A DNA stretch of 50,221 nucleotides from Terriglobia bacterium. Lineage in GTDB: Bacteria; Acidobacteriota; Terriglobia; Bryobacterales; Bryobacteraceae. The stretch is taken from contig JAJPHS010000027.1 in assembly GCA_021325175.1 (NCBI GenBank), positions 1 to 50,221 of the forward strand. Direction: 5' to 3'. The notes beneath the pieces were generated by a model, which saw only the letters and a list, made by a program, of their open reading frames with translations, did not search any database and had not been told where the DNA came from. Every line of letters starts with the position of its first letter. Position 1 is the first letter of the stretch. A program made the translations under genes and the position numbers. This document shows positions 1 to 50,221 of the stretch, piece after piece.

Positions 1-106
1 CTGGGCAACTCGTATCTGTAGCCCACCCAAAGCTCGCACAGAGCGATAACAATACAGCCGGAAACAGCGCCCTGCGCGCGTGCCCGGCATTTCTCCGATA
101 AGTCAT
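1..106 (-). CDS. N-terminus of a secreted protein (cut by window edge)
   Basis: An ATG at 106-104 opens a frame that stays open for 35 codons to the window edge. It is preceded by a good ribosome site (GGAAGGA about 10 bases upstream on this strand). The peptide has an Arg-rich start (MTYRRNAGHARR), then a hydrophobic stretch (ALFPAVLLSLCASFGWA) and a probable signal-peptidase site before TDTSCP. This is a textbook Sec signal peptide. The mature protein lies outside the window, so function cannot be given. It is transcribed away from the TPR gene. Confidence 0.6.
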   Translation of the reverse strand, partial: MTYRRNAGHARRALFPAVLLSLCASFGWATDTSCP

Positions 107-427
107 GATTGCTTTTCCTTCCGGCGCGACTGGCCGATCAGGAATCCTCCTAGTAATTGGCTGCGACACGTCAGAAGCCCTCCGACTGTCATCAATCCTA
201 CACTGGATCGCCGGTCTGGTCAAGGTTTTTTCCTGCGATAAATTGAATGTAATGAATAATAAAGAGTGATCGGCGCGCCGCGGATGGTACTGTTACGTCC
301 TGGCCGATCGTACCACCTCGCATCCCGGTTCGCCAGGACTCGGGCCGGTAACATCTTTCCTATCTTGCTTCGCCTGTAGTATTCTGGGTAGTTAGAAACC
401 CCATTTCCCGGAGGTCGATTGCACCCC
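107..427. other. Intergenic region between divergent genes
   Basis: About 320 bases separate the leftward secreted-protein start from the rightward TPR gene, so this region should hold promoters for both. It contains an AT-rich patch at 229-268 in otherwise GC-rich DNA. I found no clear -35/-10 pair, RNA gene or convincing small reading frame. A rightward ribosome site GGAGG lies at 410-414. Confidence 0.4.
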
Positions 428-1549
428 ATGCGCGCCACACTTCGAACGCCGATTCTTGCGATTCCCTTAGCCGCTCTTTTCTCGACGATCTGCCTGGCCC
501 AAACCACAGCCTTTGAAGGCAATGTGATGGGCGAAGACGGCAAACCGGTCCAGGGAGCCATGATCCACCTGGATCGCAAAGATATTAAAGGCAACTATAA
601 GGTCAAGACGGATAAAAAAGGCCACTACTACTACGGCGGGCTGCCGATCGGGACCTACCGTATCTCAGTCGAAGTCAATGGGAAAGAAGTGGATTCCGTG
701 GATAACGTCAGGTCCAGGCTGGGCGATCCGATTGAAATCAGCTTCGACCTGAAGCAAGCGGCGGCGCGCGCGGCCGCCGCCAGCGGAGGCGCCGAGGCCG
801 AGTCCAAAGATGCCGAGCGCGGAATGAGCGCGGCGCAAAAGGCGGAGTACGAAAAGAAGCTTAAGGAACAGCAGGAGAAAATGGCCAAGAACAAGGCCTT
901 GAACGACGCTTTTAACGCCGGCGTTCAGGCCGAGGAGGCCAAACAATGGGACGTTGCGGTTCAGAGCTTCGAAAAGGCATCCCAGCTTGATCCGACCCAA
1001 AACGTGGTTTGGGGCCGGCTCGGCGATAGCTACGTCAACCTGGCGGCCACCAAAACCGGCGCCGATCAGCAGGCCGCGCTTGATAAGGGCATTGCCGCCT
1101 ATCAGAAGGCGATCGAATTGAAGCCCGATGCCCCCGAATATCACAACAACTACGCTTTGGCGCTCGCCAAGGAAAAGAAGTTTGCGGAAGCACAGGCGGA
1201 GCTGACCAAGGCGGCGCAGCTCGATCCAACGTCGGCGGGTAAATATTATTACAATCTGGGCGCGGTGCTGGTCAATACCGGCCAGACCGATCAGGCTGTG
1301 GATGCTTTCAAAAAGGCAATCGACGCCGATCCCAACTACGCCGAGGCCTATCTGCAATACGGCATCACGCTGATGGGCAAGGCGTCGCTCGGTCCGGACG
1401 GAAAGATGGTTCCGGTGCCAGGCACGGCGGAGGCGTTCCAGAAATACTTGCAGCTTCAGCCCAACGGCAAGGACGCGGAGACGGCAAAAGCGATGCTCGC
1501 TTCGCTTGGCCAGAGCATCGACACGACTTATAAGAAAACGAAGAAGTGA
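428..1549 (+). CDS. Secreted TPR protein with carboxypeptidase-regulatory-like N-domain
   Basis: 373 residues from the ATG at 428. A TTG at 419 is nearer to GGAGG (410-414) and would add three residues, so the start is not settled. A signal peptide (residues 1-24, ending CLA|Q) is followed by a carboxypeptidase-regulatory-like beta-sandwich (about 28-108; GNVMGEDGKPVQGAMIHLD is the typical opening). Next comes an Ala-rich then Lys/Glu-rich coiled linker (about 110-160) and then at least four TPR units to about residue 345, with the usual A-x-x-x-x-x-K-A-I-E-L-x-P endings. Such proteins act as periplasmic or surface scaffolds. The specific partner is unknown. The stop overlaps the GTG of the next gene by 4 bp, so the two are translationally coupled. 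Confidence 0.85.
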   Translation: MRATLRTPILAIPLAALFSTICLAQTTAFEGNVMGEDGKPVQGAMIHLDRKDIKGNYKVKTDKKGHYYYGGLPIGTYRISVEVNGKEVDSVDNVRSRLGDPIEISFDLKQAAARAAAASGGAEAESKDAERGMSAAQKAEYEKKLKEQQEKMAKNKALNDAFNAGVQAEEAKQWDVAVQSFEKASQLDPTQNVVWGRLGDSYVNLAATKTGADQQAALDKGIAAYQKAIELKPDAPEYHNNYALALAKEKKFAEAQAELTKAAQLDPTSAGKYYYNLGAVLVNTGQTDQAVDAFKKAIDADPNYAEAYLQYGITLMGKASLGPDGKMVPVPGTAEAFQKYLQLQPNGKDAETAKAMLASLGQSIDTTYKKTKK

Positions 1550-1821
1550 TTTTGCGGTTGATCCTCGAAGCCGTCATCGCCGTGCTGGTGATCAGCATGG
1601 TGCGATCGGTGATTGGGATCATCGCCAAGGCTCTATTTCAATCGGCGATGCGGCCCTCGGGTCAGGCGCCGCACCGCCCGCCGGTTTCCTCCGGCGGCGA
1701 ACTGAAAAAAGATCCGGTGTGCGGCACCTATATCTCCGCCGCCACGGCGATCCAAAAAAAGGTTGGCGCGGAGACCTACTACTTCTGCTCGCCCGGCTGC
1801 CGCGAAAAGTTTCGGACGTAG
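1546..1821 (+). CDS. Membrane-anchored YHS/TRASH-type metal-site protein
   Basis: 91 residues, GTG start inside the stop of the TPR gene (GTGA overlap). Residues 2-30 form a single transmembrane helix. A polar linker follows, then DPVCGTYIS and YYFCSPGCREKF near the C-terminus. The spacing (Cys59, then Cys81 and Cys85) is that of the YHS/TRASH-like treble-clef family, which binds heavy metals and is often appended to copper ATPases or found as a separate small protein. Here it stands alone on a membrane anchor. Function is inferred only: metal sensing or chaperoning next to a secreted TPR scaffold. No metal transporter is adjacent. Confidence 0.75.
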   Translation: MILRLILEAVIAVLVISMVRSVIGIIAKALFQSAMRPSGQAPHRPPVSSGGELKKDPVCGTYISAATAIQKKVGAETYYFCSPGCREKFRT

Positions 1822-1879
1822 CGCTTGCTTCCCTGGCGTTCGGGAGCGCCGGTAAAAGGGGTGAGGCTCGGCGCGCGCA

Positions 1880-3112
1880 CTATATTTCCGGCTCGGAAAC
1901 GAGAATCGCTCCGTGGCAGGCCAACTCCGCCAGAAATTCCTTGAGGTCGTTCACCGGAAATTGGTCTTCAAAGCGGCGGCAAAACTCGGCGACCGATAGG
2001 GGCGCCGAATGCGAAAGGTAATCGAGCAGGGGAACAGTCGCGTCACTGAACGTCAACTCCTTGCCGGCAAAGGCGATCTTTATATCGCCGGGCTCCGCGT
2101 CCGGTTTAGGCCGAAAACCCGACGGCGACCCGAGCGTAATGATGGCGTCCGCCGAATCCGGCAGGATTTTTGGCGTCGCGCTCGCGGGAAGGCTGAAGCG
2201 GGGGCGGCGGTCCGAGGTCGCCTCCACATGATCGAGAAATTTTTCGATCAGATCCTCGTCGCGCAGCATATTCGCGACATTTTCCCGAACGGCGGCCAGA
2301 TACTTCCGTTGATTTTCCCGATCCCCGAATCGCGGTAAATCCATTCGCAGCAGCTCGCTCGCTGCCAGATCCCGCATCGCCCATTCCACCAGCTTGATGC
2401 CCGTCGGGGGATGGAGGCCGGCGGTCAAATGCATCGTCGGCTCATCGAGCGGAGTCACCACATGCCACCATCCCCGCGGAATGTAGAGCAGATCTCCGGG
2501 CGTTAAAACATCGTCGAAAACCGGCTCCAGCGACAGCACGTCGGGCTTTTGTTGGGTCTTGTAGCTGATTGGATAGCGTTCCGTGGGGCGGAAGACTTTC
2601 CAGTGCTTCGGGCCTTCGATCTGAAGAATGAAAACGTCGTGGGCGTCGTAGTGCAGGTCGAATCCCGGCGAAGACCGCCAGCTCGCGTACAGATTCACCT
2701 GCACGACGCTGCGCGTTGCCACCTCCAATCCCTCCGCCACGGATCGGATGGGAGGATGCAGCCTATCGATCTCGTTCAAAATGAGACTGGCGCCATCCCT
2801 CAGATGGGCGATGATCGCGGGCGCATTGGGCGACTGCGTCGAACTGCCGGAAACCGTATAGCGGGTAGTTAAAAAAGAAGCGAGCGGCAACTGCGTGCCC
2901 TCTTTCGACATCCGCAGTTGCGGCGCAACCGCCTGATAGGAAAGAATGCCGTTCAGCGCCCGCCAGGAGAGAATTTCCCGGAATTTTTCCCGATGCCCGC
3001 GAATTGCGAGAAAATCGTTGCCCAGATATTGGTCGAAAAACCTCGCTTCCTGCTCCGGAGCGATGAGAGCGGATAAGCAATTCGAAGGATGAGTTAGCTG
3101 TGGGATGCCCAT
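1880..3112 (-). CDS. JmjC/cupin Fe(II)- and 2-oxoglutarate-dependent oxygenase
   Basis: 410 residues from the ATG at 3112. A longer frame from a TTG at 3163 would overlap a good promoter (3145-3174), so the ATG is preferred. The core resembles the Cupin_4/ribosomal-oxygenase branch. DLHYDAHDVFILQ supplies the His154-x-Asp156 iron ligands, the stretch GPKHWKVFRP follows, and GDLLYIPRGWWHVV gives the distal His217. The last 65 residues look like a small winged-helix domain, as in the YcfD/MINA family. Known relatives hydroxylate protein side chains (Arg or His of ribosomal proteins; FIH hydroxylates Asn/Asp/His). The substrate here is unknown. Its divergent neighbour encodes a decapeptide array containing Pro and Asp, an obvious candidate. 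A ribosomal substrate or another protein remains possible. Confidence 0.8.
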   Translation of the reverse strand: MGIPQLTHPSNCLSALIAPEQEARFFDQYLGNDFLAIRGHREKFREILSWRALNGILSYQAVAPQLRMSKEGTQLPLASFLTTRYTVSGSSTQSPNAPAIIAHLRDGASLILNEIDRLHPPIRSVAEGLEVATRSVVQVNLYASWRSSPGFDLHYDAHDVFILQIEGPKHWKVFRPTERYPISYKTQQKPDVLSLEPVFDDVLTPGDLLYIPRGWWHVVTPLDEPTMHLTAGLHPPTGIKLVEWAMRDLAASELLRMDLPRFGDRENQRKYLAAVRENVANMLRDEDLIEKFLDHVEATSDRRPRFSLPASATPKILPDSADAIITLGSPSGFRPKPDAEPGDIKIAFAGKELTFSDATVPLLDYLSHSAPLSVAEFCRRFEDQFPVNDLKEFLAELACHGAILVSEPEI

Positions 3113-3144
3113 TTGAGACGCAAGACGGCTGGTTGCAGTCTCAA

Positions 3145-3174
3145 AGAATACTTCGCAATGCAAAAAATTGTCAA
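3145..3174 (-). promoter_or_regulatory. Sigma-70-like promoter of the oxygenase gene
   Basis: On the minus strand TTGACA (3174-3169) is followed by an 18-base spacer and TATTCT (3150-3145). The predicted transcript start near 3138 leaves a leader of about 25 bases before the ATG at 3112. This is the best consensus-like promoter in the window and argues against the upstream TTG start. Confidence 0.55.
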
Positions 3175-3503
3175 CACCCCCCGGCCGTAATGGAGCCCGT
3201 TTTTGGGACTCCTGGACTTCTTCACGCCTCTGGCAGACGGCTCGTTTGCGTGAATAAATTCAGCGTAACCGCATGAAGTGAAAATCCTTAGCTCTGCTTT
3301 CTGGAGCGGGATAAGGGAATCCGCGAAGCTTGAGGCGGCTTGCGGTGAGATCCGCTCGCGGCGGCTGTCCTTTGGTACTACGGATTTTTCTTAGTAAGTT
3401 TGCTAAGAGTTCCTTAGATAGGATAAGGTATCGATCTTAGCGCGAGTCTGCCGAAAGTACTAGCGCCGGGAGCGGATTAATTTAAATGGAGCAGGTGTGA
3501 ACA
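3175..3503. other. Regulatory intergenic region between oxygenase and repeat peptide
   Basis: About 330 bases without a convincing gene. The right part is AT-richer and carries repeated CTTAG/CTAAG pentamers (about 3288, 3389, 3402, 3412 and 3436). One pair forms an inverted repeat, TCTTAG-8 nt-CTAAGA at about 3388-3407. The block 3407-3446 resembles one upstream of the dksA-like gene (separate entry). No obvious -35/-10 for the peptide gene was found. AGGTG at 3493-3497 is a plausible ribosome site, 6 bases before the peptide ATG. Confidence 0.4.
3407..3446 (+). repeat. Copy 1 of a shared intergenic element
   Basis: This block reads GAGTTCCTTAG, 9-10 variable bases, then GGTATCGATCTTAGCG. 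A second copy at 16970-17007 reads GAATTCCCTAA, then GGTACCGATCTTAGCG. The 16-base core differs at one position and the left arm at three of eleven. Both copies lie upstream of a rightward gene with an intervening leader (about 60 and 120 bases). It could be a promoter for an alternative sigma factor, a regulator site or a small dispersed repeat. Confidence 0.45.
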
Positions 3504-3761
3504 ATGTTGAAAATTAAGAAAGTAGCCCTATTGTGTGCTACAATCCCCTTGTCGATCAGCGCTGGAAATTATGCGAAGTCGGTGCTTGCCTCCGGTCCTG
3601 GACCGTCTGTGGATGGTTTCACGGCCATGGTGTCCGGTCCTGGGCCTTCTGTTGACGGTTTCTCTGGCCCTGGGCCTTCTGTTGACGGTTTCTCTGGCCC
3701 TGGGCCTTCTGTGGATGGGTTCTCCGGTCCCGGGCCTTCTGTTGACGGGTTCGCGTCATAA
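3504..3761 (+). CDS. Decapeptide-repeat peptide (five SGPGPSVDGF units), candidate modified-peptide precursor
   Basis: 85 residues. Residues 1-29 form a leader: a basic start (MLKIKK), a hydrophobic stretch VALLCATIPLSISA, then GNYAKSVLA. This fits a Sec signal peptide with possible cleavage after SISA or SVLA, but could also be a RiPP-style leader. Residues 30-39, 44-53, 54-63, 64-73 and 74-83 are five identical SGPGPSVDGF units. TAMV lies between the first two, and AS closes the protein. Within the repeats there is no Cys, Lys, Arg or Thr. The gene is monocistronic, with a strong terminator 94 bases downstream. I do not recognise the family. It may be a multi-core precursor modified by the divergent oxygenase, or a secreted repeat peptide; the context supports the first as a hypothesis only. 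Confidence 0.75.
   Translation: MLKIKKVALLCATIPLSISAGNYAKSVLASGPGPSVDGFTAMVSGPGPSVDGFSGPGPSVDGFSGPGPSVDGFSGPGPSVDGFAS
3591..3752 (+). repeat. Five 30-bp coding repeats with only synonymous differences
   Basis: Units lie at 3591-3620, 3633-3662, 3663-3692, 3693-3722 and 3723-3752, with a 12-base insert after the first. Variation occurs at the third base of eight of the ten codons (for example GTG GAT versus GTT GAC). No difference changes an amino acid. This is not a CRISPR array: the units are contiguous and in frame. Confidence 0.9.
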
Positions 3762-3854
3762 GCCTACTGTCTTTCCTGCGAGCCGATCGGCCGCCCTTGG
3801 CTTTGACAATCGCGAATTTGGATTGACCAAGTTATTTTTTTCAGGAAGTTTTTT

Positions 3855-3882
3855 GGCCAGCAGAATTTCTGCTGGCCTTTTT
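3855..3882 (+). terminator. Strong intrinsic terminator after the repeat peptide
   Basis: GGCCAGCAG (3855-3863), loop AATTT, then CTGCTGGCC (3869-3877) form a perfect 9-bp stem followed by TTTTT (3878-3882) and a second T-run at 3885-3888. A T-tract precedes the stem. It is the clearest terminator in the window and ends the peptide transcript before the next gene. Confidence 0.85.
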
Positions 3883-3910
3883 CCTTTTCCGGTTGAGTTG
3901 CGCTAAGCCT

Positions 3911-4666
3911 ATGGACAGGTTTTACGAATTCCTGGCTCCGCTGCTCGAAGTCGGAATCATCTTTTCGCTTGCGTTGGTTCTGGTCTTTCTAATCGCTGGG
4001 CGATTTTATAAGTATTGGGCCGTGCTGGCTTACGTTGCCTGGGAGCTTGTGGCCACCTTGGCATTCACGATCGCCGACGTCATTTTTAACGGGAGCTCGC
4101 CGGAACAACAGGACAAATCGGCGCAGTTGCTGTACGCTCGCCTGTATTGGACGAATGACGTGCTGGTGGATCTTTTCCGCTTTGTGCTGGTCATCTTGCT
4201 CATCTACATGGTGTCGGAAGGATCAAAACGCGTTTCTGGGACCTGGCTGGCGGTGATCGTAGCGGCGGCGCTCGTTTTGCCATTCATGCTCTTTGACCGC
4301 GATGTTCGGGTTGTCGAGATGGGTTCCATGCACTTCCGTTTTCCTGCGACGTTATGGTTCCAGAGCACCAGCGAACTGCTCAATTTCGGCGCGGCGATTA
4401 TGAATTTGATTCTGTGGATAAAACTACTGGCGTCAAGGCAGCGCGATCCGCAGATTCTGCTGGTCAGCCTCGGGCTGGGCATTGTGGTCACCGGAACGGC
4501 CATGGCTTACGGCGTGCGCCACCTGCTCGGCGCGCGGGAGTTCAAGGCGGTTGGATACGTGATCATGAATTTAAGCCAGTTACTCGGCTGGCTGATATGG
4601 TGCCGCGCCTTCCGGCCCGCGGCGAAAACACGGGCGCCGGTAAAGTCGGCCGTTTCTTCGATCTGA
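3911..4666 (+). CDS. Seven-helix integral membrane protein of unknown function
   Basis: 251 residues from the ATG at 3911. A TTG at 3893 would add six residues; neither start has a clear ribosome site. Hydrophobic segments near residues 10-28, 36-60, 85-106, 116-132, 150-175, 187-206 and 220-242 give seven predicted helices with short loops. There is no recognisable enzyme motif, and helix 5 carries the polar run QSTSELLNFG. I do not recognise a named family; similar anonymous seven-helix proteins occur in acidobacteria. It starts 33 bases after the terminator of the repeat peptide and ends 63 bases before the ADOP permease, so cotranscription with the permease is possible. Confidence 0.7.
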   Translation: MDRFYEFLAPLLEVGIIFSLALVLVFLIAGRFYKYWAVLAYVAWELVATLAFTIADVIFNGSSPEQQDKSAQLLYARLYWTNDVLVDLFRFVLVILLIYMVSEGSKRVSGTWLAVIVAAALVLPFMLFDRDVRVVEMGSMHFRFPATLWFQSTSELLNFGAAIMNLILWIKLLASRQRDPQILLVSLGLGIVVTGTAMAYGVRHLLGAREFKAVGYVIMNLSQLLGWLIWCRAFRPAAKTRAPVKSAVSSI

Positions 4667-4729
4667 AATGGCGGCGCAGCGCCGCTTCATTTTTTTACTG
4701 CGGAAATTGGTGTAAAATCTTTTGAATTG

Positions 4730-7150
4730 ATGGAGACCATTTTTCAGGATTTTCGTTTCGGCGCGCGGGTATTGCTGCGTGCGCCGCTGGTCGCGGTCTC
4801 CATTATCGTCGTGCTCGGGCTCGGAATTGGCGCCAATTCCACGATGTTTGGCATATTGGACGGCCTTTTCCTGCATTCCGTTCATTATCCGGATCCGCAG
4901 ACGCTGGTTTTTGTCTGGAGCGTCGATTCACAGGGCGCGCTGAGCAACGCCTCCGCCGCCGATTATCTCGATTTTCGAAGAAAAACAAAAACTCTTTCCG
5001 ACGTCGCCGCCTGGAGTCCGACCTCGCTGGTCTTTCTGGCCGGGGAGCGGCCGCGCCAGTTGGGCGGCGCGCGCGTGACCGCGAATTTCTTCCGCACGCT
5101 TCGCGTCAAGCCGATTCTCGGCCGGACGTTCCTGCCGGATGAGGACGGAATCGAAAATCCGGCCCACGCCGCCCGCTCGGTGGTCATCAGCTACCGGCTG
5201 TGGCAGGAGGATCTGGGTGCGGATCCCAACATTCTCGGCCGCACGGTGCTCATCGAAGCTTTGCCCTACACCATCATCGGTGTGATGCCGCCGAATTTTC
5301 AATTCTGGTGGCGGCCGCACGACCTTTGGATTCCGGTCTCGCTTGATCCGAACCAGCGGGACTACCGCAACCTGGCCCTAATCGCGCGGACAAGGGCGCC
5401 GCGGGCAGCGGTCAAAGCTGAAATGAATGTCCTGGCGCGCTCGCTGGCCGACGCCTATCCGAAAAGTGATAAAGGGTGGACCGTTCTGGTGGAGGGGCTC
5501 GAGGAGCGGCTACTCAATCGCACCTTCCGCCTGCGCCTGCTGCTTGCTTCGGCGGCGGTGGGGCTGGTTCTGCTGATCGCCTGCGCGAATGTGACCGGAT
5601 TACTGCTGGCGCGGTCGGCCGCGCGTAATCAGGAGTTCGCGGTGCGCGTTTCTCTCGGCGCTACGGGCTGGCGGCTCGGACGCCAGTTGCTGGCCGAAAG
5701 CGCGCTGCTGGCCCTTGCGGGGGGCGCCGCGGGACTGGCGATCACCTGGACGCTTATCCGGGCCATTCCGGCGCTGGTTCCGTCGGCGGTGATCCCCACC
5801 GGCTCGATCGAGCTGAATGGCGTCGTCATCTCTTTCTGCCTGGCCGCTTCCGCGGTGACGTGCCTTCTGGTCGGATTGGCGCCGGCCTTGGCGGTGGGCC
5901 GGTCGGGAACGCAGACGGCGTTAAGATCGGCCCGCACCACGGGTCCGGGGCGATCGCCGCTGCGATTCCGGCAGGCTCTGGTGGCGGGAGAAATTGCCAT
6001 CGCGCTGATCCTGCTGGCGAGCGCCTGGCTGATGATGGGCAGCCTGCGCGCGCTGACGGGCGCCGATCCCGGATTCGATGCGGCAAATGTCTTGACGCTT
6101 CGCGTAGTAATTCCCGCGGCCAAGTACGACGGTCCGCAGGCAGCGCGCTTTTTTGCGAACGCGCGGGAGCGGATTGCGGCGCTGGCCGGCGTCGAAGCGG
6201 CGACGATGGCCACGACGCTGCCGCACATGGTGAACGGGATGATGGTTCGCTTCGACCGTCAGGATTCGCCGCGCGACGAAGCGCAGCAGCCCAGCGCCGC
6301 CTATGCGGGCGTGGGGCTGGACTATTTCACCACGTTAAAAATTCCGCTGAAGCGCGGCCGCCTGTTTACGGAATCCGACAATGAGCGCGCCAAGCCGGTG
6401 GCCATCGTCAGCGAGGATTTTGCACAACGCTATTTCCCCGGACAGGACCCGGTCGGCTCCATGATTCTCATTTATCGTCCTACCCGAACCAACGGTGAAG
6501 AACGGGTCATTGTCGAGATCGTGGGCGTGGCCGGAAACATAAATCTGGGCGCGCTGTCGGCCGATACGCGCAGCATGATTTACGTGCCGTTTGCGCAGAA
6601 TCCGTACTCCCGCACGGTGCTATTCGCGGTTCGTGCGCGGGGAAATTCCGCCAACCTGGCCAGCTCCGTTCGCGCCACCTTCGCCTCGCTCGATCCCGAA
6701 CAACCCGTCGATCGTGTGACCCCGCTCGAACAGTTGCTTGGGATTCTGTTTGCCGAGCCGCGCTTTGAAACCAGGCTGATGGGATGCTTCGCGCTGCTGT
6801 CGCTGCTCCTTGCGGCTATCGGAATCTACGGCGTCAACGCTTATTCGGTAGCGCAGCGCCGCGCCGAGATCGGGCTGCGAATGGCGCTGGGCGCGAGCCG
6901 CGGCGCGGTCTTGCGCGAAGTGATCGGGCGGGGCCTGCTGCCGACGCTGATCGGCATCGGCCTCGGGCTCGCCGGATCAATATCGATGATGTTCTGGCTG
7001 AAGTCCGTTCTGGTGGGCGCAATGTCACCGGACCCGCTGGCGTTCATCGGAGCCGCGCTGCTGCTGAGCGTGGTGGCGTTGATCGCCTGCTATGTGCCGG
7101 CGCGCAGCGCGACACAAATCGATCCGGCGATCGCGCTGCGGGCGGAATAA
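4730..7150 (+). CDS. ADOP-family ABC transporter permease (MacB/FtsX type)
   Basis: 806 residues from the ATG at 4730; a TTG directly before it is an alternative. It has the ADOP layout: an N-terminal helix (about 18-40), a MacB-type periplasmic domain (about 50-240), a first FtsX-like membrane block (about 270-440, including VGLVLLIACANVTGLLLARS), a second periplasmic domain (about 460-665) and a final FtsX block (about 680-806, with the conserved RRAEIGLRMALGAS). The family partners with a MacB-like ATPase and is thought to move lipids, peptides or drugs, or to act mechanically across the envelope. No ATPase is encoded nearby. TAAAAT at 4713-4718 could be a -10. Paralogue families of this type are large in Solibacter-like genomes. 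Confidence 0.92.
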   Translation: METIFQDFRFGARVLLRAPLVAVSIIVVLGLGIGANSTMFGILDGLFLHSVHYPDPQTLVFVWSVDSQGALSNASAADYLDFRRKTKTLSDVAAWSPTSLVFLAGERPRQLGGARVTANFFRTLRVKPILGRTFLPDEDGIENPAHAARSVVISYRLWQEDLGADPNILGRTVLIEALPYTIIGVMPPNFQFWWRPHDLWIPVSLDPNQRDYRNLALIARTRAPRAAVKAEMNVLARSLADAYPKSDKGWTVLVEGLEERLLNRTFRLRLLLASAAVGLVLLIACANVTGLLLARSAARNQEFAVRVSLGATGWRLGRQLLAESALLALAGGAAGLAITWTLIRAIPALVPSAVIPTGSIELNGVVISFCLAASAVTCLLVGLAPALAVGRSGTQTALRSARTTGPGRSPLRFRQALVAGEIAIALILLASAWLMMGSLRALTGADPGFDAANVLTLRVVIPAAKYDGPQAARFFANARERIAALAGVEAATMATTLPHMVNGMMVRFDRQDSPRDEAQQPSAAYAGVGLDYFTTLKIPLKRGRLFTESDNERAKPVAIVSEDFAQRYFPGQDPVGSMILIYRPTRTNGEERVIVEIVGVAGNINLGALSADTRSMIYVPFAQNPYSRTVLFAVRARGNSANLASSVRATFASLDPEQPVDRVTPLEQLLGILFAEPRFETRLMGCFALLSLLLAAIGIYGVNAYSVAQRRAEIGLRMALGASRGAVLREVIGRGLLPTLIGIGLGLAGSISMMFWLKSVLVGAMSPDPLAFIGAALLLSVVALIACYVPARSATQIDPAIALRAE

Positions 7151-7163
7151 TCAAGACCAATCC

Positions 7164-8672
7164 CTAAGGCGAGGGAAGCAGCCGCACTTTCAGTCCCGCG
7201 GATACGGCTTGCGCGGCGAAATCGACCAGGCCCTCGCTGATCAGGAAATTCGGCCGGTTGCACTGCACGCGAATTCTGCCGCCGCCTGCCGTTTCCAGAT
7301 AAAAAACCGCCTGCGATTGAAAATACGATTCGTCGCTTCCCGACGCGCCGGGGCGGCGCGCCAGGCGAATCTCCGGATCGGCGACGGCCAGCTCCCCGGA
7401 CGGCGGCGGCTTATCCGCGGAAATGCCGCACACCTCGGCGTCCATTCCGACCTGGGCGCTCCCGGTGCGGGATACAAGCTGCGGCGCCGAGTTCTTGCCG
7501 GTCCAGGTTTTTTCGACCAGCAGCGGCCGCGAGGCCAGATTTCTCAAAACATTTTCGGTTTCGCGCGTGGGCTGGAATTTCAGCTCGCTGAAACGGCGCC
7601 GCAGGGCGTCGACAAGCACGGGATCCCGGCTGAGCGAGAGAACTTCGTTCCAACTGGCGGGCCGGCGCCCCACAAACGTACCGTCTTCCCTCTGGCACGG
7701 CGTTTCCGGACAATATCCGGCGCGCGCATAAACCATGACGCCAGGCCGGTTCACGGTAACCCGCAGGTTACGCCACATCCGCGTATTCGTAATATCGGTG
7801 GCGGCGAAGGTGAGCTGGTAGTGCGTGCGGATATCGCGCGCGATTTCGGCGTAAACGCGCTGGAGCTGGCCGGCTCCGGCGTGCAGCAGCTTGCCCCCGG
7901 ATTGCGCGGTAATCTTCGACAGCGTCGAAAAATCGCTGTCGGGCGAACCGGACTCGAAAGCGATCGAATACACCGTGATATCGCGGCCCAGCATCGTGGA
8001 TGCAATCTCCGACCACGGATGCGCCGACGAATTTTCTCCGGCATCGGTGAACAGCACCAGAAATTTCGATCGCGAGGTTTCGTCCTTGGGCGCGGCGGGC
8101 GCCGCCGATGGGCTGCTCACGAAAGGACCGCTTTCGCCCTCCCCGCCCGATAACGCCGGCCGGCGGGGCCGCGCGACGGGACGGCTGTCGAAGGCATTTT
8201 CGATCGTCGCCATCACGGAATCGACCAGCGCGGTAGTGCCTCCCGGCCGAAGGCGGCGCACAGCTTCTTTAAATTCGGCGGTGTTTGAAGTGCGATCCAC
8301 CAGCACGGTCGCGCTGGTGCTGAATGGGATCAGGGTCAGCAGAACATCGCCGGGTTCGTGATTGTAATCCTCGGTCACCAGATCGGCGAAATTTTCGAGC
8401 GCCGCTTCAAGCGGCCCGAAAACCGACGCCATGCTGCCGCTGACGTCCACCAGGACCACCACTTGAGCGTGCGCCACGTCGCCGCGAAAACTGCGAATCG
8501 GCCGCACGATCCCCTCATCCTCGACGCGAACTTCGCTGGCGGTGATCCCCGGGATGGGCTGATTGCCGCGATCCACGGCGCGAAACAGCACCGATACCTC
8601 GCGCACGTTCGATTTGAAAACGGCGTCTTGCGCGTAAAGAAGAATCGGAAACAGGAAAATTGCGCGAAGCAT
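7164..8672 (-). CDS. Secreted VWFA-related protein (acidobacterial type)
   Basis: 502 residues. A short signal peptide (residues 1-15, ending YAQ|D) is followed by an N-terminal beta domain (SEVRVEDEGIVRPIRSF, the usual opening of the TIGR03436-type family). The von Willebrand A domain begins at about residue 70. Its metal site DVSGS (76-80) is canonical, with a matching Thr in GGTTALVDS and Asp in LFTDAGEN. The remaining 200 residues contain no motif I can name. It is the last gene of a three-gene operon, 3 bases after the preceding stop. VWFA domains with an intact metal site bind protein partners, which suggests an adhesive or complex-assembly role outside the membrane. Confidence 0.85.
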   Translation of the reverse strand: MLRAIFLFPILLYAQDAVFKSNVREVSVLFRAVDRGNQPIPGITASEVRVEDEGIVRPIRSFRGDVAHAQVVVLVDVSGSMASVFGPLEAALENFADLVTEDYNHEPGDVLLTLIPFSTSATVLVDRTSNTAEFKEAVRRLRPGGTTALVDSVMATIENAFDSRPVARPRRPALSGGEGESGPFVSSPSAAPAAPKDETSRSKFLVLFTDAGENSSAHPWSEIASTMLGRDITVYSIAFESGSPDSDFSTLSKITAQSGGKLLHAGAGQLQRVYAEIARDIRTHYQLTFAATDITNTRMWRNLRVTVNRPGVMVYARAGYCPETPCQREDGTFVGRRPASWNEVLSLSRDPVLVDALRRRFSELKFQPTRETENVLRNLASRPLLVEKTWTGKNSAPQLVSRTGSAQVGMDAEVCGISADKPPPSGELAVADPEIRLARRPGASGSDESYFQSQAVFYLETAGGGRIRVQCNRPNFLISEGLVDFAAQAVSAGLKVRLLPSP

Positions 8673-8675
8673 CGT

Positions 8676-9509
8676 TCACGTCCGGTCGGCCTTTTTCTGA
8701 TCGAGATAGTCGTTCACTTCGATGACATCGTCGATATTCACTTCGAGGATTTCAGCGCGAATTGCGGTGAAAAGATCATCCTTCACTTCCGAATACGGGC
8801 CGCCGACGTTCGCATACCAGCGGCGCAAGGCGTCCCGGGCGGTTCCGAACGCCTCCGCCCGGCTGCCTTCGTAGAAGCGGACGATGACCGAATTTTCCCC
8901 GACCGCTTCCACCTGGCCGATCTGCCCGGCCTCAACGACGCGCGATTTTTTTAACGCGACGAGTTTTTCATTCTGGCCGGCGTCATCGACCCGGCCGACG
9001 TAATATCCGCGGATTTTTCGCCGCGCCAGGACCCAGGCGGTGCGATTCAGCTCACGCGTGGGATCGATCGGCGGAGCGGCGCCGGCGCGCTTGTGTTCCG
9101 GCGCGGCGATCGCGCTCCACAGGTTGCGATTCGATTCGCCGCGCGGGTCTGTTCCGCGTCCGGCGGCGGGACGAATTTCCCGAATGGAAGTCGAATCGGC
9201 GTCGAAGACGAATTCATAGCTTTTATCGCGCCGGACGAACCCGCCGCAGGTCTCGATGCGCCGCGGGCGCAGCTTGATTCTCTCCAGGTGAAAGCGATAG
9301 GGAGTGCCGGCGGGTTTGATCTCCGTCGAGCCGGCCCATAGCGCGGCGCAGCGATTGGAGCCCGGCTGCGATTCGGTACTGATGATCGTCTGGCGGTCGC
9401 TGTTGCTTTCATAGCGGACCATGCCGGGTTCCAATTCCTGGCGCGCTCCGCAGGTGCAGCCGGCCGAGGCCAGTCCGGTAATCGCGCACGCGAGCAGGAT
9501 GATTTTCAT
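8676..9509 (-). CDS. Secreted protein of unknown function, shorter paralogue of the upstream gene
   Basis: 277 residues with a signal sequence (MKIILLACAITGLASAGC). The Cys could be lipidated, although position -3 is Ser rather than Leu/Ile/Val, so the lipobox is weak. It then has CTC, and later single Cys residues in NRCAALW and IETCGG. It resembles the upstream 437-residue product in several places: KSYEFVFDADS versus KSYDFFADDGN, LNRTAWVLARRKI versus LKETAYVIVRKRV, and IEVNDYLDQ versus VEINHFLDR. The start overlaps the upstream stop by 4 bp (ATGA). No known family is recognised. The operon with a VWFA protein suggests the three form an extracytoplasmic assembly. Confidence 0.65.
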   Translation of the reverse strand: MKIILLACAITGLASAGCTCGARQELEPGMVRYESNSDRQTIISTESQPGSNRCAALWAGSTEIKPAGTPYRFHLERIKLRPRRIETCGGFVRRDKSYEFVFDADSTSIREIRPAAGRGTDPRGESNRNLWSAIAAPEHKRAGAAPPIDPTRELNRTAWVLARRKIRGYYVGRVDDAGQNEKLVALKKSRVVEAGQIGQVEAVGENSVIVRFYEGSRAEAFGTARDALRRWYANVGGPYSEVKDDLFTAIRAEILEVNIDDVIEVNDYLDQKKADRT

Positions 9510-10819
9510 GGCTCGATTTTAAATTTTCCGGAGAGAATTCGCCGCGCGCGATCGACCAGCGAAACGTCGATGGCCTCGAACGGAAACCGGCATACCACGC
9601 GAGCCTGATTCGCGGCCGAACGCAGCGACATTTGCAGATCGACTGCATAGTAATCCGGCGCGGCCGGCGTCGCGCGCGGCCGAAAAATCTTCACCGCGGC
9701 ATCGGTCACATTCAGGCGTTCGCCAGCGGCGTTGGTTTCGATGAAGCACTGGCGGCGAAGCAGATTGGCGCGCGGCGCTTCGCCGGACTCGTCAAGAATC
9801 ACCAGCCCGTTTTGCCGTACTTTGGGAACCAGCGCAAGCCGCGCCAGTTCGGCTTGAATGCGCGCCAGCGACCCCGAAGCGCGCGCCTCGGCGATATTTT
9901 CCTCAAGCGGCAGCTTCCGCGGGGCGAAGATCGCGGGCAGGTCCATCGTGCCCGGATCGGGGGCGCGGCGTGAATCGGCAAAGCGCGTGGTTTCGATGTG
10001 ATAACGGTCGAGAAAATGATTAATCTCGACCAGTTGACTGGACGCAAGGATCACGCGATTCGAAGCAGGACTTGTGCGGCGAAGCGAGGCGGCCAGCGTT
10101 CGCCAGAAGGGCGCGGGCGCCGAATCCGGAAACAGATCGACGGCCCACAGCGGTTCCGAACGGTTGCCGGCGCGCTTCTCGATCCGCCCGAGTAAGCCGG
10201 CGCCGACGCTCACTTCTCCCGCCGCCGTCCCGCGATCGCTATAGACGCTCGCCTTCACGCGCTTGCGCACGATCACGTATGCCGTTTCCTTCAGATCCTC
10301 CTGATCGAAGCCGGCCGCCGCGGGATTCAACGGGCGCGAGCGCGAATCGAATAACAGAAGGTCCTTGCCGGTCAGGTCCGGCGAGAGATCTTCCGGCGGA
10401 TCGGCTGGCGCGGGCGCGGTGTCCACCGGCGTCGCCCCGTCGAGCGTCACCGCGTTGCCGTCGTCGGCGAAAAAATCGTACGACTTAGCGGATTGAATAA
10501 AGCGAATCTGCGTCCGGCAAATATCACGAATCACGCCGCGCTTGCGATTTTCGCGTTTGAGATAGACACGGCCGTCGGGAGAGCGATGCAGCTCCACGGT
10601 TTGGCCCAACGCCTGGATCGCGGAGCATCGGGGAAGCATCGCCGAGGCGGGCAGCTCCGGTTCAAATCCGGCGACGATCACGCGGGTGCTGTTTTGGCCG
10701 AACATCGCGGCGCCCAACGAAAAAATACGGCCATCCGGACACGCGCAGCGGTCCTGGGCAAGTGCGGGCGCGCACGCCAGCACCGCGATCCCCCAGCGTA
10801 GGGCCGCCACTGGCATCAT
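9506..10819 (-). CDS. Secreted Cys-containing protein of unknown function, longer paralogue
   Basis: 437 residues with two adjacent ATGs at the start. The signal peptide is about residues 1-21, ending ALA|QDRCACPDG. Paired cysteines (RCAC, then PRCS and RDICRT) recall those of the 277-residue downstream product, suggesting disulfides. The middle (about 135-285) aligns by eye with the paralogue. The C-terminal 150 residues are unique and add further cysteines (RRQCFIE, RVVCRF). Function unknown. It is the first gene of the operon that continues through the paralogue to the VWFA protein, and it is divergent from the lipoprotein at 10915. Confidence 0.65.
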   Translation of the reverse strand: MMPVAALRWGIAVLACAPALAQDRCACPDGRIFSLGAAMFGQNSTRVIVAGFEPELPASAMLPRCSAIQALGQTVELHRSPDGRVYLKRENRKRGVIRDICRTQIRFIQSAKSYDFFADDGNAVTLDGATPVDTAPAPADPPEDLSPDLTGKDLLLFDSRSRPLNPAAAGFDQEDLKETAYVIVRKRVKASVYSDRGTAAGEVSVGAGLLGRIEKRAGNRSEPLWAVDLFPDSAPAPFWRTLAASLRRTSPASNRVILASSQLVEINHFLDRYHIETTRFADSRRAPDPGTMDLPAIFAPRKLPLEENIAEARASGSLARIQAELARLALVPKVRQNGLVILDESGEAPRANLLRRQCFIETNAAGERLNVTDAAVKIFRPRATPAAPDYYAVDLQMSLRSAANQARVVCRFPFEAIDVSLVDRARRILSGKFKIEP

Positions 10820-10825
10820 ATAGAG

Positions 10826-10915
10826 TTTTAGACTGCGGGCCGGCCCCTGCGTTTCGGCTACATCGGCGTGAACTCCTGGAACACCGGCCCCGCACCAGGG
10901 CGTCTAAAATTTTAG
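10826..10915. promoter_or_regulatory. Divergent promoter region with inverted TTTTAGAC/GTCTAAAA arms
   Basis: TTTTAGAC at 10826-10833 is mirrored by GTCTAAAA at 10902-10909. The right arm is part of a perfect 12-bp palindrome CTAAAATTTTAG (10904-10915) that touches the GTG of the rightward gene. On each side the arm lies 5-6 bases from a start codon. It may hold both -10 elements or an operator. No -35 consensus is evident. Confidence 0.35.
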
Positions 10916-11700
10916 TGCACTGGCCGACCGTCGTCATCGCAGTGCTGTGCGCCGGCTGCGCCACCCCCATCGCCGGTCAAGGCGATCCAGTTCCCGATCG
11001 CCGCCCCGAACAGGTCAAGCCTCCGCGTCAACCGGTGGACACGCATCCCCGTCTGGCGCTGGGCTTGGGCGTGACCGTTTTGCCATGGGTCCGCTACGAT
11101 TATCAGACGGCGGTTACCCTGAACGGCGGCCGCCAGCTCGCCTACTCCGGCGCCGGCGCGGCCCCGGGATTGATGGTTTTCGCCAGTCCCGCTATCGTAT
11201 TGCCGGGTTCGCTGCGGCGCGTCAGCGTGGGCGCCGATCTGTCCGCCGGCGGATTATATACATTGAGCAACGCGGTGATTCCGGCGGGAACCGCGGCGCC
11301 GTTCTCCACTTCGAACCTGCAACAGGCGATCAAAGCCGAGCACTCCTTCGGGCAGGGTTGGCATCCCTTGGTTTCTCCCTATATTGAGCACGATATTGCG
11401 TCCATCCGCGACAATAAACTGCGGCTCGGCTATCAGTTTCTCACGCAATCGGGCGAGTACGCCGGCGCATTTCCGCCCAATCCGGTGGGCCTCGCCAGCG
11501 CCGGTTATGACGTGAGAATGACGTATCGCGCGCATCTGATCCGCTTTTCCTGGACCAACTACCTATACGCCGGCGATTACGGCCGCGGCGGCGGCCCTCC
11601 GGAACACCGCACCGGTCTTCTGCGGCGTATAGGCGTCTGCGCTGGAACGCACCGCACCATCGAGATCTTTTTCGCAATCGGCCCCATCTGGGATCTCTAA
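10915..11700 (+). CDS. Predicted outer-membrane lipoprotein of unknown function
   Basis: 261 residues from the GTG at 10915. This start is chosen because it puts a clean lipoprotein signal at the N-terminus: VHWPTVVIAVLCAGC, with lipobox LCAGC. The frame continues upstream, so the start is not certain, and no ribosome site is clear. After a Pro/Arg-rich linker, the rest alternates short hydrophobic and aromatic strands with Gly/Ala turns (for example LALGLGVTVLPWVRYDY and LRLGYQFLTQSGEYAGAF). This looks like a small beta-barrel or porin-like fold. No family is recognised. It converges with the matrixin gene, 67 bases away. Confidence 0.55.
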   Translation: MHWPTVVIAVLCAGCATPIAGQGDPVPDRRPEQVKPPRQPVDTHPRLALGLGVTVLPWVRYDYQTAVTLNGGRQLAYSGAGAAPGLMVFASPAIVLPGSLRRVSVGADLSAGGLYTLSNAVIPAGTAAPFSTSNLQQAIKAEHSFGQGWHPLVSPYIEHDIASIRDNKLRLGYQFLTQSGEYAGAFPPNPVGLASAGYDVRMTYRAHLIRFSWTNYLYAGDYGRGGGPPEHRTGLLRRIGVCAGTHRTIEIFFAIGPIWDL

Positions 11701-11767
11701 AAAGATACTGAATGCTGAAAAAGCCAGTAAATCACCCCAGGTGAGCGAGGATTCGAAATATCTGGCG

Positions 11768-14338
11768 CTACTGTATGCCGATGGTGAATGGCTGGGAAAT
11801 TCGCGTGCCGACCTGCACCGTCACCTGCGTGTTTCCCACCGCGAGCGTCGTCGGGACGGCCACCTGCAACTGCGCCGCGATCGCGTTCAATGCGGTGACC
11901 TGCGCCGGATTCTGGCTTATGCCGCCAATGGTCACGGTGATGTCGGAAGGCGCGGGCAAAATCCCGAAAGGATCGGCCAGACCGTCCACCGTCAGCAGAA
12001 TGATCTGACCCCGGCTCACGCTAAGGGCCGCGTTCGTTTCCGCTCCCGAGCCGCTGCTCACCGCGGCGATCACCGGCGCGGCTTCATCCACCTGCATCGC
12101 CACTGGCGGCGGACCCGATCCGCCCGGCGAGGTAAGCTGAACTACCTGCGGGCCGATTACCAGACCGCTCGGCACAATCGCAAGAATCTGGCTGCCGTTG
12201 TAAGTGAACTGCGCCGTCTGGCCGCCGATGGTCAGCATCCATCCGGCCAGGTTCCCCGGCAGCCCGGACGTGTTGATCAGCGCCACGCCGCCCACTGGGA
12301 CGCCCGCCAAATTCGTCGCCTGATTGAGAATCGGCGTCCGCAGGCTCATCGGTGTTCCCGTTCCCGGCGTCACCTGCAATCCGGCCGTTAAGGACTCAAG
12401 CTGCAAGCCGCTCGCGATGCTCACGGTGGTCGATTCGGCCGGCGCCGCCGCCCCCGTTGAAACGTTCAGCATCATTCGCTGCGGGCTTACCACCCACAGC
12501 TGTTTCACAATCACGTCGCTTGTTCCGAATCCCGCGGCAATCTGTCCATTCACGAAATTCGTCGAAAATCCGGTCACCGTCAGCACCTGATCGGTCCCCG
12601 AGGTAAGTCCCGACGGATTAATGTGGATCGCCGGAAACGAGGGTCCGCCGTAGGTAAACTGCGGCGGCGGATTTGATCCCAGCGTCTGCTGCGACGTCTG
12701 CCCGTCCGGATTCAGCGCCTCCACCGTCGCACTGTATCCATTCACGGCCGGGGGAGCCGCAACCGTCAGGGACCCGTTGATCGAGCTGATCAGCGTGGCG
12801 GGCGCGCCGTCGAAAACGATCCGCGAGCTCGCGCTCAGGTTCGATCCGGCGATGGTCACCGTCGCATTGCCGTTCCCATCCGTGCTGCCCGAAACGGAGG
12901 TGATCGTCACCGGCCCCGAAGGCGTCACGGTAAACGCGGCCGGCAGGACGTACAAATCGCCGTTGACTGTCACCGCCAGCGCCACCGGCGTCGGCGAGGT
13001 CACCGATCCCAGCCACACGTCGTTGTACAAATAGGGGTAGCCGTTGGGTAGCGCCGCCAGACTGTTCGGGACCACCTGCGCCGCTCCTCCGATGGCGCTG
13101 ATGTTCAGCCCCGGCGCAAGTTGCATGTATCCGCTCGCCGTGGTCGTGCTCCAGGCGTAGAACTCCAGCGCGGCCGAGGTTCCCTGCACCAGCGGCGGCG
13201 CCTGTACCGGCACTCCAGGATTTCCTCCGATGTAGGAGAAAACCACCAGATCGTAGACTGATGGCCCGTTCGTCGCCACAACATTGAAATTAATCCCTGT
13301 GGCGGTGTTCGCCGCGGTGACCGTCACCTGCTGCGCCTGCGTCCAGTCGGTCGTGCCGCCATAGAACTGGCCCGCGAATCCGGTGTTGGCGGCATACACA
13401 TTTCCTGAAAGATCGGCCGGAGGCTTTACGTTATCGGGGTACGCTTCACCAGAAAGCGCCGGCGGAAGCGGCTGCGTGTAGACGTAATATTGTCCCGGCG
13501 GAACACCTGCGATCCAGTACGTGCCGTCCGGATTTGTCAATGTGCTCACCGCCGCGCCGCTGGTTGAAAGCGCGACCACCGTCGCCAGGTTCACGCCGTT
13601 GCCGCCCACCGATACCGTTCCGGTGATGCTGCCGGTCGCCGCCGCGAATCCATTCGCCGGATAAAGCAGCGAAATGCCCGCAACATCATCGGCGGCGAGC
13701 GGCTTCGCCTTGGTCACAGCACGCGTCAGGCTTGTGGTCATCAGGCTTGACGTTTTTGTGTGCTGCAATCCGAGCGCGTGGCCGAATTCATGGGCCACCG
13801 TCAGAAAAAATGCGTCGCTCCAGCTCGGCTCCTGATACGGATTCGTCAGATCGCTGCGAATCTGGATGGTCGAGTTCATGATGGGCACGAACGTCGCGCC
13901 CGAGGCGATCAGCGGCGCCGCGTTCTGGATCGTCGTCACCTGCGTCTGCGCGATTAGCCCCGGGGGCATATCGTTGGTGAACACTACGTCGATCTGCGGC
14001 GTCGCCCCGCTCGAGCTCATCGAGGATAATCCGCCGAAGGCCAATCGAATTCCCGACGTGCTCACCGAGTTCCAAACATTGGCCGCCGCGCGGATCTGGC
14101 TGATCACCGCCGGGAACGAATCTCCCGGCATCAGCTTCGCCGGACCCTGGCTCGAAATCAGGTACGTCACCGTGTTGTTCGGCAGCCCATAAGAATCGGC
14201 GGGATTCAAATCGAAGCGCGCCGGAATCGGCGTCCACACTCCGCCTGCATTGTTCAAAAGCGTGTAATAGTAATAGCCCGATGAAAACGGAGCAAGCGCC
14301 GCAAGTAAAGCTGCAACCGCCAGCGCGCGCGTCCGCAT
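11768..14338 (-). CDS. Secreted matrixin-like zinc metalloprotease with Ig-like repeat tail
   Basis: 856 residues. The signal peptide is about 1-20. The protease domain spans about 40-235 with the full metzincin motif HEFGHALGLQH (183-193) and a Met-turn candidate at Met200 (SSLM). A carboxypeptidase-regulatory-like domain follows at about 240-300 (SITGTVSVGGNGVNLATVVAL). Several IPT/TIG-type Ig-like units then run to the end (for example VTITSVSGSTDGNGNATVTIAGSNLS). The final 90 residues resemble the Solibacter C-terminal domain (QLQVAVP...GNTQVTVQVG). Matrixins cleave extracellular proteins; the tail probably binds surface or substrate. It overlaps the upstream gene by one base (TAATG). No zymogen cysteine switch was seen. 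Confidence 0.88.
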   Translation of the reverse strand: MRTRALAVAALLAALAPFSSGYYYYTLLNNAGGVWTPIPARFDLNPADSYGLPNNTVTYLISSQGPAKLMPGDSFPAVISQIRAAANVWNSVSTSGIRLAFGGLSSMSSSGATPQIDVVFTNDMPPGLIAQTQVTTIQNAAPLIASGATFVPIMNSTIQIRSDLTNPYQEPSWSDAFFLTVAHEFGHALGLQHTKTSSLMTTSLTRAVTKAKPLAADDVAGISLLYPANGFAAATGSITGTVSVGGNGVNLATVVALSTSGAAVSTLTNPDGTYWIAGVPPGQYYVYTQPLPPALSGEAYPDNVKPPADLSGNVYAANTGFAGQFYGGTTDWTQAQQVTVTAANTATGINFNVVATNGPSVYDLVVFSYIGGNPGVPVQAPPLVQGTSAALEFYAWSTTTASGYMQLAPGLNISAIGGAAQVVPNSLAALPNGYPYLYNDVWLGSVTSPTPVALAVTVNGDLYVLPAAFTVTPSGPVTITSVSGSTDGNGNATVTIAGSNLSASSRIVFDGAPATLISSINGSLTVAAPPAVNGYSATVEALNPDGQTSQQTLGSNPPPQFTYGGPSFPAIHINPSGLTSGTDQVLTVTGFSTNFVNGQIAAGFGTSDVIVKQLWVVSPQRMMLNVSTGAAAPAESTTVSIASGLQLESLTAGLQVTPGTGTPMSLRTPILNQATNLAGVPVGGVALINTSGLPGNLAGWMLTIGGQTAQFTYNGSQILAIVPSGLVIGPQVVQLTSPGGSGPPPVAMQVDEAAPVIAAVSSGSGAETNAALSVSRGQIILLTVDGLADPFGILPAPSDITVTIGGISQNPAQVTALNAIAAQLQVAVPTTLAVGNTQVTVQVGTRISQPFTIGIQ

Positions 14339-14865
14339 TACTTCGCCCCCATCGCTTTCCGGATCTCGTCTTTTAAGGCCGCAAGCGTGATCGTCACTGC
14401 CGCTGGAGTTTGCGCCTGGCCCAATTGATTCACCACGTTCACGCCGCTGAGCGCCGCCCGCACCAGCACCGGATTCCCCGAGGAATCCTCGGCCACTTTA
14501 AACAATCCCTGCGACAGGCCGATCACCTGCATCAGGGCCGAACTGCCGCTCCACAGAAAGATCACGTATTCGCTGCCGGAAGCCAGCACCGGCGCCCCCG
14601 CGACCTCCTGCCGAATCATGGCCGTGCTTCCGCCAGGAACCGCGACTTCACTCGCCGCCGCGCCCTTCAGTGTCTCGATAGTTTGAAGCTGGTAGAACGT
14701 ATAGACGTTCCGCCCTCGCATGGCGGCCGAGGACGAGGTTACCTTCACATGCACGATCGCCGTCGATTGCCGGATCATCTGATCGAGCGTAAGCTGCTCC
14801 AGCGTCGTGGCGCCTAAACCGGCCGCGGCGAGTATTAGAAGCGCGCTGGCAAGAATCAATCGCAT
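14338..14865 (-). CDS. Small secreted protein coupled to the metalloprotease
   Basis: 175 residues from the ATG at 14865, which places a signal peptide (MRLILASALLILAAAGLGA) at the N-terminus; an upstream ATG at 14889 is less likely. The mature part begins TTLEQLTLDQMIRQSTAIVHVKVTS and is predicted to be a beta-rich single domain ending in a charged helix. The sequence, with its STAIVHVKV segment and a later YVIFLW strand, resembles small secreted proteins often found beside secreted proteases in acidobacteria, but I cannot name the family. Its stop shares one base with the protease start, so the two are cotranslated. It could be a chaperone, inhibitor or substrate-binding partner. Confidence 0.65.
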   Translation of the reverse strand: MRLILASALLILAAAGLGATTLEQLTLDQMIRQSTAIVHVKVTSSSAAMRGRNVYTFYQLQTIETLKGAAASEVAVPGGSTAMIRQEVAGAPVLASGSEYVIFLWSGSSALMQVIGLSQGLFKVAEDSSGNPVLVRAALSGVNVVNQLGQAQTPAAVTITLAALKDEIRKAMGAK

Positions 14866-14986
14866 TTCGCTCAAGGCCATCCAAAGCACGTTCCGAACCC
14901 AAACGTAAATTGCTGATGTTACGTTACTTAGCGTACCTCTAACGCTCGGGATTGTAGACCTTGGACACGCGGTTTGGGACAGAACG

Positions 14987-16594
14987 TCACATCATCCCGG
15001 TAGCCGGCTGCAACTTGAAAATCTTAAACATCGGCCGCCCGTTTGAGTCGTAAACCGTCCTTAAAACGCGTTTCTCCAATCCCCGCGCCGCGATTTCCTT
15101 ATCAAAACGCGCTCCGACGCCGCGATTCACCTCCGCCGCGGGAACGTGCGCGAGGAACATGCCTTGCGGATCATGCAGCATAAATTCCATGTCTCGCAGT
15201 TCCTCGGGCGCGGGATGATCGCTCAGGAACGGCGGATCGGCCACAAAAAGCGGCAGCCTGCCCTGATGAAAAAGCGCCAGCGTATTCAGCATTCCCCAAT
15301 CGAGAATATAGATCCGTTCCGCTTCGAGGCGCGGCGGGTCCGGGATGGATTTAGCCAGCGCCAGCACCGCGTCATCGAACGTTCCGGCGGCTCCGTTGCG
15401 CTCGAATTCGGCGATGTACTGGTTCATGACCAGCAGATTCATCCCGACCATGACGACCGCGATCACGCCGGCGATTCGCGGCCAGGGCAGCGAGGCGAGC
15501 GCGACCGCCATGAACAACTGCGGAAAGGGCCAGACCAGCACGGTGTGATGCACCGAGCCTCCGGCGTCGCGCGAAAACAGCATCGCGGTCCATGTTACCG
15601 CGATGAAGATCAACGAAAACCACGCCGATCGCCTTCGCCACCACCAGGCGGCGCACGCCAGGCACAACAAAAAGGCGAATTCGAAACCATTCTGATACTG
15701 GCCGCCCACCGCATCCGCGATGCGCCATGCCAGGCGGCCGCGAATGGTCCCGGGGTGCTTGGCGGGTTCTTCCCAATCGCTCCGGCACAGGAAGCCGAAC
15801 AATCCGTGGCCGTTCAGGGTCTCGATCATCATCGGCATTTTGCGCATCGCCTTTTGCGGCGAGTCAAAATGAGCGTTCGATCCGAGCGTCGCGTTCGGTT
15901 TTCGGATGTTATAAATCACAAAAGGCAGCGCGCCGATCAAAAAAGCCGCCGCCGCGATCGCGATCGCGCGCGGCCGCGCCAATTTCACCAACTGGCGGTG
16001 GAAAACCGCCACGCCCGCCACGCCCAGCCCGGAGAGCGCCCACAGAAAAATCGCCTTGTTCCATAGCCCCAGTCCCAGAAAAAAGAATCCCGCGGCGAGG
16101 TAGCGCATCGAACCATTCCTAAAGAAACGGAGCAGGAAAAAACAGGCAGTCACAAGCAAAAGATGCTCTAGCGCAACGGGTCCCCAATCGTAGGTGTTGG
16201 TGAGGATAAAGCTGGGGTCGCTGGCAAGCAGGAAAGCGCCGATCAAGGCCGGGGCGCGGCCCACGCTTTCCGCCAGCAACTTATAGAAAATAAATACTGT
16301 TATCGCCCCGGCGAGAACCATGGGAAAACGAATGGTCCAGAGATTTGAGCCGAGAAAATGAAAAATCGGGAGATAAAGAAGGGTCTTTAGATTACCGACA
16401 TAACTCATCACCATCAGCGGGATAGTGTGATGGAAGACGCGGATGCAAAACTCCTTTGGCATCTGCTCGTAAAGGGGCGCGGCGAACAACGCTTCGTCGT
16501 TCTGCACCCCGGCGTAAGGGATCAGCGCCGCGCCGAGGAGGGTGAACATTGCGGCGGGAGCAAAATTCTTGACACCTGTGCTAAGATTCGTCAC
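14987..16594 (-). CDS. GT39/ArnT-like membrane glycosyltransferase
   Basis: 535 residues from a GTG at 16594; an ATG at 16549 would also keep the first helix. About ten to twelve hydrophobic helices are visible, and the first periplasmic loop holds the acidic pair in VQNDEALFAAPLYEQ. This matches the catalytic Asp/Glu of GT-C enzymes that use polyprenyl-phosphate sugars. A second acidic loop follows DPSFILTNTYDWGP. The C-terminal soluble part (about 400-535) is periplasmic. Family members transfer sugars to lipids, proteins or glycans. It stands alone here. Substrate unknown. Confidence 0.8.
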   Translation of the reverse strand: MTNLSTGVKNFAPAAMFTLLGAALIPYAGVQNDEALFAAPLYEQMPKEFCIRVFHHTIPLMVMSYVGNLKTLLYLPIFHFLGSNLWTIRFPMVLAGAITVFIFYKLLAESVGRAPALIGAFLLASDPSFILTNTYDWGPVALEHLLLVTACFFLLRFFRNGSMRYLAAGFFFLGLGLWNKAIFLWALSGLGVAGVAVFHRQLVKLARPRAIAIAAAAFLIGALPFVIYNIRKPNATLGSNAHFDSPQKAMRKMPMMIETLNGHGLFGFLCRSDWEEPAKHPGTIRGRLAWRIADAVGGQYQNGFEFAFLLCLACAAWWWRRRSAWFSLIFIAVTWTAMLFSRDAGGSVHHTVLVWPFPQLFMAVALASLPWPRIAGVIAVVMVGMNLLVMNQYIAEFERNGAAGTFDDAVLALAKSIPDPPRLEAERIYILDWGMLNTLALFHQGRLPLFVADPPFLSDHPAPEELRDMEFMLHDPQGMFLAHVPAAEVNRGVGARFDKEIAARGLEKRVLRTVYDSNGRPMFKIFKLQPATGMM

Positions 16595-17058
16595 GGCTGG
16601 CAGCAGCGAGGAAAAATTACCGTGTAGCCATCCAGTATAACTTCTGAGCGGCTCGTTGCCGAGTCCAAAACGAAACGGGACGAGCGCCGGAGCCAGCCGT
16701 TTTTAGAGGCTCCTTTGAAAAGGGAATGGCAAGATCCGGGAAATCGGCCGCAACACGTAATGCTTTTAAGGGATGTGGACGATAAGTTTGACCTGGTGAG
16801 CAACTTGGTCGGGGCAAGTTTTCGGTTGGTCACAAAGTTGCTTGCGTCAGGCAGTCGATTGTGTTATGGTTTGGAGAAAGCGATCTCGGAGCAGGCATCG
16901 CGTAGGCGACAAAGGCGTCAGCCAAGAACCTGCCTTACAGCAGGAGCTGTTTGCTGAACTGCAAATAGCGAATTCCCTAACAAACAGGGTACCGATCTTA
17001 GCGAGATGGATGATTGAACCTTTTTGGGTAACTTCGCGTCTAATGCCTTGTGACGCGG
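16595..17058. other. Intergenic region upstream of the dksA-like gene
   Basis: Over 460 bases between the GT39 gene and the dksA-like promoter. Reading frames here are short and lack ribosome sites or recognisable products. A small hairpin CCTGC-CTTACA-GCAGG lies at about 16930-16945. TTGCTT, 18 bases, TGTTAT at about 16849-16878 is a weak promoter candidate. The copy-2 element at 16970-17007 is the only feature with a match elsewhere in the window. A structured leader or small RNA is possible but not shown. Confidence 0.35.
16970..17007 (+). repeat. Copy 2 of a shared intergenic element
   Basis: GAATTCCCTAA, spacer, GGTACCGATCTTAGCG, then AGAT. It matches 3407-3446 (15 of 16 in the core). 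It lies about 50 bases upstream of the proposed dksA-like promoter. Confidence 0.45.
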
Positions 17059-17087
17059 TTGACCCCGATTGAAGCATTAGATATTTA
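17059..17087 (+). promoter_or_regulatory. Candidate promoter of the dksA-like gene
   Basis: TTGACC (17059-17064), 17-base spacer, TATTTA (17082-17087). A transcript start near 17094 leaves about 30 bases of leader with an AGGAG ribosome site at 17112-17116, nine bases before the ATG. Confidence 0.45.
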
Positions 17088-17125
17088 GAAGAAAACAAGA
17101 TAGAAAGAGACAGGAGAAGGCAGAA

Positions 17126-17512
17126 ATGACAAAAGCTGAATTGAACAAATTTAAGAGCATTCTGGAGGCGAAGCAGGCAGAACTGGCGCAGTTCGTCCGC
17201 AACCGCGAGGGCATCGCGATCGAGAAAAGTCCCGATGCGCTCGACGAGGTGCAGCACGCCGCCGAGCGTGAGTTGGCGATCCGCAATTTGGACCGCGAGT
17301 CCAACCTGCTGCGGAACGTTCGCGCAGCGCTGCGGCGCATCGATGAGGGCACCTTTGGCGTGTGCCTGCACTGCGAAGAGGACATCAGCCCGAAGCGCTT
17401 GGCGGCGGTGCCGTGGACGGCGTTTTGCATTCAGTGCCAGGAGATGGCGGACCGCAACCAGAACGGCGAAGGCTCGGAGAGCCTGGACGAGCTGCTGGTC
17501 AACGCGGCTTGA
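17126..17512 (+). CDS. DksA/TraR-family zinc finger regulator
   Basis: 128 residues. Residues 1-75 form an antiparallel coiled coil. Its loop carries SPDALDE, whose Asp37 and Asp40 fit the acidic DxxD tip that reaches the polymerase active site in DksA. The C-terminal zinc finger is VCLHCEEDI...AFCIQCQE, with Cys80, 83, 101 and 104. Proteins of this family bind the secondary channel of RNA polymerase and alter initiation, often with ppGpp. At 128 residues it is shorter than E. coli DksA (151) and longer than TraR (73). The ATG has a strong ribosome site (AGGAG, 9-base spacing). It appears monocistronic. Confidence 0.88.
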   Translation: MTKAELNKFKSILEAKQAELAQFVRNREGIAIEKSPDALDEVQHAAERELAIRNLDRESNLLRNVRAALRRIDEGTFGVCLHCEEDISPKRLAAVPWTAFCIQCQEMADRNQNGEGSESLDELLVNAA

Positions 17513-17532
17513 TTCGTCGTCAGAAAACTAAC

Positions 17533-17563
17533 GGGCGCGGAACGCTTCCGCTTCACCGCGCCC
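17533..17563. terminator. Possible bidirectional hairpin terminator
   Basis: GGGCGCGG (17533-17540) pairs perfectly with CCGCGCCC (17556-17563) around a 15-base loop. It lies between the convergent ends of the dksA-like gene and the small secreted protein. No T-tract follows on either side, so it may only protect RNA ends or act with Rho. Confidence 0.35.
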
Positions 17564-17605
17564 AGGGTGTTTGGTGTCGGATCGGCCGTCGCCAGAAGGG
17601 GTCAC

Positions 17606-17947
17606 TCAATTGAGGACTTCGATCGATTCGGCGACATCCCCTCTGCGTTCCGGGAGAAAATGAATTTTCACATTTTTGTGCGCGCTCAGATCGCCAAGGC
17701 TGAGGTGCGCGCTGCCCTGCCGGATTTTTGTCCTCGGCGTTACCACGAAATCAAAAGTGGTTCCGTCGCCCGATACGATCAGTAGATGCTGCGACACGTC
17801 GACTTGATCGATGCGGCCAGACAGATCCTCCGGTGGCCAGCCGCGGATTTCGCTCCTGGCGGCAGTCTTAGCCGGAGCGGTGTTGGAAGCGAAACACACG
17901 GGAGCGGCGGCCAGCACGGCCGCGGCTACAAGAAATAGAGCTTTCAT
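17606..17947 (-). CDS. Small exported protein of unknown function
   Basis: 113 residues from the ATG at 17947, chosen because AGGTG lies 6 bases upstream and a signal peptide (MKALFLVAAAVLAAAPVCFA) follows. The mature part has the pattern SGRIDQVDVSQHLLIVSGDGTTFDFVVTP, then TKIRQGSAHLSLGDL. This is a small OB-like beta barrel reminiscent of DUF5666-type periplasmic domains. Function unknown. It stands between dksA-like (convergent) and pgeF (same strand, 72 bases upstream) and has its own ribosome site. Confidence 0.65.
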   Translation of the reverse strand: MKALFLVAAAVLAAAPVCFASNTAPAKTAARSEIRGWPPEDLSGRIDQVDVSQHLLIVSGDGTTFDFVVTPRTKIRQGSAHLSLGDLSAHKNVKIHFLPERRGDVAESIEVLN

Positions 17948-18019
17948 GGTATTCACCTCTATACAAATTTTTTCTCGAAACGGCGGCATTATGCCATCCT
18001 GCCGGCGCGCGATAGCGCC

Positions 18020-18634
18020 TTAGAGCATGCGGATAAAGGAAATCATTCTCCCGGCGCGCTCGCCGTCGCGCCGGAAGGAATGAAAGCGGCGGCCGTCGCA
18101 GAAGGTGCAGAATCCCAGAACATCGATCTGCGGCTCCGGAACACCGGTTTCGACAAGCTGCCGCCGGTTTTCCTTCGCCAAATCGACAAACCCCGGTCCG
18201 TTTAATCCGAACCGGCGGCCGACATCCTCACCCACGCGATAACAGCAGGCGCCGATTCCCGGACCAATCGCTACCATCAGATCCTCGGGCCTGGTCCCGT
18301 ATTGCCGCTGCATGGCGCCGATCGTTTCCGCCACGATCCGCGCCGCCGTTCCACGCCATCCGGCGTGAACCGCGGCGACCGCGCATTTCACCGGATCCGC
18401 CAAAAGGATCGGCAGGCAATCGGCGGTGCGGATCGAAACTCCCAGGCTGGGAACGTTGGTGATTAATGCATCGCCTTCGCCGGCCGGCCCCGGCGTGCAG
18501 GCGGCGATCCACCGGGCGGAATGAATCTGTCGAAGACTTGCAAACCCGTCCTGCTCAAAGGCTGAAGTCCGAGTACCAAAGCCGTGCTCGACGCGCGGGA
18601 CGCGGCACAGGAGTTGTGAGGCCAGCAGATCCAC
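18020..18634 (-). CDS. pgeF: Purine nucleoside phosphorylase/laccase-domain protein (YfiH/PgeF family)
   Basis: 204 residues from a GTG at 18634, shorter than the usual 240-260. The metal-site residues are present: His38 (QIHSAR), Cys73 (ADCLP) and His90 (HAGWRG), followed by the conserved AIGPGIGACCYRVGEDV. Family members (bacterial YfiH, human LACC1) act on purine nucleosides. In bacteria the protein has also been linked to editing of peptidoglycan precursors. It lies 17 bases after zapA in an operon with division genes, which fits the latter role. The short N-terminus lacks some strands of the family; an earlier start would run into zapA. Confidence 0.88.
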   Translation of the reverse strand: MDLLASQLLCRVPRVEHGFGTRTSAFEQDGFASLRQIHSARWIAACTPGPAGEGDALITNVPSLGVSIRTADCLPILLADPVKCAVAAVHAGWRGTAARIVAETIGAMQRQYGTRPEDLMVAIGPGIGACCYRVGEDVGRRFGLNGPGFVDLAKENRRQLVETGVPEPQIDVLGFCTFCDGRRFHSFRRDGERAGRMISFIRML

Positions 18635-18651
18635 TTTTCTGAAGTGCGAGT

Positions 18652-18951
18652 TTACTCGCCGCAGTTCGCCGCCTGATCGAGCAGCAGGGAAAACTGCCGC
18701 GTCTTCTGATCGACGCGGGTTTTGAGCTCGGTGAGTTCCCGCTCGATGGCTTTCAGGCGATCGGCCATGTGCAGGCAGGCGAGCACGGCCACGCGGTTGG
18801 AATCGGCCGTACCCATGCGGTGCGCGATCTCGGTCATCAACTCATCGACGGTATGCGCGAGCGATTCGACCTCTGCCGCGTCGCCGCTGGTAACCAGAGA
18901 GTAACTCTGGTTGAAGATGGTGACTCGAACCGCGTTTCGCGCCGGGTCCAT
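18652..18951 (-). CDS. zapA: Cell division protein ZapA
   Basis: 99 residues. The N-terminal half (VRVTIFNQSYSLVTSGDAAEVESLAHTVDELM) is the compact ZapA head. The C-terminal half (about 45-95) is a long helix that dimerises. ZapA crosslinks FtsZ filaments at the division ring. The ATG follows the stop of the upstream coiled-coil gene without a gap (TAAATG), indicating coupling. The coiled-coil neighbour may be its partner. Length and pattern are typical for the family. Confidence 0.85.
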   Translation of the reverse strand: MDPARNAVRVTIFNQSYSLVTSGDAAEVESLAHTVDELMTEIAHRMGTADSNRVAVLACLHMADRLKAIERELTELKTRVDQKTRQFSLLLDQAANCGE

Positions 18952-19227
18952 TTACGACCCGCTTAACAAATCCATCTGTCCGAGCAACTTTTCGATGCGC
19001 GTGCGGACCTGCTTGCGTTCGCCGCGAAGCTCCTCGAGTTCCTGCCGCAGCTTCTGGATCTCGGAACCGGCCGCGGCCGAGGCTTGCTTCAGCTCCTGCC
19101 GGGCCTGATCGCGTTCGGCAAGGGCGGCGTCGCGCTCGGCGCGGAGCGAGGCAACCAGATCCACCGTGCGGCGGATACGTTCTTCCAGATCGAATAGCGA
19201 ATCCTGTTCAGGCGCGGGACTGCTCAT
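18952..19227 (-). CDS. Short coiled-coil protein, ZapB-like
   Basis: 91 residues, nearly all a single coiled coil (about 10-85) with heptads rich in Arg, Glu, Ala and Leu (LRAERDAALAERDQARQEL). No other domain. ZapB in enterobacteria is a similar all-helical protein that binds ZapA. The immediate coupling to zapA (TAAATG junction) makes a ZapA partner likely, but sequence alone cannot prove homology of a low-complexity coil. Its own start directly follows the rplT stop, again as TAAATG. Confidence 0.65.
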   Translation of the reverse strand: MSSPAPEQDSLFDLEERIRRTVDLVASLRAERDAALAERDQARQELKQASAAAGSEIQKLRQELEELRGERKQVRTRIEKLLGQMDLLSGS

Positions 19228-19593
19228 TTACTTCGCTGCTCCTAATGCGGCTTTGGCCTGCGCGATCAGCGCGCCGAAAGCGGCGGGATCGTTGGCGGCC
19301 AGATCAGCCAGAATTTTCCGGTTCAGCTCGATGCCGGCTTTTTTCAATCCATCCATGAAGCGGCTGTAGGAAATTTCGGCGGAGCGGCAGGCCGCCCCGA
19401 TACGCACGATCCACAGCGAACGGAAATCGCGCTTCTTCAGGCGTCGTCCGATGTAGCCGTAGCGCAGCGATTTTTCCACCGCCTCCTGCGCGGAGCGATG
19501 CAGCTTGCTTTTGGTGAGGAAAAAGCCTTTGGCGCGAGCGAGAGTTTTCTTCCGGCTGGCTCGCCGGTGGGTTCCACGTTTGACTCTGGGCAC
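19228..19593 (-). CDS. rplT: 50S ribosomal protein L20
   Basis: 121 residues, typical length. It begins [24 protein letters not shown] and contains [16 protein letters not shown] and [23 protein letters not shown], all hallmark L20 segments. L20 binds 23S rRNA early in assembly and can repress its own operon. It lies 70 bases after rpmI in the usual order. Confidence 0.97.
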
Positions 19594-19663
19594 GTTTTCT
19601 CCTTCTGCTATTACGCCGGATCAGGCACGTGCGATTTTGGCCCGTCCAGTCGAATTCGCCGCT

Positions 19664-19858
19664 CTAATACGGCAGCATTCTTTTAATTTCGGGCGCGTTG
19701 GCCGGTTCCGCGACATCGCTCTGACCTAGCCGCCGCTTGCGCGAGCGCGGTTTCGAGGTCAGAATATGGCGCGCAAACGCGTGGCGGCGCTTGATCTTGC
19801 CGGTCCCGGTCTTTTTGAACCTTTTGGCCGCACCCTTATGGGTCTTTAACTTTGGCAT
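19664..19858 (-). CDS. rpmI: 50S ribosomal protein L35
   Basis: 64 residues from the ATG at 19858. It begins [33 protein letters not shown], the canonical L35 start; the long frame upstream is not part of the gene. The usual third member infC is not found upstream, where a divergent amidohydrolase starts at 20042. The 183 bases between must contain the operon promoter and any L20 autoregulatory leader, but I cannot delineate it. Confidence 0.95.
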
Positions 19859-20041
19859 GAGATGTCCTGGATGCCGGCAGCGTGCCGACTGTTTGAGTTT
19901 AACACAGTGCTCGCCGTGCCCGCGCCTGCGATCAAACCCGGAACGGCAGAGGATGTGCGCAACCACGATCTTTCGAAGTCCATGCCGGCGCTTCGCCGTT
20001 TGCGAGCCTGAGTGCATTATCATGATTGAGGTTCACCAATA

Positions 20042-21040
20042 ATGCCGGTTATTGATTTTCACAATCACTACTATCCGCCAGGATATTTAAAAGCGCTCCA
20101 ATCCGGCCAGAGCCAGGTGCGGGTGAGCTATGACGATCGCGGCAATCCGCTTCTGCATTATCCGGGCGACTACAACATCGCCGTTCCGGGCCAGCGTGAT
20201 CTGACGATTCGCGAAAAGATGCTGGATGATCTGGGTATCGATATGCAGGTGCTGACGATGACCACGCCGGGCACGCATGTCGAAACTCCCGCGGCGGCGG
20301 CGCGCCTGGCTTCGCTGGTGAACGACGAATTCGCCGAAGGGATCGCCGCGCATCCGGGCCGCTTCACCGCGCTGGCCACGCTGCCGTTGAACGATCCCCA
20401 CGCATCGGTGAAAGAATTGGAACGCGCCATGCGCCAGCTCGGATTGCGCGGGGCCATGCTGTTCGGCAACGTGAACGGCATCGCGCTCGCAGATCGCCGG
20501 TACTGGCCGCTGTACGAACTCGCCGATGAGCTGGAGGCCGTGCTCTACATTCATCCCACGCATCCGCTGGGCGTCGAAGCGATGACGGATTTCTGGCTGA
20601 TGCCCCTGGTCGGATTCCTGTTCGATACAACGCTGGCCGCCGCAAAACTCGTCTTCGCCGGCCTGCCGGAAAGATTCCCGCGCATCAGATGGGCGCTGGC
20701 TCATCTGGGCGGGGCGATACCATATCTGGCAGAGCGGCTGGACCGCGGGCATCGCGCCTTTAAGGAATGCCGTCAAAATATCCAGCGCCCGCCGAGCGAG
20801 TATCTGAAGAAATTCTACTTCGATACCGTGAACTTCGATCCCGATGCGCTGAAGCTGGCGATTGCGTTTGCCGGCGCGGACCATCTGCTGGCCGGCAGCG
20901 ATTACGCGCATCAGATCGGCAGCCCTACGCTGATGCTCGAAAGCATTCGCGCGCTGGAGATCTCCGAGGAAGATCGCGCGCGCATCCTCGGCGGCAACGC
21001 GGCCCGGCTGCTGGGATTCAGCCGATCCGCCGGAGAATAA
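20042..21040 (+). CDS. ACMSD-type amidohydrolase (metal-dependent decarboxylase/hydrolase)
   Basis: 332 residues of the amidohydrolase_2 family. Metal ligands appear in order: His7 and His9 (DFHNH), His171/His174 (YIHPTHP), His in HLGGAIPYLAERLDR, and Asp in LAGSDYAHQ. The pattern TPGTHVETPAAAARLASLVNDE resembles 2-amino-3-carboxymuconate-6-semialdehyde decarboxylase and related ring-acid decarboxylases. The substrate is unknown; no aromatic catabolic genes are adjacent. GAGG at about 20025-20028 is a plausible ribosome site. The gene is divergent from rpmI and converges with the MgtE-like gene 14 bases downstream. Confidence 0.88.
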   Translation: MPVIDFHNHYYPPGYLKALQSGQSQVRVSYDDRGNPLLHYPGDYNIAVPGQRDLTIREKMLDDLGIDMQVLTMTTPGTHVETPAAAARLASLVNDEFAEGIAAHPGRFTALATLPLNDPHASVKELERAMRQLGLRGAMLFGNVNGIALADRRYWPLYELADELEAVLYIHPTHPLGVEAMTDFWLMPLVGFLFDTTLAAAKLVFAGLPERFPRIRWALAHLGGAIPYLAERLDRGHRAFKECRQNIQRPPSEYLKKFYFDTVNFDPDALKLAIAFAGADHLLAGSDYAHQIGSPTLMLESIRALEISEEDRARILGGNAARLLGFSRSAGE

Positions 21041-21054
21041 ATCGGCTGAAAAAA

Positions 21055-22302
21055 TTATTTCTGCCGCAGCACGGAGATGATATCGTCGGCGGTGATTACG
21101 CCCGCCAGTTTTCCGTCCTCATCCACTACCGGGAGCGCGAGAAGGTTGTACTTATCGAACAGCTCCGTGATGCGATCCTGACGCTCGGAAACCGGGACCT
21201 CGATCAGCGAGCCGGCCGCCAGCGAGGCCAGCGGAGTGGCGCCTTCATGCAGGAACAGCCGCGCCAGCGGCACGGCGCCTTTTAAACGATCCTCGGCATC
21301 CACCAGAAACAGCGTATTCAGGTTTTCGAGCAACTCCTCATTTTTCTTGAGCGCCGCCAGCGCGTCGGCAACCGTCGCATCTTCCCGGAGCGCGACGTAT
21401 TCGGTGTTCATCATTCCGCCCGCCGTGTCTTCCTCGTATTCGAGAAGCTCGGAAACCTCCGATTTGGGTTCGGCTTCCATCTCCTGAAGGATTCCTTCGC
21501 TGGTTTCCTCCTCGAGCTCGGCCAGCACGTCGGCGGCTTCATCCGGCGGCATTTCCTCCACAATATCGGCCGCTTTTTGAGCTTCGAGCGATTCAAGAAT
21601 GCTCGCCTGAATGCCCGGATCGACTTCGGAGAGCGTTTCGGCCGCCACTTCGTGGTCGATGTTCTCAAAAATCGCCTCGCGATCCTGCGGGCTCAGTTTT
21701 TCGACGATATCGGCCAGATCGGCCGGGTGCATGTCTTCCAGCAAACGATTGGAGATATTCAGGCGCAGCCGGCGCTGCGGATCGGGCTCCAGGATATTGC
21801 AAAACTCCCAGCGAATCGAATGCGGCGGGATTCGGACCTGCAAGCGCCGCACCCAGCGCGGCGGCAAAATGCCGGCGAGCAGCCGCCGGAAAATGCTGCG
21901 GATGCCGATATCGACTTCCAGCACCCATAGCTCGTCGCCGCCGTTTTCGTGCCGCACCTCGAAGGTGATGTCGTTTACGCGAACCACCTTGCGGCCCTGC
22001 GCGTCGATGATCTGCTGATCGAGAAGATCGCGCACCATCCGCAGCATGTACTCGTCGGAATGATACGGGGTAAGGTTTTCATCCTTGAGATAAATCCCGT
22101 CCAGGGAGATGGACCGGATCTGGTCGTGGCGGATCGTCAGCCAGGTCCAGCCTCCGCCGCCCATCAGAAATCGGTCGATGCGGACCGGATCGATCAGCGG
22201 CACCAGCGCGGCGTCTTTGAGCACACCGATTTTGCGCCCTTTAAGGTCATAAACCTTGAGGCCGCGCAGTTCGGTGAGGTACAGAATCTGCTGCTCCGCC
22301 AT
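21055..22302 (-). CDS. PRC-barrel/MgtE-N/CBS protein lacking the magnesium channel
   Basis: 415 residues from the ATG at 22302; an ATG at 22356 would add 18 residues. Residues 1-150 form two PRC-barrel-like units (TELRGLKVYDLKGRKIGVLKDA). About 165-290 is the MgtE N-terminal superhelical domain (DLADIVEKLSPQDREAIFENI and the repeated VEEMPPDEAADVLAEL). About 300-415 is a pair of CBS domains (VALREDATVADALAAL and VPVSERQDRITELFDKYNLLALPVVDEDG). The transmembrane channel of true MgtE is absent. This is therefore a soluble Mg2+- or nucleotide-sensing module, of the kind sometimes beside Nramp-type transporters. None lies adjacent here. Confidence 0.88.
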   Translation of the reverse strand: MAEQQILYLTELRGLKVYDLKGRKIGVLKDAALVPLIDPVRIDRFLMGGGGWTWLTIRHDQIRSISLDGIYLKDENLTPYHSDEYMLRMVRDLLDQQIIDAQGRKVVRVNDITFEVRHENGGDELWVLEVDIGIRSIFRRLLAGILPPRWVRRLQVRIPPHSIRWEFCNILEPDPQRRLRLNISNRLLEDMHPADLADIVEKLSPQDREAIFENIDHEVAAETLSEVDPGIQASILESLEAQKAADIVEEMPPDEAADVLAELEEETSEGILQEMEAEPKSEVSELLEYEEDTAGGMMNTEYVALREDATVADALAALKKNEELLENLNTLFLVDAEDRLKGAVPLARLFLHEGATPLASLAAGSLIEVPVSERQDRITELFDKYNLLALPVVDEDGKLAGVITADDIISVLRQK

Positions 22303-22395
22303 GCTGGATCCGGCAAGCCCATATAAGGCACGAGGCCTAACTTCAATATCCACCATCGCGGCGGAGGTGGCAAGGAAATTTCGAAAATTTAAGGT

Positions 22396-23085
22396 TTATC
22401 GCTTGGCGATCAGCACGCGCGAGGGATAACCGGTCTGCCGGACCGAATGCGCATCGACGATTCGCAGCCCGGCTTCTTCCACCAGATCGGGCACGGAGCG
22501 CTCGATCTGCCGTCCCCAGAACGCCGGCACCAGCTTCCCGCAGACGCCATAAAGACGATTGAACACGGTCGCGTTCTGGCCGATCACCACCAGCGCGAAT
22601 TTTCCTCCGGGGCGGAGAACACGCCGGATCTCGCGCAGCGTGAGACGAATATCGTCGTGCGCCAGCAATTCGAACAGATAGCAGCAGACCACCGCGTCGA
22701 AACTCGAATTGCGAAACGGCATGCTGCGGACATCGACCGCTCCGCAGTGCGCTTGCGCCTTGGGAAACGCGCGGCGCGCCCGGAGCTGCGTTCGCGCCGC
22801 CATCCTCGGCGAAAGATCCAGGCCGAATGTCTTGCCGCTCGGATTGGCTTTCACCAAACGCTGGAACATCTCCCCCGATCCGGTGGCCAGCTCCAGCACG
22901 CGCATCCCATCGCGGATTCCGGCATGGCGCATGGCGCAGGCGTGAGCCTTGGAATGAAAAAAGAACGTGCTGACCGGATAGACGGAGGCCAGCCTGTCAT
23001 ATACGCGGCGCGTGCGTTCCGCGATCGTGCGCGGCAACTGCTGTTCCGCCCGCGGAAGGAGAATGGAGTAGTTCCAATCGCTCAA
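22396..23085 (-). CDS. Class I SAM-dependent methyltransferase (UbiE-like)
   Basis: 229 residues, starting at a TTG that overlaps the kinase stop (TTGA). Motif I is VLELATGSGEMF, the acidic end of strand 2 is in FGLDLSPRM, and motif post-I/II is FDAVVCCYLFELL. A following LRPGGKFALVV is typical of small-molecule methyltransferases. The N-terminal segment RVYDRLASVYPVSTFFF is UbiE/quinone-methylase-like. The substrate cannot be fixed; a quinone or lipid is possible. Translation is coupled to a histidine kinase, which is unusual for a metabolic methyltransferase. Confidence 0.8.
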   Translation of the reverse strand: MSDWNYSILLPRAEQQLPRTIAERTRRVYDRLASVYPVSTFFFHSKAHACAMRHAGIRDGMRVLELATGSGEMFQRLVKANPSGKTFGLDLSPRMAARTQLRARRAFPKAQAHCGAVDVRSMPFRNSSFDAVVCCYLFELLAHDDIRLTLREIRRVLRPGGKFALVVIGQNATVFNRLYGVCGKLVPAFWGRQIERSVPDLVEEAGLRIVDAHSVRQTGYPSRVLIAKR

Positions 23086-24425
23086 ATGCGGCTCCCGCCG
23101 TTCACGAATGTGTTCACCACTGTTTCCGCCAGTAGCGTACCGCTTGCCTGCTCGGGAAGCTCGATACCCGTGCTGGTTCCTTCTCCGGGCCGGCTATCGA
23201 TCCACATCTTGTAATCATAGCCGAAAAGGACCTTCAACCGCTCGTTCACGTTGCTGACGCCGATGCCCTGCTGAAACAGCGTCGCCAACTTCGCTTCCGG
23301 GATTCCCACCCCGTCATCCTCCACCGAAATCTGCAATCGACGGGCCACCATTCTGCTGCGGATGCGAATCGTGCCGCCGTCCACTTTGCTTGAAAGCCCG
23401 TGGCGAATGCTGTTTTCCACCAGCGGCTGCAAAAGCATGCTGGGCACCAGCAGATCAAGCGTCGCCGGATCGATATCCTTCACGAAACGGAGCTTCTCGC
23501 CGAAGCGCACCATCTCAATGGAAAGATAATCGTCCACAAACGATAATTCTTCACCCAGAGAAGTCAAATTGTCCTGTTGACGCAACAATCGGCGCAGAAT
23601 TTTCGACAATTTGTACACCACCTGGCGAGCCTGGTCCGGATCCAGACGGATCAGCGACGCCACCGAATTTAACGTGTTGAACAGGAAATGCGGATTGATC
23701 TGCCGGCTCAGCGCCGACAGACGCGCTTCGTTCAAGTGCAACTGCTGCTGCTCGAGCTTTTTTTCGTTACGATTGCTGTTCCAGATCTTGATCGGCAGCG
23801 CCGTGGCGAACAGCGTCGAAGCGTAGATGGCGACAATCATCCAGGGCCCGTCGTGAAACTGCTGCTCCAGGGAAAATGCCGATTTGAAATGCCGCGAGAC
23901 GATCTGCCGCAGCATCTCCGCCAGCACAATCACCAGCACGCAGCCCAGACTGTACGCCGGCAGCCGCAGATCGCGGCGGCGCACCAGCCGCCAAAGGCTC
24001 AGATCCGGAAACGGCGAAAACTGCCAGATCGCTTCCTTATCCGGCGCGACATCGCGCAGCAAGCCTCCCAGCACGCCCGCCGCCGCAAACAGGATCAGCG
24101 ACATCCATTCGCCGTGCAGAACCGCGGGGATCGGGATCAGAACGCCCGCCAGCAGTCCCGTGACGTAACCGCCCAGCATCCCCATGGCGAGGCTTCCTTC
24201 CAAACCCAGATCCAGCGCCTGATACGATTCCGGCTCGATTACACGAGCAAGAACGCCGGTTCCGAAGATGGCCGAGCACACCAGCGCCATCTGCACGCGC
24301 TGCGCCAGCGTTCGCTCCTCGCGCATCAGCATGCGCTGGAAGCGTCCGCTCCGCGTGAGAATGCTGGCAAGCGACGCCGCCACCGCGAGCTTCACCAGCA
24401 GAACCACCAGATGCTGCGAAACCAT
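23082..24425 (-). CDS. LytS/YehU-type sensor histidine kinase
   Basis: 447 residues. Five or six hydrophobic helices (about 1-215, including a 5TM-LYT-like block with GGYVTGLLAGVLIPIPAVLHGEWMS) are followed by a coiled linker (220-240) and a His_kinase domain. The phospho-acceptor box is SRQINPHFLFNTLN (His246), the N-box is LLQPLVENSIRHGL, and the G-box is VEDDGVGIPEAK. Kinases of this class pair with LytTR response regulators, but none is encoded in the window. Family members sense cell-envelope or metabolite signals. The start is 15 bases from a palindromic -10-like ATTATAAT shared with ribA. The methyltransferase downstream is coupled. Confidence 0.9.
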   Translation of the reverse strand: MVSQHLVVLLVKLAVAASLASILTRSGRFQRMLMREERTLAQRVQMALVCSAIFGTGVLARVIEPESYQALDLGLEGSLAMGMLGGYVTGLLAGVLIPIPAVLHGEWMSLILFAAAGVLGGLLRDVAPDKEAIWQFSPFPDLSLWRLVRRRDLRLPAYSLGCVLVIVLAEMLRQIVSRHFKSAFSLEQQFHDGPWMIVAIYASTLFATALPIKIWNSNRNEKKLEQQQLHLNEARLSALSRQINPHFLFNTLNSVASLIRLDPDQARQVVYKLSKILRRLLRQQDNLTSLGEELSFVDDYLSIEMVRFGEKLRFVKDIDPATLDLLVPSMLLQPLVENSIRHGLSSKVDGGTIRIRSRMVARRLQISVEDDGVGIPEAKLATLFQQGIGVSNVNERLKVLFGYDYKMWIDSRPGEGTSTGIELPEQASGTLLAETVVNTFVNGGSRI

Positions 24426-24440
24426 ATTCCGCCACGCATC

Positions 24441-24448
24441 ATTATAAT
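24441..24448. promoter_or_regulatory. Palindromic ATTATAAT between divergent kinase and ribA genes
   Basis: An 8-bp palindrome that presents TATAAT on both strands. It sits 15 bases from the kinase ATG (24425) and 19 bases from the favoured ribA ATG (24468). No -35 consensus is clear on either side. It could work as a shared -10 for both genes. Confidence 0.45.
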
Positions 24449-24467
24449 GAAAGTACCTGCCTCACTC

Positions 24468-25070
24468 ATGTCCCGCGCCGTCCCATTATTGAAGAAGGTC
24501 GCCGAAGCTAACCTCCCCAGCCGTTTCGGACAGTTCCGCATTTTCGGCTTCAGCGGCCTGGGCGAAGAGGCCGTCGCCTTGAAAATGGGCGATTTAAGCG
24601 CCGGCGCGCCGCCCCTGCTGCGAATCCATTCGCAGTGCCTCACCGGCGACGTCTTTCACAGCCTGCGCTGCGACTGCCGGGCGCAACTGGAGCTGGCGCT
24701 TGAAACCATCGCCCGGGAAGGCCGGGGCCTGGTGATCTACGAGCATCAGGAAGGCCGCGGGATCGGCCTTCTGAACAAGCTCCGCGCCTACGAGTTGCAG
24801 GACAACGGCGCCGATACGGTGGAGGCCAATGAGCAGCTCGGCTTCGACGCCGATCTGCGCGGATACGAGCTGCCGGCGCGGATCGTGCAGTATTTCGGGT
24901 TAACGGCGGTGCGTTTAATGTCGAACAACCCGGAGAAGATCCAGGCCTTGGAGCGCGCCGGCGTGCGCGTCGCCGAGCGCGTGCCGTGCCTGGTGACGCC
25001 GGTCCAATCGGCCGAAGATTATCTGCGAACCAAAAAAGAAAAACTCGGGCACCTGCTCGACCCGGTTTAA
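24468..25070 (+). CDS. ribA: GTP cyclohydrolase II
   Basis: 200 residues from the ATG at 24468. An ATG at 24447 overlaps the TATAAT and would add seven residues. The zinc site is present as Cys57, Cys68 and Cys70 (HSQCLTGDVFHSLRCDC). YEHQEGRGIGL (91-101) supplies the GTP-binding residues. Length matches stand-alone E. coli RibA (196). The enzyme opens GTP to start riboflavin synthesis. No RibB domain is fused, and no other rib genes are adjacent. Confidence 0.95.
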   Translation: MSRAVPLLKKVAEANLPSRFGQFRIFGFSGLGEEAVALKMGDLSAGAPPLLRIHSQCLTGDVFHSLRCDCRAQLELALETIAREGRGLVIYEHQEGRGIGLLNKLRAYELQDNGADTVEANEQLGFDADLRGYELPARIVQYFGLTAVRLMSNNPEKIQALERAGVRVAERVPCLVTPVQSAEDYLRTKKEKLGHLLDPV

Positions 25071-25149
25071 GATAAACATCAGCGACGTCGATTGGATCAC
25101 TTTCTCCACGCTTCTGCTTGCGCCGGTCGTCGTGGAGGCCTCAATGATG

Positions 25150-25434
25150 CTACTTCTTTTTTTTCTTGTCGGCGGGCGGCGGCGGATCCGCTACAGCCGC
25201 TTCAGCCGCCGGCGCGACCCCGGACAGAACTTCGTTGTAAAGCTCCTTTTGCCGCGCCAGCTCCTTCTTGGTCGGCGGAGCCTGTTCATTTCGATAATCG
25301 TGGTCGTTGTAGCAGGTCCGGCAGCGGACTTTCGCCGCGCTCCCGTTCATCAGCGACACGATCGAATGATTGGTCAAGCGGCGGCACTTTACGCAATAAT
25401 CATCGATAACGTCGCCTAGTCTGAGGTCCGGCAT
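25150..25434 (-). CDS. Small zinc-ribbon protein of unknown function
   Basis: 94 residues from the ATG at 25434. Two CxxC pairs (YCVKCRRLTNH and VRCRTCYNDHDY) about 20 residues apart form a probable zinc ribbon. The C-terminal third is charged and Ala/Pro-rich and ends in six lysines, suggesting nucleic-acid or ribosome binding. I do not recognise a named family. It converges with ribA 79 bases away and is divergent from a putative small lipoprotein. Confidence 0.65.
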   Translation of the reverse strand: MPDLRLGDVIDDYCVKCRRLTNHSIVSLMNGSAAKVRCRTCYNDHDYRNEQAPPTKKELARQKELYNEVLSGVAPAAEAAVADPPPPADKKKKK

Positions 25435-25471
25435 GGCGCATCCGTGAGTATATAACAGTAGCAGGGTGCTT

Positions 25472-25576
25472 ATGCGGCGGATCCCGCTGTTATTCGCCAC
25501 GGTAACGGTGTTGTTTTTCTGCGCGTGTTCGGAGCCGGGCCCTCCGGCGGTGAAAAAGGCGCCAGACCACGTATGA
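25472..25576 (+). CDS. Putative 34-residue small lipoprotein
   Basis: ATG at 25472 with GGGTG 4-5 bases upstream and TATATA at 25450-25455 as a possible -10. The peptide MRRIPLLFATVTVLFFCAC|SEPGPPAVKKAPDHV has a basic start, a hydrophobic core and a Cys-Ala-Cys end. This resembles small lipoproteins of the entericidin or peptide-toxin kind, although the residue at -3 is Phe. Short length means chance cannot be excluded, but the signal pattern is good. It is divergent from the zinc-ribbon gene. Confidence 0.45.
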   Translation: MRRIPLLFATVTVLFFCACSEPGPPAVKKAPDHV

Positions 25577-25760
25577 CGTGAAGGCGGCCGGAGCCGGCGG
25601 CGCAACCGACGTCGAGCGCCTAACCGCTCGGGTCAAACGACCATCGCGTCGTTCCCGCGCGGAATCAGGCATCGAGTCGCTCAATGTACCACCACCAAAC
25701 CCCGCTTTTAAGATCGTCTATTATCGTTTGCATGGCTGGATCTAAGCCGGAGGCAGCCGA

Positions 25761-27452
25761 TTGCCTCAAGGAGGATTGCTGAAACCGCGCAGCCGCTCCG
25801 GCGGAGCCCTCTGGATCATTCTGGCGATCGTAACCGCCATTTTCGCGGCTGCGTTCACGCGAACGAGAATCGAGCCGCATCTGCCCGCCATGGCCGAGGG
25901 CCTGAGGCAGCGTCTGATCGAGGGAGTTAAGCTGGCGCGGCTTACCTTCCTGGCGATAAGCTGTTTTTCCATTGCCAATTTCTTTCTCTGGCGGCGGTTG
26001 TACGCGGCGTCTCAACTCAATCGGCCGCCGCGAAATTTCAGCTTCACCAACCGCGACTGGATCGCCGCGTCGGGCCTTTTCTTGGCGGCTCTGCTGTTGC
26101 GCTTACCGTCCTTGAATCAGTCCCTCTGGTGGGATGAACTGAACACGTACGTCCGCGTCGTTCAGCGCGGCATTCCGGTGATCTTCGCCTTCTCCGCTGA
26201 CGGAAACAATCACCTGCTGAACTCGCTGCTCATGTTCGTCTCGGCGAAACTTATCGGCGCGCAGGAGTGGGAACTGCGCCTTCCCTCGCTTCTGCTGGGA
26301 TGCGCCGCGCCGCCGGCTATCTATCTTTGCGGAACTCTGGCGCTGCCACGGCGCATCACGGTCTTAATGGCGGCTCTCGCGGTGATCCATTTCCGCTGCG
26401 TGTCCTATGCGGACGAAGCCAGGGGCTATGCCGGCGCATTCACATTCGGCTTAATCGCATGTTTCCTGATCTGCGCCGTTTGGCGCGAGTTCGATGCGCG
26501 GGTGGCTGCCGCGTTCGTCATCGCGTCTTCGGCGGCCTGCGGATTCCTGCTGCCGATGCTGGTTCTTCCAATTGCCCACGCAACCGCCGCCGCCGTATGG
26601 TTTCTCTTCGCGCGATTTTCACGCGCCCCGCGTCAGGACACCGCCGCGTCGTTACGCGGTTTTCTGATTGCCGTCTGGGGGGCTTTAGGCGGACTGCTCA
26701 TCGGCGCCTTGGCCATTCCCCAGGTGATGGAGTACTCGCGAAGATCCCGCGTCGATATGTTGCCGTTGCAGGATTTGTACCTGCCGCTTCTCAATTTCGC
26801 CGCTGGTGGACCGGAGGTCCTGCTGAGCGCCGTGATCTCGGCTGCCGCGCTGCTCGGCCTTTATTCCGCGCGGAAAAATCTATCGCTCATCGCCGCGATC
26901 GCCTCCCCCGCCGCGCTCGAACTCGCCGCGTTCCTCCTCACCGGACAGGAGACCGCGCCTCGCATTTTGCTGCCTGTAATTTTTCCCTTCCTCCTTGGGC
27001 TGGCTTTATTTCTCGCCCGGAACTGGCCGGCGAACTCCTTGCGGCGCGCGGCCGCAGCCATCATCGCCACTGCGTTTCTAATAAACTCCGGATTTGCTTA
27101 TTGGCCGTACTGGACGATCGGCAACCCGCCCCTGCGCGAGACGGCTTCCCTTGTCGGCTCGCGCTCGATTTTCCTCACCGGACCGCAATCGGATCTGAAC
27201 ACCTATTACTTCCGCTCCGGCGTGGTGCGCTCAAACGAAAATGTGTCGGAATTATTGGATGACTCACCGGAATTCGTCCTCGACGGTATCGACTGCGCCG
27301 CCGCATCGAATGGCGCGCCAGCTCCTAACTACCGCGAAGCCGCGCGCCTGGACGATTGGACCTTCCGCTTCGAGCCCCCCACCGATCGCCGCCCGTGCTT
27401 CGTCCTCTGGCGCCGGACCGCGGCCAGCAACAGCGGCGTCCCGCGCCCGTAA
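25761..27452 (+). CDS. GT39-type membrane glycosyltransferase
   Basis: 563 residues from a TTG at 25761 that has GGAGG (25749-25753) seven bases upstream; no ATG precedes the first helix. A helix at about 17-34 and a second at about 55-75 come before the enzymatic core. The first periplasmic loop carries the acidic pair in NQSLWWDELNTYVRV, followed by DGNNHLLNSLLM. Eight or more further helices follow. Residues 480-563 form a soluble tail. The features fit GT-C enzymes using polyprenyl-phosphate sugars. It opens the surface-polysaccharide region and converges with a secreted protein nine bases downstream. Confidence 0.82.
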   Translation: MPQGGLLKPRSRSGGALWIILAIVTAIFAAAFTRTRIEPHLPAMAEGLRQRLIEGVKLARLTFLAISCFSIANFFLWRRLYAASQLNRPPRNFSFTNRDWIAASGLFLAALLLRLPSLNQSLWWDELNTYVRVVQRGIPVIFAFSADGNNHLLNSLLMFVSAKLIGAQEWELRLPSLLLGCAAPPAIYLCGTLALPRRITVLMAALAVIHFRCVSYADEARGYAGAFTFGLIACFLICAVWREFDARVAAAFVIASSAACGFLLPMLVLPIAHATAAAVWFLFARFSRAPRQDTAASLRGFLIAVWGALGGLLIGALAIPQVMEYSRRSRVDMLPLQDLYLPLLNFAAGGPEVLLSAVISAAALLGLYSARKNLSLIAAIASPAALELAAFLLTGQETAPRILLPVIFPFLLGLALFLARNWPANSLRRAAAAIIATAFLINSGFAYWPYWTIGNPPLRETASLVGSRSIFLTGPQSDLNTYYFRSGVVRSNENVSELLDDSPEFVLDGIDCAAASNGAPAPNYREAARLDDWTFRFEPPTDRRPCFVLWRRTAASNSGVPRP

Positions 27453-27460
27453 TCCCAACC

Positions 27461-29374
27461 CTACCGCCCGCTCCTCCAACGGACATAATCGAAACTCAAC
27501 CGGTAAACCTGGTTAAACTCCTTGCCATCAAATATCGCTCCATCCAGCGCGTGGCCGAACAGATCGTCGCCTTGCGTCTGATACTGCGCAAGCCCCGTCA
27601 GCCGCCAATACCATGCCCAGGCGTGCGCGTAAAGATCGTTCAGAATCGGCGTCTGCGCGTTCGGCGTCCCGCAGATCGACGAATTCGGACCCGCAAACCA
27701 CGTCGCCGACAACGAACAGCCCACGCCATCGGCGCCCGTGTTGTACAGCAGGCTGTGATTGGCCGAATCGTACCAGTTGCCGTACAAATCATCCAGCTCC
27801 CGCCCGATCACGTAAGGAATCCGCGGATCGTGCGTAATCCCCCACCGCTTGATCAGCGCCTCCATCGCCAGACCGTCCATAAACGGCTGTTTGGCGAACT
27901 GCCGCGCCTTGATCCCGTCCACGTCCTCGGTCAGGATCTCCAGCAGGTACGTGGTGGTCTGCTGCGCGCGATCAATCACCGCGCCCGATGGCGGCGGCCC
28001 GTAACGGTTGTTGTAATTGTTCGCCGGATCCTCATAGATACGCGGCTCGCCCGCGTCCGCTTCGAGCACGTTATAAACATTCAGCGCGTACGCCGTCTCC
28101 CGAATGTAGGTCGGATCGATCCAGGACCCGCCTTTCACGTACCCGCCGCCGCCATAGGGAAATCCCGTCGGCGGAAACGCGAACTGCTCCACCGCCGCCG
28201 CATAGCGCGTATCGCCGGTGATTCCCGTCTCGTACACCAGCCCGTGCGGAAAAATCGTGTATCCCGGAATGGCGGATTGACTTGTTGAAACATAGTTGTA
28301 GTAAAAATCCGCGAGCGATTTCGAGCACAGCAGCCACCCCGGCTGGTTCGTGTATCTTTCAATTTGCAGATACGATCGCGGTCCATCGTAATACCACACG
28401 TTTCCCTCGAACGTCGTCATCGGATTCGGATTCGTGATTCCCGTCGTCGGATCGCACCAGCACGACCCGCCGCCGATGGTCGAGCAGGAATCCGCCGTCT
28501 GCGCCGTCGTCCATGATGGTCCGCCGCCCAGCGACGATCCGGTCAGCCCCGGAATCGGAGGAAACGACGACGGCCCCTGATTCGTCGCCACCGGCGTGAT
28601 CCTCACCACGTTGATGGGAAACGTGAACGTGCTGCTCGCGCCGCCGCCCGACGCATTCGTCGATACCGTGAACGACAGCGTGTAAGCCCCGGGACTCGCG
28701 CTGGCCGGAACATGGATCTGAACGCCCATCACCGCGCCGCTATACAGGAAAAACGGCGTTGGCCCGGACATATACTCCGCCCCGATAATCCCGCCCGGAA
28801 GAATATTCCAGTAATTGATCGTCGATCCCGGCGGGTACCCCGAAAAACTCGAAAGATACACCAGCGGGCTCTGATCGAAGATCAGCGAAAGCGTCCCCGT
28901 GCCGTTATCCGCGAACGTTTGTTGCGGAGCCGAGCAGGTTTGCCCCTGATTCAGCGTGAACTGCGTGCCGTTGATGTTGCAGATGTGATAGTACGCCGTC
29001 GCGCCGCCATAAATGCTGCACATCGCCGTACCGGAGCCGCACGTGCCGCCGCTCGCCGCGCCCGGCATCAGCCCCGTCGAGGTGACCGTCACGCCCTGAA
29101 CCGTTCCGAGATTGGGCAGCCCCAGCGTTTCATTTCCCGTCGGCGTGTAGCCGCCGTTGGTGTCGCACGTATTCGTGGTGTGATCGCAGGTGATGTCCAC
29201 CGCCCACCGCAGCATCAGAGAATAATACGTGTCATAGCCGGCAAACACCGTCGCGGCCCCTAAGAATCCGCCGAATCCCGTCGAATTCGAAGCCGACCCG
29301 TACGCGATCACCGGATAAGGCGCGCTCGCCCACCCCATTAAGGCCGCGCTCAGAAGCAGAAGTGCCCGTTTCAT
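27461..29374 (-). CDS. Large secreted protein of unknown function
   Basis: 637 residues from the ATG at 29374, one base after the upstream stop (TAA-G-ATG). The signal peptide is about 1-18 (MKRALLLLSAALMGWASA). The first half is beta-rich, with paired Cys (DITCDHTTNTCD, GGTCGSGTAMCS) and an Ig-like segment SPGAYTLSFTVSTNASGGG. The second half is helical and aromatic (TYIRETAYALNVYNVLEAD, LMEALIKRWGITHDPRIPYVI-like stretches, AHAWAWYWRLTG), suggesting an alpha/alpha barrel as in some glycan-processing enzymes. No catalytic motif can be assigned. It is coupled to the 441-residue secreted product. Confidence 0.7.
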   Translation of the reverse strand: MKRALLLLSAALMGWASAPYPVIAYGSASNSTGFGGFLGAATVFAGYDTYYSLMLRWAVDITCDHTTNTCDTNGGYTPTGNETLGLPNLGTVQGVTVTSTGLMPGAASGGTCGSGTAMCSIYGGATAYYHICNINGTQFTLNQGQTCSAPQQTFADNGTGTLSLIFDQSPLVYLSSFSGYPPGSTINYWNILPGGIIGAEYMSGPTPFFLYSGAVMGVQIHVPASASPGAYTLSFTVSTNASGGGASSTFTFPINVVRITPVATNQGPSSFPPIPGLTGSSLGGGPSWTTAQTADSCSTIGGGSCWCDPTTGITNPNPMTTFEGNVWYYDGPRSYLQIERYTNQPGWLLCSKSLADFYYNYVSTSQSAIPGYTIFPHGLVYETGITGDTRYAAAVEQFAFPPTGFPYGGGGYVKGGSWIDPTYIRETAYALNVYNVLEADAGEPRIYEDPANNYNNRYGPPPSGAVIDRAQQTTTYLLEILTEDVDGIKARQFAKQPFMDGLAMEALIKRWGITHDPRIPYVIGRELDDLYGNWYDSANHSLLYNTGADGVGCSLSATWFAGPNSSICGTPNAQTPILNDLYAHAWAWYWRLTGLAQYQTQGDDLFGHALDGAIFDGKEFNQVYRLSFDYVRWRSGR

Positions 29375-29375
29375 C

Positions 29376-30701
29376 TTATTGATCCGATCCCACGAAAAGA
29401 TGCGCGGTCGCCACCGAGTTCTGTTGCGCCGCAAGCGTCGTCGCCGTCGCCGAAAACGACAGGTTCGTTCCCGCCGGAAGATTCGCCGTCGGAAAATTCG
29501 TGCAAACCTCCACCGTGTCGATGTAAAAGTGCAGAGTTCCGCCGGCATCGTCCACGATCACCCCGAATTCGTGCGGATTCGTGTCCGGCGCCACGCCCGA
29601 ATCCATCGTGCTGCTCGCGCTTCCGTTGCTCACATAGCAGTTCCAGGTGGACTGGCCCGCCGACGTCGAATATTGAAAACAGATCGCCGCTCCGGCCGTC
29701 TGCGGGCTGTCGGTCGCCGCCAGGCTCGCCGCCGGAAAACTGGTCATGCACACATACAGCCGCGCCGAACTCACCGATCCAAACTTTCCGTTCCAGTTGA
29801 ACGCGAGGTTTCGGCCCGTGCGAAAAATAAAATTATTCGTCCCGCCCGATCCGGTCGCATGCGCCGCCGAATTTCCCGAAGTCGCCCCCGTCGTGGTGCT
29901 CCACATCACCGGATCGCTTCCCGCCGGCGCCACCGCCGCCGATGATCCGCCCGAGCTCGTCGAAGTAAACGCCGCGCCCATTTGATCGATTCCCGATCCG
30001 TTGGCCAGCCACATCGCCGTCCGCCGCCCCTCCCCCGGATTCAGCATCGCGTGCATGTAGGTAAACGCCGCTCCGTTCGTCACCGGCATCGCGTTCTTGC
30101 TCACCAGGCTCTGCACCGGCAGAATCGGATACGGCTGATTGGCGAGCTCAAAACGATTCGAAGCCGCGTGATACAGCAGAATCGCCTGCGCCGGATTGGC
30201 CGACGTGGCCCCGATAATCTCTCCCGCCGAAAGCGAAGACCCGTTGGCGTGCACAATCGGCACCGGCGTCCCGTTGCAGATCGAAATCGTGCTCGCGCCC
30301 GTATTCGTCGCCAGCGCGCGCAGTACCAGGATTACGCCGTCGGAAAGCGTCGTGTTGGGATTCGGACAGCCCTTGTATGCGTTCGCCGTTCCGCTGTCGC
30401 TGACCAGTAGCGCCGCGCCCACTCCGCCCGCCGAAACCGAGCCGCCTCCGCTGCCTCCGCCGATCATCGACCATACGTTCGCCGCCGTACAGGCAAAGAC
30501 GTTTTGCCCGCTGGGCGCCGAAGTCTCGAAAAACATCTGCCCCACCGAACAGATCCCCGGCAGCACGGACCCCACTTGAAACGGCCGCGTGCCCGTGAAG
30601 TTCGAAAAATTCGAGTGGCCGATCGCCGATTCCGGCGGGACCTGGGCCCACGCGAACGCTCCCGCGGCCCATGTCAGCAATAGAGTCTTGAATTTGCGCA
30701 T
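29376..30701 (-). CDS. Secreted Gly/Ser-rich protein with lectin-like C-domain
   Basis: 441 residues from the ATG at 30701, which has GAGGAG 4 bases upstream; the open frame extends further but without a signal. The signal peptide is MRKFKTLLLTWAAGAFAWA|Q. The N-terminal part includes a GGGSGGGS linker and resembles tail-fibre-like surface proteins. The C-terminal part (about 220-441) has the pattern of a concanavalin/laminin-G-like domain (GTLHFYIDTVEVCTNFPTANLPAG). The domain call is by eye and unverified. It is first in a two-gene operon with the 637-residue secreted protein, inside a polysaccharide region, so carbohydrate binding is plausible. Confidence 0.7.
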   Translation of the reverse strand: MRKFKTLLLTWAAGAFAWAQVPPESAIGHSNFSNFTGTRPFQVGSVLPGICSVGQMFFETSAPSGQNVFACTAANVWSMIGGGSGGGSVSAGGVGAALLVSDSGTANAYKGCPNPNTTLSDGVILVLRALATNTGASTISICNGTPVPIVHANGSSLSAGEIIGATSANPAQAILLYHAASNRFELANQPYPILPVQSLVSKNAMPVTNGAAFTYMHAMLNPGEGRRTAMWLANGSGIDQMGAAFTSTSSGGSSAAVAPAGSDPVMWSTTTGATSGNSAAHATGSGGTNNFIFRTGRNLAFNWNGKFGSVSSARLYVCMTSFPAASLAATDSPQTAGAAICFQYSTSAGQSTWNCYVSNGSASSTMDSGVAPDTNPHEFGVIVDDAGGTLHFYIDTVEVCTNFPTANLPAGTNLSFSATATTLAAQQNSVATAHLFVGSDQ

Positions 30702-30800
30702 GATCTCCTCGCCCTCAGAACAGCACGCCAACTCGCCGCCGCATGCCGTTTCGAAATGCCATCTGCTTGCTTCAGCGGACGTAACAATTTCGCGGGCTGT

Positions 30801-30806
30801 TATAAT
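30801..30806 (+). promoter_or_regulatory. TATAAT -10 of a probably leaderless gene
   Basis: A perfect TATAAT ends 6 bases before the ATG at 30813. With normal spacing the transcript would start at or within a few bases of the A of the ATG. No ribosome site is present between. The -35 region (about 30778-30783, GACGTA) is poor. Confidence 0.5.
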
Positions 30807-30812
30807 CGACCG

Positions 30813-32336
30813 ATGCAGAGCGTCCCCGGGCCAATCTGGAGCCGCCCCGTCGCAATCGCCGCCGTCGCTTCCGTCTGGCTCGCGATGACCGCCCTGTTCT
30901 GGGTTGGCTACGCCGGCGCGGACGATATGTTCTACGCCCGCTACGCTTTTCTTTTTCATCGCCCGCCCATCAACTGGTGGGAATTTCGCATCCCCGCCAT
31001 TTTGGCCATCCGCGCCGCATTCCTGCTCTTCGGACCCTCCGCCTTCTCCGCCGCGCTGCCCTCGCTTGTCGCCTCGCTCGCCATTCTTTTTTCCGTCGCC
31101 TGGATCGTCCACTGGCCCGCCAAGCTCAATTGGCAAACCACCGGCGCGATGCTCGTCGCCGCCACCATGCCCCTCGATGTCGGCGCGCGATCCACCGCCG
31201 GCGCCATCACCATCGCCACCGGCCTTCTCGCGCTCGGTACCGCCTGCCTGCTTCAGGACGGCCCAAAAACCCGCTGGGCCGGCGCGGCTTTATTCGCTCT
31301 CGCCTTCAGCACCCACGAGCTGAGTATTTTCTACATCGGAATCTTCTGCCTCGCCGCGCTCCTCATCGATCGCAAACGATTCCTCGGCCCCGTCATCGCC
31401 TGCCTGCTCTTTTCCCTCTGTCTGGCGCTGATCGAAGCCGCCGTCTACAAGCATCTGGTCGGCGACGCGCTGGCGCGCTTCCGCATGTCCGCCTCGGAAA
31501 GCGCCAACCAGGCCTTCGACTCGGACCCCGATACCAACCTCACCGGCCTTGCGTTTTTTCTCTGGCCCGTCCGCAATCTGTTTTTCGGAAAAGCCTTCGG
31601 ATGCGATTTGATCCTGACGCTCATCGCCGGCCTCCTCGCCTGGAAGTTTTTATTCTGGCGCCAGAAGCTTCTTTTTCTCAGCGCCTTCCTCACCTGGGCC
31701 TGGCTCGGATACGGCACCAAGGTCCCCTGGGCCTACAAGCCGCTTTATCGCGAAATTCACTACTACGGAATCGTCATCGTGGCCATCGCCGTGGTTCTTC
31801 CCGCAAGCCTTGCCATCGTCTTTCGCCATCGTCCCTTCTGGGCCGGTGCAATTTTGCTGTTCGCCCTCGCCGTCCAGTTCGCCTGTTCCGCCGCTGGAGG
31901 CCGCTGGGGAGATGATGTGAAAATCTCCGGCGATCTGCTGAATTACGCCCGCCTTCATCCCTCGCAGGTTTTCCTCACCGACGTCGCCACCATGAATCAA
32001 ATGTACGTCGTCAACGGCTTTCGCCTCCCGGAAAACGTAATCTGCGAAAACGGCTCCGCCGTCCGCAAGGATCTGCTGGTGAACAAGGAGCCTCCTGGCG
32101 CGCCCGTCTTCACTTTTCCGGAGCGCCCCGTCCAAGGCATTCTGATCAACCGCGATGTGTTGGAGATGCGCGGAGCCGAGCCCGAGTTCACTCGCTTCCT
32201 GCGCCAACACCCCGGCCCGCGCACCGTAATCGCTCCGCTGCGCTACAAGCCTTGGCTGCGCCCGCTGCTTCCCCTCGCCGGCCCGCGTCCGTTTCTTATC
32301 AAAAGCCAGGGCGGGGAGCTGGTTACCATCGGTTGA
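30813..32336 (+). CDS. Polytopic GT-C-like membrane glycosyltransferase
   Basis: 507 residues from the ATG at 30813. About ten helices from residue 12 to about 380 are followed by a soluble C-terminal region. The first loop holds YAGADDMFYARYAFLFHRPP; its Asp-Asp pair is where GT39-like enzymes carry the catalytic acid. PPINWWEFR follows, as in membrane mannosyl/arabinosyl transferases. Substrate unknown. A TATAAT 6 bases before the ATG and lack of a ribosome site suggest a leaderless mRNA. It is divergent from the secreted pair at 27461-30701 and converges with the deacetylase. Confidence 0.78.
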   Translation: MQSVPGPIWSRPVAIAAVASVWLAMTALFWVGYAGADDMFYARYAFLFHRPPINWWEFRIPAILAIRAAFLLFGPSAFSAALPSLVASLAILFSVAWIVHWPAKLNWQTTGAMLVAATMPLDVGARSTAGAITIATGLLALGTACLLQDGPKTRWAGAALFALAFSTHELSIFYIGIFCLAALLIDRKRFLGPVIACLLFSLCLALIEAAVYKHLVGDALARFRMSASESANQAFDSDPDTNLTGLAFFLWPVRNLFFGKAFGCDLILTLIAGLLAWKFLFWRQKLLFLSAFLTWAWLGYGTKVPWAYKPLYREIHYYGIVIVAIAVVLPASLAIVFRHRPFWAGAILLFALAVQFACSAAGGRWGDDVKISGDLLNYARLHPSQVFLTDVATMNQMYVVNGFRLPENVICENGSAVRKDLLVNKEPPGAPVFTFPERPVQGILINRDVLEMRGAEPEFTRFLRQHPGPRTVIAPLRYKPWLRPLLPLAGPRPFLIKSQGGELVTIG

Positions 32337-32351
32337 AAATCCACCCCGAAC

Positions 32352-33356
32352 TCACGTTACCAGGCCGCAAAGCCAGCTTTCAAACTCCACATCGCTGATA
32401 AAGCTGTGATCGAGCAGGCGCGGCAGCAGCAGCGGATCGCTCGCGGGCCGCGCCAGCGCCGGATCGCAAGTCGTCGCGCTTTCGACGCCGCATTCCCCCA
32501 GCCAGGAAAAAAACTCCTCCGCGTAATCCCCGCTGGGATAGCAAAAATGAGCGGCGTCCCGTCCGGTGAAATCGCGGATTCGCTCGCGATTATCCCGGAT
32601 TTCCCGCAAAAATAGCTCTCGGTCGCGCGGCGTCCGGTGCCGGTGCGTATGCAGCTCCAGATCGACCCCCGCCGCGTGCGTTTCCGCCGCCTCTTCTGGA
32701 CTCATGATCTGCAAAATCCGGGATTTCAAAACCTCGCCATAATCGATCCCCGCCGCTTCGGCAATCGCCGCCGCCAGATCGTTCTTCGCCGCCGTATCCA
32801 TCCCGTTTTTTTCCGCGAATGCCACGATCATCCTGGTGGCCGCCAGCCGCTCTTCATAGCTGCCAGTGCGAACTTCCGCCGTCCCTCCGAACCGGCTCAA
32901 ATCCATCGTCTGGCGGCCCGATTTCCAGAGCAGATAGGGTACCGCCAGATTGAAAATCGGGAAACGATATCGGCAGTAGTGCGTCGTCAGATACAACGTG
33001 CAGGGATAGCCGAACTCCTTGAGCAGCGGCAGCGCGCGCCGGTGAAAATCATAAAAGCCATCGTCGAAGGTCAGAACCACGCTGCGCGGCGGCAAACTGT
33101 GCTCGCGCAATCTCCGCACCGCCTCATCGAGCGGCAGCACGCGCGCGCCAAAGCGCCGCAGGATTTCCAAACGCCGCCGGAACAGGCCCGGGCTGATATA
33201 AAGCAGCCCTTCCCACTGCTCCTCGTCGCGCAGCGAAATGCCGTGGTAGCACAGGATCAGCAATCGTTCGCGCCGCGCCTTGGACCTGGCGGCGAGTCGG
33301 AAAACGCCCGCCGATCGAAGCGCGCGCAGCGCTCCCTGTTTGATCCGCGCTCTCAT
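32352..33356 (-). CDS. Polysaccharide deacetylase (NodB-like)
   Basis: 334 residues from the ATG at 33356, which overlaps the preceding GT4 stop (ATGA). Motif 1 is VVLTFDDGFYDF, giving the catalytic Asp and a metal ligand. Motif 2 is ELHTHRHRTP, with two His ligands. FCYPSGDY follows as motif 3. Together these define the carbohydrate esterase 4 fold. There is no signal peptide; the Arg-rich N-terminus suggests a cytoplasmic or membrane-proximal role. In exopolysaccharide clusters such enzymes remove N-acetyl groups from the growing or finished chain. It is the last gene of the SDR-ligase-GT4-deacetylase run. Confidence 0.9.
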   Translation of the reverse strand: MRARIKQGALRALRSAGVFRLAARSKARRERLLILCYHGISLRDEEQWEGLLYISPGLFRRRLEILRRFGARVLPLDEAVRRLREHSLPPRSVVLTFDDGFYDFHRRALPLLKEFGYPCTLYLTTHYCRYRFPIFNLAVPYLLWKSGRQTMDLSRFGGTAEVRTGSYEERLAATRMIVAFAEKNGMDTAAKNDLAAAIAEAAGIDYGEVLKSRILQIMSPEEAAETHAAGVDLELHTHRHRTPRDRELFLREIRDNRERIRDFTGRDAAHFCYPSGDYAEEFFSWLGECGVESATTCDPALARPASDPLLLPRLLDHSFISDVEFESWLCGLVT

Positions 33357-34585
33357 TGCGACGCGCGCGGTTCTTCCAGCTTTCGAGCGATGGAGCAAAC
33401 CGCCCCCGCCTGATTGCCGAACAGCCGTTCGTAGCGGTCCATCACAATCCCAGTCGAGTACTCCCGCAGAATCAGATCGCGCGCCGCCGCTCCGAACGCG
33501 CGGCGCTTTTCCGGATCCGCCGCCAGCAGCGCCAGCGCTTCTCCGATCGAAGCCGCCTCGCCGCAGCGCGTTACCAGACCATGCACGCCGTCGCGCACCA
33601 ATTGCGTATTTCCCGGAATATCACTTACCACCGAAGGCAAGCCCGCCGCCATCGCCTCCGATAACGAGCAGGGAAAGCCCTCGAGCGAGGAAACAAGCGC
33701 GAAGACATCGGCCGCTCCCAGCCATTCGCGAACCCCGCTCGAAGAAACCGCACCCGCAAACCGAACTTCATCCTCGAGGCCAAGCCGCGCCGCAAGACTT
33801 TGAAGCTCATGGCGACGAGGTCCGTCTCCTACCAGCGCCAGCGACGCCGCCGGGCACGCCCGCCGCACACGCGCGAAAGCTTCCACCAGCAATGGCAATT
33901 GCTTTTCAGGCGCCAGCCGCCCCACATAGACAATCAGAAATGCATCCGGAGCGACTCCCAGCCGCCGCCGCAGCTCCATTTTCAAATCCCCGCCCGCGGG
34001 AGCAAACAAATCGACGTCCACCGGATTCGGCATCCAGCCAAGCTGGGAACGCGGAAAACCCGCCGCCTGCGCCTCTTCCATCATTCCCGGGTTCAACACC
34101 AGCACCTGTTCGGCCCATCGCCGCAGCGCCCGCAGCTCGAACCGTCCCAGCGCGGAGGCAGTCAGCGGCGCCACCGTGTTGCTGCCGGAAAACTTCATGA
34201 AAATTCGCTTGCGCGCCAGCCGCGCAACCGGCAGAGCCAGGGCGAGCTGCACGCCGCCCATCACGAAATAGGCGATCTGATACGTCCGCCGCCGGCGCCA
34301 CAGCGTCCAGGCGACACCGATCGCATACGCATAATCGCGAATTGCCGCGGGCCAGCGCCCACCGAACATTCGAACCGGCACGCCTTCCGCGTCAACCCAT
34401 CGCCGCCCCGCCGGCATCGGCGCGCCGCCCCGGCATAGCACTTCCACTCGATAGCCCCGCTCCAGCAGCGCCGCGCAAACCCGCTGCACTTCGACCTCGG
34501 TTCCCCCGAGGACCGGAGGATACGAGCTGCAAATCGCAACAATGGAAAGCCGGCCCGGCGCCGGCGCAATTTCCGGCGAAGTCAC
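33353..34585 (-). CDS. Family 4 glycosyltransferase
   Basis: 410 residues from a GTG at 34585 that overlaps the ligase stop as GTGA and has GGAG six bases upstream; an ATG at 34621 is the alternative. GT-B fold: the N-domain has CSSYPPVLGGTEVEVQRV. The C-domain has the typical YVGRLAPEKQLPLLVEA, ALVGDGPRRHEL and SSLEGFPCSLSEAMAAGLPSVVSD, which carries the nucleotide-sugar-binding E-x7-E. It adds a sugar from a nucleotide donor to a lipid-linked or protein acceptor at the cytoplasmic face. Acceptor unknown. It is translationally coupled on both sides. Confidence 0.92.
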   Translation of the reverse strand: MTSPEIAPAPGRLSIVAICSSYPPVLGGTEVEVQRVCAALLERGYRVEVLCRGGAPMPAGRRWVDAEGVPVRMFGGRWPAAIRDYAYAIGVAWTLWRRRRTYQIAYFVMGGVQLALALPVARLARKRIFMKFSGSNTVAPLTASALGRFELRALRRWAEQVLVLNPGMMEEAQAAGFPRSQLGWMPNPVDVDLFAPAGGDLKMELRRRLGVAPDAFLIVYVGRLAPEKQLPLLVEAFARVRRACPAASLALVGDGPRRHELQSLAARLGLEDEVRFAGAVSSSGVREWLGAADVFALVSSLEGFPCSLSEAMAAGLPSVVSDIPGNTQLVRDGVHGLVTRCGEAASIGEALALLAADPEKRRAFGAAARDLILREYSTGIVMDRYERLFGNQAGAVCSIARKLEEPRASQ

Positions 34586-35994
34586 GCCATGCTCCGCGCG
34601 GGGGCCGGCGGCTGGCGCCATTCCTGGTCGGCAACGCGCGCGACGGAGATAATAATCCCTCCCATCGCCGGCAAATAAAACCGGTAAGCTAGCGACAGAA
34701 AGAAAATCGCGACACAGAATCCGAGCAGCGACAGGCTTAAGGCGATCACGGCGACGCGGAGCATATCATTCCGCTCGTTTGACGGCTGATTGCGGGACCG
34801 CAGCCACAGCCTCCGCAGCAGAAGAAAGCTCGACACCAGCGCGCCGGCAAAGAAAATAAAAGCCGGAATGCCGGCCTCGCTTGAAACTTGCGTGTAGGTG
34901 TTGTGCGTTTCATGCCAGCTTCCGCGGCGGCCCTTTTCTCTCGCCACGCTGGCCTCGGCATCCATGAATTCCCCACTCCCCACGCCGAAAACCGGATGCG
35001 TGATCGTGAGCCACAGACTCTCCTGAAGAACGAATTTTCGCGCGTCGAGCGATTCGGCGGCCTCTCGGCTTACCGGATCGTACGCCGGCGCATCCGTATC
35101 CTCCAGCGTCATCAGCCGGTGCACGGTCTCCGGCGGAAGCAGCAGACCTAATCCGATCATCGCCACCGGCAAAAGAACCGAAAATGTGATTTTCCAGCCC
35201 GCCGATGCGCGCCAAAAGCACACCAGCGCGAGCGCTACCAGCGACAGCATCGCGCCGCGCGAGCCGGTCCGCAAAATCAGATAAAGCCCGTAGCCCAAAC
35301 CGAGCAGCGAAAATGCGCAAAGCAACAGATTGCGCTTGCGCGAAAGCAGCGGGATCAGCAAAAACGGCAGCATTAACACCAGTTGCGCCGCAAAATCGTT
35401 GGCGTTGCTCATCGTTCCGGTGAACAGCTCCAGGCGCGTCCGCAGCTCATCGGATTGAAGAAAGCGGGCCATGAAAACGTCCACGAGCGCCGCGTAAAAC
35501 ATCACCCGCATCAGCCGCTGGAGATCGGTAAACGTGAGCAAAAGCCCCGCGATCAGAAACAGCATGACGAATTCGGTGCGCAGATAACCCCAAACCCTGA
35601 GCAGCGATCCCATTTTGTAAGAGCTGAACGGGATTCCCAGGATTAACCAGGCCGCGAATCCGAGCCAATATCGCGCCAGATTCCACTGCAAAGTGCGCCG
35701 CGCCCCGCCGCTGGCCAGCATCGCAAGCAGCGCGGGGGGAACCAGAAGGTACAGGATGTAAGTATCGCCAAAATACGTCGCAATCCACTCATGAATGCCC
35801 GTGAAACGCACAAAAACGGTAATTAATGCAAGAACGCAGCCGATTTTCCTGAGGACATCGTTTTCCGCTCCCCGCGTCCGGAGGTTAGAGACCGCGCGAG
35901 GGACCTGCGGCGGGGGCGCGACCGGCTGCGCGGGCGCCGGCTGGCTGCGCGCCGCCTTCAGCGGGCGGGCGGTGCTCAAAGATTTGGAGAGCAT
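34582..35994 (-). CDS. O-antigen ligase/polymerase-like membrane protein
   Basis: 470 residues from the ATG at 35994. A Pro/Ala-rich N-terminus (about 8-35) is followed by ten or more helices. A large periplasmic loop between about 300 and 370 carries DARKFVLQESLWLTITHPVFGVGSGEF and GSWHETHNTYTQ. The conserved G-x-G...H-x-x-x-N pattern marks the Wzy_C/WaaL family that polymerises or ligates lipid-linked sugar chains. TATAAT (minus strand 36028-36023) lies 28 bases upstream. It is coupled to the GT4 gene by a 4-bp overlap. Confidence 0.85.
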   Translation of the reverse strand: MLSKSLSTARPLKAARSQPAPAQPVAPPPQVPRAVSNLRTRGAENDVLRKIGCVLALITVFVRFTGIHEWIATYFGDTYILYLLVPPALLAMLASGGARRTLQWNLARYWLGFAAWLILGIPFSSYKMGSLLRVWGYLRTEFVMLFLIAGLLLTFTDLQRLMRVMFYAALVDVFMARFLQSDELRTRLELFTGTMSNANDFAAQLVLMLPFLLIPLLSRKRNLLLCAFSLLGLGYGLYLILRTGSRGAMLSLVALALVCFWRASAGWKITFSVLLPVAMIGLGLLLPPETVHRLMTLEDTDAPAYDPVSREAAESLDARKFVLQESLWLTITHPVFGVGSGEFMDAEASVAREKGRRGSWHETHNTYTQVSSEAGIPAFIFFAGALVSSFLLLRRLWLRSRNQPSNERNDMLRVAVIALSLSLLGFCVAIFFLSLAYRFYLPAMGGIIISVARVADQEWRQPPAPARSMA

Positions 35995-36022
35995 GTGGCA
36001 GGCGAACCTGAGTAGCTGGACA

Positions 36023-36028
36023 ATTATA
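36023..36028 (-). promoter_or_regulatory. Candidate -10 of the ligase gene
   Basis: TATAAT on the minus strand, in an AT-rich stretch of GC-rich DNA, 28 bases before the ligase ATG and 71 bases after the SDR stop. It would give an internal promoter. The -35 at normal spacing is not recognisable. Confidence 0.4.
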
Positions 36029-36099
36029 ACATCGGCCGGTCCCGCCAATCTTTTTAGCCGCGGAGCTATTTTTCAGCGAGTTAGCCCGAAACCGGCCAC

Positions 36100-36924
36100 T
36101 CAGTTCTTCTGAAGACGGCGAAGCGTGTACTGTTCCGCGGTGATCGCGCCGTTTTTGAGCTTTTTCCAGTCGTCCATGACGCCGATCAGGCGCCCGGTGA
36201 CGTGATTTGACGCTTCCGACGCCAAAAATAGCACCAATTCCAACTGTTTTTCGGGCGAAGTGCCGCCGGTCAGCCGCGTCTGCTCGGCGTGCTCAATTTC
36301 GCGCCAGCCCGCCCGCTCCCCCGCCGCGAGAATCTGATCGGTCATGTGGGTGTAGGTGTCGCCGGGCGAAATGCAATTCACTTGCACATTGTGCTCGGAA
36401 ACCTCGGCCGCGACGCTCTCTACAAACCGCGCGACCGCCGCTTTGGTCGCCGCGTAGAGCGCGAAGTTCGGCCGCCCGCTCGAAGCTCCGCCGCAGGCGA
36501 GCACGATAATTTTCCCGGACCGTCGCTCGATCATGCCCGGCAGCGCGGCGCGGCAGGCGTTCATCACCCCCACAAGGTTGGACTGAATCACTTCCTGCCA
36601 CGATTTGGGCGAGCTTTCGACAAACGGTCCGATGGGGCCTTGCAGCGCCGCGGCGCAGATCAAAATCTGTACCGGGCTGTTGAAATGAACGCGCATCCGT
36701 TCGAGCGCGGCGCAGACCTGTTCGTAATCGCCCACGTCACAGCGGATGCGCAGCGCCGATCCGCCCGCGTGCTCGATTTCGAGATGACAGAGGTCCAATT
36801 CCGCCTTGCTGCGCGCCAATAATCCCAGGCGCGCGCCCTTGGCCGCCAGGCCGATCGCCAGGCGCTTGCCAATTCCGCGCCCGGCGCCGGTCACTAACAC
36901 GGGAACCGCTTTGAACGAGTGCAC
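36100..36924 (-). CDS. Short-chain dehydrogenase/reductase
   Basis: 274 residues from a GTG at 36924. A Rossmann nucleotide-binding motif TGAGRGIG (12-19), a cofactor-selecting LLARSK and NNAG-equivalent CAAALQG (90-96) are present, and the catalytic Tyr157-x3-Lys161 lies in LYAATK. At the position of the classical catalytic Ser (13 residues before Tyr) there is Cys144 (VLACGGASS); Ser148/149 are nearby. Asn115/116 completes the tetrad region. The C-terminal 30 residues (MDDWKKLKNGAITAEQYTLRRLQKN) resemble sugar or ketone reductases of polysaccharide clusters. Substrate unknown; a nucleotide-sugar step is plausible from context. Confidence 0.85.
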   Translation of the reverse strand: MHSFKAVPVLVTGAGRGIGKRLAIGLAAKGARLGLLARSKAELDLCHLEIEHAGGSALRIRCDVGDYEQVCAALERMRVHFNSPVQILICAAALQGPIGPFVESSPKSWQEVIQSNLVGVMNACRAALPGMIERRSGKIIVLACGGASSGRPNFALYAATKAAVARFVESVAAEVSEHNVQVNCISPGDTYTHMTDQILAAGERAGWREIEHAEQTRLTGGTSPEKQLELVLFLASEASNHVTGRLIGVMDDWKKLKNGAITAEQYTLRRLQKN

Positions 36925-37062
36925 CTCACTTGAAGTTATTACATTTTTTCGCGTCTCACGCGGCTGGAATCGAGGCAGACGAAATGGCGTTTTGCGCGTC
37001 TGTCCTTATAAAGAAACGGCAATTGTGTGATTGCACTTCAGATTGCGGCTGGATAATGAGCA

Positions 37063-40000
37063 ATGAGGGTTATTTTTGACAGACGCGCGGTGGTGGGGCT
37101 TTTGGCGGCCTTGCCGCTTCTCGCTTCGGAAAGCGCCGGCGTCGTCAAATTCGGCGGGCTGCCGCTGCCTGGCGCGACCGTTACCGCTTCCCAGGGCGGC
37201 AAAAAAATCGTCGCGGTGACGGATGCGGATGGAAAATATTCCTTTGCGGATCTGGCCGATGGAGTTTGGACCATCGAAGTCGAGATGCTGTGCTTTGAAA
37301 GCGCCAGGAAAGAGATCCCTGTTGCCAAGGACGCGCCACCGGTCGAATGGGACCTGAAGCTGCTGCCGATCGAGCAGATCAAGGCGATCGCCGGTCCGGC
37401 GGCGCCGCCCGAGCCGGCGATTTCGGTAGGGCCGCCCGAGTCCGCCAAAAAGAATGCTCCGGCATTTCAACGCACGGATGTAAAAGCGTCAGCGACGCCG
37501 CCGCCATCGGAGCCGCAAAGCGCCGATTTCGCCAATGCCTCGGAAAGCGAGCTGAGCCAGCGCGCGAGCGACGGTTTTCTGATCAACGGAACCGCCAACA
37601 ACGGAGCCGCCTCGCCGTTCGCGCAGGCACAGGCGTTCGGCAACAATCGCCGCGGATTCCGCTCGCTCTACACCGGCGGGATCGGCTTCACGTTCGACAA
37701 TTCCGCGCTCGACGCGCGCACCTATTCGATTACCGGCCAGGATACGCCGAAGCCGGCCTACAACAATATGACCGGCATGTTGTCGTTCGGCGGTCCGTTG
37801 AAGATCCCGCGCCTGTTCAATAACGGCCCGTTTCTCGCGCTGAATTATCAATGGACGCGCAATCGGAGCGCCGCCATCGCCGACGCTCTGATGCCCACGG
37901 CGGCCGAGCGCGGCGGCGTGTTTCCGAGCACGATTGTCGATCCATCGAACGGCGCGCCGTTCGACAATAACGTGATCCCGGCCGGCCGGATCAGCGCCCA
38001 GGCTCGCGTGCTACTAAATTTCTATCCGCTGCCGAATTTCGCCAGCGCTCAATACAATTACCAGGCGGCGCTGGTGACGACGACGCACATGGACGCCTTG
38101 CAGGCGCGCACGAATAAAACGATCGGGCGCAAGAATCAGCTCGCGGGAAATTTCGCGCTGCTCAGCAGCCGGGCGGATAATCCCAATATCTTCAATTTTC
38201 TGGATACGACGGACATGCTCGCCTATGTGGCGGGCGTCAACTGGAGAACCACGCTGATGCCGCACCTGTTCGGAACCCTCGGCTATCAGTTCAGCCGGGC
38301 CTCGACGCGCAGCGCCGCGTTTTTCGAAAATCGCGAAAATGTTTCCGCGGCGGCGGGGATCACCGGCAACAATCAGGACCCGATGAATTGGGGTCCGCCG
38401 TCGCTCGCATTTTCGAGCGGCATCGCCGGGTTGTCCGATGGGGATGCGTCGTTCAATCGCCGCCAGACCAGCGCGCTTTCTTATTCCCTGTTCTGGTATC
38501 GCACGCGGCACAACGTGACCTTCGGCGCCGATTACAAGCGGCAGGAGATGAACAATCTGGGCCAGCAGAACGCGCGCGGCGCTTTCACCTTCACCGGCGC
38601 GGCGGCGGGAAACGACTTCGCGGATTTTCTGCTCGGCATCCCCGATACCAGCTCGATTGCGTTCGGCAACGCGGACAAATATTTTCGCGATAATCTGTGG
38701 AATCTTTACGCCAACGATGACTGGCGCGTCAGTCCCGAGTTGACCCTCGACTGGGGCGTGCGCTGGGAGTATGCTTCGCCGATCACGGAAAAATATGGGC
38801 GCCTGGTGAATCTGGACGTCGCGCCGGGATTTTCCGCGGTCGCGCCGGTGATCGCGATCGATCCCACCGGCCCGCTGACCGGCGAAAAATATCCGGCATC
38901 GCTGATGCAGCCGGACCGAAGCGGCGTCGAGCCGCGGCTGGCGCTCGCCTGGCGCCCGCTTTCGGGGTCATCGATGGTGATCCGCGCCGGTTACGGCGTG
39001 TACTACAACACCTCGGTTTATTCGCAGATCGCGCAGCAACTGGCGCAGCAGTATCCTTTATCGAAAAGCCTGAGCGTGGCGAACAGCCCGTCGGATCCGC
39101 TGACGCTTGCCAGCGGATTCAACGCCTCGCCCGCCACGACGCCGGATCTGTTCGGCATCGATCCGCATTTCCGGGTCGGATATGTGCAGAACTGGCAGGC
39201 GTCGGTGCAGCGCGATCTGCCCGGCGCGCTGGTGATGACGGCGACCTATCTGGGAATCAAAGGCACGCGCGGCGTTCAGGAATTTTTGCCGAACACCTAT
39301 CCGATCGGCGCGGCGAATCCCTGCCGGTCGTGTCCTTCGGGATTCGTGTATGTCGCCTCCAACGGCAACTCGACGCGCAACGCCGGCGTTCTGCAACTGC
39401 GCCGGCGGCTGCAAAGCGGATTCACCGCCACGCTGCAGTACACGTACTCCAAATCGATCGACGACGACGCGGTGCTCGGCGGAAATACGCAGCTTGCGAC
39501 GGTGAATTTGGCTCCGGGGCAGGGGTCCGGCGGCATGGGCATGAGCCCGGCGGCGGCGATGACCATCACCTCCGGAGCGAGCTCGCAAGCCGCGCCGATG
39601 ATCGCGCAAAACTGGCTGGATCTGAGCGCGGAACGGTCGCGCTCCAGCTTCGACCAGCGGCATCTTTTAAATTTCCAGATGCAGTACACCACGGGCATGG
39701 GGCTGCGCGGGGGAACGCTGGCGAGCGGATGGCGCGGCGCGCTGTGGAAGGAGTGGACGGTGGCGGCGCAAGTCAATGCAGGCTCGGGATTGCCGCTGAC
39801 GCCGCTTTATCTCGCCGCCGTTCCAGGAACGGGCGTTACCGGGACGATCCGGCCGGACTACACCGGCGCGCCGCTTTATTCGACGTCCACGGGATTGGCG
39901 TTGAATCCGGACGCCTTCATCGCGCCGGCGGCTGGCCACTGGGGTGACGCGGGGCGCAATTCGATCAACGGACCGGCGCAGTTCTCGCTGAGCGCCTCGC

Positions 40001-40182
40001 TGGGGCGCACGTTTCGCGTGAGCGATCGCTGGAATCTGGATCTGCGCGTCGATTCGATGAACGCGCTCAATCATGTAACCTATTCGAGCTGGAATACGAC
40101 GTTCGGCAGCCCGCTGTTCGGGTTGCCGGTGGCGGCGAATGCGATGCGCAGCTTGCACACGACGCTGCGTTTGAGGTTTTAG
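37063..40182 (+). CDS. Oar-like/TonB-dependent outer-membrane receptor
   Basis: 1039 residues. The signal region includes GLLAALPLLASESAG. A carboxypeptidase-regulatory domain spans about 25-100 (GLPLPGATVTASQGG..VTDADGKYSFADL). A Pro-rich linker precedes the plug (about 160-300, with SLYTGGIGFTFDNSALDARTYSITG). From about 250 to the end the sequence is a beta-barrel of amphipathic aromatic strands and ends in ...HTTLRLRF, the usual C-terminal Phe. I see no clear TonB box. Such receptors take up large substrates or anchor surface assemblies. It precedes the VWFA gene by two bases. Confidence 0.9.
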   Translation: MRVIFDRRAVVGLLAALPLLASESAGVVKFGGLPLPGATVTASQGGKKIVAVTDADGKYSFADLADGVWTIEVEMLCFESARKEIPVAKDAPPVEWDLKLLPIEQIKAIAGPAAPPEPAISVGPPESAKKNAPAFQRTDVKASATPPPSEPQSADFANASESELSQRASDGFLINGTANNGAASPFAQAQAFGNNRRGFRSLYTGGIGFTFDNSALDARTYSITGQDTPKPAYNNMTGMLSFGGPLKIPRLFNNGPFLALNYQWTRNRSAAIADALMPTAAERGGVFPSTIVDPSNGAPFDNNVIPAGRISAQARVLLNFYPLPNFASAQYNYQAALVTTTHMDALQARTNKTIGRKNQLAGNFALLSSRADNPNIFNFLDTTDMLAYVAGVNWRTTLMPHLFGTLGYQFSRASTRSAAFFENRENVSAAAGITGNNQDPMNWGPPSLAFSSGIAGLSDGDASFNRRQTSALSYSLFWYRTRHNVTFGADYKRQEMNNLGQQNARGAFTFTGAAAGNDFADFLLGIPDTSSIAFGNADKYFRDNLWNLYANDDWRVSPELTLDWGVRWEYASPITEKYGRLVNLDVAPGFSAVAPVIAIDPTGPLTGEKYPASLMQPDRSGVEPRLALAWRPLSGSSMVIRAGYGVYYNTSVYSQIAQQLAQQYPLSKSLSVANSPSDPLTLASGFNASPATTPDLFGIDPHFRVGYVQNWQASVQRDLPGALVMTATYLGIKGTRGVQEFLPNTYPIGAANPCRSCPSGFVYVASNGNSTRNAGVLQLRRRLQSGFTATLQYTYSKSIDDDAVLGGNTQLATVNLAPGQGSGGMGMSPAAAMTITSGASSQAAPMIAQNWLDLSAERSRSSFDQRHLLNFQMQYTTGMGLRGGTLASGWRGALWKEWTVAAQVNAGSGLPLTPLYLAAVPGTGVTGTIRPDYTGAPLYSTSTGLALNPDAFIAPAAGHWGDAGRNSINGPAQFSLSASLGRTFRVSDRWNLDLRVDSMNALNHVTYSSWNTTFGSPLFGLPVAANAMRSLHTTLRLRF

Positions 40183-40184
40183 GC

Positions 40185-42269
40185 ATGACGAAGAGATCGT
40201 CCGCGGCGCTTTTGCTGGCGCCGGTGGTATTCGCTCAACAGGTTGGCACGAATCAGCAATCCGGCCCGGCGGCGACGTTTCAAAGCAGCACGCAGCTTGT
40301 GGTCGAAACGGTGGTGGTGAAGGATAAATCCGGCAAGCCGATTGAAGGGCTGACGCAAAAAGATTTCAGCATCACCGAAGACGGCGTTCCGCAGACCATC
40401 CGATTTTTCGAGTATCAAAAGCTGCCCGATGCCGCGGCGCCGGAGCCGCCGTACACAACGCCGGTTGCGCCTTACAAAAAATATCCCAGCGCTCACATCT
40501 CGCCTGAGCCGCCGGGCAGCGGTAAGTATTCCGGCAAGCGGCTGCTCGCGATGTTTTTCGACATGACCGCGATGCCCGTGCCGGATCAGCTTCGCGCCTT
40601 CGCCGCCGCGGAAAAATTCATTCGCACGCAGATGACGGCGGCCGACATGGTCGCGATTTTGATGTATCAGGGCGGCGCGGTTCGCGTGCTCGAGGATTTC
40701 ACCGGCGATCGCGATCGTCTGATGCGGACGCTCGAAACGCTGATCGCAGGGGAGGATCAGGGTCTCGAGGAAACCGCGGGCGACGAGAGCGCCTCCGATA
40801 CAGGGGCGGCGTTCGGGCAGGACGACACCGAATTCAACATCTTCAATACGGACCGCCAGTTGGCGGCGCTGCAAACCGCCGCGAAAATGCTCGCCGCGTT
40901 AAACGAAAAGAAGGCGCTGATTTATTTTGCGAGCGGTTTGCGTCTCAACGGGCTGGACAATCAGGCGCAGTTGCATGCGACCATCAATGCGGCGATTCGC
41001 GCGGGGGTGGCGTTCTGGCCGGTGGACGCGCGCGGTCTTGTGGCGGAGCCGCCGATGGGCGACGCCACGCGCGGATCACCCGGCGGCGTGGGCATGTACA
41101 CCGGCGTCTCGGCGATGCAAACGACGGCGAATTTCCAGCGGACGCAGGACACGTTGTGGTCGATAGCAGCGGACACCGGCGGCAAGGCGCTGCTCGACAC
41201 CAACGATCTGGCGCGGGGGATCGTGAACGCGCAGCAGTCCATTTCGAGCTATTACCTGATCGCTTATTACACGACCAACGAAGCGCAGGATGGAAGATTC
41301 CGGCGCATCCGGATTTCCTTGAACGATGGCGCGGCGGCGAATCTCGATTATCGCCAGGGCTACTTCGCCGGCAAGGTATTCGCGAAATTCACGGCGGCCG
41401 ATAAAGAGCGGCAGCTTGAAGACGCGCTGCTGCTGCCGGATCCGATCACGGAGCTGACCATCGCCATGGAGATCGACTATTTTCAGTTGAACCGCGCCGA
41501 ATATTTCGTACCGCTGACGGTGAAGATCCCGGGCAGCGAGCTGGCGCGCGCCCGCCGCGGCGGCGCCGAGCGGACGGTCATCGATTTCATCGGCGAAATC
41601 AAGGACGAGTACGGCGCCACCATCACCAATGTTCGCGATAAAGTCGATTTGAAGCTGAGCGGGCAGACCGCGGCGGAGCTTGCCAAGCGCCCGATCGAGT
41701 ACGACACCGGATTTACGCTGCTGCCGGGCGCCTACACCATAAAATTTCTGGCGCGCGACGCCGAAACGGGCCGCATTGGCACGTATCAAACGAAATTTCT
41801 GATCCCGAATCTCAATAAAGTCGAGGCGCGCATCCCGATCAGTTCGGTGGTGCTGGCCAGCCAGCGGGTCAACCTGCGCGATGCGATTTTCAACGTCAAG
41901 GACAAACAAAACGCGGAGGCGGTGAATCCGCTGGTGGTGGGCGGGGAGAAGCTGATCCCCAGCGTGACGCGCGTCTTCAGCAAATCGCGCGATCTGTATG
42001 TGTTTCTTCAAGCCTATGAGCGCGGGGCGACGACGCAGCAGCCGCTCTATGCCTTCGTGACGTTCTATCGCGGGCAGACGAAAGCATTCGAGACTCCGCC
42101 GCTGCCGGTGATTGAGGGACTCGATCCGAAGTCGAGAGCGGCGCCGCTGCGATTCAGCATTTCGCTGGGGAAACTCGCGCCGGGAGAATACAACTGCCAG
42201 GTAACGGTGCTCGATCCGAATGCGCAGAAGGCCGCGTTCTGGCAGGCTCCGATTATGCTGATCCCGTAA
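40185..42269 (+). CDS. Secreted VWFA-related protein, partner of the receptor
   Basis: 694 residues. The signal peptide MTKRSSAALLLAPVVFA|Q is followed by a beta domain with VVVKDKSGKPIEGLTQKDFSITEDG (about 44-67), typical of the acidobacterial VWFA-related family. The VWFA domain starts at about 118, but the metal site reads FFDMTAMP (125-131), that is DxTxM rather than DxSxS, so metal binding is doubtful. Its last 300 residues are beta-rich. It begins two bases after the receptor stop, so the two are cotranslated. A periplasmic or surface complex with the receptor is the natural inference. Confidence 0.88.
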   Translation: MTKRSSAALLLAPVVFAQQVGTNQQSGPAATFQSSTQLVVETVVVKDKSGKPIEGLTQKDFSITEDGVPQTIRFFEYQKLPDAAAPEPPYTTPVAPYKKYPSAHISPEPPGSGKYSGKRLLAMFFDMTAMPVPDQLRAFAAAEKFIRTQMTAADMVAILMYQGGAVRVLEDFTGDRDRLMRTLETLIAGEDQGLEETAGDESASDTGAAFGQDDTEFNIFNTDRQLAALQTAAKMLAALNEKKALIYFASGLRLNGLDNQAQLHATINAAIRAGVAFWPVDARGLVAEPPMGDATRGSPGGVGMYTGVSAMQTTANFQRTQDTLWSIAADTGGKALLDTNDLARGIVNAQQSISSYYLIAYYTTNEAQDGRFRRIRISLNDGAAANLDYRQGYFAGKVFAKFTAADKERQLEDALLLPDPITELTIAMEIDYFQLNRAEYFVPLTVKIPGSELARARRGGAERTVIDFIGEIKDEYGATITNVRDKVDLKLSGQTAAELAKRPIEYDTGFTLLPGAYTIKFLARDAETGRIGTYQTKFLIPNLNKVEARIPISSVVLASQRVNLRDAIFNVKDKQNAEAVNPLVVGGEKLIPSVTRVFSKSRDLYVFLQAYERGATTQQPLYAFVTFYRGQTKAFETPPLPVIEGLDPKSRAAPLRFSISLGKLAPGEYNCQVTVLDPNAQKAAFWQAPIMLIP

Positions 42270-43730
42270 TCAGCGCGGCTTGGGATCCCAGAAGACGCGG
42301 CAATCGCCGACCCCGGCTTTGTTTTTGAACAGCGGAGCGAGGTTGTCCTCGACGAACCATCCCTCATCCTCGCAATATTCGACGGCGTAGTATTGGCCTG
42401 TTTCGACGCGGCGTTGAAGGTCCGCGCGGGAGATCACGTGCAGCAGTGCGGCCTGTTCGGGCGGAAGAGCCAGCTTGTGCGAATCACGGCTCGCCAGAAC
42501 CGGGTCGGGAAGGCGATGGAGAAGAAAGAAAATGGCCTCATCGGCCAGCAGCGGGCGATCCGGCGGGACGACTTGCTTTACCTTGGCGGCGGTGGCCTCA
42601 AGGTCGCGCCACTGGAGGTCGTCGCGGATGTCGTATAGATTTTTGCCGGTGTCGAGGATCGCGATCGCGCAGACGAGGGCGACCGGCAGCCACGGCCGAT
42701 CGGGCGACCACAGCCGCGCGCCGGCGTGGTAAATTCCCGCGGCGGCGAGATAGGCCAGAAACGGCGTCGTGAACAGATAGTAGCGGGCAAAGGTCGGATG
42801 CGCGCTGGAGATGTGCGCGGCCAGAGCCAGCGTCAGCAAAGCGCAGAGATAAAATTCCCGCTTGCGCTCGCGCTCCCATTCCGCGCGGAACCAGACGAAG
42901 AGCACGCCTCCGAGGGCCAGCAAAACGAGCAGCAGGGCCTGCGGAAAATCGATGAGGCCGGCCATGGTCTCAAGATCGTGGCGGATGGCGCCTTCCCATT
43001 GAACCTGGCGATAGTACAGGTGATATTGAACGATGCAGAACCACGTCTGGCGCGGCGCCTGAGCATAGAGCCGCAGGATGGGAAGAATCGCGAGAACGCC
43101 TCCGGCGGCGAAGGCGGCGAATTTCCACCAGCGGCTTCCGGCGCGATTGCAGAACATAATCCACAGCAGCAGGACCGGCGCGACGGGCGCGGTGAGCAGC
43201 GATCCTCCGGCGGCCAGTCCGGCGGCGAATCCGGCGGCGAAGGACGCGAAAACGCGGGGGCGCTCGACCGCGGAGGCCGCGAAGGAAAACGCGGCGACAA
43301 TCCAGAGCAGGCAGAATCCGTAGGCTTGGGAAAGCGGTCCAAATTCGACCACCGCCAGATTGGTGGCGACCAGCACGGAGCAGAAGATCGCGGCGGGCAG
43401 TCGCCAGGCGGCGGCCGGGAATCGGCGCAATGCGAACCAGCCGATAAGGAGGGCGGCAAGCGAGACTTCGAGGGCGGCGACGGCGTGCGTGGTCCGCCAG
43501 CTTTCCGCTGCGACACGCATCCAGAACGCGTTCCAATACGCGTTGAGAGGGGTCTGCGGGAACATGAAATCGATGTACGGCCGCCGTCCCGCCTTGATCA
43601 ATTGCGCGGCGAGGGAATGAAATCCTTCATCCCAGGCGAAGGCGAACGTCTGCGAATACGCGAGCAGGCCGGCGGCGAGGAGCGCGCAAACGCCCCATAG
43701 CGGCAACGCGCGCGGCTTTGGTTCCATCAT
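42270..43730 (-). CDS. GT-C membrane glycosyltransferase
   Basis: 486 residues, two adjacent ATGs at the start. About ten helices; the first loop carries FAWDEGFHSLAAQLIKAGRRPYIDFMFPQTPL, with the acidic pair and the Pro-Gln-Thr-Pro pattern of GT39/GT87-like enzymes. A soluble periplasmic tail (about 395-486) contains Cys residues (VEYCEDEG, GDCRVFWD). The start is 4 bases after the cytochrome stop, so it belongs to the respiratory operon by position, an odd pairing. Its stop abuts the VWFA stop directly. Confidence 0.82.
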   Translation of the reverse strand: MMEPKPRALPLWGVCALLAAGLLAYSQTFAFAWDEGFHSLAAQLIKAGRRPYIDFMFPQTPLNAYWNAFWMRVAAESWRTTHAVAALEVSLAALLIGWFALRRFPAAAWRLPAAIFCSVLVATNLAVVEFGPLSQAYGFCLLWIVAAFSFAASAVERPRVFASFAAGFAAGLAAGGSLLTAPVAPVLLLWIMFCNRAGSRWWKFAAFAAGGVLAILPILRLYAQAPRQTWFCIVQYHLYYRQVQWEGAIRHDLETMAGLIDFPQALLLVLLALGGVLFVWFRAEWERERKREFYLCALLTLALAAHISSAHPTFARYYLFTTPFLAYLAAAGIYHAGARLWSPDRPWLPVALVCAIAILDTGKNLYDIRDDLQWRDLEATAAKVKQVVPPDRPLLADEAIFFLLHRLPDPVLASRDSHKLALPPEQAALLHVISRADLQRRVETGQYYAVEYCEDEGWFVEDNLAPLFKNKAGVGDCRVFWDPKPR

Positions 43731-43734
43731 CGAA

Positions 43735-45342
43735 CTACTTGGGAATCTGCATCAGATAACCCGTGATGGCGTCCAGATCGCGAGGATTAAATTTAAATGG
43801 CGGCATGGTCGAGCCGGGGGAGTATTTGGCCGGATCGGCGAAATGATCCTTCACCCAGTCCCGCGCGCGGCGATCGGCGAGTCCATTGAGCGCCGGGCCA
43901 ACGTTATTGCCGCTTCCATTGAGCACGTGGCACATGGCGCAGTGATTGGCGTCATAGACCATCGCGCCGTCCACGGCCGGCTGCGGCGCGTTCTTCCAGG
44001 CTTCGATGTCGTTGTCGCCGCGGCGGGTGACGAACGTGGCCAGGGTTTTGAGTTGCGTGGCGTTCAATTGAGCAGGCGGCGCTCCGGGCGCGGGCTGGCG
44101 GAAATGGTGGATCAGCCAATCGACGGGCTTTTGCGAGGGCGCGGCGGTGAGATCCGGCGCCGATCCGGATTTTCCGAGCAGGTGGCAGCCGCCGCAATTT
44201 TCTTTGCGAAAATAGCCGATGGCGGCGAGATTTTCCGGCGGGATCTGGCGCCAGGCCGCGATGTGTTCGAGTCCCGCGTTCTCCGATTCTGTGGAGGGCG
44301 GCGTGGTGGCGATGGCGCGCGCGGTCAGGCCGGCCCAACCGAGGGCGCCGAGCGCCACCAACGAAATCGCGCCGGTTCGCTGCCGGACTCGAATCATCTT
44401 GCCGCGGTCGATGAAGGGCACCAGGAACAACGCCAGCACCGCAAGCGTGGGCAGCACAATGCTGCCGACAATTTCGAGCGGTCCTTCAAACAGCTTAAGG
44501 ATTTGAAAGAGAAATAAGAAATACCATTCCGGACGCGGGATGAAGCTGGTGTCGGTGGGATCGGCCGTGCGTCCCAGCGGTACCTTCACTGCGACGGCCA
44601 TGGTGACCAACACCGCGAACCACAGAAACGTCGCGACGGTGTCTTTCAGGACCTGTTCGGGATAAAACTTTTTTTTCGGCTTGAAATCGCCGGCCGAGGG
44701 CGCCACGCCGTGGCGGCGCACCAGGATGAGGTGAATCGCCAACAGCAGGACCGTCAGGACCGGCAGCAGCAGCACATGCACGGCGTAAAATCGGGCGAAC
44801 GTCACCACGCCGATCGCGCCGCCGTCGCTGCCGAGCAGGCGCAAGATATAAGGACCGGCCAGCGGCGCCTGGGAGGCGATCTGCGTCGTCACCACCGTAC
44901 CCCAATAAGCGCGGTTGTCCCACGGCAGCAGATATCCGGTGAGCCCGTAGGCCAGCGTGAACAGCAAAAGCACGCACCCGACCAGCCAGGTCGCCTCACG
45001 CGGCTTTTTGTAGGCGCCCCACAGAAAAACCTGCGTCATGTGCAGGACCACGACAATGATCATCAGGCTTGCGCCCCAATGATGAAGACCGCGGATCAGC
45101 GAGCCGGCGGTGAGCTGGGTCACGATGTAGCGCAGGCTGTCGTAAGCGTCGCCGGGCGTGGGCGCGTAGTTGAACGCCAGCAGGATTCCGGTGAAGAACT
45201 GGGTCAGAAACGCGAACAGCGCCACGCTGCCCAGCACCTGGTGCCATCCCGAGGAATCCGGAATGTCTTCGTACAGGAAGTGGTGAATCGCGCTGACGGC
45301 GCCGGTACGATTTTCCAGCCATTCGAGAGCATTGCGAAACAT
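43735..45342 (-). CDS. Cytochrome b fused to two cytochrome c domains (quinol:cytochrome c reductase)
   Basis: 535 residues. Residues 30-220 are cytochrome b6-like with heme ligands His87, His101, His189 and His204; the 14/15-residue spacing is that of the b6 type. Residues 225-340 contain the subunit-IV part with the quinol-site motif PEWY (271-274). After a helix, about 355-535 hold two c-type heme sites, ENCGGCHLLG (383-387) and NHCAMCHVLN (468-472). STMPPFKF supplies the Met ligand of the second. Separate petB, petD and cytochrome c subunits are thus joined in one chain. It follows the Rieske gene by 4 bases. Menaquinol or ubiquinol use cannot be told from sequence. Confidence 0.92.
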   Translation of the reverse strand: MFRNALEWLENRTGAVSAIHHFLYEDIPDSSGWHQVLGSVALFAFLTQFFTGILLAFNYAPTPGDAYDSLRYIVTQLTAGSLIRGLHHWGASLMIIVVVLHMTQVFLWGAYKKPREATWLVGCVLLLFTLAYGLTGYLLPWDNRAYWGTVVTTQIASQAPLAGPYILRLLGSDGGAIGVVTFARFYAVHVLLLPVLTVLLLAIHLILVRRHGVAPSAGDFKPKKKFYPEQVLKDTVATFLWFAVLVTMAVAVKVPLGRTADPTDTSFIPRPEWYFLFLFQILKLFEGPLEIVGSIVLPTLAVLALFLVPFIDRGKMIRVRQRTGAISLVALGALGWAGLTARAIATTPPSTESENAGLEHIAAWRQIPPENLAAIGYFRKENCGGCHLLGKSGSAPDLTAAPSQKPVDWLIHHFRQPAPGAPPAQLNATQLKTLATFVTRRGDNDIEAWKNAPQPAVDGAMVYDANHCAMCHVLNGSGNNVGPALNGLADRRARDWVKDHFADPAKYSPGSTMPPFKFNPRDLDAITGYLMQIPK

Positions 45343-45346
45343 AGGT

Positions 45347-45832
45347 TCAGGATTTTTGAATCGTGGGCGAGATCAGGAGCTTGCCGTTATCGACGCGGGT
45401 CAGATAACGGTCGAGCGGGCGCGGCGCCGGGCCGGCGAGCACTTTGCCGTCTATCGAAAAGATCGAGGCATGACACGGGCAGACGAACTGTTTCGCCTGA
45501 TCGTCCCAATGATAAGCGCAGCCCAGATGCGTGCAGGAGGGTGAATAGGCGACGACGTTTTGCGGGTCCATTTTGACCACCCAGGCCGTCGCTTTCTCAT
45601 TCAGGACGCGCCAGCCGTCGACGCGCGAACGAAGAAAGACGACCTCCCGCGGCTCTCCGGCTGCAAGCGTATTCACGTCCGCCGCATCCACCCAGTCCGG
45701 CGACTTGCCGGCTTTCGGCTTGCTTAGAAGATAGGCTACGGCGGGAACGGCCAGCGCAAGTCCCATCAACCCGCTAAGAGCGTTGATCAATAAAGAATAA
45801 AACCCTCTGCGCGAGGTATCTTGATTATCCAT
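45347..45832 (-). CDS. Rieske iron-sulfur protein
   Basis: 161 residues from the ATG at 45832; an ATG at 45838 is the alternative. The N-terminus DTSRRGFYSLLINALSG carries a twin-Arg motif and a membrane anchor (about 12-36), so Tat export with an uncleaved anchor is likely. Cluster ligands are in CTHLGCAYHW and FVCPCHASIF, with two Cys and two His for the 2Fe-2S cluster and a Cys pair forming the family disulfide. It pairs with the fused cytochrome b/c chain to form a compact bc complex. A palindromic GTATAC 34 bases upstream is shared with the ZIP gene. Confidence 0.93.
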   Translation of the reverse strand: MDNQDTSRRGFYSLLINALSGLMGLALAVPAVAYLLSKPKAGKSPDWVDAADVNTLAAGEPREVVFLRSRVDGWRVLNEKATAWVVKMDPQNVVAYSPSCTHLGCAYHWDDQAKQFVCPCHASIFSIDGKVLAGPAPRPLDRYLTRVDNGKLLISPTIQKS

Positions 45833-45865
45833 AACCATCCATAGAAGACGCGATGATCCCTCATT

Positions 45866-45871
45866 GTATAC
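45866..45871. promoter_or_regulatory. Palindromic GTATAC between divergent Rieske and ZIP genes
   Basis: GTATAC within TTGTATACTTTG offers TATACT to the right and TATACA to the left, both near-consensus -10s. It lies 34 bases from the Rieske ATG and 11 bases from the ZIP GTG, whose leader would be only a few bases. No -35 is clear. Confidence 0.4.
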
Positions 45872-45882
45872 TTTGAAAGGCA

Positions 45883-46614
45883 GTGAAATCTCCAGCAATC
45901 TTGATCACCATTGCGGCGATTTGTAGCGTGGCGGCAGGTGTCTGGCTGAGTTCGGTTCATGCCATCGCCCGGCGGCTGGTTCCGTTCAGCGGCGGATTGC
46001 TGATGGGGGTCGCGCTGTTCTGGCTGCTTCCGGAAATTGCCGCCGAATTGACATGGCCAGGCGCTCTGGCGTGGACGCTGGGGGGCGCGGCCGGGCTCGC
46101 CCTGATCGATCGGTTCGTCTATCCTGTCTGTCCGGCGTGTTCGCATTCACATCAGCATGTGAAATGTGAGACGCGCCTGCACGGATTCGCGGTTCCATTG
46201 CTGATCGCGGCGTCGATTCACAGCGTGCTGGACGGCTGGATCGCGGCGTCGGCGCGCGATGTGGTGGTGATCGCTCCGGCGCTGGTAATGGCGATCGGCT
46301 TCCACAAAGCTCCCGAGGGATTTGCGCTCGGCGTGATCGCGCGAGCATCGCTCGCTTCGAGAGCGGCGGCCTTCGCCTGGTGCGCAGCGACGCAAGCGGG
46401 CGTTTTGGCCGGGGCGGCGATGCAAGCGACGATGGCGCCGCATCTGCCCGCTGGTTCGTTGTATAAACTGCTGGGGCTGGCCGCCGGAAGTTTCTTTTAT
46501 TTGGGCGGCCATGCGGTTGACGGAGAACTGCGGCGCAGCGGCCCGGCTCCGGCATTCTGGCCCGCGCTGACCGGTGTCGCCGGCTCGAGCGTGCTGCGTT
46601 TTTTCATTTCGTGA
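45883..46614 (+). CDS. ZIP-family metal transporter
   Basis: 243 residues from a GTG at 45883; AAAGG lies two bases upstream, too close for a good ribosome site. About seven or eight helices. Helix 4 has AASIHSVLDGWIAAS and helix 5 has FHKAPEGFALGV, the conserved His-x-x-x-Asp and His-Lys-x-Pro-Glu-Gly metal-transport signatures. A Cys/His-rich loop between (VCPACSHSHQHVKCETR) fits the variable metal-binding loop. Zn2+ or Fe2+ uptake is likely; the specific ion cannot be read from the sequence. It is divergent from the Rieske gene. Confidence 0.88.
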   Translation: MKSPAILITIAAICSVAAGVWLSSVHAIARRLVPFSGGLLMGVALFWLLPEIAAELTWPGALAWTLGGAAGLALIDRFVYPVCPACSHSHQHVKCETRLHGFAVPLLIAASIHSVLDGWIAASARDVVVIAPALVMAIGFHKAPEGFALGVIARASLASRAAAFAWCAATQAGVLAGAAMQATMAPHLPAGSLYKLLGLAAGSFFYLGGHAVDGELRRSGPAPAFWPALTGVAGSSVLRFFIS

Positions 46615-46625
46615 ATTCGTTCACG
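46610..46625 (+). terminator. TTCG-tetraloop hairpin overlapping the ZIP stop
   Basis: CGTGAA-TTCG-TTCACG is a perfect 6-bp stem with a stable TTCG loop, overlapping the TGA (46612-46614) and followed by TTT only. It is too short for a strong intrinsic terminator but may protect the 3' end. Confidence 0.3.
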
Positions 46626-46705
46626 TTTCACCGATTGGCGATTTCGTAGTTTAAATGTTTCAATAAAGAAGAAAGATCTCAGGAAAGTGCAGCAGGACTA
46701 GAACC

Positions 46706-48607
46706 TTGTGCGGAATTGCCGGATTCACTCATTCCAAGCTCAGGCCTGACCGGAGACGCATCGAACAGATCACGCGCGCGCTGATCCACCGTGGTCCGGA
46801 TCAGCAGGGCGTGTGGCAGTCGGCGCACGTGTCGCTGGGCGCGGTGCGGTTGAAAATCATCGATCTGGAGCAGGGGCATCAGCCGATGCAGAGCGAGGAC
46901 AGCGGCACGATCCTGGCGTTTAACGGCGAAATCTACAACCATCTCGAGGTCCGGCGCGAGTTGGAGCGCGCCGGGCACCGCTTTTTGACGCGCTGCGACA
47001 CGGAAACCGTTTTGCGCGCATTTCTTGAATGGGATCTGGACTGCTTCGCGCGGCTTCGCGGGATGTTCGCGGCGGCGTTCTGGACCGAAGCATCGCGGCG
47101 TCTGGTCTTAGCCCGCGACCGGATGGGCATCAAGCCTCTTTATTTTGCCGAGCGCAACGGGGAGATTTATTTCGGCTCCGAATTGAAGGCGATCCTGCTG
47201 CATCCCGAAATTGACCGCAGGCTCAGCCCTGCGGGCTTGGACCGGTATCTGTCGCTCAACTACATCCCCGGCCCGCAAACGATGGTGGAGGGGATTGAAA
47301 AGCTGCTGCCGGGACACTGGCTTGAATGGCGCGGAGGGCGCATCGCGTCGGATTCTTACTGGCGCCTGGAAATGCGGCCGGACCCGGCGATTGATCTGGA
47401 GTCGGCCAAAACGGAGCTCGATCATCTGCTTCGTTCGAGCGTTCGGGAGCACCTGATCGCCGACGTTCCGCTGGGCGTGTGGTCGAGCGGCGGGCTCGAT
47501 TCGACGACGATCCTGCACTACGCGGCCGAACAGTCGTCATCGCGCCTGAAGACGTTTTCCGTCTCCTTTCGCGGGCGAAGCTTTGACGAGACACGCTATT
47601 TCCGGCGGGTGGCCGAAGTCTATCACACCGATCACCACGAATTCGATCTGAATCCGGAAGGCGAATTGCGCGATGCGATCGAGCAGTTCGCCTATTATTC
47701 CGACGAGCCGAGCGCGGACGCGGGAGCGCTGCCGGTGTGGTTTCTTTCGAAGATGTGCCGCCGGGAGGTTACGGTCGCCTTATCTGGCGATGGCGCCGAC
47801 GAGCTGTTCGGGGGCTATAACACGTATCTGGCCGATCGCTACGCGCGCGCGCTGCGCGTTTTTCCGCGCGCGGTTCGCAGCGGAGCGGCGCGGCTGGCGC
47901 GCTTTCTTCCGGTCTCGGATGAAAAAATCGGCATCGATTACAAGATCACCCGGATGCTTGAAGGCTCGCTGCTCGATCCGGTGAACGCGCACCTGTTCTG
48001 GAATGGCACATTCGCGGGCGCGGAGAAAGCGCGGCTGTGTTCCATCGCCGGGGGAGCGCGGCCGCTGGCGGTTCCCAACGGAAATTGTGGTTATTTGAAC
48101 CGCTTTATCGCGCTCGATCAGCTTTATTATCTGCCGGACGACATCCTCAATAAATGCGATCGAATGAGCATGGCGCATTCCCTTGAGGTGCGCCCGCCGT
48201 TTCTGGATCATCGGCTGGTGGAGTTCGCCTCGCGCTTACCGGAAAATCTCAAGATTCGCGGAACGCGACTGAAATTCGTGCTGCGCGAGCTGATGAAAAA
48301 CCGGCTGCCGCGCCCGGTGATTCAAAGACGCAAGGAAGGCTTCGATATTCCGGCGCATCACTGGCTGAGGACGGCGCTGAAGCCGCTGCTGGTCGAGACT
48401 CTCACTCGCCGCAACGTCGAGGCGGGCGGGATTTTTTCCTGGACGGCGATCGACGAGATCCTGCGCGCGCATCTGGCGCGGCGCGCCAACGCGGGTTATC
48501 ACTTATGGGGTTTGCTGGTGCTGTTTCTGTGGATGAAGCACTGGCGCGTGGAGCCTCCGTTAACCGCCGCGCCGGAAGCCGCCGAATTTATTCCCGCCCG
48601 CATCTGA
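46706..48607 (+). CDS. asnB: Glutamine-hydrolysing asparagine synthetase
   Basis: 633 residues. The TTG start is fixed by the next codon: the catalytic Cys must follow the initiator in class II amidotransferases (M-CGIAGF). AGGA eight bases upstream is the ribosome site. The glutaminase domain (1-215) includes LIHRGPDQQG and LAFNGEIYNH. The synthetase domain has the PP-loop SSGGLDSTT and ALSGDGADELFGGYNTY. The C-terminus (SLEVRPPFLDHRLVEFA) is canonical. The enzyme makes Asn or, in surface-glycan clusters, may amidate sugars. It is followed after 3 bases by a glycosyltransferase, which favours a polysaccharide role here. Confidence 0.93.
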   Translation: MCGIAGFTHSKLRPDRRRIEQITRALIHRGPDQQGVWQSAHVSLGAVRLKIIDLEQGHQPMQSEDSGTILAFNGEIYNHLEVRRELERAGHRFLTRCDTETVLRAFLEWDLDCFARLRGMFAAAFWTEASRRLVLARDRMGIKPLYFAERNGEIYFGSELKAILLHPEIDRRLSPAGLDRYLSLNYIPGPQTMVEGIEKLLPGHWLEWRGGRIASDSYWRLEMRPDPAIDLESAKTELDHLLRSSVREHLIADVPLGVWSSGGLDSTTILHYAAEQSSSRLKTFSVSFRGRSFDETRYFRRVAEVYHTDHHEFDLNPEGELRDAIEQFAYYSDEPSADAGALPVWFLSKMCRREVTVALSGDGADELFGGYNTYLADRYARALRVFPRAVRSGAARLARFLPVSDEKIGIDYKITRMLEGSLLDPVNAHLFWNGTFAGAEKARLCSIAGGARPLAVPNGNCGYLNRFIALDQLYYLPDDILNKCDRMSMAHSLEVRPPFLDHRLVEFASRLPENLKIRGTRLKFVLRELMKNRLPRPVIQRRKEGFDIPAHHWLRTALKPLLVETLTRRNVEAGGIFSWTAIDEILRAHLARRANAGYHLWGLLVLFLWMKHWRVEPPLTAAPEAAEFIPARI

Positions 48608-48610
48608 AAA

Positions 48611-49681
48611 ATGCGCATCACCATCGACGCGACGTCCGCGTTGCTGCGCAGCGCCGGCGTTAAAAACTACGTCTATCACTGGGTGCGGCATCTGCGCCTC
48701 GCCGCCGGTTGTGGCGATGAAATCCGCGGCTATCCCTTTCTGAACGAACTGGGCCGGCTGGATCACGACGCCTCGACGCTTTCGAAATGGCAGACCATGC
48801 CGCGTCTGGCCGCGCTCTATCTGACGCGGGCGAGCTTCGCTCTCGATTGGGCAATCGCCGGCTCGGATGTTTTTCACGCCTCCAATCAAGTACGGCGCGC
48901 GCCGCGCAGAGCCCGGCTGACGGCGACGATCTATGATCTGACCACGCGTCTGATGCCGCAGTTTCACACCGCGGGAAATATCCGCGCCGAGCGGACGTTT
49001 ACCGAAAACATTCTGACGCGCGCCGCCGGCATGATCGCCATTTCGGAAAACACGCGGCAGGACGCGATCCGGCTGCTGGGATTGGAGCCGGAAAAAATCA
49101 CGACCATTTATCCCGGAATCAGCGAGCAATATTTCGGCGCCAGACCGAAGCCGCGCGAGCGGCCGTATCTGCTCTACGTCGGCACGATCGAGCCGAGAAA
49201 GAATCTTGAGACGCTTCTCGACGCCTGGCGCCTGGTGAAGCCGTCGATTCGCGGGGAATGCGATCTGGTGATCGCCGGTCCTGGCGGATGGGCGCCTACC
49301 TCGACGCTGGCGCGCGTGAAAGCTGAAACAAAATATCTCGGATATGTTCGGGAAGAGGAGTTGCCCGGATTGATCGCCGGCGCGGCGGCGTTTGTTTATC
49401 CCTCGCTTTACGAGGGCTTCGGTTTTCCTCCGGCGCAGGCGATGGCCGCCGGGACGCCGGTGATCACCTCGAATAATTCGTGCCTTCCCGAGGTGGCCGG
49501 CGGCGCGGCGCTGCTCACCGACGCGCGCAGCCCGGCCGAGATCGCCGCCGCGATCACGCGAGTGGTCGAATCGGATTCGCTGCGCGCGCGGCTTTCCGAG
49601 CTCGGACGGGCTCGGGCCGAGAGTTTCCGCTGGGAAAACTGCGCCGCGCAATCGCTCCAATTCTTCCGCCGGCTCAGTTAG
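48611..49681 (+). CDS. Family 4 glycosyltransferase
   Basis: 356 residues. The N-domain starts MRITIDATSALLRSAGVKNYV and contains VFHASNQVRRAPRRA. The C-domain holds LYVGTIEPRKNLETLLDAW, YLGYVREEELPGLIAGA and YPSLYEGFGFPPAQAMAAGTPVITSN with the E-x7-E donor motif. The pattern is the mannosyltransferase-like GT4 branch. It begins 3 bases after asnB and is probably cotranslated. The acceptor is unknown. The role is likely in a surface glycan, together with asnB. Confidence 0.92.
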   Translation: MRITIDATSALLRSAGVKNYVYHWVRHLRLAAGCGDEIRGYPFLNELGRLDHDASTLSKWQTMPRLAALYLTRASFALDWAIAGSDVFHASNQVRRAPRRARLTATIYDLTTRLMPQFHTAGNIRAERTFTENILTRAAGMIAISENTRQDAIRLLGLEPEKITTIYPGISEQYFGARPKPRERPYLLYVGTIEPRKNLETLLDAWRLVKPSIRGECDLVIAGPGGWAPTSTLARVKAETKYLGYVREEELPGLIAGAAAFVYPSLYEGFGFPPAQAMAAGTPVITSNNSCLPEVAGGAALLTDARSPAEIAAAITRVVESDSLRARLSELGRARAESFRWENCAAQSLQFFRRLS

Positions 49682-49749
49682 TTGAAGGTTGGTGGGATCA
49701 AGCCTGGCCGAGCAGCAGGGCGGCGGGCGTGCGCTCTTGCCGGATACGC

Positions 49750-50221
49750 TTAGTTACGGTTCCCTGGAGGCTCGGTGCGGCCGGCGAGCGGTTTTACCAC
49801 GTCTCCGCCGCATACGCCTACGCCGGTGTTCAGCAGCGCGTTCAGGAAGTTGTAGAGAACCGCGTACACCATCTGCTCCGTCACCGGCGCGCGATTCGGC
49901 AGGCGGAAGCTGGTCGGCAACTCCTTGTTGATCTGAAGACGAATGGCGTGCGGCAGAGCGCGTCCGGAACGATCGCGCTGGTTGGCGAGCTGGATCGGAG
50001 TTTGCAGCACCGTCCCGCTGGTTCCGTCCACGTAGAACTGGCAGCGCGAGAACCAGCCGAGATTGGCGGGGTCGGCCGCGTCGAACAGCAGCAGCGGCGC
50101 CTGGCGGCCTTGCGCGTTCAAATCGAGCAGGACGCGCCGGCTCTGATCTTCCAGGCGAAATTCAAATCCCGCCTGCCGCGCGATGTTTTCGATGAACTCG
50201 GTATCAAGCTCCAGAAGCAGC
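49750..50221 (-). CDS. 3' part of a gene of unknown function (cut by window edge)
   Basis: At least 156 residues, open from the window edge to the stop at 49750. No start is inside the window. The sequence begins LLLELDTEFIENIARQAGFEFRLEDQSRRVLLDL and includes FYVDGTSGTVLQTPIQLANQRDRSGRALPH. Near the end GVGVCGGDVVKP follows a helix FLNALLNTG. There is no membrane segment or motif I can assign. It converges with the GT4 gene 68 bases away. Confidence 0.6.
   Translation of the reverse strand, partial: LLLELDTEFIENIARQAGFEFRLEDQSRRVLLDLNAQGRQAPLLLFDAADPANLGWFSRCQFYVDGTSGTVLQTPIQLANQRDRSGRALPHAIRLQINKELPTSFRLPNRAPVTEQMVYAVLYNFLNALLNTGVGVCGGDVVKPLAGRTEPPGNRN

Follow-up and report, generated by a model that had tools for sequence, protein, structure and literature searches.

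The window, a stretch of 50,221 nucleotides from a Terriglobia bacterium, carries a putative repeat-peptide precursor gene and, directly downstream on the same strand, a gene for a predicted seven-helix (7TM) membrane protein, and this pair is a conserved cassette of the Terriglobia. We regard it as almost certain that the two-gene cassette is real. Our best reading, to which we give roughly an even chance, is that it encodes an exported multicopy signalling peptide together with an adjacent 7TM receptor or partner. The earlier note on this DNA described a leader-bearing, probably exported multicopy peptide of an acidobacterium, which our analysis supports. That account stands in part: absent from it were the partner gene, the class-wide spread, the Pro-rich core and the promoter elements. 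The features are collected in Table 1.

Table 1. Features of the cassette and its surroundings in the window.
Feature	Position	Strand	Basis or remark
JmjC_2-domain protein	1880–3163	−	Domain search; divergent from the peptide gene
Upstream element TTGGTACTACGGATTTTTC	3372–3390	+	Conserved in the G181 orthologue
Genus motif ATAAGGTATCGATCTTAG	3423–3440	+	Motif search, held-out test
Element AAAGTACTAG	3454–3463	+	Contains words enriched upstream of cassette genes
Putative repeat-peptide precursor ORF, 85 aa	3504–3761	+	Sequence; orthologues and analogous class-wide ORFs
Leader, 29 aa, probable Sec signal	3504–3590	+	KIKK, hydrophobic stretch, SVLA directly before the first unit
Repeat copy 1, SGPGPSVDGF	3591–3620	+	Sequence
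Spacer TAMV	3621–3632	+	Sequence
Repeat copies 2–5, contiguous	3633–3752	+	Sequence and Tandem Repeats Finder
Terminator-like hairpin, 10 bp stem then T-rich tail	3855–3884	+	Between the peptide and 7TM genes
Partner gene, 251 aa seven-helix membrane protein, unnamed family	3911–4666	+	Homologues, models, topology; predicted N-out/C-in
ADOP-type permease (TIGR03434)	4727–7150		Downstream of the 7TM gene

The precursor in the window and its orthologues

The precursor ORF starts with ATG at 3504 and stops with TAA at 3761. Its product is laid out as MLKIKKVALLCATIPLSISAGNYAKSVLA, one SGPGPSVDGF unit, TAMV, four contiguous SGPGPSVDGF units and a closing AS, with the units beginning at residues 30, 44, 54, 64 and 74. 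All five are perfect, as the earlier note had it, although the TAMV spacer after the first copy went unmentioned there; the leader that it described does precede the first unit. By the general cleavage rule A29–S30, directly after SVLA, is a plausible signal peptidase I site. Tandem Repeats Finder independently calls a 30-base array at 3639–3752. Neighbouring copies show 14 synonymous and 0 non-synonymous differences, and all copy pairs taken together show 42 and 0, which confirms the claim that the DNA differences are synonymous only and that selection acts on the peptide. Neither Pfam nor NCBIfam gives any family match for the window precursor, in agreement with its having been assigned to no described family, and a family search with six other precursors yields only matches under the curated cut-offs. 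Among known RNA families, nothing scores above the gathering score in window positions 3000–4200. Three further short tandem repeats occur in the window, at 35902–35951, 39975–40032 and 43206–43241.

A tblastn search with the precursor in 257 genomes of the order returns two convincing orthologues, G181 and G178, both from the window's genus. The G181 orthologue keeps the five-copy layout and the TAMV spacer, and every unit reads SGPGPAADGF; in G178 there are seven SGPGPGSDTF units, of which five continue with GF. In view of these two arrays, the array of the window is not a chance occurrence. Between the window and G181 two codons (SV to AA) have changed alike in all five copies, so that, at the protein level, the evolution of the unit is concerted. 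The third-base patterns differ among the copies within each of these two arrays. Weak tblastn matches (E up to 1) are spread over 206 of the 257 genomes; the six that we examined (L002, L007, L008, L016, L018 and L024) are apparently unrelated. L007 (1178–2155, minus strand), from another genome of the family, is an unrelated 325-residue ORF with many GGQAAKGGGY-type repeats.

The partner protein and its class-wide pairing with repeat ORFs

As the precursor is too short and too variable for BLAST, the 7TM product was used for the family search. Homologues are found in 22 of the 23 genomes of the genus (E up to 0.001), in 116 of 257 genomes of the order (E up to 1e-12) and in 159 of 399 sampled Terriglobia genomes (E up to 1e-10), 51 of the 159 belonging to the window's family. 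In a sample of the phylum, 5 of 297 genomes match (E up to 1e-8), and all five are Terriglobia. The number of candidates that these searches scored in each genome was limited. Flanking DNA was examined for 103 of the 124 order matches, the window among them, and for 40 loci that the class search added, one inside the window's family (G046) and 39 outside it, where 108 genomes match; in both sets these are mostly the better-scoring matches.

An automatic scan detects a same-strand, in-frame tandem-repeat ORF upstream of the 7TM gene at 110 of these 143 loci (78 of the 103 from the order and 32 of the 40 from the class search). At five loci (L118, L133, L185, L277 and L280) a single-copy upstream peptide was read by eye, at 12 of the 143 the contig ends within 500 bp of the 7TM gene on its upstream side, and at 16 the 7TM gene is present and no upstream peptide was detected; two of the latter, L192 and L193, fall in the window's 7TM clade. 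The refuting outcome that the earlier note named, a lack of homologues with a variable leader or copy number, did not occur: a comparable repeat ORF occupies this position at more than 100 loci. The peptide-less loci are spread over the 7TM tree; four of them (L165, L166, L167 and L173) form a clade and others, for example L192/L193, are close pairs, so that the pairing of putative precursor and 7TM gene looks ancestral with later losses. A single detector applied to the 0–600 bp upstream of the 7TM gene finds a repeat ORF in 90 of 111 regions. The same count is 0 of 138 in control regions 300–900 bp downstream, 0 of 95 in regions 1,400–2,000 bp upstream and 0 of 111 in shuffled upstream regions. 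That the adjacent repeats are meaningless low-complexity sequence beside a conserved membrane protein is hardly credible: slippage does make repeats and the unit does change quickly between lineages, but the class-wide constant position, these three empty controls and the pN/pS value given below contradict it.

Seventeen of the 110 arrays start at a contig end, and for most of them the leader is invisible. Contigs break inside the array just 5' of the 7TM gene at L097, L102–L104, L108, L110, L148, L149, L152 and other loci; such breaks hide peptide genes in assemblies. The cassette usually occurs once per genome. Genome G193 has two, on contigs 108 and 170 (L176 and L180), with different units, FHGPDGDPGGDGN and HGPVRPPGGGTNIVA.

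At the level of sequence, the precursor holds between one and about 11 copies of a short core, in most cases rich in Pro and Gly, preceded by a leader wherever the contig reaches that far. The predicted core is near-absolutely constant within a gene and changes between lineages. The core types include HGPxxPPDPW-type and ISPLPPPDPWGDGL-type units, and by lineage one finds HGPxxPPDPW..., IGPSPAPIPPR, NTSSPVPVTPW plus one variable residue, NGTAPPPAPW, and IGADPVPLPP plus three variable residues; further examples are HGPTIPPDPWDGVRLA, HGPLLPPDPWETVAAVRVG, ISPLPPPDPWGDGLA, FGPLPPPPVEDVIYLK, AHIAPPPDIWEL, AGPWPFPDDSAGGNIA, HGPVRPPGGGTNIVA and IGPSPAPIPPRSSMA. The unit of the window shows this Pro-rich theme only partly. 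Proline makes up 27% and glycine 12% of the unit residues, and the mean net charge is −1.03, with 71 of 109 units negative, 23 neutral and 15 positive. Cysteine is present in the first units of 2 of the 109 arrays, L190 and L174 (HGPVVPPDDGACCRLT and AHGPVPPPDCDTCTVV), as opposed to those of the other 107. Among relatives, 73 of 84 leaders combine a hydrophobic 12-mer with a Lys or Arg in residues 2–12, some starts being mis-set. Locus L112, whose frame the script misread, is counted among the 110 array loci on the strength of its true frame and is left out of the charge, anatomy and pN/pS figures.

Between adjacent copies of the 109 arrays we count S = 1348 and N = 174 (pS 0.366, pN 0.017, ratio 0.046), and the ratio is below 0.5 in all 97 arrays that have at least three differences. 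Picking arrays by amino-acid similarity biases pN/pS downward but cannot create a pS of 0.37, and a pS of 0.366 with an almost fixed protein sequence requires selection. The differences concentrate between the cores, a profile that is partly circular in that the anchors are the most frequent words, and linker length is unequal within 11 of the 83 arrays in which at least three anchors occur. In the 91 arrays that are not cut by a contig end the copy number ranges from 1.5 to 10.9 units with a median of 3, figures that short-read assemblies may have lowered by collapsing copies. L179 (G192) and L180 (G193) share the same unit and have identical 7TM proteins over the aligned part, with five and two copies, respectively, which is either real variation or assembly repeat collapse.

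The AlphaFold model of the partner, obtained with 57 window and locus sequences, has seven helices (pLDDT 87.4, pTM 0.83), with a hairpin in the second outer loop, which joins helices 4 and 5. Mean Lys+Arg counts are 2.6, 3.4, 2.8 and 2.2 for the inner loops and C-terminal tail and 0.04, 0.6, 1.3 and 0.5 for the N-terminus and outer loops, which by the positive-inside rule gives an N-out/C-in topology. Among the Foldseek matches listed nearly all are GPCRs, LYCHOS being first in both searches, and the best E-values, 2.3e-3 and 1.2e-2, do not fall below 1e-3. A PDB sequence profile search with the 7TM family gives no match. In Pfam and NCBIfam no family at E up to 0.01 is common to more than 2 of the 57 members; the best weak matches are OppC_N (1.1e-4) and the MAB_1171c family (3.9e-4), in one member each, and there are single weak matches to the sensor domains MASE3, 7TM-7TMR_HD and 7TMR-DISM_7TM and also to transporters, that to 7TMR-DISM being weak and confined to one member in each scan. 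The protein has no cytoplasmic output domain. In the models it thus resembles GPCRs, microbial rhodopsins and 7TMR-DISM proteins in its seven helices, N-out/C-in orientation and second-outer-loop hairpin, and it differs from them in having no significant sequence or fold match; `GPCR-like' describes its topology, not its family membership.

Distances between units and between 7TM proteins correlate (Mantel r = 0.571 for 107 loci; the largest of 999 permutations is 0.064), but co-descent alone predicts such a correlation. In the 7TM protein, the outer half shows no enrichment of unit-linked columns (mean partial r 0.005, as against 0.001 for the inner half; p = 0.37 in a permutation test with 80 outer and 110 inner columns). 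Column by column, the regional means of co-variation are all near zero, the highest being 0.047 for five columns of the second outer loop.

Upstream elements and neighbouring genes

Cassette loci share candidate upstream elements, one of which, a palindrome, hardly occurs in its exact form away from the cassette in the genomes that were scanned. The elements are not uniform, and genus, family and class sample each have another: TAAGGTGt-TCTTAG at about −79 in the genus, the palindrome CTAGGAwAAATCCTAG some 130 bp before the start in the family, and AGTAC-N4-GTACTATTG in the class sample. Their motif likelihoods lie above those of one shuffled set per group. In a held-out test, which supersedes a lax 8-bit cut-off, the 5% shuffled level is exceeded by 13 of 14 regions in the genus, 29 of 42 in the family and 9 of 22 in the class sample, the last figure marking the class motif as weak. 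Best sites of the genus motif lie 63–145 bp before the assigned start codon in 12 of 14 cases. The element TTGGTACTACGGATTTTTC has its sole match at up to three mismatches here in the window's 4.26 Mb genome.

The exact TAGGAwAAATCCTA occurs at nine sites in 19 genomes; eight are upstream of the cassette and the ninth is on contig 294 of G088. As the pattern was derived from cassette loci, its presence there is by construction, and its rarity elsewhere is the result. Allowing one mismatch adds 18 rows, five at the cassette (G205, G095, G098, G123 and G233) and 13 elsewhere, compared with 7 for a reversed control pattern. Three of the 19 genomes (G071, G125 and G127) have no site at up to one mismatch.

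The terminator-like hairpin between the two genes is also present at the G181 and G178 loci. It splits the two genes of the window, and co-transcription of the window cassette is therefore unsupported. As a general feature of the cassette an intergenic terminator was rejected, being found at only 14 of 109 loci (2 of 109 after shuffling).

Neighbours were clustered for the 103 order-level loci, a crude procedure that undercounts (the 7TM gene itself reached 83). Besides the 7TM gene the commonest cluster, at 30 of the 103 loci, is an ExeA-like AAA ATPase (named by eye) upstream of the cassette, at L127 about −1377 to −486 from the 7TM gene; it possibly marks an exopolysaccharide or secretion neighbourhood. 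The ADOP permease was considered as a peptide exporter and rejected, with its cluster at 6 of the 103 loci, and no exporter recurs beside the cassette in this crude clustering. Likewise, no processing protease is found as a constant neighbour, and no modification enzyme or cyclase is one among the clustered loci. At L165, L166, L167 and L173 the 7TM gene follows about 110 bp after a PAS/HisKA-like/receiver ORF, with no repeat peptide detected in between. The Pfam scan of these kinase-type ORFs covered L165, which matches Response_reg (2.5e-16) and PAS_3 (8.6e-9) and, below the cut-offs, HisKA (3e-4) and HATPase_c (0.026). Nothing else connects the 7TM family directly with signal transduction, and this connection is circumstantial.

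Possible functions of the cassette

In the mechanism that we propose, the leader would direct Sec export of the precursor and would then be removed, and proteases would cut or trim at the variable linkers, so that a single core peptide is set free in many copies. Outside the inner membrane this peptide would act as a lineage-specific signal; the 7TM protein would bind it and report inward, possibly via two-component proteins. This model is suggested by a core that is fixed within a gene while copy number and linkers are free, by copies that all change together, and by two genes that stay paired while other neighbours change. The core unit rather than the whole chain is probably the functional product, and the chances that the 7TM protein is a receptor or sensor for it appear evenly balanced.

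The signalling reading draws on the constancy of the cores beside variable linkers, a pattern also seen in multicopy precursors of peptide hormones. Yeast α-factor, neuropeptide precursors and plant CEP/CLE-type precursors are exported and contain several identical cores with short variable spacers, and some plant peptide-hormone families have Pro-rich cores. The cassette precursor is alike in its identical cores and short variable spacers. It differs in being bacterial and paired gene to gene with one 7TM protein, and its units differ in that dibasic pairs are rare (e.g. L152 and L170); the likeness is one of layout. In the ComX/ComP and AgrD/AgrC systems a small exported peptide of lineage-specific sequence is encoded beside a polytopic membrane protein. 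The cassette shares the position of the peptide gene and the lineage-specific peptide, and differs in its multicopy precursor, a partner without a kinase domain and no maturation gene recurring as a constant neighbour in the clustered loci.

Alternatively, the 7TM protein may mature or export the peptide, as an intramembrane protease, modifying enzyme or channel, to give a RiPP-like product, which we consider unlikely. The constant adjacency of the two genes would fit, and so would several near-identical cores and linkers after one leader, since multicore RiPP precursors, such as those of the cyanobactins, also consist of a leader and several cores; a divergent JmjC_2 oxygenase in two genomes speaks for it as well. 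The cassette differs from these in its probable Sec-type leader and 7TM neighbour, no enzyme family is backed by more than 2 of the 57 7TM members, and the lack of a modification enzyme as a constant neighbour in the clustered loci makes a classical RiPP less likely. The same lack bears on the suggestion of a modified multi-core or secreted repeat peptide in the earlier note, of which the multicopy, leader-bearing character holds and modification does not find a constant enzyme. The divergently transcribed JmjC_2 oxygenase, with an orthologue 83% identical in the same place in G181, is the sole possible basis for the oxidised forms that were envisaged there. It has no match in 20 of the 23 genomes of the genus and is present in three, adjacent to the cassette in two (the window genome and G181). 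As a general maturase it was rejected, given that G178 has the peptide and no JmjC match; it could modify the peptide in the window/G181 sub-lineage only.

A bacteriocin with its immunity protein, the cores inhibiting competing strains and the 7TM protein protecting the producer, is quite unlikely. Class II bacteriocin loci have the same gene order, a small peptide gene followed by that of a small membrane (immunity) protein, and here too a small leader-bearing peptide gene precedes that of a multi-helix membrane protein, with units that differ between lineages yet remain paired with the 7TM protein. However, the repeats are Pro-rich and mostly neutral or acidic (94 of 109 cores have a net charge of 0 or below), unlike the charge of membrane-active antimicrobial peptides, and no exporter recurs in the crude clustering of order-level loci. 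A cassette conserved throughout the class, with a shared core theme and usually one copy per genome, is also unlike an arms-race locus.

Decidedly improbable is a structural surface polymer, in which an uncut Pro-rich chain would lie in the matrix or envelope and be anchored or sensed by the 7TM protein. Long Pro/Gly-rich arrays of up to about 11 units and the frequent ExeA-like ATPase upstream are in line with it, while the single-copy members, the variation of linkers around constant cores and the several precursors of less than 100 residues (window, L256 and L268) argue against it.

We thus prefer an exported multicopy signal with a 7TM receptor or partner. The cassette is apparently new as a system: neither protein is named in Pfam or NCBIfam, the titles and abstract openings of the literature searched do not describe it, and its mechanism is what we infer. 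Such peptides are easily overlooked, being short, repetitive ORFs that have no family name and are often on contig ends. More tentatively, and with less than even confidence, the cassette could be an undescribed hormone-like language of the Terriglobia, in which each lineage would send out its own short Pro-rich peptide in many copies and sense it through a dedicated, convergently GPCR-like seven-helix receptor, under the control of its own promoter element. With cores of 10–15 residues, synthetic peptides can be ordered from the sequence and direct culture tests are possible. Acidobacteriota are among the commonest soil bacteria. To our knowledge no peptide signalling system has been described in this phylum, and none appears in the titles and abstract openings searched. 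If our reading is true, the class-wide cassette would give Acidobacteriota a peptide signalling system, with a multicopy hormone-type precursor, unusual in bacteria, facing a 7TM protein.
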